The notes under the pieces are model-generated. The model worked only from the letters and a program-made list of their open reading frames with translations. It ran no database searches and was not told where the DNA came from. Below, piece by piece: positions 1 through 64,000 of a DNA stretch of 64,000 nucleotides; position 1 is the first letter of the stretch, and each line of letters starts with the position of its first letter. Location of the stretch: contig JAMPKV010000004.1 in the NCBI GenBank assembly GCA_039962225.1, positions 1 through 64,000 on the forward strand, in the 5' to 3' direction. Made by a program: the position numbers and the translations under genes. This DNA comes from Microcoleus sp. AS-A8 (GTDB lineage: Bacteria; Cyanobacteriota; Cyanobacteriia; Cyanobacteriales; Coleofasciculaceae).

Positions 1-144
1 TTGCTCGTGGTTAATCCCCAGCAGTTGCTTGGTGCGTTTTGGGTACTGCTGGATATAATGAAAAGGATTTTTCATGTTGGTAGACGGTGAAAAGACTGTT
101 CTACCATTTTTTTGGGGTGCGGATTATATTTCGGACAGGTCTAA
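1..144. other. Left-edge segment upstream of the broken flavodiiron frame
   Basis: These bases should encode the middle of the metallo-beta-lactamase domain of the flavodiiron gene that follows, but none of the three forward frames reads through. Frame 1 is open from the window edge to a TGA near 88. Frame 2 opens at 74 and runs on to 283 without resembling the family. The frame used downstream is closed by TAA at 142-144. I could not fit this stretch to the family with confidence, so it is either decayed or carries several frameshifts. Confidence 0.4.
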
Positions 145-1425
145 TTTATCTCCGTTCCCACCCCACGCTGGCCCGATGGACTTTGCATCTACGACCCAGC
201 TACTCGTATCCTGTTTACCGATAAACTCTTTGGTTGCCATGTCTACGGCGATGAAGTTTTTGATGACAACTGGAAAGGCTTAGATGAAGACCGACGCTTC
301 TATTATGATTGCCTCCATGCGGCTCAATCCCGGCAGGTGGAAGTAGCCCTTGATAAATTGGCGGCTTTCTCAGCCAAGATGTATGCTCCCGGTCACGGGT
401 CAGTTGTACGCTACAGCCTCAGCCGACTCACCCACGACTATCGGACGTGGAGCCAGCAGCAGAAAGAGCAAGACTTGACAGTCGCACTAATTTATGCATC
501 CGCTTACGGGAATACGGCAACGCTGGCGCAAGCGATCGCAAAAGGCATCACCAAGGCAGGCGTTGGTGTAGAAACGATTAACTGCGAATTCACCGTTCCG
601 GCAGAAATTGAAGCCGCCGTGCAAAAATGCGATGGCTTTATCATCGGTTCTCCTACTCTAGGGGGACATATGCCGACCCAAGTACAAACCGCCTTGGGAA
701 CTGTCCTCTCCACTGCTGCCAAAACCAAGTTAGCGGGTGTTTTTGGTTCATACGGCTGGAGTGGGGAAGCGGTTGATGAGATTGAAAGCAAACTCCAAGA
801 TGCGGGTTATCGCCTCGGCTTTGACACGATTCGGGTCAAGTTCAAACCCGATGATCTCACCCTGCAACAGTGCAAAGAAGCGGGGACGGATTTTGCTCAG
901 TCGTTGAAAAAGTCCAAGAAATTCCGCACCCCCTCGCAACCGGTTAGTAACTCCCAAATTGACCGTACCGCACAAGCGGTAGGGCAAGTTGTCGGTTCGC
1001 TTTGCGTGTTAGCTGCCAAGCGCGGCGAGGTGAGTAGCGCCATGCTTGCATCCTGGGTTACGCAAGCGAGTTTTAATCCCCCTGGTTTGACTATTGCCGT
1101 AGCCAAAGATCGGGCGGTGGAGTCTCTAAGTCATACGGGAGATAAGTTTGTCTTGAATATTTTGAAGGAGGGGATGAACGTGAGGCGGCACTTCCTCAAG
1201 CCCTTTGCTCCGGCAGAAGACCGCTTTGCGGGTTTAGATACGCAGGAAGCTGAAAACGGCTGTCCGATTATCAATGACGCCCTTGCTTATTTGGAATGCA
1301 CGGTTAAGAGTCGGATGGATTGCGGCGACCACTGGCTGGTTTATGCGGTTGTTGACAATGGTAAGGTGATACAGTCTACGGGGATGACGGCTGTGCATCA
1401 CCGTAAATCGGGCTGCCAGTACTGA
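145..1425 (+). pseudogene. Diflavin flavodiiron protein, 5'-disrupted
   Basis: This frame encodes the last two thirds of a cyanobacterial diflavin flavodiiron protein, a family that reduces O2 (or NO) to water with NAD(P)H electrons. It begins inside the metallo-beta-lactamase domain at PTPRWPDGLCIYDP, continues through TDKLFG and the GHG histidine, then has a flavodoxin domain (ASAYGNTATLAQAI, GSPTLGGH) and a C-terminal flavin reductase domain (SSAMLASWV, DRAVESLSHTGDKFVLNIL). The family is usually about 570-590 residues; only about 426 are open here. TAA at 142-144 closes the frame, and no ATG or GTG occurs before the GTG at 337, which lies inside the domain. The HxExDH iron ligands would lie further upstream. 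Frameshifted pseudogene is most likely; a base-call error at the edge is the alternative. Confidence 0.7.
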
Positions 1426-1537
1426 GATCGTTCTCAAACCGCTCGAAATTTGGACAAGATTCCCTTTTAGACTTTGGACAAAAGGGATGAATCGAATTCA
1501 AAACTTTGTTGAAGAACATGGCAAACGTGTGATTGCA

Positions 1538-3049
1538 CTACCCCAAAAACAGCTTGTAAGCCGGATTCTTATTCTCATCCCAATAGCGATAACCCAGTGT
1601 ATCGAGAAAAGCCTGCCATTGTTCCATCTCATGCGGTGGCACCTGCATTCCCACTACAATTCGCCCATAATCTGCCCCGTTGTTGCGGTAGTGAAACAGA
1701 CTAATATTCCAGTTGGGACTCATGGAACCGACAAACTTCATTAATGCACCAGGACGTTCGGGAAACTCAAAACGGTAGAGTAATTCATGATGAGCGAGGG
1801 GAGAACGTCCGCCCACCATGTGCCGCAGATGCAGTTTCGTCAGTTCGTCATCGGTTAAGTCAAGGGTTTTGAATCCACAAGCTTCAAAGGATTCAGCCAT
1901 CTTTGCCGCGTCGGCACGGTTTTGGATTTGCACACCGACAAAAATATGGGCTTCTTTTTCATCAGCAATGCGGTAGTTAAACTCGGTGAGGTTGCGTTTG
2001 CCCATACAGTCACAGAACTTGCGGAGACTGCCCGGTTCTTCGGGAATCGTGACGGCAAAGATGGCTTCGCGGCGTTCGCCAAATTCTGCCCGTTCTGCCA
2101 CAAAGCGGAGGCGATCGAAGTTCATGTTAGCACCGCAGGCAACGGCAATTAAGGTTTGGTCTTGGATTTGCTCTCGTTCTGCATAGGCTTTAGCGGCTGC
2201 GATCGCAAGTGCTCCGGCTGGTTCTAAAATCGATCGCGTATCCTCAAACACGTCTTTAATCGCGGCACAGGTATCATCGGTATCCACCAGGATAATTTCA
2301 TCGACATAGTCCTGACATAGGCGGAAGGTTTCTTCCCCCACTTCCCGCACCGCTACCCCGTCAGCAAATAAGCCCACTTGAGGCAATCGCACCCGTTTCC
2401 CTGCTTTGAGCGATTGATTCATGGCATCGGCATCCACTGGCTCAACACCTATAATCTTGATATCGGGGCGCAACCGTTTCACATACGCCCCTATACCGGC
2501 AATCAATCCACCACCCCCAATTGCTACAAAAATGGCATGGATGGGTTGCTGGTATTGCCGCAGAATTTCCATCCCAATGGTTCCCTGTCCGGCAATCACA
2601 TGCGGATCGTCAAAAGGGTGAATAAAGGTTAAGCCCTTGTCTGCTTCCAGTTGACGGGCATAGGCATAGGCATCATCGTAGGTATCCCCCTGCAACACCA
2701 CCTCTCCCCCACGGGCTTTGACGGCATCTATCTTCACCTGAGGTGTAGTGACTGGCATGACAATAATCGCTTGTGTTCCTAGCTGACGGGCGGCAAGGGC
2801 GACTCCTTGAGCATGGTTCCCGGCAGATGCAGCAATGACGCCTTGTGCTAGCAAGTCCGGCGGCAGTTGCGCCATCTTGTTGTAAGCACCCCGCAGTTTG
2901 AAGGAAAAGACGGATTGCATATCTTCCCGCTTGAGCAGGAGTTTGTTATTGAGTCGTGCTGAGAGGTTGGGGGCGTATTCTAGGGGCGTTTCTTGCGCGA
3001 CATCGTAGACACGAGCCGTCAGGATTTGTACCAGGTAGTCGCAGAGCAT
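1538..3049 (-). CDS. ilvA: Threonine ammonia-lyase, biosynthetic (threonine deaminase)
   Basis: It converts L-threonine to 2-oxobutanoate and ammonia, the first committed step of isoleucine synthesis. The 503-residue length is standard for the long allosteric form. The PLP-dependent fold shows the lysine in SFKLRGAYN (K51), the SAGNHAQG substrate loop near 75-82 and the GGGG phosphate loop near 178-181. Two ACT-like regulatory domains follow at about 325-395 (IPEEPGSLRKF) and 420-495 (FPERPGALMKF), where isoleucine feedback would act. It stands alone, convergent with the broken flavodiiron gene. ATG at 3049 is the natural start because the conserved region begins immediately after it. Confidence 0.96.
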   Translation of the reverse strand: MLCDYLVQILTARVYDVAQETPLEYAPNLSARLNNKLLLKREDMQSVFSFKLRGAYNKMAQLPPDLLAQGVIAASAGNHAQGVALAARQLGTQAIIVMPVTTPQVKIDAVKARGGEVVLQGDTYDDAYAYARQLEADKGLTFIHPFDDPHVIAGQGTIGMEILRQYQQPIHAIFVAIGGGGLIAGIGAYVKRLRPDIKIIGVEPVDADAMNQSLKAGKRVRLPQVGLFADGVAVREVGEETFRLCQDYVDEIILVDTDDTCAAIKDVFEDTRSILEPAGALAIAAAKAYAEREQIQDQTLIAVACGANMNFDRLRFVAERAEFGERREAIFAVTIPEEPGSLRKFCDCMGKRNLTEFNYRIADEKEAHIFVGVQIQNRADAAKMAESFEACGFKTLDLTDDELTKLHLRHMVGGRSPLAHHELLYRFEFPERPGALMKFVGSMSPNWNISLFHYRNNGADYGRIVVGMQVPPHEMEQWQAFLDTLGYRYWDENKNPAYKLFLG

Positions 3050-3109
3050 GGGGTGAAGGGGGTGAGCAGATGCGGGGTGTAAAGAAAATTTTACTTTACT
3101 CGTGGGTTG

Positions 3110-3142
3110 AGATCCCCGACTTCTTTAAGAAGTCGGGGATCT
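3110..3142. repeat. 33-bp REP-like palindrome, left copy
   Basis: A near-perfect palindrome with 16-bp arms starting AGATCCCCGACTTCTT around a single central T. It lies 38 bases before the transposase ATG at 3181. An almost identical copy at 3765-3797 sits just after that gene. Paired palindromes around a REP-associated tyrosine transposase are the expected substrates of that enzyme family. Confidence 0.9.
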
Positions 3143-3180
3143 GCGGGAACACTACTAAAGACGTTCTGTAACTCCTACCC

Positions 3181-3753
3181 ATGCCCGAAAGACGGATTCC
3201 ACTTCAGACCGGGAACTTTTACCATATCTACAATCGGGGGAAGAATCACCAAGCGATTTTTTTCGAGCGAGAGAACTATCTTTATTTTCTGCGATTAGTG
3301 AGGCAGCATCTCACAAGTAATGGAGTAGATGTTGTTGCTTACTGTCTCATGCCCAATCATTACCATTTTTTGGTTTACCTGAGAGATGAAACCCTGTCTA
3401 ATGCCATGAAATCGCTCTCACTCTCCTACACAAAAGCTATTAATCAACGGTTCAATCGGGTTGGGGTATTATTTCAGGGGCGGTTTCAAAGTATCCACGT
3501 TGACCGAACCGATTATCTGGTTAATCTCTCACGCTATATCCATCTCAATCCGGTGAAAGTAGGACTGGTGCAGCAGGCTGGAGAATGGGAGTTTTCAAGT
3601 TATTTGGAATATGCAGGATTACGCAGAGGAACGTTACCCAAGACAGAGTTACTCGAAACACTGATTGAGGGAGAATTAACTTATCAGCAGTTTTTAGCAG
3701 ATTATAAATTGCCCAATAGCATTGGTTTTAAACGGCTACTGCTGGACGAGTAG
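3181..3753 (+). CDS. REP-associated tyrosine transposase (RAYT), Y1_Tnp/HUH family
   Basis: A 190-residue single-domain HUH transposase related to IS200/IS605 TnpA. Such RAYT proteins nick and move small palindromic REP sequences rather than carrying classical terminal repeats. The N-terminal FYHIYNRG motif, the metal-binding HxH in MPNHYHFLVY (H60, H62), the FQGRFQS strand and the NLSRYIHLNPVKVG segment, whose Y119 is the likely nucleophile, are all in order. Length and motifs suggest an intact protein. Matching 33-bp hairpins lie 38 bases upstream and 11 bases downstream, which forms a complete REP-RAYT unit. It may still be active, but nothing here proves it. Confidence 0.92.
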   Translation: MPERRIPLQTGNFYHIYNRGKNHQAIFFERENYLYFLRLVRQHLTSNGVDVVAYCLMPNHYHFLVYLRDETLSNAMKSLSLSYTKAINQRFNRVGVLFQGRFQSIHVDRTDYLVNLSRYIHLNPVKVGLVQQAGEWEFSSYLEYAGLRRGTLPKTELLETLIEGELTYQQFLADYKLPNSIGFKRLLLDE

Positions 3754-3764
3754 CCGGAGAGATT

Positions 3765-3797
3765 AGATCCCCGACTTCTTAGAGAAGTCGGGGATCT
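3765..3797. repeat. 33-bp REP-like palindrome, right copy
   Basis: Same element as 3110-3142, with one arm position changed so that one pair near the loop becomes G-T. It begins 11 bases after the transposase stop. On the plus strand it could also act as a transcription-stopping hairpin. Confidence 0.9.
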
Positions 3798-3894
3798 TCG
3801 GTCATTTTGGGAGCGATCGCTTCGTTATGAAACAATCGAGTCTAGTTCGCACACCTCGACCGTCCTAACTGAACATACAGCAAGGTCAATGTAC

Positions 3895-4505
3895 CTACAT
3901 GAACATTTCTACAAAGGAAGGAAAGTACTTATACAATTCTGCATAGCGTTTAACATCCTTGAGGGGGATACAGATTCGAGCTACGGCATTGCAATCATTT
4001 GTAGGCAATTGGCTATCTAAATACTGAATTTCCTTAAGTGTAAGATTTGGCACCTCTATTTCATAAGGATTATCTGATTCTGTTACCTTGAAATACTTAC
4101 TAAAATTACATTGTTCAGCTACATTGCAGTAGCTCTGTTCAAAAACAAGCCATCCGACTGTTAACATGCGAGAACCGTCAGCATAACGAAAGTTAAAAAT
4201 CTGTTTATAATTAAGCTTTTCCTCTTGCGAACGATATCAATGTCATCTAAAATTGTTTTTTCTAGTGGACTATCATAATCAAGCCATACAATTGATTTTT
4301 TACTCCATGGAAGTTTAGGCAGAACGTCATAGGAATCTCCGTACTCGATTTTAATACACCCAAAAGGTTTATTATATTCAAAACGCTCTTTGGCATCTTT
4401 GTCTTTTTCTATACTTATCATGTCTTCAATATGTAAAGACTTGTGAAAAAAAATGAAGTCACTAAAGTAAGTTGAACCAAAACCTACATATCTATAAGTT
4501 GTAAG
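3895..4505 (-). pseudogene. Decayed methyltransferase-like conserved protein
   Basis: Three pieces of one protein lie in order on the minus strand, split over two frames. An N-terminal segment (YVGFGSTYFSDF, then MISIEKD and KPFGCIKIEYGD) runs from about 4500 to 4200 with no usable start codon before it. After the acidic SIVWLDYDSPLEKTILDDIDIV stretch the frame breaks near 4230. A C-terminal piece (NFRYADGSRMLTVGWLVFEQ to FPSFVEMFM) continues in another frame to 3895. The gap between the pieces looks too short for the intact protein, so an internal deletion is likely as well. The glycine-rich start and SIE/WLDYD motifs resemble Rossmann-type methyltransferases, but I cannot name the family. 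It follows the GHKL ATPase remnant directly. Confidence 0.6.
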
Positions 4506-5179
4506 TTCTCCGAACTACGAAAGTTAAGAGGATTTGGATGGATATCTACCTCATTTAGGCTAATACTTAAACCCTTCTTTATTTTTAATGAATATGCAAT
4601 TGTTAATTCTTCCCTTAATTGGGACAAAAAATTTTCTAATTTTAAGTCATCTGCCACACTTTCATGCAATTCTTCAATTAATATTCGAGTTCCAATGTCC
4701 CTGGCTTCGTATTCACCACCTTCTTGAACTTCTCCTTGGAATTCAAATGTCCATTCGTCTTTCCTTTTCCACTCCTCTACATTTTCCGAAACTACAAATT
4801 TTGAATTAGATGTAGTTGATTCAACTGTAAATTTATTCCCTATCTTGAAGAAAGACCGCTTCATTCCAATTCCGAATCTTCCAATTGATTTTGGTGTTGC
4901 TTCTGCATCATTTGCTCTGCCAAATTTGAAAGCCTACTCCTCTGCCTCTTTTACAGTTATTCCCCCGCAATTATCTTCAATTTTAAAGAACTGTTTGTTA
5001 GCCAAGATTTTTATCCAAAGCCCTTCATAATTCTGATTGCTCTGTAAGCGTGTTGCGCCATCTACTGAGTTATCCACAAGATCGACAATCGCCCGAATAA
5101 GCGGGATATCTCGCACCAACATGTATATGAATAACTCTTTAGTTGGTTCAGCATGAATTACCCGTCGATTATCACTCAT
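4484..5179 (-). pseudogene. GHKL-type ATP-binding protein with in-frame amber codon
   Basis: A GHKL (Hsp90/gyrase B/MutL-fold) ATPase N-terminal region. The N-box is AIVDLVDNSVDGA, the G1 motif is IEDNCGGI and the G2 motif is GRFGIGMKRSFFKIG. The two halves are in the same frame, separated only by a TAG near 4934 between VKEAEE and AFKFGRAND. About 125 further residues follow before the frame ends at 4484, shorter than standalone ATPases of this type, and the next remnant begins without a gap. This therefore looks like a point nonsense mutation plus a 3' deletion. The start at 5179 overlaps the truncated toxin gene by 8 bases, consistent with a junction formed by deletion. Confidence 0.75.
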
Positions 5180-5498
5180 TTAATTTCACCTCTTTCTGAA
5201 TAGACTTTATGTTGCATAAAGCATTGATTTCCAGCGTTAAAGCGATCGCTTCAGATTCACCTGGATCGAGTTGCGCTCTATTTTGCAATTGCTCAACCAT
5301 TACACGATTACTAACAGACCGAACCTCAAGCCATTGAAGAGACTGTACTTCAACAGTTCCAGGAACAGGCGGATCGACAGTCAATTCTTGGTAAACGGCA
5401 GTTGGAATGAAGATGCGATTGTAAAGCTGTTGAAGCAAGTGAAGGTGTCCGATTGCCGCCAGATTCGTGAAGACAGAAGTATCACTAATGACTATCAC
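5172..5498 (-). CDS. DUF3368 toxin-like protein (PIN-fold), C-terminally truncated
   Basis: The first about 93 residues match DUF3368 proteins, predicted PIN-domain RNases that act as toxins: ISDTSVFTNLAAIGHL carries the first metal-binding aspartate and DPGESEAIAL the second acidic site. The usual length is about 155-165 residues. Here the expected ADLLLIDE-type strand with further catalytic acids is missing and is replaced by an unrelated tail (IKSIQKEVKLNE) of 108 residues in total. The start overlaps the upstream antitoxin gene by 4 bases (ATGA), the normal arrangement. It probably has no catalytic activity. Confidence 0.8.
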   Translation of the reverse strand: MIVISDTSVFTNLAAIGHLHLLQQLYNRIFIPTAVYQELTVDPPVPGTVEVQSLQWLEVRSVSNRVMVEQLQNRAQLDPGESEAIALTLEINALCNIKSIQKEVKLNE

Positions 5499-5743
5499 AA
5501 CCGACCCAATCCCCGCAGATTTTTTAGATCTAGCTCGAAGTCTTCAACATCGTAAACATACAAAGGGATGTGGCGCTGTTTGAGCAATTCCCGGAAGGCG
5601 TTAGGTGGCATCTGGGCAAGGTGACTGGCGTGACCAATCGTTAGCCGACCTGCTTGAAATAGCAGTAGCGCAATTTCTTGCTTAAATTCGACTGCTTCCA
5701 TTTGGCAGGCGCGAAGGGTTTCGTCAGAAATGAGGACACTCAT
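5495..5743 (-). CDS. UPF0175 family antitoxin
   Basis: An 82-residue protein of the UPF0175 family, small DNA-binding antitoxins commonly paired with DUF3368 toxins. The hallmark is the central helix-turn-helix-like segment FKQEIALLLFQAGRLTIGHASHLAQMPPNAFRELL, at about residues 20-55, ending in HIPLYVYD. It is first in a two-gene operon and its stop overlaps the toxin start (ATGA). Because the toxin is truncated, the antitoxin may persist as an orphan regulator of its own promoter. Confidence 0.88.
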   Translation of the reverse strand: MSVLISDETLRACQMEAVEFKQEIALLLFQAGRLTIGHASHLAQMPPNAFRELLKQRHIPLYVYDVEDFELDLKNLRGLGRL

Positions 5744-6109
5744 AGTTGAGATATAGAAACCACTACTCTTTCAGGATAACTTCCTCCCTATGTACTCCAC
5801 CGTTACGATCGCCGGTGCAGGTTGGTTTTGGCTGCATATAGGCGCTGTGCGATCGCGCAAGCGAGAGGAGATCTTCAGATCGCACTTCTTCTTAGTGTAG
5901 GGTCAAGGCGATCGCTCCCTTCATCCAATTAGCTATAGCCTAACGCACCGTACAAGATCGGCGATCGCAATGAGCGTTTGGCACAATTAAGTTAGGCGAT
6001 TGCGCCAAGCACACTACGAATAAAGGCGATCGCTACTTTCCCAAAACAGTAGTTATAGTTTGTCAACCAACAAGCTAGCTCACAGAAGACTTTCTCCAAG
6101 TACAGATTG
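5744..6109. other. Intergenic spacer rich in HIP1 octamers
   Basis: No gene is seen. The 366 bases hold four perfect GCGATCGC sites (about 5849, 5908, 5961 and 6028), several half sites, and one copy of a 40-bp dispersed repeat at 5817-5856. The promoter of the toxin-antitoxin pair should lie at the left end and that of the small gene at 6110 at the right end, but no convincing -35/-10 pair stands out. Confidence 0.6.
5817..5856 (+). repeat. 40-bp dispersed repeat, copy A
   Basis: It reads GCAGGTTGGTTTTGGCTG, then a short variable part, then TGTGCGATCGC. Related copies lie at 8332-8372 and 9321-9360 in the same orientation. It ends in a HIP1 site. Confidence 0.7.
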
Positions 6110-6373
6110 ATGAGTAAACACCCCGATCAAACTATCGCGGAACAGCTTCTTTCTGACCTAAGACAAGAGAAGCAGTTAGTTGATTTGATTATTAGAGGAT
6201 GTATCGAACTTCGGTGGGCGCTTGCAGAAGACGAGCAGGAAATTGCCGAAGCAATGATTTACAATGCCTTCGAGACTTATGCCATTGAGAGAGGGATGTC
6301 ACGAAAAGCAGCGGAGAGATTCTGCGAGGAACATCTAGAAAAATTAATTCAATCCGTTCTGACAATCCTCTAG
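6110..6373 (+). CDS. Small conserved-looking hypothetical protein
   Basis: An 87-residue acidic, helical protein ([49 protein letters not shown]) with no signal peptide, membrane segment or recognised domain. ATG at 6110 is preferred over the TTG immediately before it. There is no strong Shine-Dalgarno sequence. It faces the dynamin-like gene convergently, with 24 bases between the stops. The even helix periodicity and absence of low-complexity sequence favour a real gene, but the function is unknown. Confidence 0.55.
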
Positions 6374-6397
6374 ATCGGGCGTGGATTCCACAAATCG

Positions 6398-8128
6398 CTA
6401 CCTTAATTTAGTTTCTATTTCGCTAAAAACCGTCTGAGCATTAGTTTGGATTGCTTTGTATCTATCTAAAATGGGTTCAATCTCTTGTTCTTCCCGTTCC
6501 ACGTAGTCATGGAATTGCACAAAAATCCGCTCAACTTCTTCGTAGATGAGGCTAAGTTTCTGATTTAAGCGATCGGTCACATCAGCTTTGAACCTATCTT
6601 TCTCATTGTCCAACGCTTGTTCAAACCGACGAATGATTTGATTCCTCTGCCATACTATACCAGCGGCGAACACCACAATACCGATACCTGCAAAGGCAAT
6701 CCCGATCGCATCTAGAATTGCTTCTGCAACCGTAAACTCAATAATCCGTAAAATCATCCCACCAACGGCAACAAACGCTCCTCCAACAATTTCGGCAGCC
6801 ATGTTGTCGGCATTGGAAGACAAGGATTGGATCAGCCCTTGCTCACTAAAGAGCCGATTCACTTTGCATTTGACACTTTCAATGACTTCTTGACGACGTT
6901 CTAGAATTTTGAGTGAAATGCTGCTACTTTGAATTTGAGTGGTTTGGATGCTATTGAGGTCTTGAGTCAATCCCTCAAGGAGTTGACGAACTCCATCAAC
7001 AAAGTGCTGTGCGCCTTCATTCGATACCTCTTCAAGTGAGGATTTCAAGTCTCGCTGACAGCGTTCTTTAAATTCATCAATCCATGCCTGCATCGAGGCT
7101 TGTTTATTGAAGATGCCAGCAAATGATCGCCGAATTACGGTAAATACCGCTAGGCTTTCTCGAAACTCACGTTTAATTCGGGTTGAAATACTGTCGTATC
7201 GTCCGACGAGTCTATCTACAAGGTTGTCAATTTCATAGCGCGATCGCGTCTTACCCGCTTCAATTTTCTGTTTGATGCTTTCTGTTGTTCGCTTATCTGT
7301 CTCTAGCTGAAGTTCTAATGCCCGAATGTCACCCGCGAGTGCATCAATAATTTTTTGAGTGGTTCCGCTAACCGATCGCAGTTTAATCTTATAACTCTCC
7401 CCACTAGAAACCATATCTTTGATATAGTCTCTAACTTCACTGAATCCGCTGCCTTCTTCATGATTTAGTTCCCGCTCAGCCGAGGTTGCAAATATTATGG
7501 GAGACTTAATCTGTTTTTGATTGGCATATTCTTTAACTCGTTCAATATTTCTCTCTAAATCGGCTGATTTTAGCAGGTCAGCTTGTTGTAAAATAAAAAC
7601 AACTTTTTTTCGCCATTCGGCACTGACAAAATCTAGAAAATCCCAAGCGCTTTTCTGATACGGATTTTTGCCAAACAACACAAAGAAGGTTAGGTCGCTG
7701 TTGGGAATATATCGTTCTGTAATAATCTGATGTTCCTGGATAACAGTATTGGTTCCAGGTGTATCAACAATCGAGATATCTTTGAGAATCTCAAGGGGTA
7801 AGCCAATCTTTCTTAAGTTTGGTCCCATTGGTTGGACAAATCGTTCATCAGAATAAACGATTTGCTGAATCGAATCAGTCCGGGGTTCAATATCGGTTTC
7901 ACAGACCTCTGCTTGTAAGAGAGCATTAATGAAGCTGCTTTTGCCTGCTTTCACTTCACCGACTACGACAAATAGAAAAGGCTCATTGATATTTTTTCTA
8001 AGGTTCTCAATGGTTTCTCGTAGCTCAGCATGGTTGATGTCAGCAGCTAGACGATGGACGTTGTGGAGTAATTTGTCCAAATGCGATCGATAATCTTGTA
8101 AGGCTTCATCAACAATTTGGCGGCTCAT
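6398..8128 (-). CDS. Dynamin-like GTPase
   Basis: A 576-residue bacterial dynamin-like protein. G1 is GEVKAGKSS (about 57-65), G3 is DTPGTNT and the G4 region is LQQADLL. A long helical stalk follows (LETDKRTTESIKQKIEAGK). A glycine-rich hydrophobic hairpin near 445-505 (AAEIVGGAFVAVGGMI, AIGIAFAGIGIVVFAAGIVW) is probably the membrane-inserting paddle. Family members remodel membranes; cyanobacterial roles are mostly undefined. An upstream GTG at 8143 exists, but AGGAG lies 7 bases before the ATG at 8128, which therefore looks like the start. The gene is single, so no partner DLP was seen. Confidence 0.92.
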   Translation of the reverse strand: MSRQIVDEALQDYRSHLDKLLHNVHRLAADINHAELRETIENLRKNINEPFLFVVVGEVKAGKSSFINALLQAEVCETDIEPRTDSIQQIVYSDERFVQPMGPNLRKIGLPLEILKDISIVDTPGTNTVIQEHQIITERYIPNSDLTFFVLFGKNPYQKSAWDFLDFVSAEWRKKVVFILQQADLLKSADLERNIERVKEYANQKQIKSPIIFATSAERELNHEEGSGFSEVRDYIKDMVSSGESYKIKLRSVSGTTQKIIDALAGDIRALELQLETDKRTTESIKQKIEAGKTRSRYEIDNLVDRLVGRYDSISTRIKREFRESLAVFTVIRRSFAGIFNKQASMQAWIDEFKERCQRDLKSSLEEVSNEGAQHFVDGVRQLLEGLTQDLNSIQTTQIQSSSISLKILERRQEVIESVKCKVNRLFSEQGLIQSLSSNADNMAAEIVGGAFVAVGGMILRIIEFTVAEAILDAIGIAFAGIGIVVFAAGIVWQRNQIIRRFEQALDNEKDRFKADVTDRLNQKLSLIYEEVERIFVQFHDYVEREEQEIEPILDRYKAIQTNAQTVFSEIETKLR

Positions 8129-8331
8129 CGTGCCTCTCCTCACGCTAGTTGCTGTCGATTCTTGGATCTGCTTTCATTAATAGACTAAGGATGCTAACAG
8201 CGTCACTTCCTAAAGAGGCAAAATCTCTACTTATTAGGTTAGTGGCAGGTATGCGATCGATCTAGCAGTTGGTAGTTGAGCCATTTGGTTGTAACCACCT
8301 CGCCGTTTGAAGGGAAAGATTTATCGTTCGC

Positions 8332-8372
8332 GTAGGTTGTGTTTGGCTGTAAGTAGGTACTGGTGCGATCGC
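8332..8372 (+). repeat. 40-bp dispersed repeat, copy B
   Basis: GTAGGTTGTGTTTGGCTG followed by a variable core and GGTGCGATCGC. It is homologous to 5817-5856 and 9321-9360 in the same direction. Confidence 0.7.
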
Positions 8373-8409
8373 CCGCCCAGGAAACCCACTTGTTCTCGTG
8401 GAGCGATCG

Positions 8410-8498
8410 CTCCCACCAAAACCTACAGTTAGAGGATAGAATCAGTTTGTCGCAGCATTGGTTTCCTACAATGAGCTATACATTGCCTAAGCTGCTGA
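8410..8498 (+). repeat. About 90-bp dispersed direct repeat, copy 1
   Basis: Two blocks share most of their sequence in the same order, including ACCAAAACCTACA, ATCAGTTTGTCG, CATTGGTTTCCT and GCCTAAG. The second copy is 10378-10467. Both are intergenic, and no open frame common to the two is apparent. Confidence 0.8.
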
Positions 8499-8595
8499 AT
8501 TGGCATAAAATCGCTTAAGCTATAAGCCTTTCAGAGTTTTTGCGACCTAAAAGTTATAGCCACTCCAATAATTGTTATGCCGGGAGTCAAGCAGT

Positions 8596-9207
8596 ATGAC
8601 ATTTAGCAGTATTGTTGCATTATTCAGTGCCATGGTTGTTCTGGCTGCTATTCCCAGCGTTAGTGTATTGGCTGTCTCCACAAGATCCGCTACATCTGGA
8701 TTTATTCATGGTATTTTCACCAGCCTAGGGATAGTTCTTGGTGACATCATTTTCATAATAATAGCCATCTGGGGTTTATCGCTTCTTGCTGAAACGATGG
8801 GAAGCCTATTTGTCCTAATAAAATACCTTGGTGGCGCTTATCTTATATTGTTGGGAATAGGGCTATGTAGGTCAAAATTCAAGGATATAAAGACGGAGGA
8901 GATTGTTAAATCCTCTTTAATGTCCAGTTTTCTGACTGGGCTATTTATTACATTAGGCGATCAAAAAGCAACCTTATTTTATCTTGGTTTTTTTCCAGCT
9001 TTTCTTGATATTTCAAAAATATCTTATTTTGACACCGGCCTCATCATAGCAATTACTACAGTAGCCGTAGGCGGCGTAAAACTTGGTTATGCATTCATGG
9101 CGGATAAAGCTAGATTACTTATTAGTTCCCCAATAAGAAAAGGAATGAACATGGCCGCTGGCTGTGTAATGATTTCTGTTGGAGTATTTTTAGTAACAAA
9201 GGTTTAA
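8596..9207 (+). CDS. LysE/RhtB family exporter
   Basis: A 203-residue inner-membrane protein with about six hydrophobic segments, of the LysE/RhtB amino-acid and small-metabolite efflux family. Typical features are the N-terminal helix with AAIPSVSVLAV, the SGFIHGIFTSLGIVLGD stretch and KYLGGAYLILLGIGLCRSKF at the third helix. The substrate cannot be predicted. The ATG at 8596 is preceded by GGGAG at a suitable distance, so it is chosen over the TTG at 8572. Base composition is AT-richer than the neighbours, which could reflect transfer. Confidence 0.9.
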   Translation: MTFSSIVALFSAMVVLAAIPSVSVLAVSTRSATSGFIHGIFTSLGIVLGDIIFIIIAIWGLSLLAETMGSLFVLIKYLGGAYLILLGIGLCRSKFKDIKTEEIVKSSLMSSFLTGLFITLGDQKATLFYLGFFPAFLDISKISYFDTGLIIAITTVAVGGVKLGYAFMADKARLLISSPIRKGMNMAAGCVMISVGVFLVTKV

Positions 9208-9674
9208 TCATATGACCCATCAATTCTTTTTCAGGATGGGTAAGAGGGAGATAGTTTTAATAATTTAACGGGTGTGTTGGGTAATAAAAGCGTCAACCCA
9301 ACCTACAGTAGTGCGATCGCGTAGGTTGGTTTTACCTGGATGTAGGCACCAGTGCGCTAGCGGCAGCGAGAAGAGCATAGCAGCTCGCTCTTTTCAAGTG
9401 CCATCCACAATGGTAAGCGATCGCCCCAGCAGAAATCCCCGCATGACCACGCCTCCCTCTGCGGAACCCACAAACCACGCCCCCTTTTACCGGATGAAAA
9501 TAAAATTGGTGGGGAAGGGAAAGTATGACGTATAAGGGAACCGCCGTATTCAATCTATCAAATTAGTGAATTTGTGCAACCAGTTATGACGAAAGAACCT
9601 CTCTGAGGAACGATTTGATCCATGAGCTAGATGAAGTAAAAATAGAAAGCTAAATCTGATGGAGATTGTATTCT
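9208..9674. other. Spacer with repeats, no gene
   Basis: Between the LysE gene and the secreted-protein gene. It holds a GTTGGGT/ACCCAAC inverted pair near 9276-9304, copy C of the 40-bp repeat (9321-9360) and HIP1-like sites. Short open frames here have poor composition and were not accepted. Confidence 0.55.
9321..9360 (+). repeat. 40-bp dispersed repeat, copy C
   Basis: GTAGGTTGGTTTTACCTG followed by a variable core and AGTGCGCTAG. It is the most diverged of the three copies at its right end, where the HIP1 octamer is lost. Confidence 0.65.
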
Positions 9675-10124
9675 GTGAAACTGAATTATTTGACGAAACC
9701 CCTTTCCCTTGTAGGACGCTGGATAGCTACAACTCTGTTTTGCCTGTCAGCGTTTGCCTTGGTTTGGCAAGGTGCGTTTTTCTCCAACACTGCGGCAATA
9801 GCTGCTCCTACTGCAAACTTGATCGCATCAGCAGGCACGAGCGATCAGGTTAAAGGGAAAGCGAGTGAAGATGCTGGACGAGCCAAAAATTTCATCGAAG
9901 ATACGAAAGATAAGGTTAAGGAAACTGCAAATAAAAATGCCGATCGCGTTGACCAAGCAACGGATGAGAATGATAGTTTCGTTGAACGCAAAGCCAAGAG
10001 AGATAGGGATCGCATTGAGCAAAGAGCCGATGAAGATGCAGCTCGGACGGAGAAAGCAGTAGACAATACAAAGAATGCTATTGAACGCGCTGTTGATGGC
10101 ATCAAGGATGTTTTTAACAACTAG
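9675..10124 (+). CDS. Exported CsbD/LEA-like stress protein
   Basis: A 149-residue protein with an N-terminal membrane or signal segment (residues about 14-44, FCLSAFALVWQGAFF and AAIAAPTA), then a highly charged, repeat-like helical region (DQVKGKASEDAGRAKNF, DTKDKVKETANKNADRVDQA) ending in AIERAVDGIKDVFNN. The charged part resembles CsbD/YjbJ and late-embryogenesis-abundant proteins linked to stress protection, but the match is compositional rather than motif-based. The GTG at 9675 is favoured because GGAG lies 10 bases upstream; the TTG at 9666 would be too close to it. Confidence 0.7.
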   Translation: MKLNYLTKPLSLVGRWIATTLFCLSAFALVWQGAFFSNTAAIAAPTANLIASAGTSDQVKGKASEDAGRAKNFIEDTKDKVKETANKNADRVDQATDENDSFVERKAKRDRDRIEQRADEDAARTEKAVDNTKNAIERAVDGIKDVFNN

Positions 10125-10354
10125 AGAATAGATACTAGCTTGAAAGGTCAATGTACATTGTTTCCTTCATCGCATCTAATGGAACCTGAAGCAGCGATGT
10201 ATATTGATTGGTTTTGGCAAGTCTTCTAAACTTGATTGTGCCAAAAACTCTGCGGAGTCAATCCAGTGTTTCGGAGACTCCCTTAATCAAACACCTCAAC
10301 AAGAGCGATCGCTTCGTTACTAACACAGCTATTGGTTTGCGAAGCGATCAGCTA

Positions 10355-10379
10355 AGCTAGCGCCCAAGGGGCGCTAGCT
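10355..10379. repeat. Hairpin with 11-bp perfect stem
   Basis: The arms AGCTAGCGCCC and GGGCGCTAGCT are separated by 3 bases. There is no T-run after it on either strand, so it looks like a small palindromic repeat rather than a terminator. Confidence 0.7.
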
Positions 10380-10467
10380 CCTACCAAAACCTACACTCAG
10401 ACGACAAAATCAGTTTGTCGAATCATTGGTTTCCTGCAATAATCTACACGTCGCCTAAGTTACTGAC
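10378..10467 (+). repeat. About 90-bp dispersed direct repeat, copy 2
   Basis: Homologous to 8410-8498 with scattered substitutions. It abuts the hairpin at 10355-10379, whereas copy 1 abuts a HIP1-bearing GAGCGATCGCTC palindrome at 8401-8412. Both copies therefore have a palindrome at the same end. Confidence 0.8.
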
Positions 10468-10589
10468 GTTTGAAGCCTTAATTGAGCAATACGGCGACGA
10501 CCTGCGCTAGGAACTCACTCTTATAAAGAAAGGGCATAGGTGCATCTCCAAGTTGCAAAAACGCTATTCCCTCTGCTGGAATAGGTGTT

Positions 10590-11162
10590 TCAAATATTAC
10601 CTGGTTTCAGCCAGCTAAATAACTCGCCAACGCTTAACTTTAAGCCTGCAATAAAATCTGGAATTGGGAGTAACTGCTCTGACTCTTGCAAAAAGATGGG
10701 TTGTTGATTAGCCGGATAGGCAAGCAGAGATTTCTCTGCCGGATCGATTAGCCAACCCATCTGGCAACCCGCATTGAGACAATGCAAAATATTGCTTGTT
10801 ACTTTGGTTTGGTTTTGGTCTGGAGATAAAATCTCAATTGTCCAGTCTGGATGAGCGGCGAAAACATTTGCAATATCGCCCTCCTCATCTAAAGGAATGC
10901 GATTCCAAGTAAAAACAGCAATATCCGGCACGATGGAACGCCCACCAAAGGTACACCGCAGTTCTGGAAGGGCTAACGCAATCTAAGGTTTTTCAGCAAT
11001 ATTATTAATGACCGTTACCAGCCGACCTTGTAATTTGCTATGTTTTCCTTGGGGCATTGGTTTTTGGACGACTTGACCATTGATGTATTCACTAGCAGGC
11101 TCGGTCTCTGGTAATTGCAAAAACTCTGCCAGGGTTAATGGTTTAGTAGAGACTTGAACCAT
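10590..11162 (-). pseudogene. Uma2 family nuclease-like gene with in-frame amber codon
   Basis: Reading from the ATG at 11162 gives MVQVSTKPLTLAEFLQLPE, EYINGQVVQKPMPQGKHS, then a TAG at 10985-10983. After the stop the same frame continues as LRCTFGGRSIVPDIAVFTWNRIP, WTIEILSPDQNQTKV, QMGWLIDPAEKSLL to the end at 10590. The 191-codon total is the usual Uma2 length, and only one nonsense change separates the halves. Uma2 proteins are abundant in cyanobacteria and have a PD-(D/E)XK-like fold with unclear function. The segment after the stop (10590-10931, starting at an internal ATG) might be made on its own, but it would lack the N-terminal third. Confidence 0.85.
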
Positions 11163-11216
11163 AGTTTGAAGCTCTGATGTTGAATATATTCATTTTCTCA
11201 AACTTCCACTGATAAT

Positions 11217-11279
11217 GCGATCGCTCATCACCGTAGGTTGGGTTGGCGGTTGGAAACCCAACATCTGATGATTCACTTC
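11217..11279 (+). repeat. About 62-bp direct repeat, left copy
   Basis: GCGATCGCTCATCACCGTAGG, then a divergent core containing GGTTGGGTT, then GAAACCCAACATCT and GATGATTCACT. The same block recurs at 11908-11969 on the other side of the hypothetical gene. It contains a GTTGGGTT/AACCCAAC inverted pair. Confidence 0.8.
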
Positions 11280-11345
11280 AGGATGAGAGAATTACACGCA
11301 ATCGCAAGTGAAATCTCAATTTGGTAGGAGCGAGAAGAAAGCGAA

Positions 11346-11834
11346 ATGAGTAACTATCGAGAGAAACCTATCCGACCGGAAGTCCAAGCTGATATTGAAG
11401 AATGGATAGTGTATGGTCGCTCTACTTTCGCGCTATCCGATCACTCTTCCCCTGCTGAAACGATCAAAACTGTCGGTGAGTTTATCGACTCTTGGCAGGT
11501 AGAACGACAGAACGGTAATGTTGTTGATGATCCAGAAACTATTACTGATACAGCTCTCAGCTTAGCAACACTTTGGGGAGATGCAGTTTGCAGAGAATTT
11601 GGTTGGTATTGGGCTTGCCTTGAGTACGAAGGCCAAGATTTGTATGCTGTAGTTTCACCCAACCGCGCCCTCGCTTGCTTTCCTCTCAACGACATAAATA
11701 CTTTATTGCAAGATCCTGAAAGCGATAACTGTGCAATCTTATCGTTTAATATGATAAAGGCAGGGAAGATACCTCACTCAGAACCTCATCAATATCTAAC
11801 ACTAGGATTTGCAGCGAGGCACACACCTGGATAG
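11346..11834 (+). CDS. Hypothetical protein, probably frameshifted near its 3' end
   Basis: A 162-residue protein without signal or membrane segments. The stretch LATLWGDAVCREFGWYWACLEYEGQDLYAVVSPNRALACFPLNDI resembles DUF3806-type domains, an uncertain match. The open frame stops at 11834 after ARHTPG. Moving to the neighbouring frame near 11822 gives HTWIDDEGLDEEVDKLVNQINN with a TAG at 11888-11890, a plausible natural C-terminus. A single indel is therefore likely and the present protein has lost about 20 residues. It lies between two copies of a 62-bp direct repeat. Confidence 0.6.
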   Translation: MSNYREKPIRPEVQADIEEWIVYGRSTFALSDHSSPAETIKTVGEFIDSWQVERQNGNVVDDPETITDTALSLATLWGDAVCREFGWYWACLEYEGQDLYAVVSPNRALACFPLNDINTLLQDPESDNCAILSFNMIKAGKIPHSEPHQYLTLGFAARHTPG

Positions 11835-11907
11835 ATGATGAAGGTCTAGATGAAGAAGTAGACAAGCTCGTTAACCAGATTAATAATTAGCGAGATTAGC
11901 AGGTAGT

Positions 11908-11969
11908 GCGATCGCTCATCGCCGTAGGTTAGCTTGACGCAGGAAACCCAACATCTCATCATTCACTAC
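11908..11969 (+). repeat. About 62-bp direct repeat, right copy
   Basis: Homologous to 11217-11279, with the same HIP1 site at its left end, GAAACCCAACATCT in the middle and ATTCACTAC at the right. The two copies bracket the frameshifted gene, about 690 bases apart, in the same direction. Confidence 0.8.
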
Positions 11970-12113
11970 CAACACGACTATCAAATTCAAAATGATGGGG
12001 TAAAACAGCGATCGCAAAATCTTAATTTCTCAAAAAATCAGGAGTCAGAAGATGATAATTCTCTTTCTAACGCCTGATTTCCCCTAACTATAGGTTTTTA
12101 GCCGAACTTGATA

Positions 12114-13055
12114 TTACTCCAGATTAACCAAATTCATCGGAGCAGAAGAGGTTGGATAGAGACCATCAAAACTCCCCACTTTCTGTAAAAATTCTTCAGT
12201 TAACTTGACGAATGCTCTAGAACCCGAAGAATTGGGAGTTGCCAGAACAGCTGGCATAAAACTATCCACCGCTTTAGCCACATTGACATCCATCGGAATG
12301 CGATTCTCAAACAGTTGAGCCGGACTGAATTCTGCGCTAACTCGCTGCATCACCTGTTTGTAATACCTGTCGAAAAGACCACCACTCGACAAAATAAACA
12401 CAATTCCGAGTAATTGAGAGTTAAAACAGCTATCATCACCGTAACTGTTTTTCAGCTTGGCAATCCGTCTTTCTAAAAGCTGAATTCCCACAACGGATAA
12501 AGGTTCTGGTCTAGCTGGTAGTAAATAAAAGTTACTCGCAACAATGCCACTTCGAGTTAGAAGATTGTAACCCGGAGCGCAGTCGAGAATAATAAAATCG
12601 TAGTCATTAACGACAGGCTCTAAAATCCCCTTTATTAATTCTTCTTCAAAGCCATTCCAAACATCACTAAAATCACAATTATCATTATTAGAAGCTTTTT
12701 TGTGAAGAAGCTCAGAGACTAAATATTCATCATAAAGGTCAATATCTCCAGGTAACAAACTCAGTTCTGGAATTTGACAGATATCGGATTGAATAACCTC
12801 TTCTGTTGTCCGTTTAATCCGACTATTTGGTTTTATTTCTTTATAAATGAGCTGACCCAACGTGCGCTTTTCTCTCCTCACCTTCGCAAACTCTTGAGGC
12901 GGCATTAGACTCAGTGTGGCGCTAATTTGTGAATCTAAATCAACTACTAAAACGCGCTTTCCGTGATATTTTGCCAAGCAAGTAGCCAAGTTTACGGTGA
13001 GGGTTGTTTTCCCAACACCGCCCTTCATGTTAACTGTGGCAATGATCAATCCCAT
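12114..13055 (-). CDS. ParA/MinD family ATPase (orphan)
   Basis: A 313-residue deviant-Walker ATPase with MKGGVGKTTLTVNLATCLA (about 10-28), the switch VVDLDSQISAT and Walker B FIILDCAPG near 150. The presence of both MKGGVGKTT and DLDSQ places it with the ParA/Soj group that segregates DNA or positions complexes. A ParB partner would normally follow; none is seen here, so it may position something other than DNA, or be a relic of a plasmid locus. The start at 13055 is directly before the ATPase strand. Confidence 0.88.
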   Translation of the reverse strand: MGLIIATVNMKGGVGKTTLTVNLATCLAKYHGKRVLVVDLDSQISATLSLMPPQEFAKVRREKRTLGQLIYKEIKPNSRIKRTTEEVIQSDICQIPELSLLPGDIDLYDEYLVSELLHKKASNNDNCDFSDVWNGFEEELIKGILEPVVNDYDFIILDCAPGYNLLTRSGIVASNFYLLPARPEPLSVVGIQLLERRIAKLKNSYGDDSCFNSQLLGIVFILSSGGLFDRYYKQVMQRVSAEFSPAQLFENRIPMDVNVAKAVDSFMPAVLATPNSSGSRAFVKLTEEFLQKVGSFDGLYPTSSAPMNLVNLE

Positions 13056-13221
13056 TAATCGAATCCTCTTGGAGAAACGTTGCCTAATTTGGCACCCACT
13101 AATCCAGCTAGGTTAAAAGCTGGTTCAGGGGAATGGGGAATTGGGAATTCTTACTCATCCTTACCATTCCCCGTTCCCTATTTTTACTCAGATCAAGAGT
13201 TTACAGCAGCAAACTCCTAAC

Positions 13222-13878
13222 CTATTGATTAACTGAATTATTAAAACCGCTGGAGTTCGGAATCGTGAGTGTTCTGAGGACGGAATCGGAAGTCTCAGAA
13301 TTAATCACGGTTGGGGGCGTGGGGGTGACAGGAGTTGCCACAGGTGTAGCCTCGGTGGGTGTGAGAACTGCTGTAGGTGTAGCTGTAGGCGTCGTAGGCG
13401 TGGCGGAGGGGGTGAGTGTAAAGGTGAGGGGAGCCGCCGATGCCTCTGGCGTGAGCAGGAGGGGAGCCGTTGAGGGGGCGGTGTTGAAAGTTGTTGGAGC
13501 AGTTGATACCTCTGGTGCCGTCCCCGTGGGAGTTGCGAAGGGAGTGGGAGCGACACTGGTAGGCATGACAGTATCAGTAACAGGTGTGCTCAGAGGGTCA
13601 ACATTAGAGGTAGAGTCGTCCTTCTGCAAAGGGACGATGACAGGAGAAGATGAACTCGCTTGAGGCGAGGTGCTTTGTGCCAAGACTGGAACAGCACCCC
13701 AGACACTAGCGGCCATTCCACCCAGAACGACCAGTGTCTGGAGTAGGCGAAATTTATCTTTTGATGGATACCCTTTGAGTTGGGATGGGTCACATTCCAA
13801 GTTCTGAAATTCCCTACTACCAAGGCTGTGGAAATTCCCAATCCCAAATCCTAAATCCCAAATGGTATGACTGAGCAT
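13222..13878 (-). CDS. Secreted Pro/Thr/Ala-rich low-complexity protein
   Basis: A signal-peptide-like stretch (LLQTLVVLGGMAASVWGAVPVLAQS) is followed by about 140 residues rich in Pro, Thr, Ala and Val with repeated ATP/TPT units (for example ATPTTPTATPTAVLTPTEATP), ending in SSGFNNSVNQ. This suggests an exported stalk or linker protein. With the ATG at 13878 the hydrophobic core would begin near residue 46, unusually late. A TTG at 13800 would place it near residue 20, so the start is uncertain. The 13800-13878 stretch includes GGGATTT-type filler common between genes in such genomes. Confidence 0.55.
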   Translation of the reverse strand: MLSHTIWDLGFGIGNFHSLGSREFQNLECDPSQLKGYPSKDKFRLLQTLVVLGGMAASVWGAVPVLAQSTSPQASSSSPVIVPLQKDDSTSNVDPLSTPVTDTVMPTSVAPTPFATPTGTAPEVSTAPTTFNTAPSTAPLLLTPEASAAPLTFTLTPSATPTTPTATPTAVLTPTEATPVATPVTPTPPTVINSETSDSVLRTLTIPNSSGFNNSVNQ

Positions 13879-14014
13879 GGTTAGACGCTGGCACAATTGG
13901 CAGTTAAAACCGACCTGTAGAGGCGCAATAACAGCAAGTCTACTACAAGTCGGGGAATTCACGATGACCGAAGTTCCAAGTTTGGGGGATTTCTTATCTT
14001 GTGCGTCAGTCTGA

Positions 14015-15478
14015 CTATTGTTCAAGCCATACCGAAACTGACCCATCCTTGCAGCGGAACTCGCCCCAACCATCGCCATTGGTGTGTACAGGTTCTTTGA
14101 TATGCTCAGTCAGGTCATGGAAGAGCGCATTACGCTTACCGACTTCCATCCACTTGCTACCCCCTGGCCCATCACTCATCAGTACCGCCATGGCTTTAGG
14201 ATGCTCTTGATTGCCTAAGCGCGTCCAGCCGATGATGTTTTGATCGTCGAAGTAGTCATACTGATTACCATAAGCATAGTTCTGGCGGGCATGTAGGAAC
14301 TTGTCGATCAGCCAGCGATGGGAATCCAGCCAGATTTCATGCCCCTTATCTTTGTAATGTGCTCCGTAATAGTCGCCATAGAACACGCAGGGGTAGCCCT
14401 CTCGACGCAGCAGGATGATGGCATAAGCCAACGGCTTGAACCATGACTCAACAACAGATTCCAGCGATTGCAACGGCTGACTATCATGGTTTTCCACGAA
14501 GGTAACCGCGAGTGCCGGTTGCTGCTGCATCAGAGTGCCGTTCAATATGTTCCGCATATCGTAGTATCCACCCAGCTTACTCGCACGATGGAAGTTGTAA
14601 TGCAGTGGCACATCAAACAGCGACATCTTTCCCTCTGTCGCACTAATATACCAGTGCAACGCGGCAATGTTGTCTGACCAGTATTCACCTACGGTAAATA
14701 AATTTTGCTGTGCATGGTGACGCACATGATTGAGCCAGTCTTTATAAAACCAGGAGGGGATATGCTTAATCGCATCGAGGCGGAAGCCATTGACACCCGT
14801 CGTCTTTAAGAACCACTCCCCCCAATACTTAAGTTCGCCCTGCACTTGCTCCTGTTCCATATCCAAGTCACAAGCCATGAGAAAGGAGTAGTTCCCTTTC
14901 TCCAAATCGACGAAGTTATCGAAGTTTTTGCCCTCTAAGAGGTAAACCGTACTATTGTCCCCCAAGCGATCCTTACGGTGGTTAACCGCATCAAAGTGCC
15001 ACCAGTGCCATTCCATACTGGAGTGTTTACCGCTACGCCCTGGAAAGGTAAAGTTAGTGTAAATCTCAATGTGTTGCCAATCACTCAATGGATAATTGCG
15101 GTTATCTGTGCTGAAGGGTAGTGCTTTGACCGTTTCAGGGTTATCTCCGCCGTCTTTTTGATTGAGGACTACATCGGCGTAGGCGTGCATTCCAGCATTC
15201 TGCACGGCTTTGACGGCGGCAATCAACTGCTCTCGTGTGCCGTACTTGGTGCGTATTGAGTTTTTTTGGTTAAATTCACCTAAATCGAAGAGATCGTAAA
15301 CCCCATAACCGACATCATACCCACCGCCTTGACCCTTATACGCAGGTGGTAACCATAAGGCTGTAAAACCGGCTTGAGCCAAGTCTGCCGCTTTGTTTTT
15401 AACTTCCTCCCACAAGGTGCCATCGGCTGGGATGTACCAGTGGAAATACTGCATCATCGTGCCATTAACATCTGCCAT
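14015..15478 (-). CDS. Alpha-amylase, GH13 (cytoplasmic type)
   Basis: A 487-residue glycoside hydrolase that cleaves internal alpha-1,4 bonds of glycogen or starch. No signal peptide is present, so it probably works on internal glycogen. GH13 regions: I, ADVVLNQK (102-108); II, GFRLDAIKH with nucleophile D235; III, FTVGEYW with acid/base E265; IV, FVENHDSQ with D332. Region I has Gln at position 107, where the family normally has His. The overall pattern (FHWYIPADG start, WLPPAYKG) fits the liquefying Bacillus-like subgroup. The ATG at 15478 gives a natural N-terminus. Confidence 0.93.
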   Translation of the reverse strand: MADVNGTMMQYFHWYIPADGTLWEEVKNKAADLAQAGFTALWLPPAYKGQGGGYDVGYGVYDLFDLGEFNQKNSIRTKYGTREQLIAAVKAVQNAGMHAYADVVLNQKDGGDNPETVKALPFSTDNRNYPLSDWQHIEIYTNFTFPGRSGKHSSMEWHWWHFDAVNHRKDRLGDNSTVYLLEGKNFDNFVDLEKGNYSFLMACDLDMEQEQVQGELKYWGEWFLKTTGVNGFRLDAIKHIPSWFYKDWLNHVRHHAQQNLFTVGEYWSDNIAALHWYISATEGKMSLFDVPLHYNFHRASKLGGYYDMRNILNGTLMQQQPALAVTFVENHDSQPLQSLESVVESWFKPLAYAIILLRREGYPCVFYGDYYGAHYKDKGHEIWLDSHRWLIDKFLHARQNYAYGNQYDYFDDQNIIGWTRLGNQEHPKAMAVLMSDGPGGSKWMEVGKRNALFHDLTEHIKEPVHTNGDGWGEFRCKDGSVSVWLEQ

Positions 15479-15617
15479 ACGGATTTCTCGCGGAGATTGG
15501 GTTATGGGTTGTTACAAGAGAATGGAAAATCATTCCAGACGCAAGTGGGAACTAACAGTTAAAATCTCAAGGATGAAAGATAAAAGCCTGATTCTTCATG
15601 TTTGTTTAATGTTGGGG

Positions 15618-16556
15618 TTAAAAGGGTAATTCTTCTTCATCCTGCTCTGTGACTTTCAACTGCAAAATATTTGTGGTTTCTTCTTCTACTGGGAGCTGTG
15701 CGATCGCATCTCCTAATTCCTTCTGAAGTTGCTTGGTCAGCGTTACCGATAAATCCAACTCAATCCCCATCTCTTGCGTCATTCTTGCCAAGGGGCTAAA
15801 GGGTACTTTTTTGGTGGTTCGCTTTTGACTTGTTAACTTAAAACCCTTGATTTCTTTAACTTTTTGTGCATCCATCGCTGTCTTGAGACGTTCTTTAAGT
15901 TGGCTCATTTCAGTATCCAACTGCTTCCATCGATGCTCAATTTGCCGATACCTCAGAGTAAGTGCTTCGATATCTTCTGTTGCTGGATCAGGTTCACTGA
16001 TCTGCAACAATCGATGGTGTACTTGAGCCACATAAACAGCGTCCATTTTGGCATAATGCAGTTGATTTGCACTGAGGGGACGCCGCCCCCAATCACTCCC
16101 TTGTTCCGTCTTGTCCAATGGGGGTAAATGACAGAGTTGCTCGGCTAAGGTTTTGAGCTGGTGATTAGGAACAGGCAGAAGGTAGTAAGGAATTTTTTTA
16201 GCCATTTCAAAAGTACAGGTAACATTTTTAGCCTTGCTTTTTCCCAACAAATTAAGGTCATAGCTAGCCTTATGGAAAACCTTTTCAATGGCAGGATTGA
16301 GCATAATTTGCTCGATGAACTCAGCGATAAGTGAGGGCTGATCGAGAACATCTAATATTGAGACTTTTTCTGCCATTGTCAGCAGCGCTTGATAATCGCC
16401 ACTCAGAGGAGTCGAATGCTCTAAAACTTGAATTAAAGATAGTCTGGGAGAATCGGTTTTATAGTCAGCGACTTCTGTATCTATCCAAAGGATTTCAGCT
16501 TGAGCATACTCAGAAATTCTGAGCTTAATTTCGTTAGATTTTGTAAAGTATGGCAT
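15618..16556 (-). CDS. rnd: Ribonuclease D-like 3'-5' exonuclease
   Basis: A 312-residue DEDDy exonuclease. Exo I is WIDTEVADY (about 24-32), Exo II is KVFHKASYDLNLLG near 95 and Exo III is YAKMDAVYVAQVHHRLL, carrying the tyrosine and last aspartate. It would trim tRNA or other stable RNA 3' ends. Bacterial RNase D often has HRDC domains; here the C-terminal third is a charged helical region (LKERLKTAMDAQKVKEIKG) instead, as in the short cyanobacterial form. The ATG at 16556 directly precedes the domain. Confidence 0.85.
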   Translation of the reverse strand: MPYFTKSNEIKLRISEYAQAEILWIDTEVADYKTDSPRLSLIQVLEHSTPLSGDYQALLTMAEKVSILDVLDQPSLIAEFIEQIMLNPAIEKVFHKASYDLNLLGKSKAKNVTCTFEMAKKIPYYLLPVPNHQLKTLAEQLCHLPPLDKTEQGSDWGRRPLSANQLHYAKMDAVYVAQVHHRLLQISEPDPATEDIEALTLRYRQIEHRWKQLDTEMSQLKERLKTAMDAQKVKEIKGFKLTSQKRTTKKVPFSPLARMTQEMGIELDLSVTLTKQLQKELGDAIAQLPVEEETTNILQLKVTEQDEEELPF

Positions 16557-16710
16557 TACCTGAAAGTGAATGGAACGAGAATAAGTGAGAGAGCAGTATT
16601 GTTGAGCGGTTCAGCAATCTCAAGATGAAGAAATTAAAACATCCAGATGATTTACACGCTCGTCATTGTAACAATGTGCTTAAATACTTCAACGGCTATT
16701 GAGGAATCCC

Positions 16711-19700
16711 ATGAGTGCATCTTCGTCTGGAGATAACCGCTGGCAATTCTGGATTGATCGGGGAGGGACGTTCACGGATATTGTGGCGCGACGCCCGGAT
16801 GGCACGTTATTGATTCACAAGCTACTCAGCGAGAACCCGGAACACTATACAGATGCGCCAGTGCAGGGAATTCGAGACTTATTGGGGATTCCGGCTGAAC
16901 TCCCGATTCCCGCTGAACAGATTGAAGTTGTGAAGATGGGGACGACGGTAGCGACGAATGCGCTGTTGGAACGAAAAGGCGATCGCACCGTTTTAGTGAT
17001 TACCCAAGGTTTCCGGGATGCCTTGCGTATCGGCTATCAAAACCGTCCCGATATCTTTGCCCGTCAGATTATCCTACCGGAAATGCTCTACGAACAGGTG
17101 ATTGAGGTGGAGGAGCGTTACAGTGCTCAGGGTGAAGAGTTAATTCCGGTCAATCTTGAGACAGTTCGGCAGTCTTTGCAGGAAGCTTACGAGGCGGGTA
17201 TCCGTAGCTGTGCCATTGTTTTTATGCATGGATATCGCTATCCAGCACATGAGAAGGAGGTAGCCACAATAGCACACACTATCGGTTTTACCCAAGTTTC
17301 AGTATCTCATGAAGTGACACCGTTGATGAAGTTAGTCAGTCGGGGTGACACGACGGTTGTTGATGCCTATTTATCTCCGATTCTGCGTCGCTATGTGGAT
17401 CGGGTGGGGAGTCAGTTGAATGTTGACAAGTTGCAGGATGAAGGTGATCAAGAGTTGGATGTTGACCGGTTACAGGCTGTAGGTATAGCCCAAACGACGC
17501 TTCAACCGACTAACGTGCAACTTTCAGCCTCCGTGACACTGATGTTCATGCAATCCAATGGTGGACTAACAGATGCGCGGCAGTTTCAGGGGAAAGATAG
17601 TATTTTATCTGGCCCTGCGGGGGGGATTGTCGGGGCAGTGCAGACAAGTGCGATCGCAGGATTCGATAAAATCATCAGCTTTGATATGGGTGGCACGTCT
17701 ACCGATGTCGCCCACTACAACGGGGAATACGAACGCACTTTTGAGACGGAAGTCGCTGGCGTGCGGATGCGGACACCGATGATGTCCATTCACACCGTGG
17801 CGGCAGGAGGGGGTTCGATTCTGCAATATGATGGGGCGCGGTATCGGGTGGGGCCAGAGTCAGCCGGGGCAAATCCTGGCCCAGCGTCCTATTCTAAGGG
17901 TGGGCCATTGACGGTGACGGATGCCAATGTGATGGTGGGCAAGTTGCAACCGGAGTTTTTCCCCAAGGTGTTTGGCCCGAATGCCGATTTGCCGTTAGAT
18001 GCTGACGTGGTAAGGCAGAAGTTTAGTCAATTGGCGGCGGACATTGGGGATAATCGCACACCGGAACAGGTAGCGGCGGGTTTTTTGGCGATCGCCGTTG
18101 AGAAAATGGCGAATGCGATTAAGAAAATCTCGCTTCAGCGGGGGTATGACGTTTCGGAGTATACCTTGTGCTGTTTTGGCGGTGCGGGGGGACAACATGC
18201 TTGTTTGATTGCCGATGCGTTGGGGATGAAGCAGGTGTTTATTCATCCGTTTGCGGGGGTGTTGTCGGCGTATGGGATGGGTTTGGCGGATGTCCGGGTA
18301 TTGCGGGAACGGGCAGTAGAGGCGAAGTTAGATGAGGGGTTGGTGTCTGAGTTAGAGACATTGTTGGAGGAGTTGGCGAGAGAGGGGAAGGAGGAAATTA
18401 ACCACAGAGACGCAGAGAACACAGAGAACAAAGAAGAAGAGGAGGAGGATTTTCAAGTTTTTGGCAAGCTGCATCTGCGGTATGAGGGGACGGATACGGC
18501 GCTGATTGTGGATTTTGGGACTGTTGCGGCGATGCAGCAGCAGTTTGAGGCGGCGCATCGGCAACAGTATGGATTTATTGCACCGGAGAAGGGGTTGATT
18601 GTTGAGGCGGTTTCGGCTGAGGTGGTTAAACAGACGTATAACCCGGAAGAACCGATCATTGAACGTCAGACAGATGCCAAAGCGCAACCCGTCGCAACCG
18701 TTCAGATGTACACGGCGGATGCATGGCACGAGACGCCAGTCTATCAGCGAGAGAATTTACAACCGGGAGACTGTATCATTGGCCCTGCGTTAATTATTGA
18801 AGCCACTGGCACCAACGTCATCGAACCCAACTGGCAGGCAGAACTTAGCGATCGCAATCATCTCATTCTCAACCGTTCAACCTCTGATTCCCCCTCTGCC
18901 TCAGCCTCCTCTCGTCTGGGACAGTTCAATTGTGCCAACCCCGATCCCATCCTGTTGGAAATCTTCAACAACCTATTTCGTTCCATTGCCGAGCAAATGG
19001 GGATTACGCTACAAAATACCAGTTCCTCCGTCAACATCAAAGAACGTCTCGACTTTTCCTGCGCCATCTTTGACCAACAAGGGCAGTTAGTTGCGAATGC
19101 ACCCCATATCCCTGTGCATTTAGGCTCAATGAGCGAAAGCGTGAGAAGTTTAATTGAAGCACACGGCGATACCCTTCAACCGGGAGATGTCTACGTTCTG
19201 AATAACCCTTACAACGGCGGTACTCATCTCCCCGATATTACGGTGATTACCCCAGTCTTTGCACCCTCCCCCTCTCCCACTCTTCCACTCTTCTACGTGG
19301 CTTCGCGGGGACACCATGCCGACATCGGCGGTATTACTCCCGGTTCTATGCCTCCCAATAGTACAACCGTCGAGCAGGAAGGGGTGTTAATTGACAACTT
19401 CCAATTAGTTGAACAAGGACGTTTCCGGGAACAGGAATTGAGAGAACTTCTCACTTCTAGCACTTACCCAGTCAGGAATATCGAGCAAAATATTGCCGAC
19501 TTGAAAGCGCAAATTGCTGCCAATGAACGCGGTGTGCAAGAGTTGCTACGGATGGTGCAGCACTACTCCTTAGAGATCGTGCACGCTTACATGGGTTATG
19601 TACAGGATAATGCCGAGGCATCCGTGCGTCGTGCGATCGCAGTTCTCAATGACGGCAGTTTCACCGCTAAGCTGGATGATGGCAATCAAATTCAGGTAAG

Positions 19701-20481
19701 CATTACCATCGATCGCCACAACCTCAGCGCCAAGATTGATTTTAGTGGCACGTCTCCCCAATTAGAGAGTAATTTCAATGCGCCGTCTGCCGTGTGCAAA
19801 GCCGCAGTTTTGTATGTCTTCCGCACTTTGGTAAATGACGATATTCCCCTCAATGCCGGTTGCCTCAAACCCCTAGAAATTATCATTCCCGAAGGTTGTA
19901 TGTTGAACCCACGCTATCCTGCGGCGGTAGTTGCGGGAAATGTGGAAACCTCCCAAGCCATTACCGATGCGTTGTATGGTGCCTTGGGAGTCTTAGCCGC
20001 ATCTCAAGGAACAATGAATAATTTTACCTTCGGGAATGGGCGCTATCAATACTACGAAACCATCTGCGGCGGTTCCGGTGCGGGTGCTGATTTCGATGGC
20101 ACAGATGCCGTACATACTCACATGACTAATTCTCGCCTAACTGACCCCGAAGTGTTGGAATGGCGGTTCCCGGTTTTGTTAGAAGATTTCTGCATTCGTC
20201 CCAATAGTGGCGGTAAGGGACATCATCATGGTGGCAATGGGGTAATTCGGCGGGTTCGTTTCTTGGAACCCATGACAGCGGCAATTCTATCGAGTCATCG
20301 TGTTGTTCCTCCCTTTGGATTGGAGAGAGGTGAAACGGGTGCTTTAGGGAAAAATTATGTGCAACGAAGTGATGGAACGGTAGAGGAATTGGGAAGTACT
20401 GCGGTTGCACAGATGAATCCGGGAGATGTGTTTACAATTGAAACACCTGGAGGCGGGGGATATGGTTCGCACGCTACCTAA
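16711..20481 (+). CDS. 5-oxoprolinase (hydantoinase A/B fusion)
   Basis: A 1256-residue fusion of HyuA-like and HyuB-like domains, as in eukaryotic-type 5-oxoprolinase, which uses ATP to open 5-oxo-L-proline to glutamate. The A part (about 1-680) begins [19 protein letters not shown] and contains [31 protein letters not shown] and [16 protein letters not shown]. The B part (about 740-1250) has [34 protein letters not shown]-like sequence, [14 protein letters not shown] and GGGGYGS. Interdomain segments are low-complexity: [17 protein letters not shown] near 567-583 and SPSASASS near 729. The ATG at 16711 follows GAGG at about the right spacing; a TTG at 16699 is less likely. Confidence 0.93.
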
Positions 20482-20498
20482 TTTTAAGGTAACAATTT

Positions 20499-21143
20499 AT
20501 GAAAACAGCAACTCCTGAAATTGCCGAACAACGGGTCATTTTGTCCAATATCAGTTGGCAAACGTTTGAGCAATTACTCACAGAATTAGGAGATAAAAGA
20601 GCCACAAAATTGGCTTACAACGAAGGATCATTAGAGATAATGACACCTTTAGGGCCGCATGAAAATAGTAACCGCTTTATCGACGATATGATTCGAGCGA
20701 TTGCTGATGAATTAAACCTGAATCTCAAAAAATTTGGTTCTCTGACATTGAAGCGATCCAAAAAGTTTAAAGGAGCGGAACCTGACTCCTGTTACTATAT
20801 TCAAAATGAACCCATAGTCAGAAACAAGCAAGAGATTGACCTCAATAATGACCCACCTCCAGATTTAGTGTTGGAAATCGATATCACCAGTGGTTCTATG
20901 GACAAGCAGCCAATTTATGCAGCAATTGGTGTACCTGAATTTTGGCACTATAACGGCAATAAATTAGAGATTTTTGTTTTAAATCCATCAAATCAAGAGT
21001 ATCAAAAAGTTAACCAGAGTCCGACTTTTCCTTGGATGCCTCTTGATATTATCCCTAGAGTTATTCGTCAAAGTTTAGTCGATGGAGAGACAGCAACTTT
21101 ACGTGCTTTTAGGATTTGGGTGAGAGAGCAAGAGAATGGGTGA
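20499..21143 (+). CDS. Uma2 family nuclease-like protein
   Basis: A 214-residue member of the Uma2 (DUF820) group. It has the NISWQTFEQLLTELGD opening, the acidic SLEIMTPLGPHE motif, LKRSKKFKGAEPDSCYYIQ, then PPDLVLEIDITSGSMDKQPIY and FWHYNGNKLEIFVL. The E...D-L-V-L-E-I-D arrangement matches the PD-(D/E)XK-like core. Many paralogues exist per cyanobacterial genome and their role is unsettled. It starts 15 bases after the oxoprolinase stop and may be cotranscribed with it. Unlike the copy at 10590-11162, it is intact. Confidence 0.9.
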   Translation: MKTATPEIAEQRVILSNISWQTFEQLLTELGDKRATKLAYNEGSLEIMTPLGPHENSNRFIDDMIRAIADELNLNLKKFGSLTLKRSKKFKGAEPDSCYYIQNEPIVRNKQEIDLNNDPPPDLVLEIDITSGSMDKQPIYAAIGVPEFWHYNGNKLEIFVLNPSNQEYQKVNQSPTFPWMPLDIIPRVIRQSLVDGETATLRAFRIWVREQENG

Positions 21144-21244
21144 AGTTCCTTGGCAATACAATTCAATAGGACATGTACTCATACCTCAACAAATGTTGTG
21201 TGATGTTGTGGTTTCCTAGTATTGGAATCAGAGCATCCATACTC

Positions 21245-21646
21245 TCAGGCATAAGTTGGCACCTGAATCCCTAAATTTTCCATTAATGCACTAATGGATG
21301 TCCTACGAAGACGTGCCAATTCTGCTAAGTATTCTATGCGTTGTGCTTGCAGTTTTTCTATCTGTTCAGTTAATTGAAGTAATTCGCCATGTTCCTCATG
21401 AGTGAGAGTTTCAGTCTGTCGCTTAGCCATCAATTCTTCATAGTGCTTCTGAATATCTGAAGGGATACCCTGATTAATTTTTAGTAACAATTCGGCTTCA
21501 GCTTCTGGTAACGTTGAGGCTTTGCGTTGCGCCTGTAGCACTAAGACTTGAGATACAAATTCCTCTAAATCTGGCAAGCTGAGTTGATCGACAGCTTTGA
21601 GCAACTCTTCTGAAGACAGTTGCACTTCAACTTTAATGGTTGACAT
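21245..21646 (-). CDS. Hypothetical helical protein
   Basis: A 133-residue, strongly helical, charged protein (VEVQLSSEELLKAVDQLSLPDLEEFVSQVLVLQAQRK, then EEHGELLQLTEQIEKLQAQRIEYLAELARLRR). No enzyme motif is visible. The opening resembles a group of small cyanobacterial proteins of unknown function that often occur near toxin-antitoxin or Uma2 genes. The ATG at 21646 gives a clean start. Convergent with the Uma2 gene. Confidence 0.7.
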   Translation of the reverse strand: MSTIKVEVQLSSEELLKAVDQLSLPDLEEFVSQVLVLQAQRKASTLPEAEAELLLKINQGIPSDIQKHYEELMAKRQTETLTHEEHGELLQLTEQIEKLQAQRIEYLAELARLRRTSISALMENLGIQVPTYA

Positions 21647-22183
21647 TTTCTGCCCCTTGCCGATTAATCTGTCGATATTTTATCAATCCTTAAGTCATGC
21701 GATCCGCTTGCTCAACAGAGGAGTTGCTTCAAACAAAGCTAGTACAGTAAGCGATCGCAAACCTTTAACCCATCTCTTCTCCCTACCCACAAGGCATAGC
21801 CTTCTCCGCACATTCTGCTCACAGTACCCTTGCTATTCGTTGCAGTCTATGCAATGATTAAGGGCTATAAGGATATAGTACTGTATTCCGACCGACTAAC
21901 CGTAGATTACCAAAATCATCAGCCCAACTTGGACGATGCAGATTGGCTCCGACAACTACGAATTTGAGGCTAGTCTCAAGTCGTGAGAACGCTTGGAACT
22001 GCGTTGAACTGGGCAGGGTATCTCTGTTTCGCTTAGCCCCCAAGCGACTCAAACCCAGATGATGCGTCACGCCAGACACAGAAAAAGGAAATAGGGAGAT
22101 GTAAGCAATCCTGAATCTGATGAATTCATGCGTTGCATCGTTTCTCTCCCTATTCCCCGAACAACACTAAGGATGATTGTGCC
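21647..22183. other. Spacer without a supported gene
   Basis: 537 bases between divergent genes. A HIP1 site lies near 21751. Short open frames on both strands have no recognisable features. A small structured RNA on the right side cannot be excluded, but no known fold was recognised. Confidence 0.45.
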
Positions 22184-23344
22184 ATGTTATTAAATGTCAG
22201 AAAACCACCCAATTATCTAGATATAGCGGTTTCCTTATCGCAGGAACTAGCTCAAGCTGCGAAGAAACGCGATGCCCAAGCAGAAATTTCAGAAGATGAA
22301 ATCCAGAAACTACGTGAAAGTGGGCTGCTCGAATTACTGGTACCGCAGGAATATGGGGGTACAGGAGCCACTTGGGTAGACGCGCTAAAAATTGTCTATG
22401 AACTGTCCAAAGCCGAGGGTTCAATCGGACAGTTGTATGGCAACCATCTGAACTTAACCGTTTTAAGTCATCTTTCTGGAACGCCACAGCAAAAAGAAAA
22501 GTATTATCGCTACACCGCCCAGAATCATGGGTTGTGGGCTAGTGCGATTGACACATGGGATACGAGACTCAGCATTATTCCAGAAGGCGATCGCTTCCGC
22601 CTCAATGGAGTCAAACGCTTTGATTCACTCCTTGCGGCAGCAGATCTGCGGGTATTCTCTGCTTGGCAAGAAGGCGTTCAACAGCCATTCTTCTGCATGA
22701 TTCCCAAAGATCGTTTGGGGGTTACCTCTGATTGGGACAAAATTGGGCAAGAGCGAGGCGATAGCGGTACGTTCACCTTCCACAACGTCCTGATCGAGAA
22801 GGATGAGATTTTGGCTCCCCATCATCTCCCGGATAGTGCCTTTGCCACATTGACGGGAATCATTGCCCAGTTAACAAAAACCTATGTGGGGTTGGGAATT
22901 GGGCAAGGTGCTTTGCAAGCGATCGAACAGGAGACTATACGCCAACCCAAGCTCACTTCAACCGTAGATAGTGTAGCTTTAGACCCCTACACCCTCGGTA
23001 ATTACGGCGATGTGTGGATTGAATTGAAAACAGCCATTCGGCTGGCAGATGACGTAGCAGAATACCTACAAGTGGCATGGGAAAAGGGGTTTCAGCTCAC
23101 CCATGAAGAACGGCAAGACGTAGCGAATGCCGTTTTTTCCGCTGAGGTATATGCCACACGAGTGGGCTTGATGATTACCAACTGCATGTTTGAGGTTATT
23201 GGTAACTCCCCAACAGTTTCAAACAGTCGTTTCGAGCGTTATTGGCAAAATCTGCGTACCTTTGGGGGTGTGTCAATGCCCTGGCATGGTGTACCCCAAA
23301 CTTGGACTCTCACTCATTTCCCACGACAACAAACTCCCTGCTGA
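22184..23344 (+). CDS. Acyl-CoA dehydrogenase-like flavoprotein
   Basis: A 386-residue protein of the acyl-CoA dehydrogenase/flavin monooxygenase superfamily. The N-terminal helical domain (EISEDEIQKLRESGLLELLVPQEYGGTGATWVDALKIVYELSKAEGS) is typical, as are the middle strand (GDSGTFTFHNVLIEKDEI) and the C-terminal helices with RYWQNLRTFGGVSMPWHGVPQTW. This pattern, without the catalytic glutamate context of true fatty-acid enzymes, is closer to SfnB/DszC-like FMNH2-dependent monooxygenases or dibenzothiophene-type enzymes. The substrate is unknown. The ATG at 22184 is preferred over a TTG at 22133 because the conserved region starts just after it and AGGATGA lies upstream. Confidence 0.85.
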   Translation: MLLNVRKPPNYLDIAVSLSQELAQAAKKRDAQAEISEDEIQKLRESGLLELLVPQEYGGTGATWVDALKIVYELSKAEGSIGQLYGNHLNLTVLSHLSGTPQQKEKYYRYTAQNHGLWASAIDTWDTRLSIIPEGDRFRLNGVKRFDSLLAAADLRVFSAWQEGVQQPFFCMIPKDRLGVTSDWDKIGQERGDSGTFTFHNVLIEKDEILAPHHLPDSAFATLTGIIAQLTKTYVGLGIGQGALQAIEQETIRQPKLTSTVDSVALDPYTLGNYGDVWIELKTAIRLADDVAEYLQVAWEKGFQLTHEERQDVANAVFSAEVYATRVGLMITNCMFEVIGNSPTVSNSRFERYWQNLRTFGGVSMPWHGVPQTWTLTHFPRQQTPC

Positions 23345-23477
23345 AATCGGCTTGGGTAGGCGTAATTATCTAAAGCTATAGAACCCGTCTCAGTGACGTA
23401 CTCCAGTTTCCGAGCGCTTTTCAAGTCGGTTGCTCGCTTCTGCTGAGCTGAATTCATTTAATAGGATAGGTTGCAAG

Positions 23478-24656
23478 ATGAAACTCTGTATTGTGACACA
23501 TAATGTCATTCCCAATGATGGTCAGGGTCGGCTGAATTATGAGATTATCCGAGAAGCCAGTCAGCAGGGTCATCAGGTGACTGTGGTTTCGAGCCAATTA
23601 GCCCCAGAACTGCAACACAACAGCCAAGTTAACTGGATTTCAATTCCTGTCAAAGGGTTACCCACCCAACTTGTGCGCGAGGTGGTATTCTCTAGTCGCA
23701 GTGCGGATTGGTTACGTCAACATCGTAAAGAGTTTGACTTGGTGATCGCCAACGGCGCAGTCACTTCGGCGGCGGCAGATGTGAATATGGTATCGTTTGT
23801 GCATCGTGCGTGGCTCTCGTCTCCCTTCCATGTTTCGCGGGTTCGTCGAGATGTTTATGGTCTTTACCAATGGCTCTACACATTCTTAAATGCTCATTGG
23901 GAAAGAACAGCCTTTCGTCAAGCCAAAGTGGTTGTGGGAGTATCGCAGCGGGTTAAGAGAGAATTAGTCGAGACGGGTATCCCACCAACGCGCATTCGCG
24001 TCATTCCCTGTGGCGTTAATTTGCAGGAGTTTTCTCCAGGTTCGGCTAATCGCCGCCTATGGGGTCTACCGGAGGACGTACCCTTGGCTCTGTTTGCGGG
24101 AGACATCCGCCTCAATCGCAAGAACTTAGATACGGTTCTGCACGCTTTGGTGGATGTGCCTGATTTACACTTAGCCGTTGCAGGGGAAACAGAAGGTAGC
24201 CTCTATCCCGATATTGCGGCACAACTCGGATTAAGTCAGCGGGTGCATTTCCTGGGATTACAACCGAGCATCTCGGAACTCCTGCGAGCCGTTGATTTGT
24301 TTGTCTTTCCTTCACGGTACGAGCCTTTTGGTTTAGTTGTGCTGGAAGCGATGGCTACTGGCTTACCCGTCATTACCGCAATTACAACGGGTGCGGCTGA
24401 GGTTGTCACGCCCGACTCTGGAATTGTCTTGTCTGACTCAGAGGACGCGCAGACATTAGCACAGGCACTTTTGCACCTGACACGAGACCCAGTTCTGCGG
24501 TATCACATGGGTCATGCCGCTCGAACGGTAGCGCAGCAACATAGCTGGACAGCTATGGCTCACACCTACGTCAACTTATTTGAGGAGATAGCTAGTCGTA
24601 AGGCGCAGCTTTCTCCAAGTTGGTTGAAGTCTAATATTCCAGCGTTAGAGTTATAA
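23478..24656 (+). CDS. Glycosyltransferase family 4
   Basis: A 392-residue GT-B retaining glycosyltransferase. The N-terminal domain starts MKLCIVTHNVIPNDGQGRLNYEI and the C-terminal donor-binding domain contains RVIPCGVNLQEFSPG and SRYEPFGLVVLEAMATGLPVI with the E-x7-E motif. It probably adds a sugar in surface polysaccharide or glycolipid synthesis. The ATG at 23478, with AGGATAGG upstream, is chosen over 23430. The gene is monocistronic. Confidence 0.93.
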   Translation: MKLCIVTHNVIPNDGQGRLNYEIIREASQQGHQVTVVSSQLAPELQHNSQVNWISIPVKGLPTQLVREVVFSSRSADWLRQHRKEFDLVIANGAVTSAAADVNMVSFVHRAWLSSPFHVSRVRRDVYGLYQWLYTFLNAHWERTAFRQAKVVVGVSQRVKRELVETGIPPTRIRVIPCGVNLQEFSPGSANRRLWGLPEDVPLALFAGDIRLNRKNLDTVLHALVDVPDLHLAVAGETEGSLYPDIAAQLGLSQRVHFLGLQPSISELLRAVDLFVFPSRYEPFGLVVLEAMATGLPVITAITTGAAEVVTPDSGIVLSDSEDAQTLAQALLHLTRDPVLRYHMGHAARTVAQQHSWTAMAHTYVNLFEEIASRKAQLSPSWLKSNIPALEL

Positions 24657-24696
24657 ATCTGAAGTGGATTGAGTGCAATTGGGTAGTTTTATGTCA

Positions 24697-24725
24697 ATTA
24701 AAAGCCGACCTTTGATGGGTCGGCT
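24697..24725 (-). terminator. Rho-independent terminator
   Basis: The arms AGCCGACC and GGTCGGCT (24703-24710 and 24718-24725) with a 7-base loop are followed on the minus strand by TTTAATT. It lies 42 bases after the minus-strand gene ending at 24767. It could also slow plus-strand transcription, although the T-run is absent there. Confidence 0.75.
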
Positions 24726-24766
24726 CGAGTTTATCTGGAGAGTGTTTCTATCCCTATCGGCAAAAA

Positions 24767-25018
24767 CTATCTCCGTTTATTTGGAATCAGCATGACGGGC
24801 ACTTCCCCAAGCCGACGAAAGGGATATAGGCGTTCTAGGGCGAGTAGCAGAAAAACAATTAAAAATTGAACAGGCCACGGGGCTAGAGCAAACCCAAAAA
24901 TTAAGCAGAGAATGGCACAGCCGGCCGCCAAAATGCGGGAAATTTCGTGAGAAGCTTTCAGTAATATTAAAAGGCTTCCGAAAGCCAGGATTAAAAGAAG
25001 GAAAAATAAAGGAAGCAT
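24767..25018 (-). CDS. Small membrane protein
   Basis: An 83-residue, very hydrophobic protein with two or three membrane segments (LPLFFLLLILAFGSLLILL, AAGCAILCLIFGFAL, VQFLIVFLLLALERLY) and a basic C-terminus (IPNKRR). No family was recognised. The terminator just downstream supports it being a real transcription unit. Confidence 0.65.
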   Translation of the reverse strand: MLPLFFLLLILAFGSLLILLKASHEISRILAAGCAILCLIFGFALAPWPVQFLIVFLLLALERLYPFRRLGEVPVMLIPNKRR

Positions 25019-25143
25019 ATCAATAACCTAATGTAAATTTTCAGGAGACTTTGAGCAGTCTCTATGGCTGCGAAACCCAACCCTGATTGTAGGCTAACAC
25101 TGATTGATAAGAAAAACTTGTGATTTAAATAAAAAATCCTAAT

Positions 25144-26676
25144 TTATTCAGAAATCTTTGCATAACTTTTTGTAGAATTCTGAATAGAGTCTTGCATAAA
25201 ATTCACGAGCCAGTTTTTGAGGTAATAAGTGGCACGACAGTCATCCTCGTTGTAGCGCAAAATAACATCAAGAACAGATCGATCGCTCGTCTCTAACCAT
25301 TGATTGTACAAACAAACGCATTGGGAACCTGTAATCCCCGCATCACGCCACTCAAAGCCTATCCATCGAGCGAGGTGTTTGAGAGAATAGCTCTCCACGG
25401 GCAAGGTTGCTGTGTTCATTACATACCAATGCACATCCACAAACTGAGAGAGCAGCCGTTGCAGTTGAGGTTGTGGGGTTTGATAGAGCTTGGCTAAACG
25501 CTTAATTGTCTCAACTTCATAGTCAGAGAAATGGAAGATGGGAGCATCTGGGTAGAGCGATACCAAATCTAAAAATTGTTCCCAGATTAAAGCTTCATCA
25601 CTGGGATATTTGGCAAATAAAGGATAAAACGTTTCAGTATCACTACGATAATCGATGACTAAAACACCTAGCAAATAGTCAAGATTCAGCTCTGGCTCTG
25701 CCTCAATATCAAAATAAAGTTCAACTGATGCTGTCGGTAAAGTTTCAGTGTGGGTGAAAAGCTGCGTTGTCTGGGTTTCTTCGCCGTTTCTTTGACGAAG
25801 AATCGCTCGATTCTGCACATTGGATTGCGCTTGTTGCACTAAATCCAACGCGACTTCGTTACCAACGACTGGTTCGAGTAAGCTAATGGTAGATTGGGCT
25901 AGAGATTCTACGGTGGTCACACCCAACACTTGCAAATCTCGATAACGACTGGGCGTTACCCCAGGTAAGAGAGAAATGTGCTGCTTGGCTTTGGCGATCG
26001 CATAACAACTGCTGTACCAGTGGCAAAGACTACATTTCTGACGAGAAATAAATACCTCTGGCTCCTGTTGCTGGAGCAATGTTTCGGTGCAATCTGAAAC
26101 AACCTCTTGCATCAGTGGCACCCATCGTTCTAGACTCACGCTGTAGGCATCTTGGCGACGTAAAATCAACTGAGCCGTATTGGGTAAGACTCCTTGTACA
26201 TCTGCTAACAAATGGGCTGTAAACGCTGCAACAATTTGATACTCTGGTTTGGGACGCTTACCGAGCTTAATCAGCGTAGGAACATACAGCCAATCCCCTA
26301 AATGCGATGACCCAGGCTGTTTGACCAATAAATCGGGACGGCTCAACAAGGTTATCCCTTGGGTTGTTTGCCTCAGTAGAACCCCTTGGGAAATTTGTTC
26401 TACCCCCTGCTGCATTAATTTCAATGTCGCCTGTGCCCCAGCTTCCCAATCTCCCCTGGGATACTTAGGGGACTGATGGGGTGAGGCATCAAAAATCGCT
26501 TGCCGATACGCCCAGCTATCCTGTCGCAGTTTTAGCAAAAAGTCCTGTTCTGGGTCTCGTTCGGCTGGGTCGCTGTAAACATCCAGAAATACCCGACGTT
26601 GGCAGCGTTTGTAATATAGGAGTAAATCGTCCGTGATCAGCATGGCTTCAAGCTCTGACGGCTCTGCCGGAACCAT
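25144..26676 (-). CDS. TM0106 family RecB-like nuclease
   Basis: About 510 residues. The N-terminal half is a Cas4-like PD-(D/E)XK nuclease with a probable 4Fe-4S cluster: one cysteine in YKRCQRRVFLD and the CSLCHWYSSC cluster at about residue 215. The C-terminal half is an RNase H-like exonuclease (PF13482 type) with YFDIEAEPEL, FHFSDYEVETIKRL and RYNEDDCRATYYLKNWL as DEDD motifs. The natural substrate of this family is not settled. The ATG at 26676 is one of three possible starts (TTG 26688, GTG 26685). The domain itself begins at MLITDDLLLYY, so an even later start is possible. Confidence 0.88.
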   Translation of the reverse strand: MVPAEPSELEAMLITDDLLLYYKRCQRRVFLDVYSDPAERDPEQDFLLKLRQDSWAYRQAIFDASPHQSPKYPRGDWEAGAQATLKLMQQGVEQISQGVLLRQTTQGITLLSRPDLLVKQPGSSHLGDWLYVPTLIKLGKRPKPEYQIVAAFTAHLLADVQGVLPNTAQLILRRQDAYSVSLERWVPLMQEVVSDCTETLLQQQEPEVFISRQKCSLCHWYSSCYAIAKAKQHISLLPGVTPSRYRDLQVLGVTTVESLAQSTISLLEPVVGNEVALDLVQQAQSNVQNRAILRQRNGEETQTTQLFTHTETLPTASVELYFDIEAEPELNLDYLLGVLVIDYRSDTETFYPLFAKYPSDEALIWEQFLDLVSLYPDAPIFHFSDYEVETIKRLAKLYQTPQPQLQRLLSQFVDVHWYVMNTATLPVESYSLKHLARWIGFEWRDAGITGSQCVCLYNQWLETSDRSVLDVILRYNEDDCRATYYLKNWLVNFMQDSIQNSTKSYAKISE

Positions 26677-26923
26677 GACTGACACCAATTAGCTGGTTTA
26701 ACAATAATTTGGGAATAACAAAACTGTTCCATTATAAATATCTTTTAAGGCAATGAGTGAGGCTAGGGAAGGTAGTTCTTCAACGATCAAGCCTTTAATG
26801 ACAGGTTAACTGAATTTTTCATGATCGTTACATTCCCATTTATCCGTTCTCCAAACACGCTTCTGGGCATAGGATTTTCCTAAGATCAATTAAGCTGTAG
26901 GGTTAGGAGTCAAAGGAGCGATT

Positions 26924-28237
26924 GTGGGTTTTAAAGTTGGTTTGCTAGGCGTCGGAACCGTTGGCACGGGAACAGCACAGATTTTGCTCAATCCAGAGGG
27001 GCGTCAGCCGTTGTTGGAAGAGATTGAGATTCATCGGGTGGGGGTGCGATCGCTCGATAAGCCGAGAGAGGTTAAACTACCACCAGAATTGATCACCACG
27101 GACTTAGAATCCATTGTGACTGACCCAGCCGTGGATATTGTCGTTGAAGTACTGGGCGGCTTAGAACCGGCGCGATCGCTCATTCTCAAAGCCATTGCCC
27201 AAGGCAAGCATGTTGTTACCGCCAACAAAGCTGTGATTTCCCGCTATGGGGCTGAAATTTTTACAGCAGCGCAAGAGGCAGGAGTCTACGTTCTTTTAGA
27301 AGCGGCGGTTGGAGGCGGTATCCCCGTGATTCAACCTCTCAAGCAGTCTTTAGGCGTCAATCGCATCCAGAGCGTGATTGGTATTGTCAACGGTACAACG
27401 AATTACATTTTGACTCGGATGCAAACTGAAGGGGGTGAATTTGCCGACATCCTCGCTGATGCCCAGAGTTTGGGTTATGCCGAGGCTGACCCCACCGCTG
27501 ATGTGGATGGCTTGGATGCAGCGGATAAGATTGCCATTCTCGCTTCTTTGGCCTTCGCTGGACGAATTAAACTCGAAGATGTCTACTGTGAAGGAATTCG
27601 CCAAATCAGTGCGGCGGATATTTCCTATGCCCAGAAACTGGGATTTGTGATTAAGTTGCTGGCGTTTGCCAAGCGAGAAGAATTAGCGGGAACGGTTATC
27701 CCAGAGGAGGAACTGCTTCAGGTACGAGTTCATCCAACATTACTCCCCAAAACGCATCCACTAGCCAGTATTAATGGAGTTTACAACGCAATTTTAGTAG
27801 AAGGCGATCCGATTGGGCAGGTGGTGTTTTCCGGGCCGGGTGCGGGTTCTGGGCCAACAGCGAGTGCTGTAGTGTCGGATATTTTGAATATTACCGCTGT
27901 TCTGAAAACAGCTGGAGAGTCTCACCGATTGCATCCTTTGTTGAGTTGTGCCCATCAACATTATTGTGCGATCGCGCCAATGTCGGAACTGGTTACCCGA
28001 TTTTATGCCCGTTTCCTGACTAAAGACTGTCCTGGCGTTATTGGCCACTTAGGAACCAGCTTTGGTAATCATAATGTGAGTTTGGAGTCAATTGTGCAGA
28101 CTGGATTTCGGGACGAGTTCGCGGAAATTGTCGTTGTCACTCACGATGTTCGTGAAGGAAATTTCCGCAAGGCTTTGGATGAAATTCGGACGTTAGAAGC
28201 TGTCGATAGCATTCCCAGCATTTTACGAGTGCTTTAG
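26924..28237 (+). CDS. hom: Homoserine dehydrogenase
   Basis: A 437-residue NAD(P)H-dependent enzyme converting aspartate semialdehyde to homoserine, upstream of threonine, isoleucine and methionine. The Rossmann motif GLLGVGTVGTGTAQIL is at residues 6-21, the catalytic region GIVNGTTNYILTRM and AEADPTADVDGLDAADK near 150-210, and a C-terminal ACT domain (FYARFLTKDCPGVIGHLG) from about 355. It starts with GTG at 26924; an upstream ATG is not available in frame. It shares a pathway with ilvA at 1538-3049 but not an operon. Confidence 0.96.
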   Translation: MGFKVGLLGVGTVGTGTAQILLNPEGRQPLLEEIEIHRVGVRSLDKPREVKLPPELITTDLESIVTDPAVDIVVEVLGGLEPARSLILKAIAQGKHVVTANKAVISRYGAEIFTAAQEAGVYVLLEAAVGGGIPVIQPLKQSLGVNRIQSVIGIVNGTTNYILTRMQTEGGEFADILADAQSLGYAEADPTADVDGLDAADKIAILASLAFAGRIKLEDVYCEGIRQISAADISYAQKLGFVIKLLAFAKREELAGTVIPEEELLQVRVHPTLLPKTHPLASINGVYNAILVEGDPIGQVVFSGPGAGSGPTASAVVSDILNITAVLKTAGESHRLHPLLSCAHQHYCAIAPMSELVTRFYARFLTKDCPGVIGHLGTSFGNHNVSLESIVQTGFRDEFAEIVVVTHDVREGNFRKALDEIRTLEAVDSIPSILRVL

Positions 28238-28547
28238 ATGTTGCATTTGCTTTTTTTAGAACCGCAAGTATTGCCTCTCTTTTCTTTGAATTTTTCAGAG
28301 AATTCTTCTTTTGCATCTTTGAGCATTCAACTTACCGAATGCACCTGAAGAAAAAGTAGTGAGGCGGGTTTAGCCTTGAATCTCAAACGCCTGTGGACAA
28401 GTAACAGTCGACTGTCTTGGCAGAAGCAGGAAGTAAACGCCAGAGAGGTTTAGCTAATGTTGAACAACTTTGGGTAAGTTTTACAGAACAGTCTGTAACA
28501 TTAGACCGTCACTCACTTAAACCCTGGCGCGAATTTTCCTATAAAGT
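28238..28547. other. Spacer, no gene
   Basis: 310 bases between hom and the GT2 gene on the same strand. The GAGGCGGGTTTAGCC segment near 28362 can pair weakly downstream, but no clear hairpin, riboswitch or repeat was recognised. It probably carries the GT2 promoter. Confidence 0.4.
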
Positions 28548-29579
28548 ATGAACCCTTCATTATTGTCTCAAAGCACTCAAGCCCCCAGAGATTCCGCCTT
28601 CAAGTCTCTCCCTGATGTATCCGTGGTCGTGCCAATTTACAATGAGGTGGAAAGTTTGCCTCACTTGATTGAGGCGATCGCATCCACACTTAGCCCCACA
28701 GAAATAAACTACGAACTCATCTGTGTGGATGATGGCTCTAAAGATGGCTCCGCTGAACTGCTTAAACAACTAGCCCTCACCCGTCCTCATTTACGTGCTG
28801 TCCTTCTGCGTCGCAATTACGGTCAAACCGCAGCCATGGCAGCCGGGTTTAAACATGCACGAGGTCGCACCATTGTTACCTTAGATGGTGACCTGCAAAA
28901 TGACCCCGCTGACATTCCCATGCTCATTGCCAAGCTAGACGAAGGCTATGACTTAGTCACCGGCTGGCGCAAAAATCGCCAGGATGCAGCCTTAACTCGA
29001 TTACTGCCGTCCAAAATTGCCAACTGGCTGATTCGACAAATTACTGGGGTACACGTTCATGACTACGGCTGTTCTCTCAAAGTCTACCGTGCAGAACTAA
29101 TCGCCGATATGAACCTCTACGGTGAGTTGCACCGATTCTTACCCGCCTTGGCGTTTATCGAAGGAGCCAGAATTACCGAGTTACCCGTGCGCCACCATGC
29201 CCGCCGTCACGGTAGTAGTAAATATGGATTAGGGCGTACATTCCGGGTTGTGCTGGATTTATTCACGATTTATTTTATGAAAAAATTCCTGACGCGACCC
29301 ATGCATGTTTTTGGGCTATTAGGAATTATTTCAACCGTGTTGGGAATAGGATTAGGCGTATATCTCACCATTCTCAAGTTGGGTTTTGGTGAAGACATCG
29401 GCAATCGACCGTTATTAATTTTGGCAGTCGTTTTGCTCTTAACCGGTATCCAACTGTTTTGTTTTGGTCTGTTGGGTGAGCTATTAATGCGAACTTATCA
29501 CGAATCTCAAGGAAGACCAATCTATCGGGTGAGGGAAGTGGTCGAGTCTAATGTTACAGAATATAAAGAGGGAGATTAA
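28548..29579 (+). CDS. Glycosyltransferase family 2 with C-terminal membrane helices
   Basis: A 343-residue GT2 of the polyprenyl-phosphate hexose synthase kind (DPM1/ArnC/CsbB-like). The GT-A domain has VVPIYNEVESLPHLIEAI, CVDDGSKDGSAELL, the DGDLQND metal motif, TGWRKNRQDA and HVHDYGCSLKVYR. Two membrane helices end the protein (PMHVFGLLGIISTVLGIGLGVYL and PLLILAVVLLLTGIQLFCFGLLGELL). It would load a sugar onto a lipid carrier at the cytoplasmic face. An MFS gene starts 32 bases after the stop and may be in the same operon. Confidence 0.94.
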   Translation: MNPSLLSQSTQAPRDSAFKSLPDVSVVVPIYNEVESLPHLIEAIASTLSPTEINYELICVDDGSKDGSAELLKQLALTRPHLRAVLLRRNYGQTAAMAAGFKHARGRTIVTLDGDLQNDPADIPMLIAKLDEGYDLVTGWRKNRQDAALTRLLPSKIANWLIRQITGVHVHDYGCSLKVYRAELIADMNLYGELHRFLPALAFIEGARITELPVRHHARRHGSSKYGLGRTFRVVLDLFTIYFMKKFLTRPMHVFGLLGIISTVLGIGLGVYLTILKLGFGEDIGNRPLLILAVVLLLTGIQLFCFGLLGELLMRTYHESQGRPIYRVREVVESNVTEYKEGD

Positions 29580-29611
29580 ACCCGCTTGACGTTTGCGGGA
29601 AAACCAGGTGT

Positions 29612-30874
29612 GTGAAAATTTTTAGTACCCTTGAACCGCAAGCCCGAAAAAACCTATTCTTTTTATTTGTTGCTGGTCTCCTGTTTTGGGCGAGTTTGGC
29701 TTGTTTACTGCCGACACTGCCCTTATATGTGGAAGATGTAGGTGGTACCAAGCAGCAAATTGGTGTGGTCATTGGTGCGTTTGCGATCGGGTTACTGCTG
29801 TTTCGTCCGTGGTTGGGCAAGTTATCGGATCGCCGCAGTCGCAAGCTAGTGCTGCTAATTGGTTATGTGGTAGTCGCCACCGCACCTTTAGGCTACTTAT
29901 TTGCCAAATCAATTCCTCTGTTGTTTTTGCTTCGGGTGTTTCACGGCATTAGTATTGCGGCTTATACCACCGGTAGCAGCGCTCTCGTCGTGGACTTGTC
30001 GCCAGTGGAAAAGCGAGGGGAGGTGATTGGCTACATGAGTTTAACCAATCCCATTGGGATGGCGATCGGCCCTGCGATGGGCACCTTTCTCCAAGCCAGA
30101 ATGGGCTACATGCCTTTGTTTCTGTTCTCATTCGCGATCGGATTGCTTGGTTTATTGGTGGCGTTCCAAGTTCAAGAACCTCGCCTGATTCACCCTTCTG
30201 GTGGGAAACTGAGCATGGATGCTCCGACTAACGCCTCGTCAGTGAAGCCTGATGACGATCAATTCTGGCAACTACTCGGCAGTCCTCGTCTGCGGATTCC
30301 TACCTTGGTTATGCTGCTGACCGGTTTAGTCTTTGGGGCACTCGCCACGTTTGTGGCGCTGTATATTCGAGAAGCCAAGATTGATTTTGATGCGGGATGG
30401 TTTTATACCGCCGCTGCCATATCCAGTTTTTGCAGTCGCTTTTTCACAGGACAGGCGAGCGATCGCTATGGTCGAGGATTATTTATCACAGTAAGTTTAG
30501 TCTTCTATAGCCTGTCGATGCTGATACTTTCCCAAGCACAGAGTCCAGTTTCCTTTTTGCTGGCGGGTTTTTTAGAGGGGGTGGCGAGTGGAACCTTGAT
30601 CCCCAGTATGATTGCCCTGATTTCTGACCGTTCTCATGCCCATGAACGCGGACGAGTTTTCTCCTTATGTCTGGGTGGGCTAGATATGGGGATTGCGATC
30701 GCAGGGCCAGTTCTGGGTACGTTTGCCCAACAGATAGGCTATCAAGGTATCTTTGCCCTCACCTGCGGTATAGCTCTCCTCGCTCTGCTTATTTTCATGA
30801 CCCAGAACAGTAAGGATTTACGCCATTCTCTCCGGTTTGCTACGGGGCGCGATCGGGATATTTACGCTTTATAG
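29612..30874 (+). CDS. MFS transporter
   Basis: A 420-residue major facilitator with about 12 hydrophobic segments. The signature RPWLGKLSDRRSRKLVLL (between helices 2 and 3) and the helix 4-5 stretch YTTGSSALVVDLSPVEKRGEVIGY are of the drug/sugar-efflux type, and the second half repeats the loop as SDRYGRGLF. The substrate is unknown. It starts with GTG at 29612, soon after the GT2 gene, which suggests cotranscription, though no pathway link can be inferred. Confidence 0.92.
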   Translation: MKIFSTLEPQARKNLFFLFVAGLLFWASLACLLPTLPLYVEDVGGTKQQIGVVIGAFAIGLLLFRPWLGKLSDRRSRKLVLLIGYVVVATAPLGYLFAKSIPLLFLLRVFHGISIAAYTTGSSALVVDLSPVEKRGEVIGYMSLTNPIGMAIGPAMGTFLQARMGYMPLFLFSFAIGLLGLLVAFQVQEPRLIHPSGGKLSMDAPTNASSVKPDDDQFWQLLGSPRLRIPTLVMLLTGLVFGALATFVALYIREAKIDFDAGWFYTAAAISSFCSRFFTGQASDRYGRGLFITVSLVFYSLSMLILSQAQSPVSFLLAGFLEGVASGTLIPSMIALISDRSHAHERGRVFSLCLGGLDMGIAIAGPVLGTFAQQIGYQGIFALTCGIALLALLIFMTQNSKDLRHSLRFATGRDRDIYAL

Positions 30875-31089
30875 CAAAAGGCAGAAGGTAGAAGGCAGAG
30901 GGGAGAAGGCTTTTATGTTTATTACTGGTATAGCAGTCGCCAAGGCAATTAGGACTCTCGCCAAATCGTGAAACCTTGACCCGTCAATATGCATCCCTTC
31001 TGTCCTCACTCTCATCTCCGGTCTGCCCTGTGCCTCCTCACTAAAGCTCCGGTGCCTTTTGCTATACTCAAATTTTGCCGTGAACGACT

Positions 31090-32802
31090 TCAACGCCAAC
31101 CGAACCAACGCAGGATAGGCACAAGGATGTAATAACTCACTCCCACCCAGAAGGCTAGGATAACTCCCCAGAGGCCAAAAAAAGCAATGGTATCGATGAA
31201 CTTATCAGAGTGAGAGAAGATATCAATCACAGAGGCCGCATTTAATACGTTTAACCAGACTAAACCCCCAAATAGGGTACCTGTACCCAAGGCTGCAACG
31301 AAGGCGTGAACGAGGTAATGGCTGGGTAATCCCAACCCTAAAACTAAAGGCACAACCCCAACCGCGGTCACCAATCCTAACAAGCGTTCTGGTAGTGCAA
31401 CAGTGCCACTGGCTTGCCAAATAAACCAAGTTATGGTAAAGCCGAAAATTCCCGTAATCCCAGATACGATAAAGCGTCGCTCTTGACCAAAGCCCCCCGC
31501 AAGGGTCAACCCCCAGGCAGTAGACCATCCTGCGATCGCAAACATCAACATTCCTCGCCATTCTGTAATTTGCAGTTGGGGAAAGAGAAGCCACTGTTGG
31601 GACGCCATCCAATTGGCTAAGTGATCATCTACGAGAGTTCCATGGATCAAAGCCAACCCAAGGGCAGCACCCGTAGTAGCACCCAGTCCTCCTAACACCA
31701 TCTCCAAGGTAGTGTCCAGACAGGCGAAAACGATGCCAGTGACCACACCAAACACAAAACGCACGAGGCTGATCGCGCCTTGACCGAATGCCCCAAGCAC
31801 ACTTTCCGCTACCGCCAGTGCCTGATCCAGGGTCGTGGTAATGATATCCGACAAGGGCACCGTGGGTCGTGAAGTGGGCGGCCTCCTCATGGGAGAACTC
31901 CAATCCAAACGCCGCTGAATCTCAGCCGCCGTAGCTGGGCGTTGTTGGGGGTCGAGGCGTACCATGTCATCGAGTAAGCCAGCCAGAGCAGGGGTTACGA
32001 CCGCTTGAGAGCGCCAGCGCAAATCTCCCGTCTCCGGGTCTTGCAAATCCTCCAATTCCTGACCCGTGAGCAACTGAATCATCGTCCGACCTAGGGCGTA
32101 GAAATCCGCCGTTGGCCCGACCGCTTCCCCTGTAATCTGCTCCGGTGGACTGTAGCCGGGAGAAACCAAACGTGTCGAAACCCTCTGAGAACCCAGCGAC
32201 ATCGAGCCGAATTGTTTCGCACCCCCAAAATCAATCGCCACTAACTGACCCGTTCCCTCGCGCAGCATCAAGTTTGAGGGTTTGATATCCCGATGAATAA
32301 TTCCAGAACGGTGCAACTCTCCTAAAATCTCCACAGATTGGTCAAGCCAATCCCGCACGACTTGCTCCGAACACCCCTGAGGATGGTCGTTGAAAACATC
32401 CTGCAATGTCTGACCGTTGATTTTTTCCATGACCAAGCAGGAGAGTAAGCGCTCTGGGGGATACCCCAGTCTCACCGTAAAGTAGCTATCTTGCTCAACC
32501 CTGGGGACACCCGGATGCTTCAGGCGTTGTAAAACCGATGCCTCTTGCTCAAATAGCTGTAATGCCTTGGGGGAAGTTTCCACCAAAACCTTCAACACCT
32601 GCTCCTTGTTGCGCCCCAGATCCCAGATGGTGTAGATGGCGGCAAAACCTCCCGTCCCCAACTTCTGGAGAGGAATATAGCGATTATTCAATAGCAGAGC
32701 CGCTCCACAGCCATTACAAAACTTATTCCCCCAAGGTTGCGGATAAGGGCGGGGACAATCGGGGTTAATGCAGTGAACCGCCTGGGCAACAGACTGATGC
32801 AC
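31090..32802 (-). CDS. Membrane Ser/Thr protein kinase with zinc ribbon
   Basis: A 570-residue Hanks-type kinase. The N-terminus has a four-cysteine zinc-ribbon-like motif (C11, C16, C29, C32: HCINPDCPRPYP then KFCNGCG), a common feature of one cyanobacterial kinase group. The kinase domain runs about 45-305 with LGTGGFAAIYTIWD, HRDIKPSNLML, IDFGGAKQFG and SPGYSPPEQITG. About six hydrophobic segments follow (for example FVFGVVTGIVFACLD and HGTLVDDHLANWM), so the C-terminal half is in the membrane. It is separated from the hybrid kinase gene by a 202-base spacer with tandem repeats. The target is unknown. Confidence 0.93.
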   Translation of the reverse strand: MHQSVAQAVHCINPDCPRPYPQPWGNKFCNGCGAALLLNNRYIPLQKLGTGGFAAIYTIWDLGRNKEQVLKVLVETSPKALQLFEQEASVLQRLKHPGVPRVEQDSYFTVRLGYPPERLLSCLVMEKINGQTLQDVFNDHPQGCSEQVVRDWLDQSVEILGELHRSGIIHRDIKPSNLMLREGTGQLVAIDFGGAKQFGSMSLGSQRVSTRLVSPGYSPPEQITGEAVGPTADFYALGRTMIQLLTGQELEDLQDPETGDLRWRSQAVVTPALAGLLDDMVRLDPQQRPATAAEIQRRLDWSSPMRRPPTSRPTVPLSDIITTTLDQALAVAESVLGAFGQGAISLVRFVFGVVTGIVFACLDTTLEMVLGGLGATTGAALGLALIHGTLVDDHLANWMASQQWLLFPQLQITEWRGMLMFAIAGWSTAWGLTLAGGFGQERRFIVSGITGIFGFTITWFIWQASGTVALPERLLGLVTAVGVVPLVLGLGLPSHYLVHAFVAALGTGTLFGGLVWLNVLNAASVIDIFSHSDKFIDTIAFFGLWGVILAFWVGVSYYILVPILRWFGWR

Positions 32803-32882
32803 AACGACCTAGATACACAGTGCCCCTCGATTCTACACAACAAGGAAGGGGGAATGAAGGTTATCGGTGTTTCTCCCATCCT

Positions 32883-32953
32883 CCCATCCTCACGCTTAGC
32901 TCCGGTCCCCCTCCTCCCACTCCCATCCTCACGCTTAGCTCCGGTCCCCCTCC
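32883..32953. repeat. Tandem repeat, 39-bp period
   Basis: The sequence CCCATCCTCACGCTTAGCTC and following CGGTCCCCCTCC occurs at 32883-32914 and again at 32922-32953, embedded in a C/T-rich tract. It lies in the spacer between two minus-strand kinase genes. Confidence 0.8.
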
Positions 32954-33004
32954 CATCCTCCCACTCCTTCCACCTCGCGGGTGGGAAACTTTCGCCGCCT
33001 TGCA

Positions 33005-34972
33005 CTAGTGAGTGCTGAGAACGGTTTGTAGATTTTTCAACAATTCATTTGAGGTGTAGGGTTTGGGCAAAAAAGTTTTGACGCAACTCCCAACGAATTC
33101 AACCATCTTATGGTTTGATACCAATCCGCTGACACCAATAATCTTGACCTGCGGATTAATTTTTTGTAACACCCGAATGGTTGTTGGCCCATCCATCGAC
33201 GGCATCATCATATCAATCAAAACTGCCCGGACTTCCTCCTTATGTTCCGTATACAGGGCGAGAGCTTCAATCCCATCACTCGCATCTAAAACTCTGTAGC
33301 CATTGGCTTCCAGCAAGGTTTTACTAACTTCACGAATAGATTTTTCGTCATCCACCAACAGAATTAATTCCCCATGTCCTGCCAGTAATTCATGAGGCTC
33401 GGCTTGAGTTCCATCGATTTCGCTGCTTTGTGTAACCGGGAAGTACACCTTAAACTCGGTTCCTGTTCCGACTTCGCTATAGACGTTCACAAAACCACCG
33501 TGGCTTTTGATAATGCCGATCGCGGTTGAAAGACCCAGTCCTGTTCCTTTACCCAGCTCTTTGGTAGTGAAAAAAGGCTCAAAAATTTTATCGATGATTT
33601 CTTTAGAAATACCACTTCCTGTATCCGATACCGTAATTACCACATAAGGCCCAACCTTAGCATCCAAATTGATGCGGGCATAGTTCTCATCAACCCATAA
33701 ATTTGTCGCCGCAATCTTCAAAATCCCCCCTTCCGACATGGCATCACGCGCATTAACGCAGAGGTTCATGAGTACCTGATGCAGTTGGGTCGCTTCTCCC
33801 CGAATCGTCCAAAGATTTTGCGCGGGTAAATCGGTGTGAATCTCAATTGCTCTGGAAAAGGTTTGTTTAACAATCTGCTCAATTTCTGAAATTAATTTCT
33901 CCACCTTTAATGTGCTGCGCCGACCTTCGAGTCCGCGTGAAAACAACAGGACTTGCTTCACCAAATCTGCCCCACGTCGAACATTGGTTTCCATGATGGA
34001 AAGCCACTCTAGGCTCTGCTCATCATGAAGTTTAGCTTCCAATAGTTGAACGGTCATCATAATCGGGGTCAGTGCATTGTTGAGGTCGTGGGCAATACCG
34101 CTGGCCAAGGTTCCCAGACTCTCCATGCGCTGAGCTCGGAGAAACTGCGCTTCGAGTTGTTTTTTCTCGGTAATGTCAGTGTTGACGGTGAGGATAGATT
34201 TGGGTAGCCCCTGTTCATCACAGACTAAAGTCCAGCGCGTCGTCACGACAATTTCCTTCCCTTGTTTGGTGACATGACGTAACTCACCCTGCCAAGAGCC
34301 ACACTCAGCCAGAAGTTGCGGTGGGTCTTCTATATCACATAAGGCTTCCCGATACAAGAGTTTCAGGGCATTTTTTCCGATCGCTTCTTCGGCTGTCCAA
34401 CCATACACCTGTTCCGCCCCTTTGTTCCAAAATAGAATTTGGTTATCCAAGTCTTGAACGAGAATCGCATCCGTGGTGATATCGAGCAAGGCGGCTTGTT
34501 CGCGGATTTTTTGTTCAGAGAGATGGCGTTGCTGGATTTCTTGTTCCAGACGCTGATTTTGTTCTTGGAGGGTTTTCGTCAGCTTACGTAGGCGTAACTG
34601 GAGCTGGACACGCGCTAAAACCTCTTCATGCTGAAGCGGTTTGGTAATGTAATCCACCGCACCCAGATTTAACCCTTTAACCTTATCCGTCGTCTCCGAT
34701 AGCGCCGTCATGAAAATCACAGGGATGTCCTTGGTGAGTTCATTGGCTTTCAAACGGCGGCAGGTTTCAAACCCGTCCATTTCTGGCATGAGTACATCCA
34801 ATAAAATGAGGTCGGGTGGGGCATATTCAGCCCGCTCAAGCGCACTTGCGCCATCTTCAGCAATCAAAACCTTAAACCCGGCAAGACCTAAGAAATCAAA
34901 CAGCATTTCTAAATTGGTGGGCGTGTCATCCACGATGAGAATGACACCTTGATTCGTTGGATCAGCACTCAT
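33005..34972 (-). CDS. Hybrid sensor kinase, REC-PAS-HisKA-HATPase-REC
   Basis: A 655-residue cytoplasmic phosphorelay protein. The N-terminal receiver (about 10-125) has the phospho-acceptor aspartate in DLILLDVLMPEMDGFE. A coiled coil (KTLQEQNQRLEQEIQQRHL) leads into a PAS domain (ITTDAILVQDLDNQILFWNKGAEQVYGW). The H-box is GTLASGIAHDLNNALTPI and the HATPase domain has NLCVNARDAM and SDTGSGI. A C-terminal receiver (about 530-655) has VLIDMMMPSMDG. The start at 34972 lies inside the last codons of the upstream 2022-residue kinase gene with an 11-base overlap, so the two are translated from one transcript and probably form one relay. Confidence 0.95.
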   Translation of the reverse strand: MSADPTNQGVILIVDDTPTNLEMLFDFLGLAGFKVLIAEDGASALERAEYAPPDLILLDVLMPEMDGFETCRRLKANELTKDIPVIFMTALSETTDKVKGLNLGAVDYITKPLQHEEVLARVQLQLRLRKLTKTLQEQNQRLEQEIQQRHLSEQKIREQAALLDITTDAILVQDLDNQILFWNKGAEQVYGWTAEEAIGKNALKLLYREALCDIEDPPQLLAECGSWQGELRHVTKQGKEIVVTTRWTLVCDEQGLPKSILTVNTDITEKKQLEAQFLRAQRMESLGTLASGIAHDLNNALTPIMMTVQLLEAKLHDEQSLEWLSIMETNVRRGADLVKQVLLFSRGLEGRRSTLKVEKLISEIEQIVKQTFSRAIEIHTDLPAQNLWTIRGEATQLHQVLMNLCVNARDAMSEGGILKIAATNLWVDENYARINLDAKVGPYVVITVSDTGSGISKEIIDKIFEPFFTTKELGKGTGLGLSTAIGIIKSHGGFVNVYSEVGTGTEFKVYFPVTQSSEIDGTQAEPHELLAGHGELILLVDDEKSIREVSKTLLEANGYRVLDASDGIEALALYTEHKEEVRAVLIDMMMPSMDGPTTIRVLQKINPQVKIIGVSGLVSNHKMVEFVGSCVKTFLPKPYTSNELLKNLQTVLSTH

Positions 34973-37900
34973 TTTGCCTCTTCATATTCTTTAATAATTC
35001 GAGGATTTGTTTTCCTTTAAAACTTTTGGCAAGTTGACGCAGATGGGTGGCTAACGGCAGCCATTGGGGGTCTAATGCCTCAAGCTGTGAGGCTTGTTCC
35101 ATAATGCCTCTAAGGTCACCCATCATGGCCAGATCGAATAAGATTTCCAGCTCCTGTGCTGGCAACGGGATGAATTCCGGGCCAGTAAGCTGCTTGTTGC
35201 CATTGAGCAGTTGCTCTTGACCCATGACGGCTGACTCCTGTAAGAGCGACACCTGCGTCGCTCCTACTCCTGACGTCTCATAAACCCATTCCAGCCCCAA
35301 GTAACCTCGTAATTTTTCTAAAAGATCTGCCTCTCGGACGGGTTTGGGGAGAAAATCATCACAACCGACTTCCCGACTTTGTTGGCGATCGAAGTCAAAC
35401 ACGCTAGCTGAGATGGCAATCACGACAACTCCCTCCAACTCCGGCAATAGCCGGATGCGACGGGTGGTTTCAAAGCCGTCCAGTACGGGCATGACTAAAT
35501 CCATAAATATTAAATCGGGCTTAAACTCACGCGCTTGGGCAAGACACTCTAAGCCATTCGGTACTTCTAGCACTTCAAACCCCAAAGGCTCTAGCAGATT
35601 GATCAGGACAGAGCGATTCGTCCACTTGTCATCTACCACCAGAACTTTCCGTTTGGAGCCTTTGAAGCCAATAATATGGCGTTCATCTACCTTGGCAATA
35701 TCCGCTCCTTGGTCAACTTCAGGCAAATCCAAATCCAACCAGAAAACGCTTCCTTCTCCTAGGGTACTCTTTACCTCCAGTGACGCACCCATCATCTCAA
35801 CGAATTGACGGCTGATTGCCAGTCCCAAGCCGGTTCCTTCGGTTTCGCGGCTGTGTTCGCCTACTTGCTGGAAGGGTAAAAAGATTTCTTCTAATTGATT
35901 GGGTGCAATGCCAATCCCTGTGTCTTCCACCTGAACTCGGAGTTTCCCCTGCTGATAGCCGACTTTGAACGTTACACGACCCTTTTGTGTAAACTTAACG
36001 GCATTACCGAGTAAGTTAATCAAAACTTGCCGCAGTCGTTTCTCATCGGCTCTAATGGCTTTGGGCAGTGGAGTCAAGGTTTCGTAAACCAACACAAGAC
36101 CCTTTTGTTCGGCACGAATTCGACAAATTTCCGCAATGCCTTCCAGAAATTCAGAGAGAGCAAAATCTTTCGGGTAAAGCTCCATTTTCCGGGCTTCGAT
36201 TTTAGAGAGGTCTAAAATATCGTTAATCAGCGTCAGCAGGTGTTCACCGCACTGATGAATAATCCCAATCCCATTTTTTTGCCGATCGCTTAATGTTTTG
36301 TCTTTTTTAAAGATTTGGGTGTAACCTAAAATGCCATTGAGCGGGGTACGGAGTTCGTGGCTCATGTTCGCGAGGAATTCGCTCTTGGCTCGGTTTGCTG
36401 CGTCGGCGGCTTGTTCGGCTCGTTGGCGTTCACGAATTTCCTGGTGCAGATGCAAGTTTTTATCTTGTAACTCTAGCGTTCGCTCTTTGACTTTTGTTTC
36501 CAGGGTTCGGCTGTAGTCCGCTAATTGCTCGTGAGATTGTTTCAGGTTAGTGTTAGCATCTTCTAAATCCTGATAGAGACGAGCATTTTCAATGGAGATG
36601 GCGGCTTGAGAGGATAACAATTGTAAAACTTCCAATCGCTCTGGCGTAAAGGCACCTGTCGTCAGATTATTTTCTAAATAAAGAATGCCAATGAGTTTTC
36701 CTTGGTAAACAATCGGTGTACATAAAATAGATTTAGGTTGATGCTGAACGATGTAGGAATCGGTGCTAAATAATCCTTCCTCAGTGGCATCGTTGAGTAC
36801 AACATATTCCTGTGTTCTAGCGACATAATTGATGACGGATAGAGGCAGTTGCTGACTGGTTTCTACAGGCATCGATTGCTCTACGGTTACCTCTTGTTGC
36901 TCCACTCTTCCTGAGGCTTCAATCAGTAACTGGTTGGCCTTTTCTAAAATCAAAAATCCTGTTTCTGCCCCCGCATTTTCGATGACAATTTGCATCAATT
37001 TGGTCAATAACTGACCGAGTACAATCTCGCCGGAAAGGGCTTGAGAGGCTTTGATAACAGTGGCTAAATCCAACATGCCAGAACTTCCTTGAGTTGTAGC
37101 ACTGATGGTTCGATTCACTTCTATATTGGTGTTTTTTGGGTTCGGTGTTCGGGAAAAAAGTTGAGGGTATTGAATTTCTAACTCTCTCCGTTTAAGTGTG
37201 GCTCCCCAGCTCACATAGGCGTAGTAAGATTGGGTGAGATAGTCAATCGCCATTTTTTCTCGATTTCGCGAGAAATAAAATTTGGCGGCGAGTTCACTTG
37301 CGAGTGCTTCTTCCTGGAGGAAGCCCTGTTTTCTTGCCCCAGCGATCGCGCGATCATAAAACTCCATGGCATCTAAAGGTTGCCCCAAAAAACGTGTCTT
37401 TTCCGCTTCTACTAAGTCATACTTATGTTGATAGTTGTCTGGAGCATGAAACGCCCATTTTTTCAGGGTTTCCTGATTCAGGCTAACTTGCAATAGAGCA
37501 GTTTTTTGGTCGCTTTCCGGAAGGCTGGCAGCCTGAGCGAGGAGTGCCAATGAATAATAGAAATTATGTTGACCATTAATCATCATTCCCAGCACGCCGC
37601 CTGTATGTTTTAATGCTGCTGAGGCATGGGCAACGGACTGAGCGTAATCTTGGGAAAAATAACAGAAAATTGCGTTAGCGAGATAACCTGCAAAAATACA
37701 CATATGATTATTGATGGCAATTAGACGTTGCAGGTTTTCCGCGTCAGTTACCATCTCGTTATGTAGACTGTATCGTTCCTCAGCTTTATCTAAGAGTTTT
37801 AATCCCAAGCGCCGCCATACATTCAGGTAGTCACTTTCTAAGGTTTGTTTCCGTTTCAGCAGACATTCAAAATATTGAGCCTGCTTTTGGGACACCACTT

Positions 37901-40900
37901 CCAGGGATTCCCCGCTAAACAATAAGTGGTCACAATAGTAAAATGTATTGTAGCCAGCCCAAGCCATATCTCCAGTTTCCAAGGCACTTTGAATGGCCTC
38001 TTGCAAAGGCGCTAACGTTACCTTAAAATGCTCTTTCCAAACACTGGCATGAGGATAAAATAGACCATATATTTTGGCTTTAAGTTCTTTGGCATTAAAT
38101 TGCTCTAACAATCTTAAACCCAGCCGTCCAGAGTGATAAGCCGCATCTATCTCTCCTACACCCGATAGGTAAACCGCATAAAGGGCATAGGCAAAAGCGG
38201 ATTGGGGGGAATGACCATATTCAATCGAGAGATTAACCTGAGTTAAAAGAATCGGCAAGAAAATGGGATTATTGCTCATATAAGCTGCCGGTGCAAGACT
38301 CATCAAAAGATGCAAAGCCGCTAATTTATAGGGATCTGTCATCACCGGAAAGTCTTCTAAATCCTCAAGCTGAGGCAAAGTAGGCACGACTCCACCTTCG
38401 TTAGGCGTGGGAGATAAAGAAACACCTAGCATCTGGAGTACTTGCACACCAGTTTCTATAGCTTTTAGCATCTGGTTTTGTGCAATATAAAACTGGATGT
38501 TTAGTGCATACACCTTCATTTGATCGAGCAAATTCGTGGCTTTTTGCAGTACAATTTCTGCGAGTTCACCAGCTTGTTCAAAGTTAGTATTAAGGTATTG
38601 TGCTTCCACCGCTTCTACATACAGATTGAGTGTCAGCTCGTAGTGATGAATCCAGCTATCTTCGCTCAGGAGTTCTAGACCTAGCGATAAATATTTCACC
38701 GCTGTTTCATAAGCTGTTGCTGATTTCGCTTTTTTCCCGGCTATCCAATTTAATCTTGCTAGTTCATCTTTTTGGGATTGCTGTAGAATTAACTCAGAAC
38801 CAACATTTAGCTGGTTGACAATTTCAAATATATTTTCCTCAAGCTCTGTCTCCGAGGTATGTTTGAGTAACAATTCACCAATTTTCAGGTGAGTCTTTTT
38901 TTTCTCTTCTATGGGAATAATGGAATAAGCCGCTTGCTGTACTCGGTCATGAAGAAATTTGTAAGAAATTTGCAATTGAGACATGGGAATAATTGATTGT
39001 TCCTGTTCCATATCCCAATCCCCAACGAGAGGAATTTTGTAAGATTGACTCTGAGGTAAAACGAGGCCAACTTTCAACGATTCCCACAAATTTTGTGCGG
39101 TTTCGGATAAAGATTTTTCATTAACAATGCTCAGAACGTCTAAAGTAAACTTATCTCCAATACAGGCGGCTAATTTTAAAATATCCTGAGTTGTTGGTGA
39201 TAGCTTTTGAATCTGGTTGACCATCAATTCCACAACATTATCAGTGATATCGATGCCTCGTAGAAGGTCAATATTCCACTGCCAAGTTCCTTTGCTGAAA
39301 TTAAAAGTAAATAGGTTGTCCTGATACAGGGATTTGAGCAACTGAGTTAAGAAAAATGGATTTCCTTGAGTTTTGTTAAACACTAACTCAGCCAGAGGTT
39401 TAGAATTTTTCTCATTACTACGGAGAGTCTCACCCACTAATTGAATGACATGATTGAGGTGCAAAGGTTGTAGAACAATGTTATTAATAGTTGCACCAAT
39501 GGCATTAATTTCCTCTAACGTCAAAATCAATGGATGAGTGGCATTGACTTCGTTATCTCGATACGCCCCAATGAGTAATAAATAGCGGCTATCCCGGTCA
39601 CTCATGAGCAGGTCAATAAACTTCAGAGAGGCTGAATCCGCCCACTGTAAATCATCTAGGAAGAGTACTAAAGGATGTTCTTGGGTGGTAAATACATGAA
39701 GAAATTGTTGAAAGATTCGATTAAATCGGTTTTGTGATTCAGTCGGTCCCAATTGAGGAATCGCTGGTTGAGAACCAACCACCCGCTCCACTTCAGGAAT
39801 CACATCAATGATGACTTGAGCATTAGTACCTAATGCTTCTAATAGTTTTGTTCTCCAAATCGCTAGATTTTCAGCATTTTCTGTGAGCAATTGCCGCATT
39901 AATTCCTGAAAAGCTTGAATCAAAGAAGCATAAGGAATATTCCGCTTAAATTGGTCAAATTTACCGGAAATAAAGTAACCCTGTTGGCGTACCATTGGTT
40001 TATGAACTTCATTCACTAATGAAGACTTGCCAATCCCAGAGTAACCGCTAACTAAAATCATTTCTGTTGCCCCCAGACTCACTCGGTCAAAGGCATCCAT
40101 AAGAAAGGTGACTTCTTGGTCGCGACCATAAAGTTTTTGTGGGATGAGAAATTGGCTGTATAAATCTAGCTGACCCACATCGAAGGAGGAAATCTGACCC
40201 GACTCCTCTAGCATCTTCAGACAAGTTTCCAGGTCAGCCTTTAATCCCAAGGCAGTTTGATATCGTTCTTCAGCGGTTTTCGCTAATAATTTCATCACAA
40301 TATCGGAAACAGGTTGGGGAATTTCTGGATTGACTTCTCTAGGAGATATGGGTGTTCTTGCAATATGGCAATGAACCAATTCCAATGGCTCGGTCGATTG
40401 AAAAGGTAGCTGTCCCGTCAGCATTTCATAGAACGTAATGCCTAAAGAATAAAAGTCCGTTCGATAATCAATGGAGCGGTTCATCCTCCCAGTTTGCTCT
40501 GGAGACATGTAGGCGAGGGTACCTTCAATCAAATCAGGATTACCAACGATCTGATTTTCAACGGATAAGCACGATGAAATACTAAAATCAATGATTTTTA
40601 CTTGATGGGTTTTAGGGTTGATTAGGATATTGTAGGGCTTAATATCTTTATGAATAATATTCTCTCGATGCACCTGCTCAAGAATTGAAACAAGCTGAAG
40701 AGTAATTGGTAATAAATAGGTTAATTCCAATTTTCGGTTGATGAGATTTTTTTTTAGAGTTTCTCCCCCAAAATCTGATAAAACCAATGCCAACCCGTTT
40801 TTATATCTTTCCAACGATAAGGGTTTAACAATTCCTTCTATTTGCAAAGATTGAAGAATTTTATACTCATGTTTTAACCGAGATATCTGTTCTAAAGTGG

Positions 40901-41030
40901 GATACTCAGCTTTGATTGTTTTAATAATTACTGAGAATGATTCTATCTCTTTCGTCGCACGATAAACACGGGTGGTGGAACCGTCATAAATGACTTCAAT
41001 TAGGTTGTAACCGGCAATGGTTAAGCTCAT
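34962..41030 (-). CDS. Giant Ser/Thr kinase-AAA-TPR-GAF-histidine kinase-REC protein (HstK type)
   Basis: 2022 residues combining two kinds of kinase. Order: Ser/Thr kinase (about 1-265; [10 protein letters not shown] replaces the usual HRD, followed by IIDFSISS); an AAA ATPase with Walker [13 protein letters not shown] near 330; a long helical/TPR-like stretch; GAF domain near 1335-1490 ([26 protein letters not shown]); coiled coil; HisKA with [18 protein letters not shown]; HATPase with [10 protein letters not shown] and GTGLGLAI; receiver with [13 protein letters not shown]; and a short C-terminal HPt-like helical tail of uncertain identity. Such proteins are a known cyanobacterial class (HstK in Anabaena). 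No signal peptide is present. The downstream hybrid kinase overlaps by 11 bases. Confidence 0.95.
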
Positions 41031-41405
41031 TTTCGTCCTCTCAAGAGAATTAATATTGATTACTATCTCTACCGATTAGGTAAGCCGCTAAACTTGGCAA
41101 TAATTTAACCCAATCATGGGCTCTTCGATACGGGATACAACAAAACAGCGAATTTAGTATCTACTCAGAGCTAGAGCAGATATAGCCAGTTTAAATAATT
41201 CGTAAAAATTTTCTTCTCTTTCTCTGTGTTTTCTCTGTCTGGAGTGGGGCGCTTCGGCAAGCCGCTACACGTCTACGTTATTATTTACAACTCAAATAGA
41301 CTGGCTATCAAACCGTAGCTTCAACGTATCGGAGTGCCAGGAAACTACCGCTTATGTGCACAGTCTATTATTGAACGCACCCCCCAATTTTATGACAGAA
41401 AAACT
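41031..41405. other. Spacer, no gene
   Basis: 375 bases upstream of the giant kinase gene and downstream of the ATP-grasp gene, both on the minus strand. It should hold the promoter of the kinase operon. A short GC-rich stretch near 41240-41275 stands out from the AT-rich surroundings, but no gene or perfect long palindrome was seen. Confidence 0.4.
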
Positions 41406-43013
41406 CTAGCTAGCCCCCCAAGCAATAGGAGGGCTGGGATAGGAAGGAGACTTGGCAGAATTGAGGTTTGGCTTAGTTTCTTCATCCAAAACCTTGACCA
41501 CCTGGTTATATAAATCTTCTGCCTGTTGTAGAGAATCCCCGATACTGGTTACTCCCAGCTTACCAAACTCGGAGAGTGATCCCATTAAGTGAAACACGTT
41601 CCCGGTTTTGGTACTACTATCAAAGTGCAGGCGGTGATGGGCAATAATATCCATTAAGTCTTGGGGCATTAATCCTCGATAGCGCTCTTTTTGTAAATTG
41701 TCTGTGGCAATATAGTACTTCTCGCGACCCTCTTGGCTGTAAAATAAACCCGTAGATTGGTCGTAGCGACCATTGGTCAAAAACTTAAGGCTCATAAACG
41801 GATGAGTGGTGCCGCCTTTGCGTAAGTTGATTTCAATCGCCTGCAAATCCCATTTGGCACCGGGACTATCAGGCTGATGAACGGCAACAAAATCAACTCC
41901 GTAGCGCTCAATCGCTCCCTTGTTCGCCAAAACCCGACCCACACGCAGCCCCATCTCTTGCAAGCGCAGGCGATACGCTTCATCCCCAGGAAACTTGCAA
42001 CCCAAATAGATTTGACCGTCTGGGCCACCTAAAATCTGATCGTGGGTTGAGAGGATCTGAACTTCCCCATTGGGACTGATATAGCCCTGGACACTGGGCG
42101 ATCGCTTTTCTTCCCCCTCAATAAATGCCTCAACAATCGCCCCCAACTCTGGAATGCGGCTGGAAAAATTCTCCCACGTCTCATTCTTCGCTTGAAAGCT
42201 CAAGGATTCCATGCGCTCATGAAGTGTTGCCACTCGTTCGGCATGGGAGGCTTTGTCCGGAGCCACCTCTGGTATTTTTCTCAAGTCAAGGATGGCATTC
42301 CCCTCTCCGGAAAAGCCTTCATTGAGTTTAACCACGATCCGCTTTAGGGACGGTTGACGTTCCCACAACTCGGCAGCCGCTTCCACGAGATCATTCACGG
42401 TTTGCATAATCTCGCTGCCGTCGGGATAAGCCACACCACTTTCGGCAAAAATTTCCCGACTGCCGCTTTTTGTACCCCAATACAGCAAGTCTGGATCTGG
42501 GGCTAACAGTGGAATCCCCACTTTTACCGATAACTCTCGCTCTAGTTCCGATGAGTTATAACAAACCATGTACGACTTCTGAGGGCGAAGTGCTTGGCGA
42601 ATCCGCTCAATTAACCGGGGACGCTCTAAAATCTTTTGGCTCAGGGGTTTGGAAGAGCCATCATAGGTCGAAAGCAGCAGCAAGCGATCGCGCGCATGGG
42701 AGAAAGGAATTCCCGGCAATAGCTGCAAATAATAATCAATGATAATCGGCGACAGAGGTATAGCCGTAATGTAAATTAACCGCGTGCGCGGATTGCGTAG
42801 ACGAATCAAAGAAAACAACAGCCGTTCTTCGTAGTGCAGACAGCCCTCAATCTTCTTGAGTTCTCGCTGATCCATACTGACGGAAGGTACCACCAAGATA
42901 TCGTGGTCGTCTTGGTCCAATAACTCAACGCTATCCCAGCGCTCACGCAACTGATTCTGAAGATGCCGAAACTGCTCTGCACATGCAGAGGAAGAAGAAT
43001 TTAAAGTTTGCAT
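41406..43013 (-). CDS. ATP-grasp ligase, PGM1-related (peptide ligase-like)
   Basis: A 535-residue protein of the group related to the ATP-grasp peptide ligase PGM1 of pheganomycin synthesis. The N-terminal part has DHDILVVPSVSMDQRELKKI, and YEERLLFSLIRLRNPRTRLIYI. The ATP-grasp core shows IVVKLNEGFSGEGNAI (nucleotide-binding lysine), EAFIEGEEKRSPSVQGYI, GVDFVAVH and the metal-binding EINLRKGGTTHPF. It would join a carboxylate to an amine through an acyl phosphate, but the substrates are unknown. Cyanobacterial homologues are widespread and mostly uncharacterised. It is divergent from an acyltransferase gene with a 319-base shared spacer. Confidence 0.82.
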   Translation of the reverse strand: MQTLNSSSSACAEQFRHLQNQLRERWDSVELLDQDDHDILVVPSVSMDQRELKKIEGCLHYEERLLFSLIRLRNPRTRLIYITAIPLSPIIIDYYLQLLPGIPFSHARDRLLLLSTYDGSSKPLSQKILERPRLIERIRQALRPQKSYMVCYNSSELERELSVKVGIPLLAPDPDLLYWGTKSGSREIFAESGVAYPDGSEIMQTVNDLVEAAAELWERQPSLKRIVVKLNEGFSGEGNAILDLRKIPEVAPDKASHAERVATLHERMESLSFQAKNETWENFSSRIPELGAIVEAFIEGEEKRSPSVQGYISPNGEVQILSTHDQILGGPDGQIYLGCKFPGDEAYRLRLQEMGLRVGRVLANKGAIERYGVDFVAVHQPDSPGAKWDLQAIEINLRKGGTTHPFMSLKFLTNGRYDQSTGLFYSQEGREKYYIATDNLQKERYRGLMPQDLMDIIAHHRLHFDSSTKTGNVFHLMGSLSEFGKLGVTSIGDSLQQAEDLYNQVVKVLDEETKPNLNSAKSPSYPSPPIAWGAS

Positions 43014-43332
43014 TACCCCAACCCCGCCTTAATCCGGATAAATGCAATCTTAACGGTTACCGGGGAACCCGTTAACAAATCGCAATCAAGTTATACTTCA
43101 TCGGGTCGACAAACAAAGGGGGCTGCTTGCGGTATTCACGCCAATATCTAACTTTGGGGTGTTACCACGAAGCCGTTTATTTTTTACCGACTTCCCCTAA
43201 CGTCTTGGAACGTCCCGTATAGGAATTAATCTTGACTAAACTCGTTTTATTGAAGATATTAAACTTCAAAGGCTAAATTTTCAAGACAATTGAATAAAAA
43301 GTTGCCAAATAGACCGTCAGTGACGTTAAGTT
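43014..43332. other. Divergent promoter region
   Basis: 319 bases between the divergent ligase and acyltransferase genes. No coding frame or named motif was recognised; both promoters must lie here. Confidence 0.4.
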
Positions 43333-44562
43333 ATGCATCACCCCAAAGTCAACTTTGCGAATCAATTAGATCCTTTTCTTGCGCTTCGAGGGCTGGCTTG
43401 TCTGGTTGTGGTTTTTTATCATGTTGCTCCTCCTAGAAAATTTATCGTTTATCAAAATTATGACTTTAGCTGGATACTATTTGGTCATGGTTACGCCGCT
43501 GTTTTAGTTTTCTTTTGCTTATCCGGTTATTTGATGGGAAAAGTATTTTATTCGGGAAAATATACCCTTGACCGAACAGGTGTTTTTAATTTTTGGCGAA
43601 ACCGTATTTTGAGGATTTTTCCTCTCTATTATTTTAGTATTTTGATTTTAGCCGTATTTGTTTATACACCAATTTTACAAATTCAGAACTGGGGAGCTTT
43701 ATTTCGCTTATGTACTTTCACTTACAATCAAAGTCTTCCCGTGGAATTTAGTGGAAGTTTCTGGTCGCTCTCAACAGAAGTCCAGTTTTATCTTTTGGTT
43801 CCTCTAATTTATGCCGGTTTAAAAAATCGTCTTCAAAGCAAGAAACAAGTCATTTTTTCATTTGCAGCCATTCTTTTGCTAATCTGTCTCTTACGATTAG
43901 CCTTCATTATTATTTTTAAAACTCCAGAAAATCTCGATAACTACATTCAATATGTTTATACTCCCCTTCTGACAAATATTGATGTTTTTATGTGTGGTTT
44001 TTTGGTCAATGCTTGGCTGAAATGTAGAAAAGATAGTGAGTTCAAGCCAAACAAGGATTTAGCTATAAAGTTTTCTTTTTTTAATTTATCAATCTCGGCA
44101 AAAAAGATAATCGCTTTTATATTGATAATAATTCTATTTCTGTTCACGGCTTATTATTACTATCATCAAGGCCCTGGTGAGTCCGTTGTCTATCCAGCCG
44201 TAACCGCAATAATAACTTCAATTTTTATTGGCTTGTTTGAGTCAAGCGTTAATCATGAATCTTTTCATAAAAATGAAAAATTATCCTTTGATGCTATAGT
44301 CAGAAATCCTGTCAGAACCTTAGAAGTTGCAGGTGTTCTTTCTTATGGTGTCTATCTTTGGCATCAAGCTATTCTGGCAAAAATTACTACGATTATGACA
44401 TCAACTCATCCTGTCGAAGTATTTTTGATTAAGCTTGTAGGAACACTCGTTTTATCAAGTGTACTGGCAACTGTAACCTATTATGCCATTGAGCTACCCG
44501 CCGCTCGATGGAAACTTTACCGAAGCTCTGCCAAAATCGATAACTCAACCTCTTCTTCCTAG
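43333..44562 (+). CDS. Acyltransferase family 3 membrane protein
   Basis: A 409-residue integral membrane acyltransferase (OafA/YrhL kind) with about ten hydrophobic segments. The catalytic histidine lies in LRGLACLVVVFYHVAPPRK (about 19-37), then the RNRILRIFPLYYFSI segment and FSGSFWSLSTEVQFYLLVPL, typical of the family. It adds acetyl or other acyl groups to surface sugars or lipids. The gene is AT-rich compared with the neighbours, which is usual for polysaccharide-decorating genes and can signal transfer. Confidence 0.92.
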   Translation: MHHPKVNFANQLDPFLALRGLACLVVVFYHVAPPRKFIVYQNYDFSWILFGHGYAAVLVFFCLSGYLMGKVFYSGKYTLDRTGVFNFWRNRILRIFPLYYFSILILAVFVYTPILQIQNWGALFRLCTFTYNQSLPVEFSGSFWSLSTEVQFYLLVPLIYAGLKNRLQSKKQVIFSFAAILLLICLLRLAFIIIFKTPENLDNYIQYVYTPLLTNIDVFMCGFLVNAWLKCRKDSEFKPNKDLAIKFSFFNLSISAKKIIAFILIIILFLFTAYYYYHQGPGESVVYPAVTAIITSIFIGLFESSVNHESFHKNEKLSFDAIVRNPVRTLEVAGVLSYGVYLWHQAILAKITTIMTSTHPVEVFLIKLVGTLVLSSVLATVTYYAIELPAARWKLYRSSAKIDNSTSSS

Positions 44563-44766
44563 TACAGTGTAGACATCTAAAGTCGCGACGATTTGAGCAA
44601 ATGACAAGTTCAATATCACAAGCATAATCATTAAGCGATCGCCTTTGACACCGCTTAAAGTGGGAGAAGTATTCCACCCAAAGCTATGATTGAATGAATT
44701 TTTTTAAATGTTAAAATCTTTTGAATGGGTTTTCTTGTAACGAATGGGCTGTAATCCGTAGTCAGC

Positions 44767-45204
44767 TCATAAAACGGGTGTTGAGTCACGAATTTGTAAA
44801 ATTTCTTCTAAAAGAAGGCGATCACCGTCTGAATTACCTTCCATCAATCCAGCCTTTGCTTTTTCCGTGACTTGTAGATGACTGTGGGGTTCTAACTTAA
44901 AATCTTGGTTTAAAACAAACCCCAGATTTTGAAGTTTTGTAAGTGCTAAATTATTCGTAAATTCAACTAAATCAACTTCTGGCTGGAGATAATAGGAATT
45001 ACGTAAAATCCAACGACAAGCCTCAGGCTCAGTTTTAGCTAACATATAGATTGCCGTCGTCAAAACATCTTCAACACATTTAGGATTAGGTAAAACGGTA
45101 AGAAAGTTTTTCAAAGAAATAATCAGTGCTGGATTCTGACTTTTAAAAACATCTACAGTTAATTCAAGGTGAATATCATCGGTTTTGGCTAAACACATGC
45201 TCAC
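44767..45204 (-). CDS. Hypothetical protein
   Basis: About 145 residues, soluble and mixed alpha/beta with no recognised domain (LTVDVFKSQNPALIISLKNFLTVLP, EACRWILRNSYYLQPEVDLVEFTNN). The GTG at 45204 follows AAGGA at 8 bases; an ATG at 45198 is also possible. It has normal codon use and no obvious partners. It looks like a cyanobacterium-specific conserved protein, though conservation cannot be checked here. Confidence 0.65.
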   Translation of the reverse strand: MSMCLAKTDDIHLELTVDVFKSQNPALIISLKNFLTVLPNPKCVEDVLTTAIYMLAKTEPEACRWILRNSYYLQPEVDLVEFTNNLALTKLQNLGFVLNQDFKLEPHSHLQVTEKAKAGLMEGNSDGDRLLLEEILQIRDSTPVL

Positions 45205-45808
45205 GGGTCTTTTCCTTATCAATCAAAAGGAGACTCTTGGCAGATAGTACCACCAGCCTTAAAGTTGAGACCGCCAAGTCATGGAGACGATAAGTGTCAG
45301 CCACCTTTATGTGTGAGAGTCTTAGGCTACCTCAGCCAAGGCAAGAACGTCTCGTAGCTGCTCAACGGCTTCGAGTCCCGCACGTCGAAAGCAAAAGCTA
45401 GACCCATAAATGACGGTTCAACCAATGATTGGTCTGGCTATACCTTAAAAATTAGTCGATCAATGTGAATAATTTGTGAACAATCTAATAGACTCTTACC
45501 CTAATCAGCCCCGAAGATTAGCTATGGAGTGACTAATACTTCAGTTCGTCAGCCCCAATAAAGGTGGTTAAAGAAAAATCTCAGGAATCAGAACCCCAGC
45601 TAAATTTTAATAGCTATAAGGTCTGGTGATAGTCTTTTCCTAGTTGGAATTATAACTTCTCAATTTTTAAATTACTGATGCTTATGGCAATTTTGATTTA
45701 CATACACTATGGATAGGGGCACGATCAACTCGTGCCCCTACAAAAACCCATATTCTACCCGAATGAAAACGGCTCTAATTTACTGACGAATTAGCCGCAT
45801 TAGGCAGA
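45205..45808. other. Spacer with hairpin and possible coding relic
   Basis: 604 bases without a full gene. On the minus strand between about 45410 and 45322 one frame reads IYGSSFCFRRAGLEAVEQL and then RDVLALAEVA before TAA, preceded by a stop and with no start codon, which resembles the end of a lost gene. A REP-like hairpin occupies 45715-45739. Confidence 0.45.
45715..45739. repeat. Hairpin of AGGGGCA type, copy 1
   Basis: 10-bp perfect arms AGGGGCACGA and TCGTGCCCCT around TCAAC. It lies 70 bases after the stop of gnd. There is no T-run, so it is more likely a dispersed palindrome than an intrinsic terminator. Similar arms occur at 51601-51629. Confidence 0.8.
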
Positions 45809-47257
45809 TTAATCGGTGGTGCCAGTTTGTAGCGATTCTTCAGCAACCTTCGTCCATTCGGTGTGGAATGCACCTGGTTTATCGGTACGTTCATAGGTGT
45901 GAGCACCGAAGTAGTCACGCTGTGCTTGAGTAAGGTTTTGTGGCAGGCGAGCGCGTCGGTAGCTGTCGAAGTAATCCAAGGATGCGCTGAATGCAGGAAC
46001 CGCAATCCCTAGTTTGTTCGCCACTATCAGCACATCCCGCCAAGCATCTTGCCGATCCAAAATGCTTTGCTTAAATTCAGGAGCTAACAACAAGTTGGGC
46101 AAATTTTCGTCGTCCCTGAAAGCGGTCTTAATCTTATCGAGGAAGCCAGCGCGAATAATACAGCCACCTTTCCAAATTCGGGAAATTTCGCTCAAAGCAA
46201 GGTTGTAGTTCAAATCCTTAGATGCCTTACTCAACAGCGCCATCCCTTGAGCATAGGAACAAATCTTTGAGCAGTAAAGAGCATCTCGGATTTTGTTGAT
46301 AAATTCTTTAGTATCCCCCTCATATTTGCCCGTGGGTCCCGGTAACTCTTGTGAGGCTGCCACCCGGTCTTGTTTATAGAAGGACATAATCCGAGCGTTG
46401 ACCGCTGCAATCATGGTGGGGATGGGTACAGCAAGTTCTAAGGCACTCTGTACTGTCCAGCGTCCCGTTCCCTTTTGTCCAGCAGCATCCTGAATGACAT
46501 CTACCAGCGGTAAGTTAGTGTCTGGGTCAATGAACCTGAAAATATCCGCTGTAATTTCAATCAAAAACGAGTTGAGTTCGTCGGTTGTGTTCCACTCCGT
46601 AAAAACTTCGTGTAGCTGCTGATGGTTCAGTCCCAACGTGTTCTTGAGTAGGTCGTAGGCTTCGGCAATAAGCTGCATATCGCCGTATTCAATCCCGTTG
46701 TGTACCATCTTGACGTAGTGACCTGCACCACCAGCGCCGATGTAGGTGACACAAGGCCCATCATCTACTTGAGCGGCTATTTTCGTCAGAATAGGTTGTA
46801 ATTCTGCGTAAGCCTGCTGTGTACCCCCAGGCATTAAGCTTGGGCCATTCAGCGCTCCTTCTTCACCACCGCTGACGCCCATGCCCACAAATCCCAGTCC
46901 AGCCGCCTCTAATTCTTGGGTGCGTCGCTCTGTGTCTGGATAGTAGGAGTTACCGCCGTCAATGATCATGTCCCCCGGCTCTAGGAAGGGCTTGAGCTGG
47001 GCAATCACCGCATCAACCGGCGCACCCGCTTTCACCATAATCAGAATCTTACGGGGTCGTTCCAGCGATTTGACAAATTCTTCAATCGAGTAGGTCGCTG
47101 TGAAGTTCTTCCCCTTAGCCCGCACCTCCATAAACTTTTGGGTAACGGCAGCGGTACGATTGTAAACACTGACTGGAAAACCATTACGCTCCACATTCAG
47201 GGCAAGGTTTTCGCCCATAACGGCTAGACCAATCAGACCAAAACTTGGTTGTGTCAT
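45809..47257 (-). CDS. gnd: 6-phosphogluconate dehydrogenase, decarboxylating
   Basis: A 482-residue enzyme of the oxidative pentose phosphate pathway, which in cyanobacteria supplies NADPH in the dark. The NADP-binding GLAVMGENLALNVERNG is at residues 8-23, followed by DGGNSYYPDT, the substrate signature GVSGGEEGALNGPSLMPGG, the catalytic lysine region HYVKMVHNGIEYGDMQLI and RDYFGAHTYER near the end. The length is standard and no domain is missing. It is monocistronic and divergent from the Ycf66 gene. Confidence 0.97.
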   Translation of the reverse strand: MTQPSFGLIGLAVMGENLALNVERNGFPVSVYNRTAAVTQKFMEVRAKGKNFTATYSIEEFVKSLERPRKILIMVKAGAPVDAVIAQLKPFLEPGDMIIDGGNSYYPDTERRTQELEAAGLGFVGMGVSGGEEGALNGPSLMPGGTQQAYAELQPILTKIAAQVDDGPCVTYIGAGGAGHYVKMVHNGIEYGDMQLIAEAYDLLKNTLGLNHQQLHEVFTEWNTTDELNSFLIEITADIFRFIDPDTNLPLVDVIQDAAGQKGTGRWTVQSALELAVPIPTMIAAVNARIMSFYKQDRVAASQELPGPTGKYEGDTKEFINKIRDALYCSKICSYAQGMALLSKASKDLNYNLALSEISRIWKGGCIIRAGFLDKIKTAFRDDENLPNLLLAPEFKQSILDRQDAWRDVLIVANKLGIAVPAFSASLDYFDSYRRARLPQNLTQAQRDYFGAHTYERTDKPGAFHTEWTKVAEESLQTGTTD

Positions 47258-47538
47258 CTGAACTCTCTCCGGAACTCTGAGTATTACGGTTGTCTCAGCC
47301 TTCAGAGTATCTCGATCCCCGGAGTAGCCCTGTAAAGATATAGATTAAATTAAAAGTCTGCCTTGGTTTGATTGACGAAACTTTTATCCTATTTAAATAG
47401 GTTTAAGATGGAATTTTAGCATAAGTGGCTGGAATTAGCAAAGACAGCATGATCTGCAACGGCAGATTGACTTATTGGTATTTAAATCTACATTTTCAAG
47501 CCAAAATTTAGAGACACAGAGTAAGGAGTACCCACAAA

Positions 47539-48441
47539 ATGTTGGCATACGTCCTGGCGTTGGTCATTGGTCTTGGTAGCCTGGGAATGTACCTGGCAGC
47601 CTTCTTTTTCCCAGAAGTTCATCGCAAAGAGGATTTTGCCTGGAGCGCAGTTGGACTATTCTACGCCCTGGTTTTATGGGTGTGTGCTGGACGCATTACC
47701 GGCGGCGTTCTTTTGGGGCAGACGGCAAGTGTAGCGCTGTTAGGTTGGTTTGGCTGGCAAACCCTGACCTTGAGGCGAGAGCTGACTTCCCCAGAACACA
47801 GAACACCCATTTCTCCAGAAGTGCAAGAGAAAATTCAAGGATTCTCATTCACCGGATTGGCACAAAAACTGCAACAGCAAGTCAGCGGTCTACAAAAGAA
47901 GAAGCCAGCGGAAGCCCCATCTTCCTCCGCTTCACCCGCAACGGCAAACACACCGAAAGACAAGAAAAGGGTGGCTGGGGGACAAGCAGCGACCCAGCCT
48001 CCTGATACAGCCTCAGCACCGACAGTTACCGCAGATACTCCAAAAAGCTCGAATTTCGTAACAATTCTTGACTCAAGAAATACCCCAACCGAGACAGAAC
48101 TTCAGGAAACGGCAACCACAGAGGTAAGTGCATCCCCAACCCCAGTGGCTCAACCAGCGGTAGATAACGCCGAAATGTCAGCGTCTCCTGAACTGGTGCG
48201 ACCGAATCCACCCGCACCTGAACTCGTAGAAGCGGCCCAAGAATCGGCTATGTCTAACGCGACAGACTCTGGTGTAGACGCTGCCATACCCATTGAGGAA
48301 ATCGCGCCGGAAGTCGAACTGGCACCCCCGGCAGAGCCACCTGGTGATGGCGACCCGATTATGAGACAAAATCCTCCAGATGTGGACATTGTGATCGAAG
48401 GCGTTCCCATCGACCCAGAGAACCCACCAAAGCTCAGTTGA
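47539..48441 (+). CDS. Ycf66 family membrane protein
   Basis: A 300-residue protein whose first about 90 residues match the plastid/cyanobacterial Ycf66 family: MLAYVLALVIGLGSLGMYLAAFFFPEVHRKEDF and ALVLWVCAGRITGGVLLGQTASVALLGWF form three or four membrane helices. The function is unknown. The remaining about 200 residues form a disordered, Pro/Ala/Glu-rich tail (SPATANTPKDKKR, VELAPPAEPPGDG), longer than in many relatives. The ATG at 47539 follows AAGGAG at 9 bases. Confidence 0.9.
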   Translation: MLAYVLALVIGLGSLGMYLAAFFFPEVHRKEDFAWSAVGLFYALVLWVCAGRITGGVLLGQTASVALLGWFGWQTLTLRRELTSPEHRTPISPEVQEKIQGFSFTGLAQKLQQQVSGLQKKKPAEAPSSSASPATANTPKDKKRVAGGQAATQPPDTASAPTVTADTPKSSNFVTILDSRNTPTETELQETATTEVSASPTPVAQPAVDNAEMSASPELVRPNPPAPELVEAAQESAMSNATDSGVDAAIPIEEIAPEVELAPPAEPPGDGDPIMRQNPPDVDIVIEGVPIDPENPPKLS

Positions 48442-48475
48442 AGTTCCCCTAAATTCTCACAGATAATGGGAAAAG

Positions 48476-48564
48476 AGCCTATCCGAGAAATCCTTGATGG
48501 ATAATGACGTTCCACCTATGTTGATGTGGGGTTTCAAATCTCGACACCACTTTTCGGATAGGCT
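48476..48564. repeat. 89-bp element with 11-bp terminal inverted repeats
   Basis: AGCCTATCCGA at 48476-48486 and TCGGATAGGCT at 48554-48564, with imperfect pairing extending inward. A smaller CCACC/GTGG-type pairing sits inside. It ends 33 bases before the ileS start. It may be a small transposon-derived element or a folded leader; no known riboswitch was recognised. Confidence 0.7.
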
Positions 48565-48597
48565 TAAAAACGAGTCAACCTATCTCAGCGTCAGACT

Positions 48598-51531
48598 GTG
48601 ACAGAAGCAAAATCTTACAAAGATACCGTCAATCTTCCCCAGACCAAATTTGATATGCGGGCGAATGCTGTCAAGCGCGAACCCGAACTGCAACAGTTTT
48701 GGGCAGAACACCAGATTTACGAGCAACTGTCACAGAACAACCCTGGTGAGATTTTTATTTTGCACGATGGGCCACCCTACGCCAATGGCTCCTTGCACAT
48801 GGGGCACGCCCTCAACAAAATCCTCAAAGACATCATCAATAAATATCAACTGCTGCAAGGGCGTAAGGTTCGCTACGTTCCCGGATGGGACTGCCACGGC
48901 TTGCCGATTGAGCTAAAAGTCCTGCAAAATATGAAGTCCGAAGAACGGCAAAACTTGACACCCCTAACACTGCGTCACAAAGCGCGTGACTTTGCCCTGA
49001 AAGCCGTGGATGAGCAACGTCAGGGTTTTAAGCGTTATGGCGTCTGGGGAGACTGGGAGCATCCTTACCTGACTTTAACCCCAGAATACGAGGCGGCTCA
49101 GATTGGTGTCTTCGGTCAGATGGTCTTGAAAGGCTACATTTACCGAGGATTGAAGCCCGTCCACTGGAGTCCGAGTTCTCAAACTGCATTAGCAGAAGCG
49201 GAATTGGAATATCCCGAAGGTCATACCTCCCGTAGTCTCTACGCCGCTTTTAAAATGACTGAGCCAGCGGCAGGCGTAAAAGAGACATTAGAGCCATTTT
49301 TGCCTGATTTGGGTGTTGCCATCTGGACAACGACGCCTTGGACGCTTCCCGGTAACCTGGCTGTTGCCGTCAATCCAGAACTCAATTATGCCGTGGTACA
49401 GGTCGGCAGTGAAAGCCCGTACAAATACTTAATTGTGGCGGCAGACTTGGTGGAACGCCTGTCTGAAACATTCGGAACGCCGCTGACGGTGAAAGCCACA
49501 ATGCCAGGAAAGGCATTGGAACACAGTATCTATCAGCATCCACTGTTTGATCGCCAAAGTCCAGTTGTGATTGGTGGTGATTATGTGACCACAGAATCGG
49601 GTACCGGATTGGTACACACGGCACCGGGACATGGTCAAGAAGACTATCAGGTTGGTCAACGCTATGGCTTGCCGATTCTTTCGCCCGTGGACGACAAAGG
49701 TAACTTTACCCAAGAAGCTGGAAAGTTTGCTGGATTAAATGTCCTCAAGGATGCCAATGAGGCCATTATCCAAGCCATGCAAGCAGCGGGTTCCTTGCTA
49801 AAGGAGGAGCCTTATCTCCATAAATACCCCTATGATTGGCGCACGAAGAAGCCGACTATCTTTAGGGCAACAGAGCAGTGGTTTGCTTCGGTCGAGGGAT
49901 TCCGGGATGAGGCGCTAAAAGCGATCGCATCTGTAAAATGGATTCCGGCTCAAGGGGAAAACCGCATCACGCCAATGGTGGCAGAACGCTCCGATTGGTG
50001 CATTTCTCGGCAAAGGAATTGGGGTGTGCCCATCCCTGTCTTCTACGACGAAGCAACGAACGAACCGCTACTCACCGAAGAAACGATCGCACACGTTCAA
50101 GCCATCATTGCAGAAAAAGGCTCGGATGCCTGGTGGGAACTATCGGTAGAAGAGTTATTACCCGAAAACTACCGCAATAATGGCAAGTCCTACCGCAAAG
50201 GCACCGATACCATGGATGTCTGGTTCGACTCCGGTTCTTCGTGGGCGTCTGTTGTGAATCAACGTGATGAACTGCGCTATCCGGCTGACTTGTACTTAGA
50301 GGGTTCAGATCAACACCGAGGCTGGTTCCAGTCCAGTTTGCTCACCAGCGTTGCTAGCAACGGCTGTGCGCCTTACAAAACCGTCTTAACCCACGGCTTT
50401 ACGGTGGATGAAGAGGGGCGCAAGATGAGTAAATCCCTGGGGAATGGGTTTGACCCGATGGAGGTGATTGAGGGCGGGACAATTCAACTCCAAAAAAAAG
50501 GTAAAAAAGAGAAGGTAACGATGCCGCCTTATGGGGCTGATGTGTTACGCCTCTGGGTGTCATCAGTGGACTACTCGGCAGATATTCCCCTAAGTACAAC
50601 CATCCTCAAGCAGCTAGGAGATGTCCGGGGCAAGATTCGCAATACCGCCCGTTTCTTGTTGGGCAATTTACATGACTTTGACCCGGAAAAGCATACGGTG
50701 CCTTATGAGGAGTTGCCGGAATTAGACCGCTACATGCTGCACCGGATGACGGAGGTGTTTCAGGACGTTACCGAGGCGTTTGATAGTTATCAGTTCTTCC
50801 GCTTTTTCCAGACAATACAAAATTTCTGCGTGGTTGATTTGTCCAACTTCTATCTGGATATTGCCAAAGATCGTCTCTATATCAGTGCCCCCGACTCTCC
50901 CCGACGTCGTAGCTGTCAAACGGTGATGGTAGTAGCCTTGGAGAATTTAGCACGAGCGATCGCACCGGTACTATCTCACCTGGCAGAGGATATCTGGCAA
51001 TACCTCCCCTACAAAACGCCCTATAAATCGGTGTTTGAAGCCGGGTGGGTGAAGTTAGAAGAGGAGTGGAAGGCAGACACTGATTTGGTTGACCGATGGG
51101 AAGGACTGCGAAAAATCCGTATAGGAGTTAACAAAGCCTTGGAGCAGGCAAGGGCTGATAAGAAGATTGGTTCTTCCCTAGAAGCTAAAGTGTTGATCTA
51201 TGACCCTGGAAAGCTGTGGTATAGATGGTTGCAAACCCTCAATCCACAAGATAGTGTGGGCGACGGCAATTATGTTGATGAATTGCGCTATCTCTTCTTA
51301 GTTTCTCAGGTGGAATTGACAGACTCAGAGGAGGTTATAGAGAAAGCACAGTATCAAACTGCGATTATGGATTTGGGATCATCTGTCATGATGATTATGA
51401 GAGTAGGTATGGAAAACGCAGAAGGCGAGAAATGCGATCGCTGCTGGAATTATTCCACCCGTGTTGGCACAATATCAGAGCATCCTTTATTGTGCGATCG
51501 CTGTGTGTCTGCCTTGAAAGGTCAATTTTAA
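48598..51531 (+). CDS. ileS: Isoleucyl-tRNA synthetase
   Basis: A 977-residue class I synthetase charging tRNA-Ile. The HIGH motif is HMGH in GSLHMGHALNKILKD, and the KMSKS motif is intact in GRKMSKSLGNGFDP. The editing domain is present (TTPWTLPGNLAVAVN, GTGLVHTAPGHGQEDY). A C-terminal zinc finger has two CDRC-type pairs (KCDRCWNYS and LCDRCV). An approximately 15-residue basic insert (TIQLQKKGKKEKVTMP) follows KMSKS. It starts with GTG at 48598. It is bacterial-type and therefore probably sensitive to mupirocin-like inhibition, though this was not examined. Confidence 0.97.
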   Translation: MTEAKSYKDTVNLPQTKFDMRANAVKREPELQQFWAEHQIYEQLSQNNPGEIFILHDGPPYANGSLHMGHALNKILKDIINKYQLLQGRKVRYVPGWDCHGLPIELKVLQNMKSEERQNLTPLTLRHKARDFALKAVDEQRQGFKRYGVWGDWEHPYLTLTPEYEAAQIGVFGQMVLKGYIYRGLKPVHWSPSSQTALAEAELEYPEGHTSRSLYAAFKMTEPAAGVKETLEPFLPDLGVAIWTTTPWTLPGNLAVAVNPELNYAVVQVGSESPYKYLIVAADLVERLSETFGTPLTVKATMPGKALEHSIYQHPLFDRQSPVVIGGDYVTTESGTGLVHTAPGHGQEDYQVGQRYGLPILSPVDDKGNFTQEAGKFAGLNVLKDANEAIIQAMQAAGSLLKEEPYLHKYPYDWRTKKPTIFRATEQWFASVEGFRDEALKAIASVKWIPAQGENRITPMVAERSDWCISRQRNWGVPIPVFYDEATNEPLLTEETIAHVQAIIAEKGSDAWWELSVEELLPENYRNNGKSYRKGTDTMDVWFDSGSSWASVVNQRDELRYPADLYLEGSDQHRGWFQSSLLTSVASNGCAPYKTVLTHGFTVDEEGRKMSKSLGNGFDPMEVIEGGTIQLQKKGKKEKVTMPPYGADVLRLWVSSVDYSADIPLSTTILKQLGDVRGKIRNTARFLLGNLHDFDPEKHTVPYEELPELDRYMLHRMTEVFQDVTEAFDSYQFFRFFQTIQNFCVVDLSNFYLDIAKDRLYISAPDSPRRRSCQTVMVVALENLARAIAPVLSHLAEDIWQYLPYKTPYKSVFEAGWVKLEEEWKADTDLVDRWEGLRKIRIGVNKALEQARADKKIGSSLEAKVLIYDPGKLWYRWLQTLNPQDSVGDGNYVDELRYLFLVSQVELTDSEEVIEKAQYQTAIMDLGSSVMMIMRVGMENAEGEKCDRCWNYSTRVGTISEHPLLCDRCVSALKGQF

Positions 51532-51600
51532 TCGGGCTGTCCGCACCCACCTCTCTGATTTAAGCGGCGTGGCTAGCAACTCTTAAGAAAACATCTTCCT

Positions 51601-51629
51601 AGGGGCAAGGCATACCTTACCTTGCCCCT
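51601..51629. repeat. Hairpin of AGGGGCA type, copy 2
   Basis: 10-bp perfect arms AGGGGCAAGG and CCTTGCCCCT with a 9-base loop, 70 bases after the ileS stop. It shares the AGGGGCA arm start with 45715-45739 and lacks a T-run, so it is a dispersed palindrome that could still shape the 3' end of the ileS transcript. Confidence 0.8.
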
Positions 51630-51649
51630 ACCTGTAGGCAAATTTCCCT

Positions 51650-51684
51650 AAAACAAAACCCCACAACCTTTACAGATTGCAGGG
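51650..51684 (-). terminator. Terminator of the initiator tRNA gene
   Basis: On the minus strand the CCCTGCAA arm can pair with TTGTGGGG (with G-T pairs) and is followed by TTTTGTTTT, 19 bases after the tRNA 3' end. This is the shape of an intrinsic terminator. Confidence 0.65.
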
Positions 51685-51702
51685 CTTGCTTTATCTTTGA
51701 TT

Positions 51703-51779
<77 letters not shown>

Positions 51780-51829
51780 TCGTCGTCGCTTTTTCTAGTA
51801 TAACCCTAAGTTTCCAAAAAAGACAACCC

Positions 51830-52783
51830 TTAAAGCATAGAAAGTTCACCCATGACCTCTAAACGCTTGTAGTTAGCGAGTTTCATGAATGTTTCGGACA
51901 GAGTTTCCGATACCGAGGGCGTAATCCAACCCATTTGCTTGAGTAGGTGGATAGCAACGGCATACTTGGCTCGTTTCGCGCCATCCATCACCTTAATCGC
52001 GATTCCCATGCCTTCCCCAATCCGACCAATGCATTGAACGCCCTCTGACCCGGCTTTACTCACCAGTTCTCCTTGTGACAATCGCATCAGTTCCGTATCA
52101 AATGCGCCTTCACCTGAAATCAGGTGAGGATGATGGGTCATGGCGCGGACAATGCGCTCCATTGCCAAGTTGTCACCGGAAGCCAACTGGGCATACAACG
52201 AGGCCATTTGCCGCAGTTGTACAAAGTAAGTCGGAGCACCACAGTCATCGTGTGCCTGAATCAACTCCTCTCCTGGCATCTTCATCAACTCAGCCACTTG
52301 GCTCAAGATGAGCTTTTGTACCGGATGGTGATACTGTAAATAGCTGGTGAGAGGCCATTGACGTTGTTGGCAAACGGCTAACATTCCTGCATGTTTACCA
52401 GAGCAGTTGTGTTGCAGTGGGCTTTTCGTCCCTTCGGGAATCGGACATTGCAGGGCTGACGGGTCTACATCACAGCGCCAAAGGATATGGAAAACCTGAC
52501 GGACTTGTTCCACTTTGCCCTGATGGGAGCTACAGATAATCGCCAAATCCCGGTCATTCAGGTTATAGCGTTCTAGTGTGCCGGTGGTAGTAACCGCTAG
52601 CGCCTGAAAAGGTTTGAGAGCTGAACGAATAAAGGTTGAGGTCTCTGGGTTACCCGCCACAGATAAAACCCGTCCCCGGTTATCACAGACGACGGCTTGA
52701 ACTCGATGGGTCGATTCGACGATTCCTTCGCGCAGCAATCGTACTTCTATGACTGGTGTTTGAGTGCGTTTTCCCCTTGTCAT
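51830..52783 (-). CDS. L-asparaginase II-like protein
   Basis: A 317-residue protein of the asparaginase II family (PF06089 type), unrelated to the classical bacterial asparaginases. Typical runs are EVRLLREGIVESTHRVQAVV, SGKHAGMLAVC and HDDCGAPTYFVQLRQMA, followed by AMTHHPHLISGEGAFDTELM. It would hydrolyse L-asparagine to aspartate and ammonia. It is the last gene of a minus-strand run beginning with yqeK, 82 bases after the CGLD27-family gene. The ATG at 52783 directly precedes the conserved region. Confidence 0.9.
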   Translation of the reverse strand: MTRGKRTQTPVIEVRLLREGIVESTHRVQAVVCDNRGRVLSVAGNPETSTFIRSALKPFQALAVTTTGTLERYNLNDRDLAIICSSHQGKVEQVRQVFHILWRCDVDPSALQCPIPEGTKSPLQHNCSGKHAGMLAVCQQRQWPLTSYLQYHHPVQKLILSQVAELMKMPGEELIQAHDDCGAPTYFVQLRQMASLYAQLASGDNLAMERIVRAMTHHPHLISGEGAFDTELMRLSQGELVSKAGSEGVQCIGRIGEGMGIAIKVMDGAKRAKYAVAIHLLKQMGWITPSVSETLSETFMKLANYKRLEVMGELSML

Positions 52784-52865
52784 GCCTAAAACCTTAACCC
52801 TGTAAGGGGACGCAATAATTGCTGTTGGATCACAGCCGCGCTGATTCTGACTGACCGCCTAGAGT

Positions 52866-53366
52866 TTATAAAAAATTCCAAATTAAGCTACCACCAAAAA
52901 CCAACAAAATAAGAATGCCAAATGTCCGCTTCAGACGTTTCAGAATGGGTTGGACTTGATAAGAGACAATCAGGCGATCGCGGGTCAAAATTTCTGGCGG
53001 CTTTGTCCAGGTTTGACCATCATACCAACCTGACTCCTCATAAAATATTGTCTCCTTTAATAGGCGATCACGCACGTAAGACCAACCCAAATAGAGCCGC
53101 AACAACGTCAACGCCAAGAACAAGCCTGCACCCGCCGCACCACAAAGCAGAAACTGTAGGGTATAACGAGTGGGCGCAAAACTGGCAGATGCCCAAGGGC
53201 CAGCCAGCATCCAACTCACTCCCCATACCCAAACCAGTTTCTTAATATAGTTTGGCAGATCCAGCGTTCCCCAGCGAAAGAACCAGGACTCTTGCAATTC
53301 CTGATACTCGTTGATTGGTTGTTGCTCAGTGGGAACTGGGCAGATAGAAACAGAAGAGTCCATCAT
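52866..53366 (-). CDS. CGLD27 family protein
   Basis: A 166-residue protein conserved in cyanobacteria and the green lineage (CGLD27), function unresolved. It has two or three membrane segments (VWVWGVSWMLAGPWASASF, FLLCGAAGAGLFLALTLLRLYLGW and ILILLVFGGSLIWNFL) and the conserved stretch IFYEESGWYDGQTWTKPPEIL. It starts 6 bases after rsfS ends, so the two are almost certainly cotranscribed; this pairing suggests, but does not prove, a link to ribosome or thylakoid biogenesis. Confidence 0.88.
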   Translation of the reverse strand: MMDSSVSICPVPTEQQPINEYQELQESWFFRWGTLDLPNYIKKLVWVWGVSWMLAGPWASASFAPTRYTLQFLLCGAAGAGLFLALTLLRLYLGWSYVRDRLLKETIFYEESGWYDGQTWTKPPEILTRDRLIVSYQVQPILKRLKRTFGILILLVFGGSLIWNFL

Positions 53367-53372
53367 ATTTAG

Positions 53373-53792
53373 TCACTGTTGCGGTTGGGATACCTGAAAT
53401 TCAATCTGTTCCGCGTGACCCCAGAACGCTTCCAAATTATAGAACTCTCGCTCTTGAGGCAGCAAGATGTGGACAATCACCTCACCGTAGTCCTGAAGAA
53501 TCCAACTACTCTCAGCGACACCCTCCGTCCTGAGAGATCGCCGTTCCCACTCCATCTCTACCTTCTGTTCAATCGCTTGAGAAATTGCCCGAACCTGCGC
53601 CCTAGAATAACCTGTCACAATCACAAAGAAGTCTGCCAGGTAACTGACTTCAGCGACCCTTAGAATAACGATATCTCCGGCTTTGCGGTCATCTGCGGCC
53701 TCAGCAATGGTTAACGCCAGACCCTTGCTCATATCTTGTGTTTGAGTACTGGTAGACACTAAGGTAGAAGGCATCTTCAATTGATCTCTCAT
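53373..53792 (-). CDS. rsfS: Ribosome silencing factor
   Basis: A 139-residue RsfS/YbeB/Iojap protein. It binds ribosomal protein uL14 and blocks subunit joining when nutrients are short. Characteristic parts are [71 protein letters not shown]. The ATG at 53792 or a slightly later ATG (MPSTLVS) could start it. It follows yqeK, a common bacterial order, and precedes the CGLD27 gene by 6 bases. Confidence 0.95.
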
Positions 53793-54098
53793 TAAATTCT
53801 AAATTCCTTGTTCAAAACTGAATAAACGTGTATCAAGGGGACTGGGGATAGAAACAGGATGAAGAATGAAAAGTAGACCAAGGCTCAATTGTCTTAGCTT
53901 TTAACCTTTCTCCTTCATGCTTGTTACCCTTTGGACTTCCCTGGTTTGACACCTTGTTCAATCACGCTCATGCTTTCTTTTTACAAATTGTTCTTTGAAC
54001 GTCTCGCATCATGTCTGAAGCCTGTGATCCACTTTTTTCACACATCTCTATCTCTCATCCCCATTGACGCTGTTCCTCAGAAACAACTGGGAGTTTCC

Positions 54099-54704
54099 CT
54101 AACCTTTCTCAGTTAGTTGCTCTTGGCGTTCCGTCTGGTGGCGAGACAAACCAAGTGCCCAATTTCGAGTCAAAATTGTGCGTGGGTGAATCAAACAACG
54201 ACTATCAAACAAAAAGCCCAACGAATACTCGCTGGTGAGGCAAATAGCTTTGTAAAGGTCTTGTTTGCTAACTTGCCGTAATCTTTCCAATTCCGGTGTC
54301 TGACCCCGACTCGGCTCCAGACTATCCGCGAGAAAAACGACACAGCTTAAGGGACTCATACCTGGACGGCCCAAGGTGTGATGTGCGATGGCCTCCATTA
54401 CCTCTTCATCTTGCATCCCAAATTGCTCTTTGGCGACAATCGCGCTGACATCGGCGTGCAATAGATGAGGTGTGGCTTCACAGATTGGGTCTATTTCTAT
54501 CCCTTTATCCCTTGCCATCTGCAACAACACATTGGGCTTAAAGTATTTAGCCAGGTCGTGCATCAGTCCAGCTTGAGCAGCCTTTGCGACATCCAGATGA
54601 TAATGCCGAGCTAGTTCAACGGACATCTGCTCTACACCTAAAATATGCTGAAGCCGAGAAGCAGGAACGTTATCTGCTAACCAGGTTAAGACCTGATCAC
54701 GCAT
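54099..54704 (-). CDS. yqeK: HD-domain hydrolase, YqeK-like (Ap4A hydrolase)
   Basis: A 201-residue HD-domain phosphohydrolase of the YqeK family, symmetrical diadenosine tetraphosphate hydrolases. The metal-binding set is visible: HILGVEQMSVELARHYHLD, GLMHDLAKYF, HLLHADVSA, AIAHHTLGRPGMS and VVFLADSLEPSRG. AGGAG lies 9 bases before the ATG at 54704, so it is preferred to an upstream TTG at 54725. It leads the run yqeK-rsfS-CGLD27-asparaginase, a typical order for the first two. Confidence 0.9.
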   Translation of the reverse strand: MRDQVLTWLADNVPASRLQHILGVEQMSVELARHYHLDVAKAAQAGLMHDLAKYFKPNVLLQMARDKGIEIDPICEATPHLLHADVSAIVAKEQFGMQDEEVMEAIAHHTLGRPGMSPLSCVVFLADSLEPSRGQTPELERLRQVSKQDLYKAICLTSEYSLGFLFDSRCLIHPRTILTRNWALGLSRHQTERQEQLTEKG

Positions 54705-54976
54705 CAAAAATACTCCTAAAGGCAATGTCTTAAATCGGCAAATTGTATTACAGCAAAGCTATCAAACTTAACCATCACGTCCTCAAACTCTAGTCTGGCG
54801 CAAATGAAGGTAGCGCTAGCTCTTTTACTGCTGCTTTCCTTACGCGCCGCCTTGCGGCATTCGCGCAGTTTACGCCTCATCCAATCGCGCCCGGTACGCG
54901 ATCACTTTTTTCTTGCTGTCGAGTAACGTCTTACGCACTGACAACCAGGAGAACATGTTCGTGCCCTCATTTTAGC

Positions 54977-56206
54977 TTAACGCTTTTGAACGACAGCAAA
55001 AAGTTCTTCATATTGGTCGAGTGCTTGCTCCAAAGTGTAGTGAGCCAGAGCGTACTGCCTACTCTTTTCCCCTAGCATTTTAATCTTTTCCGGTTGGTAA
55101 TACAGTTCCAAAATTGCTGCCGCTAGGGCATCCGGGTCTTCGGGAGGGACAACCAGACCACCGCCACTTTGTTCAATGGCTTTGGCGGCTGTGCCATTTG
55201 CCGGAACAGACGCCACCACAGCGCAACCACTCGCCAGCAGCACTTGAATTTTTGACGGCATATTGAAGGAAATCACGTTATGCTTTTGCACCACTAATCC
55301 CACATCGGCAGCGGCTAGCATTTCAGGTAGTTTTTCGCGCGGTTGAAGCGGTAGTAAAGTCACATTGTCAGCACCGCACCCATCGCAAAATTGCTGCAAT
55401 CGCTGCAAGGCTTGTTCTTCCCCCACAATCACAATAGCTAAGCTGGGAATATGATGCAGGCGAATGGCGGCCTCAATCACCGTTTCTAATCCTTGTGTGA
55501 GAGCGATGTTGCCGGAGTAGAGGGCGACAAATTTATCAGTGAGTTGATGTTCAGCGCGGAAGGCGTTTTTTTCTTTGGGTAAAGGATGGATAAAATTAAC
55601 ATCTACCCAATTGGGTATTTGTACAAGTTTACGGGTAGGAACGCCTTTACTTATTAAGTGTTCGACAAAGTCCTCCGCAATCACACTGATCTTTGTGGCG
55701 GTGCGGTAAGCAAACTGTTCTAAAAGTTCAAAAATGCGGATTAGCTTGGGATTCTTGAGCAATCCGACATTAATCGCAGCCTCTGGCAAAATATCCTGAA
55801 GATTCAACACGATCGGTGCACGATGTATCCATCCTAAAAGTGCCGATGGAACGGACACGGGCAGGGGAGGCGCGGTGATAAAAATCACATCCGGACGCTT
55901 GCCTCTCAGAGCATGGATGAAGCTGGTAACAACGAAACTAGCTTCGAGTAACAATCGATCCAGTAAACTCGGTTTCGGACGAACCCAGACGTAACTGCGT
56001 TGAACCGCAACACCATTGGTCAGTTCGGTGAGGTAAAGTTTACCTCGGTATTCTTCATAAATCCGGCGTTGAGGATAGTTGGGCATTCCAGTCACTACAC
56101 GAACTTCGTGCCCTCGCTTGACTAAACCTTCTGCTAACTCTGTGACTAGGGGGGCAATCCCAATTGGCTCTGGAAAATAATTATAGGTATAAATCAGAAT
56201 GCGCAT
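54977..56206 (-). CDS. Glycosyltransferase family 4, WcaI-like
   Basis: A 409-residue GT-B transferase similar to WcaI-type colanic acid enzymes. The N-terminus MRILIYTYNYFPEPIGIAPLVTELAEGLVKRGHEV is diagnostic for the subfamily, followed by GMPNYPQRRIYEEYRGKLY. The C-terminal half carries KLVQIPNWVDVNFI, LYSGNIALTQGLETVIEA and NMPSKIQVLLASGCAVVA. It acts in exopolysaccharide assembly. The ATG at 56206 is preferred over a TTG at 56221. It lies in the same region as the STAS-sugar transferase at 58975, possibly the same polysaccharide pathway. Confidence 0.94.
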   Translation of the reverse strand: MRILIYTYNYFPEPIGIAPLVTELAEGLVKRGHEVRVVTGMPNYPQRRIYEEYRGKLYLTELTNGVAVQRSYVWVRPKPSLLDRLLLEASFVVTSFIHALRGKRPDVIFITAPPLPVSVPSALLGWIHRAPIVLNLQDILPEAAINVGLLKNPKLIRIFELLEQFAYRTATKISVIAEDFVEHLISKGVPTRKLVQIPNWVDVNFIHPLPKEKNAFRAEHQLTDKFVALYSGNIALTQGLETVIEAAIRLHHIPSLAIVIVGEEQALQRLQQFCDGCGADNVTLLPLQPREKLPEMLAAADVGLVVQKHNVISFNMPSKIQVLLASGCAVVASVPANGTAAKAIEQSGGGLVVPPEDPDALAAAILELYYQPEKIKMLGEKSRQYALAHYTLEQALDQYEELFAVVQKR

Positions 56207-56838
56207 GGCTTGAGGTTGCAATCTGGGTAGATACTTGCCGAGTTATCGGGATTGTCCCTCCAGGCTATCCTTAGCTTCACTAAAGATGTTTAAAGATTCC
56301 TTGCCAAATCAAGAAGGCGTGGTGAACTTATGGAACTCCTGGAATCTTTGATATTTGGGGTTATACGGTAATACGTTGCTGCCTTGAGGCGTGTGTTGTA
56401 AAAATTAACCACTTGCTGGAGGCTCCCCGTGATTTGAAGCTAGAAACGCCGAGAGGGGATGAGCCACTGTGTGAATCTTTCGCAAGCTCTTCTGTTCAGA
56501 ATTCCTCGTTTTTGACTCAAATGGCCTATCGTGATGCACTCTTGCGACGCTGAGCAAAGGCTCTCAATGCGATCGCCTACTGTTAATTCTCTGGTCAAGT
56601 TGGTGATTGTAGTGATAATAGACTTTATTGTCAACCGTTGGAGGGAGAATCATCGGTTGTGCTATTCGGCACCAGTATAGTTGCTCTCTAGGAAAACCGC
56701 CCTCTAGGGGAAGATACCTAAAAAACTACGAAGGATTTAGGGGGATGCGGCAGTCAGTGATGTGACTGCGGAGTGATCCAGATTGACAATGTGTGAGCCA
56801 AAATTGGAACGAGAACTCTAATTATTAAGGAGAAGACG
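56207..56838. other. Spacer, no supported gene
   Basis: 632 bases between divergent genes. A HIP1-like site lies near 56569 and a CCCTCTAGGGG palindrome near 56699. The one 64-codon frame here has no coding features. Promoters for both neighbours should lie here; none could be pinned down. Confidence 0.4.
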
Positions 56839-57345
56839 ATGATTGTGTCACGTCTGCATAAAATTCTGGCTCCCTTACTGCTGAGCCTGTTACTCCTAGT
56901 AACCTCCTGTGCCAGCAAGCCGCCTTCTCGTTTTGACCAAGCTCAACAGACAAGCAGCCAGCAGAAGAGTGGTCAGGCTGTAGTCAAAGATGCTACACAA
57001 GGAGCCAATTTCAATAAATTCTTCCCTAAAGCGGATAGCGGCTACCAGCGTGTTTATACTCAGGAGAAAAAAGGTTTTGCCCAAGCCAAGTTGACAAAAG
57101 ACGGTAAAGATATTGCCACACTTTCTATCTCTGATATCAAAAGCACCCCCACTACGGCAAATAAATACCAACAAAGCACTAAAACCATTGCCGGTTATCC
57201 AGCGGCAACTGTTGGCAATAGTCAAACCAGTGTACTCGTCAATAATCGCTACCAGGTTACAGTCAGATCCACTGACCCCTCTTTTAATCGCGAAACTTGG
57301 TTGCAAAAATTTGACCTGGCGGGTCTTGCTCGACTCAATAAATAA
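56839..57345 (+). CDS. Putative lipoprotein
   Basis: A 168-residue exported protein with a lipoprotein signal: basic start, hydrophobic core APLLLSLLLLVTSC and lipidated cysteine at about C24. The mature part is small, basic and Gln/Ser-rich at its start (FDQAQQTSSQQKSGQA), then a globular stretch (FFPKADSGYQRVYTQEKKGFAQAKL, RYQVTVRSTDPSFNRETWL). No family was recognised. AAGGAG lies 9 bases before the ATG. Confidence 0.8.
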   Translation: MIVSRLHKILAPLLLSLLLLVTSCASKPPSRFDQAQQTSSQQKSGQAVVKDATQGANFNKFFPKADSGYQRVYTQEKKGFAQAKLTKDGKDIATLSISDIKSTPTTANKYQQSTKTIAGYPAATVGNSQTSVLVNNRYQVTVRSTDPSFNRETWLQKFDLAGLARLNK

Positions 57346-57627
57346 CAGGTGTGACAATCGAAACTGAAGTACAGTTTCAGCCCCTAAAGACGATAACTCG
57401 GGTAATTTTTTACTGCCTGCCACAACGGAAAGTGACGTGAGCCTCAAAACTCAAGGCGTGAGCGTTCAACCTAATAGAATGCTGACATTCGTGGTTGGGC
57501 GCGTTAGAGTAGCGGGGCGTAGTCCGGCGTGACGCTAGATGCATTAGTCAAGGGTAGGGCGTTAGAGAACTTTGCCCTCCCTAATCAGTTCGTACAAATC
57601 TTCAAAACTAAGGCAAGGAGCCTGCCC

Positions 57628-58515
57628 ATGAGCAAACCAATTTTTGAACTTGTTGATGAGCTACCAACCAGCAACATCACCACAATGGCGTTGAGGTCTC
57701 TCGACTTTGTCATTCCTGGTGAGTGGCAAAATGTGGTTGGTTTTGAGAATACCATTCGCACGGTCACGGGTGAAACGGACGAACAAATCATTCAGCAAAT
57801 CGGCGATCGCGCTGTCTACCTGTACAATGACCGCTCTCAAGGCTACCAACGTGCCATGTGGCTTTACCAAACCGTTGACAAGACGGATTATGCCTTGGGT
57901 GCGGCGGCTCTAGCCAATAAAGTCGGCGAAAAAATCCCACTCATGGGGTTTTTAAGCAACCTAACACCCAAAGCGGACAAAGCCCAAACGATTGATTTGT
58001 CCTTGAAGCTGGTTGTAGAGTTAGTCGCCTTCTGTCAGATTAACGGCATCCCCGGCGATAGTATTGGGGACTTTGTCGCCTCTTTAGGGGAGTACAGTGG
58101 CGAAAATTTGATGCGGATGGCCGCGTTAGTGTGTTTTGATGGCCTGATTCCCCTCGGCCCCGATTTTATCAGGCAGGCACAATCCACCCTTTCGGGACTG
58201 AGTCCTTCAGATTTAGAACGCAATCAGACCTTCAGCAGCGTTAGTGACGCCATTCCTGGGGGCGATGCGGGCGGTAAGCTCAACTTTATCGGTCAAAGCT
58301 TTGATTCAGTCAAAGGTTGGATGAGTAATTTTGTGGCCTCAAAAAGTTTGACTCCACAAAATGTCGCCAATAACCTGCAAGGGTTTATTGACGTTGCTGA
58401 TAGCAAATTGGACTATCTAGGGGCTTTTCTCGATGTGTCTACGAACTATTTCGAGCATACAGGCACCCAAACCTTAGCTCGACGACTGATTGAGAGAGCG
58501 GTTGCTGAAATCTAG
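57628..58515 (+). CDS. Unknown protein next to the partner-switch module
   Basis: A 295-residue soluble protein. The start at 57628 is set by AAGGAG 7 bases upstream and the natural MSKPIFELVDELPTS opening; an earlier GTG at 57529 is less likely. The fold looks all-helical (RAMWLYQTVDKTDYALGAAALANKVG, AQTIDLSLKLVVELVAFCQ, GFIDVADSKLDYLGAFLDV). No enzyme or binding motif was recognised. Its stop overlaps the end of the convergent RsbW-like gene by 4 bases. Whether it is functionally linked to that module is unknown. Confidence 0.8.
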   Translation: MSKPIFELVDELPTSNITTMALRSLDFVIPGEWQNVVGFENTIRTVTGETDEQIIQQIGDRAVYLYNDRSQGYQRAMWLYQTVDKTDYALGAAALANKVGEKIPLMGFLSNLTPKADKAQTIDLSLKLVVELVAFCQINGIPGDSIGDFVASLGEYSGENLMRMAALVCFDGLIPLGPDFIRQAQSTLSGLSPSDLERNQTFSSVSDAIPGGDAGGKLNFIGQSFDSVKGWMSNFVASKSLTPQNVANNLQGFIDVADSKLDYLGAFLDVSTNYFEHTGTQTLARRLIERAVAEI

Positions 58516-58988
58516 TGCCGTTTACGCATCAGCAGACAATTGCGCTCGTCTACGCGCAAGTACGCTAGCTCATCCATGAGCTGGTGCATAAAAATCAGCC
58601 CTCTGCCTCCTATTTCCTCTAGTGGATCAGCATCTTTATGGTGGTCGAGGGCTTTTTGGAGTTTAGTTTGCAAATCAAATGGCTGCCCCTGATCCCAAAT
58701 TCGCATCTCTAAGCTGTCAGGAAATATCTTCAACTCCAGCTCAATGGGTGTTGTTGGAGGTAAGTTTTGATGAGCATGGCGAACTGCATTTGTAAAGCCT
58801 TCGACAAATGCGAGTTGGCACTGCGATTGAAAGGGTTGAGGCAGGAGCGGTTTGGTAAAATCCTCAAACCACTGTAGAACTGGTGTCACAGCGTGCAAGT
58901 CCGTCTCGACTTGGAGACGGTCTTGTTTGAGGGGTTTTTCGTTATGCCTCAACCAAACAAGGTTCCAGGGTTTTTTAAACAGCGCCAC
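58512..58988 (-). CDS. RsbW-like serine kinase/anti-sigma type ATPase
   Basis: About 158 residues of the HATPase_c_2 group. The N-box is QLAFVEGFTNAVRHAHQN, with glutamate and asparagine for Mg-ATP; G1 is IWDQGQPFD and G2 is GGRGLIFMHQLMDELAY. In this family the protein phosphorylates a serine on a STAS partner and thereby switches partners. The chosen GTG at 58988 gives a 14-base overlap with the STAS-sugar transferase gene just upstream; a TTG at 59006 is possible. No sigma factor gene is nearby, so the target is probably not a sigma factor. Confidence 0.85.
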   Translation of the reverse strand: MALFKKPWNLVWLRHNEKPLKQDRLQVETDLHAVTPVLQWFEDFTKPLLPQPFQSQCQLAFVEGFTNAVRHAHQNLPPTTPIELELKIFPDSLEMRIWDQGQPFDLQTKLQKALDHHKDADPLEEIGGRGLIFMHQLMDELAYLRVDERNCLLMRKRH

Positions 58989-59976
58989 TGTCTTTACGAA
59001 ACACAACCAAGATTGTTTTGAGAATGAGCTTCAGGTCATACGCCAAGCTCCAGTTTTGCTGGTAGCGTAAATCCAGTCTAATGATGTCTTCAAAATTGCG
59101 GATGGAAGATCGCCCATTGACCTGCCATTCACCAGTCATTCCGGGTTTGACATCTAATCGTTGCCATTCGGGTACCTCATAAATGTCAACTTCATTCGGT
59201 GTCGGGGGTCGGGTGCCAACCAAACTCATCTCACCTTTGAGGACATTCCAAAACTGAGGGAGTTCATCCAGACTCGTTTTCCGCAAAATGCGACCCACCT
59301 TTGTAATTCTGGGGTCGTTTTCCATTTTGAATACCTTACCATCTGCTTGATTTTGATTTTCAAGCTCTTTTTTTCTGGCTTCGGCATCAACATACATGGA
59401 GCGGAATTTCCAGATCTTAAACGGCTTTCCCATCCAACCTAAGCGGGTCTGACTAAATAAGATCGGGCCTGGAGCGTTGAGTTTAATCGCCAGCGCGATC
59501 GGAATAAACACTAAAGCTGTAATGCCTAAACCCACCAGCGAACCCAAAACGTCTAAGATGCGCTTGACCTTAGATTGTACAGAAGGGTGAGTCGTTGGCA
59601 ACTCTGCTTTTGAGCGATTGGCAACGGAATTTGCCGATGCCTCCTGTGGCTCAATCGTCAAAACTTTGTCGAGCGCCGTCATTTCCAGTACGGCTTTCAC
59701 CTGCGGAAGCACGCCCCTGAGTACCAACTGAACATCCTTGAGTCGAGCGCTCTTATGATTGCTAACGATTGCGCCAATCCCACTGCTGTCGATAAACGTC
59801 GTCTGTGAAAAATCAAAAACGAGTTTTTCGGGAAGTGAGCTTTTTTCTAAAAGCTGGTGACAAGCGTCTTTAAAGGCCACAGCGTCAACCCCAGCCAAGC
59901 GAATCGGTATCTGCATTACAGCAGCACCGTTTGTGAAATTTACCTCAAAACTTGTTTCTGGAACTGGGTCAGCCAT
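58975..59976 (-). CDS. STAS domain-sugar transferase fusion
   Basis: A 333-residue two-domain protein. Residues about 8-110 form a STAS (anti-sigma antagonist) domain with FDFSQTTFIDSSGIGAIVSN; S64 in DSSG corresponds to the phosphorylated serine of SpoIIAA-type proteins. Residues about 137-333 are a bacterial sugar transferase (WbaP/ExoY type) that transfers a sugar phosphate to undecaprenyl phosphate: one membrane segment (LDVLGSLVGLGITALVFIPIALAI), FKIWKFRSM, TSLDELPQFWNVLKGEMSLVGTRPP, KPGMTGEWQVNGRSS. The RsbW-like gene overlaps its 3' end, so a phosphorylation-controlled priming step is likely. The ATG at 59976 is clear. Confidence 0.94.
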   Translation of the reverse strand: MADPVPETSFEVNFTNGAAVMQIPIRLAGVDAVAFKDACHQLLEKSSLPEKLVFDFSQTTFIDSSGIGAIVSNHKSARLKDVQLVLRGVLPQVKAVLEMTALDKVLTIEPQEASANSVANRSKAELPTTHPSVQSKVKRILDVLGSLVGLGITALVFIPIALAIKLNAPGPILFSQTRLGWMGKPFKIWKFRSMYVDAEARKKELENQNQADGKVFKMENDPRITKVGRILRKTSLDELPQFWNVLKGEMSLVGTRPPTPNEVDIYEVPEWQRLDVKPGMTGEWQVNGRSSIRNFEDIIRLDLRYQQNWSLAYDLKLILKTILVVFRKDSGAV

Positions 59977-60312
59977 AAAAATTTGGTACTCAGTTGTAAC
60001 CTATCGTTCTGACCAACTATTGTGTCCTACAATCTTCGACATCGCCAAATATTTGGCTTAACTTCATGCTCCCTGCTTAATAGCACAACAGGCTTAGGGC
60101 TACATCGGTAAGACCCTTTTTAGGACGTACTGGCACTCTTCGAGACGCCTAACGCTTCCTTAACGCTACCACGGGTTGTGAACAATCCGGGTAATGAGTA
60201 CACAGTCCATATCTAGTTGACCGACTACTAGGATACCGGAGATTAGAGTGAGGAGGACTGATGGCCTCCCCCCAACCCCTCCTGCAAGTTAAAATAAGCT
60301 ATCTAGAACTGA
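59977..60312. other. Divergent spacer, no gene
   Basis: 336 bases between the divergent STAS-transferase and queE genes. It should hold both promoters, but no recognisable motif, repeat or RNA was found. Confidence 0.4.
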
Positions 60313-61092
60313 ATGCCCTTGGAAACTAAGCTTACTGCTCGCCTCGTTGAAATTTTTTCTGCCATTCAAGGCGAAGGTCTGAACGTCGGGACTCGTCAGA
60401 TATTTGTCCGCTTTGCGATGTGCGACCTACGCTGTAAGTTTTGCGACAGTGCCCATACTTGGGGCATCCCCTCCCAGTGTCGCATCGAGCGGACGCCTGG
60501 AGAGCGGGATTTTGAAACGCATCCCAATCCGGTGCTAGGAAGCCTGCTGCTTAAATGGGTGGAACGGCAAAATCAGCCGGGTTTACACGATAGCTTGACG
60601 CTTACGGGGGGCGAACCCCTACTCCATACTCCGTTTCTCGTGGAGTTTCTTCCTTTATTACAACAACTCACTCCATTGCCAATTTATCTGGAAACCGGAG
60701 GTCACCGTCCCGAACAGTTAGCTATGGTTTTGCCCTACTTAGACTCGGTGGGTATGGATATTAAGCTCAAGAGTGTGAGTGGCGAAGAACACTGGTCGGC
60801 ACACGCCGAATTTCTCCAGCTTTGTCATAAATCATCAGTGGAGGTATTTGTCAAGTTAATTGTTGACCGCAATACCGATGCCGCTGAGTTGGAGCAGGCG
60901 GCTCAATTAGTGGCACAGGTTAGTCCCCAAATCCCAGTCTTTCTCCAACCGGTCACCCCGTTGGAAGGCTCGAATCAGCCTTTGCGCGTGCCTGCTCCGG
61001 AACAGGTTCTTGCTTGGCAAGCTTTAATGAAGCGCACTCTCGCCTCGGTGCGTGTCGTACCGCAGACCCATAAAATGATGGATCAGCTTTAG
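60313..61092 (+). CDS. queE: 7-carboxy-7-deazaguanine synthase
   Basis: A 259-residue radical SAM enzyme making 7-carboxy-7-deazaguanine, a precursor of queuosine in tRNA. The cluster-binding motif is C37xxxC41xxC44 in MCDLRCKFCD, and the FSAIQGEGLNVGTRQIFVR opening and GGEPLLH motif are typical. The end (VRVVPQTHKMMDQL) is also conserved. It converges with the DUF3318 gene, with a 4-base overlap. No other queuosine gene is in the window. Confidence 0.95.
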   Translation: MPLETKLTARLVEIFSAIQGEGLNVGTRQIFVRFAMCDLRCKFCDSAHTWGIPSQCRIERTPGERDFETHPNPVLGSLLLKWVERQNQPGLHDSLTLTGGEPLLHTPFLVEFLPLLQQLTPLPIYLETGGHRPEQLAMVLPYLDSVGMDIKLKSVSGEEHWSAHAEFLQLCHKSSVEVFVKLIVDRNTDAAELEQAAQLVAQVSPQIPVFLQPVTPLEGSNQPLRVPAPEQVLAWQALMKRTLASVRVVPQTHKMMDQL

Positions 61093-61733
61093 TACTGTTC
61101 CTCGCGTTGGGATTTTACTCTGGCTTTGGCTTGAGATGCACTCTTTTTCAGAGCAGAAAGCCGTGCTTCGTATTTGCGCCGTTGACGCCGACTCGGTGTG
61201 ATTTCCACCAGGGTTTTCAACGCGCTGCCTAGACTTTTGTAGGCGTTGGGTAGAGTATAACCAAAGCGAGTGGCAAGGGCGATCGCTTTTTCATCAGCCT
61301 CTACCGCTTCCTTGAGGGTTTTATCCCCATTGTTTTTTTGATACAACCGCCAGCCGGAAACGCCACACAACGCCAAGGCTAACAAGAGTAGCAAGGCATC
61401 CTGTACCCACAGTTCACCTACAGCACCGCCCAAACCAATGGCTAGAGCCGCCATTTCCCAGCCCTCCTTAGGGATGGTATCATTCTGAATCCGAGCCACT
61501 TCGTGCCAAAATATCAAGTTGCGCTGGTCAAGAGCAAGTTGCTCCCATTTGACTAGGTCAATTTGAATCTCAACCTCATCTCTGCCAATTTCTTCAGTGC
61601 GAAGCAAGGGGGGATTAACTTCAGTGGTTGCTTCTACCATGACCCAGCTCTGCAATTCTGGTGGCAGCAGCGTTTTTAAACGCCGGAGTTCACTCATCTC
61701 GGCTCTGGCAGAAGAGGTTGCATAGGATGTCAT
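61089..61733 (-). CDS. DUF3318 domain protein
   Basis: A 214-residue cyanobacterial family protein with one hydrophobic hairpin (WEMAALAIGLGGAVGELW and ALLLLLALALCGVSGWRLY) and a basic C-terminus (SRRQRRKYEARLSALKKSASQAKARVK). The start is placed at the ATG at 61733, which is preceded by GAGGC, rather than the TTG at 61766. Function unknown. Confidence 0.9.
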   Translation of the reverse strand: MTSYATSSARAEMSELRRLKTLLPPELQSWVMVEATTEVNPPLLRTEEIGRDEVEIQIDLVKWEQLALDQRNLIFWHEVARIQNDTIPKEGWEMAALAIGLGGAVGELWVQDALLLLLALALCGVSGWRLYQKNNGDKTLKEAVEADEKAIALATRFGYTLPNAYKSLGSALKTLVEITPSRRQRRKYEARLSALKKSASQAKARVKSQREEQY

Positions 61734-62693
61734 ATTATCTGCCTCTACAAAACTCCAAAGTATCAATTCAAGCTAACCATAAGGGTATCACTAGGAATGG
61801 TGGCACCCGGTTAGCACCCTGTGCAAGAACTATGGCAAGGCGTTGTACCCTGCTGCATCCTCTTGTCAAGAGAGCGGTGGGATTTTCCAGCGACAATTGC
61901 TCTCCTCAAGCAGGCAAGCCTACTGGCTTACACCGTCTTAGCCCAGCAAGACACTCAAGCATCTCAACCTAACGGCATCGAAGAGAACATAAAACTTGTG
62001 TCCTTTACTATTCTCAGTTTAGCTAACTTCGGCAGAATCCCCAGGCGCTCAAAAGATGCGACGAACACAATAAATGATGGTTAGATCTGAAAGTCTCGAA
62101 TCCCCTGAGTTCATCCTCTCTTTTCCGCCTCAGGAGAGAAGTCTTGTATACGAACACATCCCTGAATAGATAACTCAATCAGCTGCCATTGTAATCAGCC
62201 TAAGGTTACAATCAAGCTTTAATACTACTTGACTGTTGTGGGCTACCGATTGGAGGTGGATAAAAATAGACGACAAATCTACATGACCTTAACCCAAAAA
62301 GAATTTGCCAAGTTTTGATAAACACTCAATAGGCAAGTTTGTCAGTTTTATGAAGATTAACAGAAATATAACATTTTCAAAAAAGATTAATTCAAACTTT
62401 TATTAGTCGTTCCAATAAACTTTTCCGCAAGTAAAAATCTTGAGGAATAACATAACATAGAAAAAATCATGCATATTAAGAGTCAATCCATCTATATTTT
62501 GTTCACCAATCCTCTGAAAAAAAACTTGAACATTTCCAAGATGCGTTAGTCGAGTTGGTGCCCATGCTCATACTGCCAAAGCAGCCAGTATCACTTCTTT
62601 TCGACTCTCCCGTTAATTCCAAAAACGGTGTCATGCGAAGGGTTAAAAGTCTACTTATTTCGGATGCAACTAAAGGGAATAACCAACATAACA
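61734..62693. other. Longest gene-free spacer (960 bases)
   Basis: No gene was accepted. An 87-codon frame at 61821-62084 on the plus strand lacks a ribosome-binding site and a recognisable fold. The right half (62200-62690) is clearly AT-rich. Possible uses are promoters for the DUF3318 gene and the hybrid kinase, or a small RNA; nothing specific was recognised. Confidence 0.45.
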
Positions 62694-64000
62694 ATGGAAG
62701 CCGAATCGTTTAAAGTCCTTTTGGTTGAGGGCAACCTCCAAGAAGCTGCACGTTTTGAAAAGTTCTTATCACAAGCCCGAAGGATAAGCTTTGAGCGGAC
62801 TCATGCTCAGCGGCTTGATCAGGCGCTTAAGCTCTTGGAGCGAAACAGATTTGATGTCATTCTATTAAACCTCTCTTTGCCCGATAGTCAGGGGATGGAG
62901 GCTGTAGTGAGCGTCCGTGCCAAAGCATCCCTCACACCCATTGTTGTGGTGACCGATCTTGAGCATGAAGGTCTAGCCATGAAGGCCATAACCTCCAGTG
63001 ATCAGGAGTATTTGATCAAAGAAGAAGTGAACAGCCCTTTGCTGGTTTACGTTCTGCGCTATGCCATTGAGCGCCACCAAGCTCAGATTGCCCTGGCCAA
63101 GTCGCAGCAACAAATGGTCAGCATTGTAGAAAGTATTAGCGATGCCTTCTTTGCCTTAAATCACCAATGGCAGTTTACTTACATCAACGGGCAAGCCGCA
63201 CAGCTTTTCGATAAAACCCCTGATGAACTCCTCGGTAAAACCTTGTGGGATGAGCTTCCCGAACACGCTAACTCCATTTGCTTTGAGCAATATCACAAGG
63301 TAGTAAACGAGCAGGTTTGTGTCATATTTGAACAATTTTGTTCCCATCGTAACCTCTCCTATGAAGTCCGAGCCTACCCCTCTCCAGACGGACTCTACGC
63401 TTATCTCCACATTCGCGAGACTTGTGGCGAGGTTCGCTTACGCCAGCAGGTTGAGCAAGCACTAGAACGAGAGCGCCAGCAATTGCGGGAGATTATTGCC
63501 AATGCTCCCGTTGCCATCGCCATGTTCGATACACAGATGCGCTGTCTGGTGCATTCTCACAAGTGGTCAATGGATTACGGCTTAGAAGGACAGTCCATGA
63601 TGGGTCGGACGCTGTGTGAGGTTTTTTCCGACTTTCCACACCGCTGGCAGGCTGTGGTGCAACGCGCGTTAAACGGTGAAGTCTTGTCCCAGCCGGAAGA
63701 TAAGTGGGAACGAGAAGATGGTTCCACTCTCTACCTCCGTTGGGCCGTTCAACCTTGGTCTACCCCCGAAGGCTCCGTGGGGGGTGTGGTGATTGCTACC
63801 GACCGAATCAACGAGTTGGTAGAAGCCAGAGAAGCGGCATTAGAAAACTCGCGACTCAAATCCCAATTTCTCGCCAATATGAGTCACGAAATCCGCACCC
63901 CCATGAATGGGGTGTTGGGGATGACCGAATTGCTGGCAAAAACAGACCTTAATCCTGAACAAGTAGACTTTGTGCAGACGCTACGCGTCAGTGCCGAGAA
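62694..64000 (+). CDS. Hybrid sensor histidine kinase, incomplete at right edge
   Basis: An open frame from the ATG at 62694 runs to the window edge, about 435 residues so far. A degenerate receiver comes first ([34 protein letters not shown]), where the usual phospho-acceptor aspartate is replaced by asparagine (N in LLNLSLPD). Two PAS-type domains follow ([15 protein letters not shown] and [15 protein letters not shown]), and the HisKA H-box is [18 protein letters not shown] near 395. The ATPase and possible C-terminal receivers lie beyond the window. Confidence 0.9.

Follow-up and report, generated by a model that had tools for sequence, protein, structure and literature searches.

Two neighbouring genes on the reverse strand of the 64,000-nucleotide stretch of Microcoleus sp. 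AS-A8 DNA that we analysed (the window) encode a STAS domain joined to a phosphoglycosyl transferase (PGT) and an RsbW-like ATPase; their features are collected in Table 1. The fused architecture, with its DSSG motif at S64, had been proposed in a first-pass annotation, and our searches bear it out, with Pfam STAS and Bac_transf domains both found in one open reading frame.

Table 1. Features of the fusion gene and the adjacent ATPase gene; positions are those of the window.
Feature	Position	Strand	Basis
STAS-PGT fusion gene	58975..59976	-	ORF, 333 aa, ATG start; Pfam STAS and Bac_transf
STAS domain of the fusion	59632..59946	-	Pfam PF01740; aligns to SpoIIAA structures
Ser64 codon, predicted phospho-acceptor (DSSG)	59785..59787	-	Sequence; Ser kept in 150/150 distinct fusions
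PGT domain (Bac_transf), residues 138-326	58999..59565	-	Pfam PF02397, E 4.5e-68; aligns to WbaP structures
Asp237-Glu238 dyad	59263..59268	-	Nearly invariant (at least 90%) across the 76 fusions of alignment A2
RsbW-like HATPase_c_2 protein (predicted to be a serine kinase acting on STAS)	58512..59006	-	ORF; Pfam; first possible start TTG 59006
Glu69 codon, N-box Glu	58800..58802	-	Kept in 61/61 adjacent kinases; aligned to N-box Glu of RsbW 6m36
Alternative GTG kinase start, 14-nt overlap	58986..58988	-	Sequence; ORF of the L048 homologue begins at the matching Val
Alternative TTG kinase start, no overlap	58950..58952	-	Sequence; several homologues have Met at the next residue

The STAS domain spans residues 11-115 of the fusion (E 1.8e-16 against Pfam; 1.6e-16 in the genome search). 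Its D63-S64-S65-G66 motif places a phospho-acceptor-type Ser after an Asp, as in partner-switching proteins, and S64 pairs in the alignment with the first Ser of the same motif in the SpoIIAA chains 1th8_B and 1auz_A, which we take to be the phospho-site Ser58; chain 1tid_B has Ala at this position. The remainder of the protein has the sequence features of a monotopic PGT, a Bac_transf domain with an Asp-Glu pair that is presumably the catalytic dyad. It scores 290.8 bits against the NCBIfam EPS_sugtrans model (TIGR03025), slightly below the cut-off of 295.55. The fusion does not belong to the large PGTs of the WbaP/WcaJ type: its N-terminus is the STAS domain and not the large-PGT N-terminal part, and the full-length WcaJ and WbaP models match its C-terminal part only, under their cut-offs. 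Judged by its domains, the enzyme is probably a priming PGT that starts the building of exopolysaccharide. An annotation or sequencing artefact can be ruled out, as the fusion is found in 20/20 genomes of the family and is 96% identical within the genus.

The HATPase_c_2 domain covers residues 35-162 of the putative kinase (E 2.3e-25, Pfam), and its structure match is RsbW 6m36 (E 3.9e-07). The N-box Glu69 and Asn73 and the ATP-lid glycines Gly107 and Gly136, characteristic of RsbW/SpoIIAB-type domains, are present in 61/61 adjacent kinases; we take Glu69 to correspond to the catalytic Glu in kinases of the SpoIIAB type. Because the scores against the NCBIfam RsbW/SpoIIAB equivalog models lie below their cut-offs (50.1 bits against 145, 48.2 against 155.05 and 24.6 against 135), we call the protein RsbW-like and do not class it as RsbW or SpoIIAB. 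In the Synechocystis RsbW-type protein Slr1861, the matching residue is reported as Glu43 (PMC12329169). The first-pass annotation had this gene overlapping the 3' end of the fusion; the ATPase itself stands, and the predicted overlap is uncertain, being 32 nt only with a start at the first TTG (59006) and 14 or 0 nt with the alternative starts.

That annotation had also named a neighbourhood that is not conserved among relatives as grounds for giving up the idea. In fact, a HATPase gene follows the fusion copy in 19/20 genomes of the family, with the kinase within about 0.5 kb, and the sole genome without the pair is 67% complete. The pair recurs in further cyanobacterial families and is present in records of Microcystis, Planktothrix, Microcoleus and Calothrix; since fusion and pair are kept in several families, the arrangement is not due to chance. 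Across a sample of the phylum, 87 of 386 genomes have a fusion match at E 1e-88 or better. Hand comparison of two listings shows that at least 33 of these 87 also carry a HATPase gene no more than 1 kb downstream on the same strand.

We pooled 150 distinct fusions, that is, 155 fusion ORFs minus those with identical last 250 residues. An adjacent kinase is found for 61 of them, a figure that is not a frequency since 19 of the loci fetched (L139–L157) were picked for already showing both genes. In a named set, selected solely on similarity of the fusion, 20/76 fusions have an adjacent kinase, and 71/76 have at least 1 kb of sequence downstream. Not every fusion is paired: no HATPase lies within 6 kb of 86 of the 150. 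At least 1 kb of downstream sequence was available for 81 of the 86, and Nostoc-type copies make up the bulk of the 86. Of the unlinked kinases of 14 genomes from one family (f6, presumed to be Nostocaceae or a group close to it), 3 of 14 lie in a STAS/PP2C cassette, and the closest relatives of these kinases are mixed. The phospho-acceptor Ser is invariant in all 150 fusions, equally so in the 89 that have no adjacent kinase.

Some relatives carry a fuller module. A SpoIIE-type PP2C phosphatase gene lies within 6 kb of 11/150 fusions, and all 11 of these loci also have a HATPase gene within 6 kb and 10 have a STAS-only gene. The motifs D..GHG, FSDG and DD.S are present in every one of the 11 phosphatases, and in L206, L208 and L241 the PP2C gene overlaps the kinase gene by 4 nt. 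The PP2C label was assigned with queries taken from the window's own genome, so that membership of the same subfamily is partly built in.

In a tree of 86 kinases, one branch of 64 rows (UFBoot 86 / SH-aLRT 97) takes in 52/52 kinases that lie beside a fusion without PP2C and 9/10 that lie beside both, and 19/20 kinases beside PP2C alone fall outside it. Over 49 pairs, kinase distances follow those of the STAS domain (rho 0.82) more than those of the PGT domain (0.39), with a partial correlation of 0.78 and the same direction in four subsets (partial 0.39–0.65). We chose 13 genomes that contain both an adjacent and an unlinked cassette kinase as a control, and dropped one (G221) because the short locus taken from it yielded no STAS domain. 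In the remaining 12, the adjacent kinase follows the PGT domain (0.80) more than STAS (0.70), and the cassette kinase follows STAS equally well (0.695); the partial correlations are 0.38 for kinase and STAS given the cassette kinase and 0.35 for cassette kinase and STAS given the kinase. As this control gives no sign of specificity, we reject co-evolution as proof of it and do not rest the case on it.

The statement that no sigma factor or PP2C gene is nearby agrees with our searches. There is no sigma-70 region 2 match in the window, and thus no sigma factor gene at the locus as in switches of the SigF/SigB type. Nor does the window contain a SpoIIE-type PP2C match, the closest on the contig being C4:362922, about 303 kb distant. 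An unlinked phosphatase had been called for, and candidates do exist: the genome encodes six SpoIIE-type PP2Cs, all away from the fusion locus, the best candidate being a REC-PP2C at G000:C8:244036. A large ORF closer by, G000:C4:62628, was ruled out as a phosphatase; it encodes a PAS/HisKA/HATPase/REC/Hpt protein and had matched PP2C queries through its other domains.

The pair resembles SpoIIAA/SpoIIAB and RsbV/RsbW in combining a HATPase_c_2 kinase that has the N-box Glu and Asn with a STAS domain that has the DSSG phospho-acceptor motif. It differs from them in that the STAS domain is fused to an enzyme, the window has no sigma factor gene, and the phosphatase candidates are found only elsewhere in the genome. 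Also comparable are SypA/SypE of Vibrio fischeri and HmpU/V/W of Nostoc punctiforme, where, as proposed here, a STAS protein is the output; it is reported to control biofilm or hormogonium functions through an effector given as unknown for SypA and HmpV (PMC4517449, PMC6495340, PMC8256260). There, in contrast to the window, STAS is a separate protein. A phospho-signal acting on an initiating PGT is described in Myxococcus xanthus, where phosphorylated EpsW activates EpsZ (PMC12802240), although that system uses a response regulator and a large PGT instead of STAS and an RsbW-type kinase.

A STAS-PGT fusion of this kind is already in print. Anabaena PCC 7120 All4160 is described as a glycosyltransferase with an N-terminal STAS domain, credited to Wang 2007 (PMC8256260), and is among the genes on which the heterocyst envelope polysaccharide is reported to depend (PMC4390870); by this description it is a putative counterpart of the window fusion. 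A STAS-PGT on the Synechocystis 6803 plasmid pSYSM is 51% identical to the window fusion over residues 20-333. Judging by its cluster and annotation, it is probably XssP, the priming glycosyltransferase of synechan, whose loss is reported to abolish bloom formation and suppress EPS accumulation (PMC8205485); the text of that paper contains no word beginning with 'STAS'. The loop of this protein is eroded, reading DSAAI in place of the window's DSSGI. The 31-kb pSYSM stretch around it holds no match to the window kinase; an annotated 'ATP-binding protein' there was ruled out as a kinase because it is an AAA_33 protein. No published description of a dedicated kinase for such a fusion was found in the literature searched.

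Given the motifs and gene order, we lean slightly toward the view that the pair is the effector end of a partner switch in which phosphorylation of S64 by the HATPase gates the transferase. The HATPase_c_2 protein would be a serine kinase dedicated to the priming transferase, binding its STAS domain and phosphorylating Ser64, and a SpoIIE-type PP2C encoded elsewhere, with the REC-PP2C as best candidate, would take the phosphate off. Kinase binding and phosphorylation state would set the activity or placement of the fused transferase, and with it the amount of undecaprenyl phosphate loaded with the first exopolysaccharide sugar. As for the sign of the effect, we infer by analogy with SypA and HmpV that the unphosphorylated fusion would be the active form. 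Counting against this reading are the many fusions without a nearby HATPase, the Ser that is just as invariant where no kinase is adjacent, the 12-genome control, the absence of a PP2C from the window's locus, and the Synechocystis protein with its eroded loop and no kinase match nearby. The first-pass interpretation, which was broadly this, is as a whole partly supported.

A wider proposal, which we advance more tentatively and which may well prove wrong, is that cyanobacteria directly phospho-gate exopolysaccharide synthesis at its first committed step, where an RsbW-type kinase dedicated to the task and a PP2C under REC or PAS control would act on STAS within the priming transferase, in a partner switch that ends in an enzyme and not a sigma factor. 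The same STAS-PGT might also supply the effector that is missing for HmpV and other stand-alone STAS outputs, which would compete with it for the kinase. If true, cyanobacteria that form blooms and mats would have a direct post-translational control over the loading of the lipid carrier, so that slime (exopolysaccharide) production may be switched where it begins, and for partner switches with an output other than a sigma factor (SypA, HmpV) there would be a candidate effector to test.

The signal could instead run the other way, with the STAS domain as a membrane-tethered antagonist of the kinase, whose output would then be a sigma factor or else some other STAS protein, with the transferase reporting the state of the polysaccharide or lipid carrier to transcription. 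Slr1861 is reported to be both the kinase of Ssr1600 and an anti-SigC factor (PMC12329169), so a transcriptional output of the window kinase is conceivable. The genome has 13 sigma-70 region 2 matches, the closest on the contig at C4:91018, about 31 kb from the pair, and all4160 transcripts are reported to be lower in an Anabaena sigC mutant, direct and indirect effects not being told apart (PMC4390870). We consider this reading unlikely, however, given that the window itself has no sigma factor gene and that a STAS-only gene would suffice for such a circuit, leaving the fusion to a transferase incidental.

It is slightly less likely still that STAS is a structural module for dimerisation or docking, replacing the large-PGT N-terminal part and free of phospho-control, while the kinase serves other STAS proteins. 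The many fusions without a nearby HATPase fit this idea, as do GT26-STAS-PGT triple fusions, in which STAS sits between two enzymes, and the eroded loop of the Synechocystis protein, given that XssP is needed for EPS (PMC8205485); it sits poorly with the invariant Ser, the pair kept across the family, and the fusions that have PP2C and STAS-only genes close by. Very improbable, in our view, is a shared pool in which neighbouring and cassette kinases act on several STAS domains and the transferase is one output of a global circuit. PmgA and Slr1861 are reported to have common substrates in Synechocystis (PMC12329169), the window's own genome has 7 STAS matches and 5 HATPase_c_2 matches (over the cut-off, in frames under 180 aa), cassette-type genes adjoin the fusions in L162 and L257, and the 12-genome control shows no specificity; against this, kinases beside fusions mostly keep to their own branch of the tree.

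Beyond cyanobacteria, the search covered plasmid records, where 11 of 1039 matching records align over 80% or more of the query; nine of these 11, among the matches listed, come from Synechocystis (5), Salmonella (2), Aquisphaera (1) and Paracoccus (1). In the Aquisphaera ORF the transferase part alone matched, with no STAS domain. The two Salmonella matches are 34% identical and are annotated as WbaP-type enzymes.

The fusion in the window joins a STAS domain to a priming phosphoglycosyl transferase (PGT), and an RsbW-like HATPase, the putative kinase, is encoded downstream. The best NCBIfam model for the fusion is EPS_sugtrans, at 290.8 bits just below its cut-off of 295.55; for the ATPase it is RsbW, with a score far under the equivalog cut-off. 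When the STAS part is aligned with SpoIIAA structures, Ser64 matches the position of the first Ser in their DSSG motif, and WbaP aligns with the transferase part. A kinase profile built from 47 sequences, including four kinases of a second type discussed below, aligns with RsbW (6m36, E 3.2e-14) and SpoIIAB structures. The first-pass annotation had the ATPase gene overlapping the fusion; because the choice of start codon sets the overlap, this holds with TTG 59006 (32 nt) or GTG 58988 (14 nt), and with TTG 58952 there is none. Elsewhere in the window, a minus-strand cluster (31093-41030) encodes a 570-aa Hanks kinase, a 655-aa REC-PAS-histidine kinase and a protein of 2022 aa that combines Hanks kinase, AAA, GAF, histidine kinase and REC domains.

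The first-pass annotation proposed seeking the fused architecture and its adjacent HATPase in other cyanobacteria, and both are indeed found there. A match covers STAS and transferase in all 20 genomes searched from the organism's family; in 19 of them a HATPase follows a fusion copy in the same orientation, at most about 0.5 kb away, and the twentieth genome, which lacks the pair, is 67% complete. Several family genomes carry additional fusion copies with no HATPase nearby. Of 386 genomes drawn evenly from the phylum, 87 have a fusion match at E 1e-88 or better, beginning at or before query residue 20 in 86. In the remaining one, G193, the STAS and transferase parts are split over two frames that overlap, and a HATPase follows them (L177:7253-8286); a frameshift or sequencing error may account for the split. 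Comparing two match listings by hand, we find a HATPase within 1 kb of the fusion in at least 33 of the 87; the surrounding stretches add G061, G322, G332 and the frame-split G193.

From a scan of named genomes we took the best 80 of at least 586 related stretches; all 80 loci carry cyanobacterial titles, some by genus names that we take to be cyanobacterial. A HATPase is adjacent in 20 of the 76 distinct fusions in this set, including Microcystis, Planktothrix, Microcoleus, Calothrix, Cyanobium and Synechococcus records; the loci of its Nostoc fusion copies have no HATPase match. In f6, a family taken as Nostocaceae or near, most fusion copies examined also have no HATPase beside them, and one is present at L154, L155 and L169, as it is at L239 (Calothrix) and L240 (Tolypothrix). 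Pooling several searches gave 150 distinct fusions, 61 with an adjacent kinase and 89 without; for 86 of the 150, no HATPase lies within 6 kb. At one locus (L233:8962-10155) a single fusion is followed by two consecutive HATPase genes. In five relatives (see the table) the STAS domain sits between two sugar transferases, in a GT26 (WecG/TagA/CpsF)-STAS-PGT triple fusion.

The position of Ser64 is Ser in all 150 fusions, whether or not a kinase is adjacent, and Glu69, Asn73, Gly107 and Gly136 are unchanged in all 61 adjacent kinases. This invariance fits an active kinase and a constrained acceptor; it does not distinguish fusion copies that have an adjacent kinase from those that lack one.

Fusion–kinase pair, triple fusions and fusion loci with a nearby PP2C
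Feature	Location	Strand	Details
STAS–PGT fusion gene	58975–59976	minus	333 aa; N-terminal STAS 11–115, C-terminal Bac_transf 138–326
HATPase_c_2 gene	58512–59006	minus	downstream of fusion
Triple fusions	L041:7536-9290, L042:2583-4319, L047:8171-10021, L094:10320-12143, L097:1609-3477		Pfam on L041 and L094 only
Fusion–kinase–STAS	L155, L169, L239, L240		REC-PP2C on opposite strand
Variant of the preceding layout	L154		PP2C on same strand, no STAS
Fusion–kinase–PP2C	L152, L206, L208, L241		STAS opposite; PAS domains by Pfam in L152, L206
Kinase, REC-PP2C, STAS, then fusion	L162		
Fusion–STAS, REC-PP2C, kinase	L257		

Within 6 kb, 11 of the 150 fusions have a SpoIIE-type phosphatase (PP2C) as a neighbour and 15 have a STAS-only gene. 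Since the window's genome holds 6 SpoIIE genes in 7.75 Mb, our yardstick for chance, about 1% of fusions, or one to two of 150, would be expected to have one nearby. Each of the 11 fusions with a PP2C also has a HATPase at no more than 6 kb, and for 10 of them the same is true of a STAS-only gene; related genomes are not independent, but the loci show at least four gene layouts (see the table). The 11 PP2Cs score 301–494 bits against a REC-PP2C on contig G000:C8 of the window's own genome and keep the D..GHG, FSDG and DD.S motifs, which we take to be functional in PP2Cs. That REC-PP2C is of the same type and is therefore a specific candidate for the unlinked phosphatase that the first-pass annotation required. 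It belongs to a STAS-only/REC-PP2C/HATPase cassette (G000:C8:243673-245821; L050:7674-9828), a partner switch that recurs in cyanobacteria, its strands alternating. In 20 stretches around kinases of this second, cassette type in other genomes, a PP2C is near in 17, with a STAS-only gene too in 13, and the fusion is absent from all 20.

In a tree of 86 kinases (148 columns; 37 of 83 inner branches well supported), one 64-row branch holds all 52 fusion-adjacent kinases and 9 of the 10 with both fusion and PP2C; its support, 86/97, falls short of the customary 95. Of the 20 kinases that have a PP2C but no fusion beside them, 19 lie outside it, and neighbour labels change at least 9 times on the tree versus 31.0 in shuffles. 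A pattern of this sort would be expected from an old, dedicated kinase. Across 49 pairs, kinase distances track those of STAS (0.82) more than those of the transferase (0.39), as they do in four subsets. A stricter control, the 12 genomes with both kinases, lacks this specificity (kinase–PGT 0.80, kinase–STAS 0.70, cassette kinase–STAS 0.695); we therefore treat co-evolution as undecided.

RsbW-type kinases bind and then phosphorylate unphosphorylated STAS proteins, as in the binding and kinase assays reported for Slr1861 and Ssr1600 of Synechocystis, where modelling favours S59 of Ssr1600, directly after D58, in contact with Glu43 of the kinase (PMC12329169). If the window pair works in the same way, its kinase would bind the STAS–PGT protein and phosphorylate Ser64. 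Our guess is that this would turn the transferase down, because the unphosphorylated form of SypA is reported to be the active one and the same is suggested for HmpV (PMC4517449, PMC8256260). EpsW–EpsZ shows that an initiating PGT can be the target of a phospho-signal (PMC12802240). We infer the whole of this phospho-control for the window pair from such systems.

A STAS–glycosyltransferase fusion as such is already published. In the literature searched, whose coverage omits most subscription journals, no paper links a STAS domain, a sugar transferase and partner switching, and none links a STAS domain with a phosphoglycosyl transferase; given that coverage, descriptions of the architecture, and perhaps also of the pair, may already exist elsewhere.

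A STAS–PGT protein is also encoded on pSYSM of Synechocystis 6803. It is probably xssP of the xss cluster, since it is the sole sugar transferase annotation in the stretch seen and its neighbours include sulfotransferase and glycosyltransferase genes. XssP is named as synechan's priming glycosyltransferase; deleting it is reported to have abolished bloom formation and suppressed EPS accumulation (PMC8205485). Anabaena all4160 is, according to a review, a glycosyltransferase whose N-terminus carries a STAS domain (PMC8256260), and heterocyst envelope polysaccharide is reported to depend on genes including all4160 (PMC4390870). Given these reports, proteins of the STAS–PGT type appear to prime exported polysaccharides. 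In the pSYSM protein (L283:14983-15936), the STAS loop is eroded to DSAAI, with the Ser kept.
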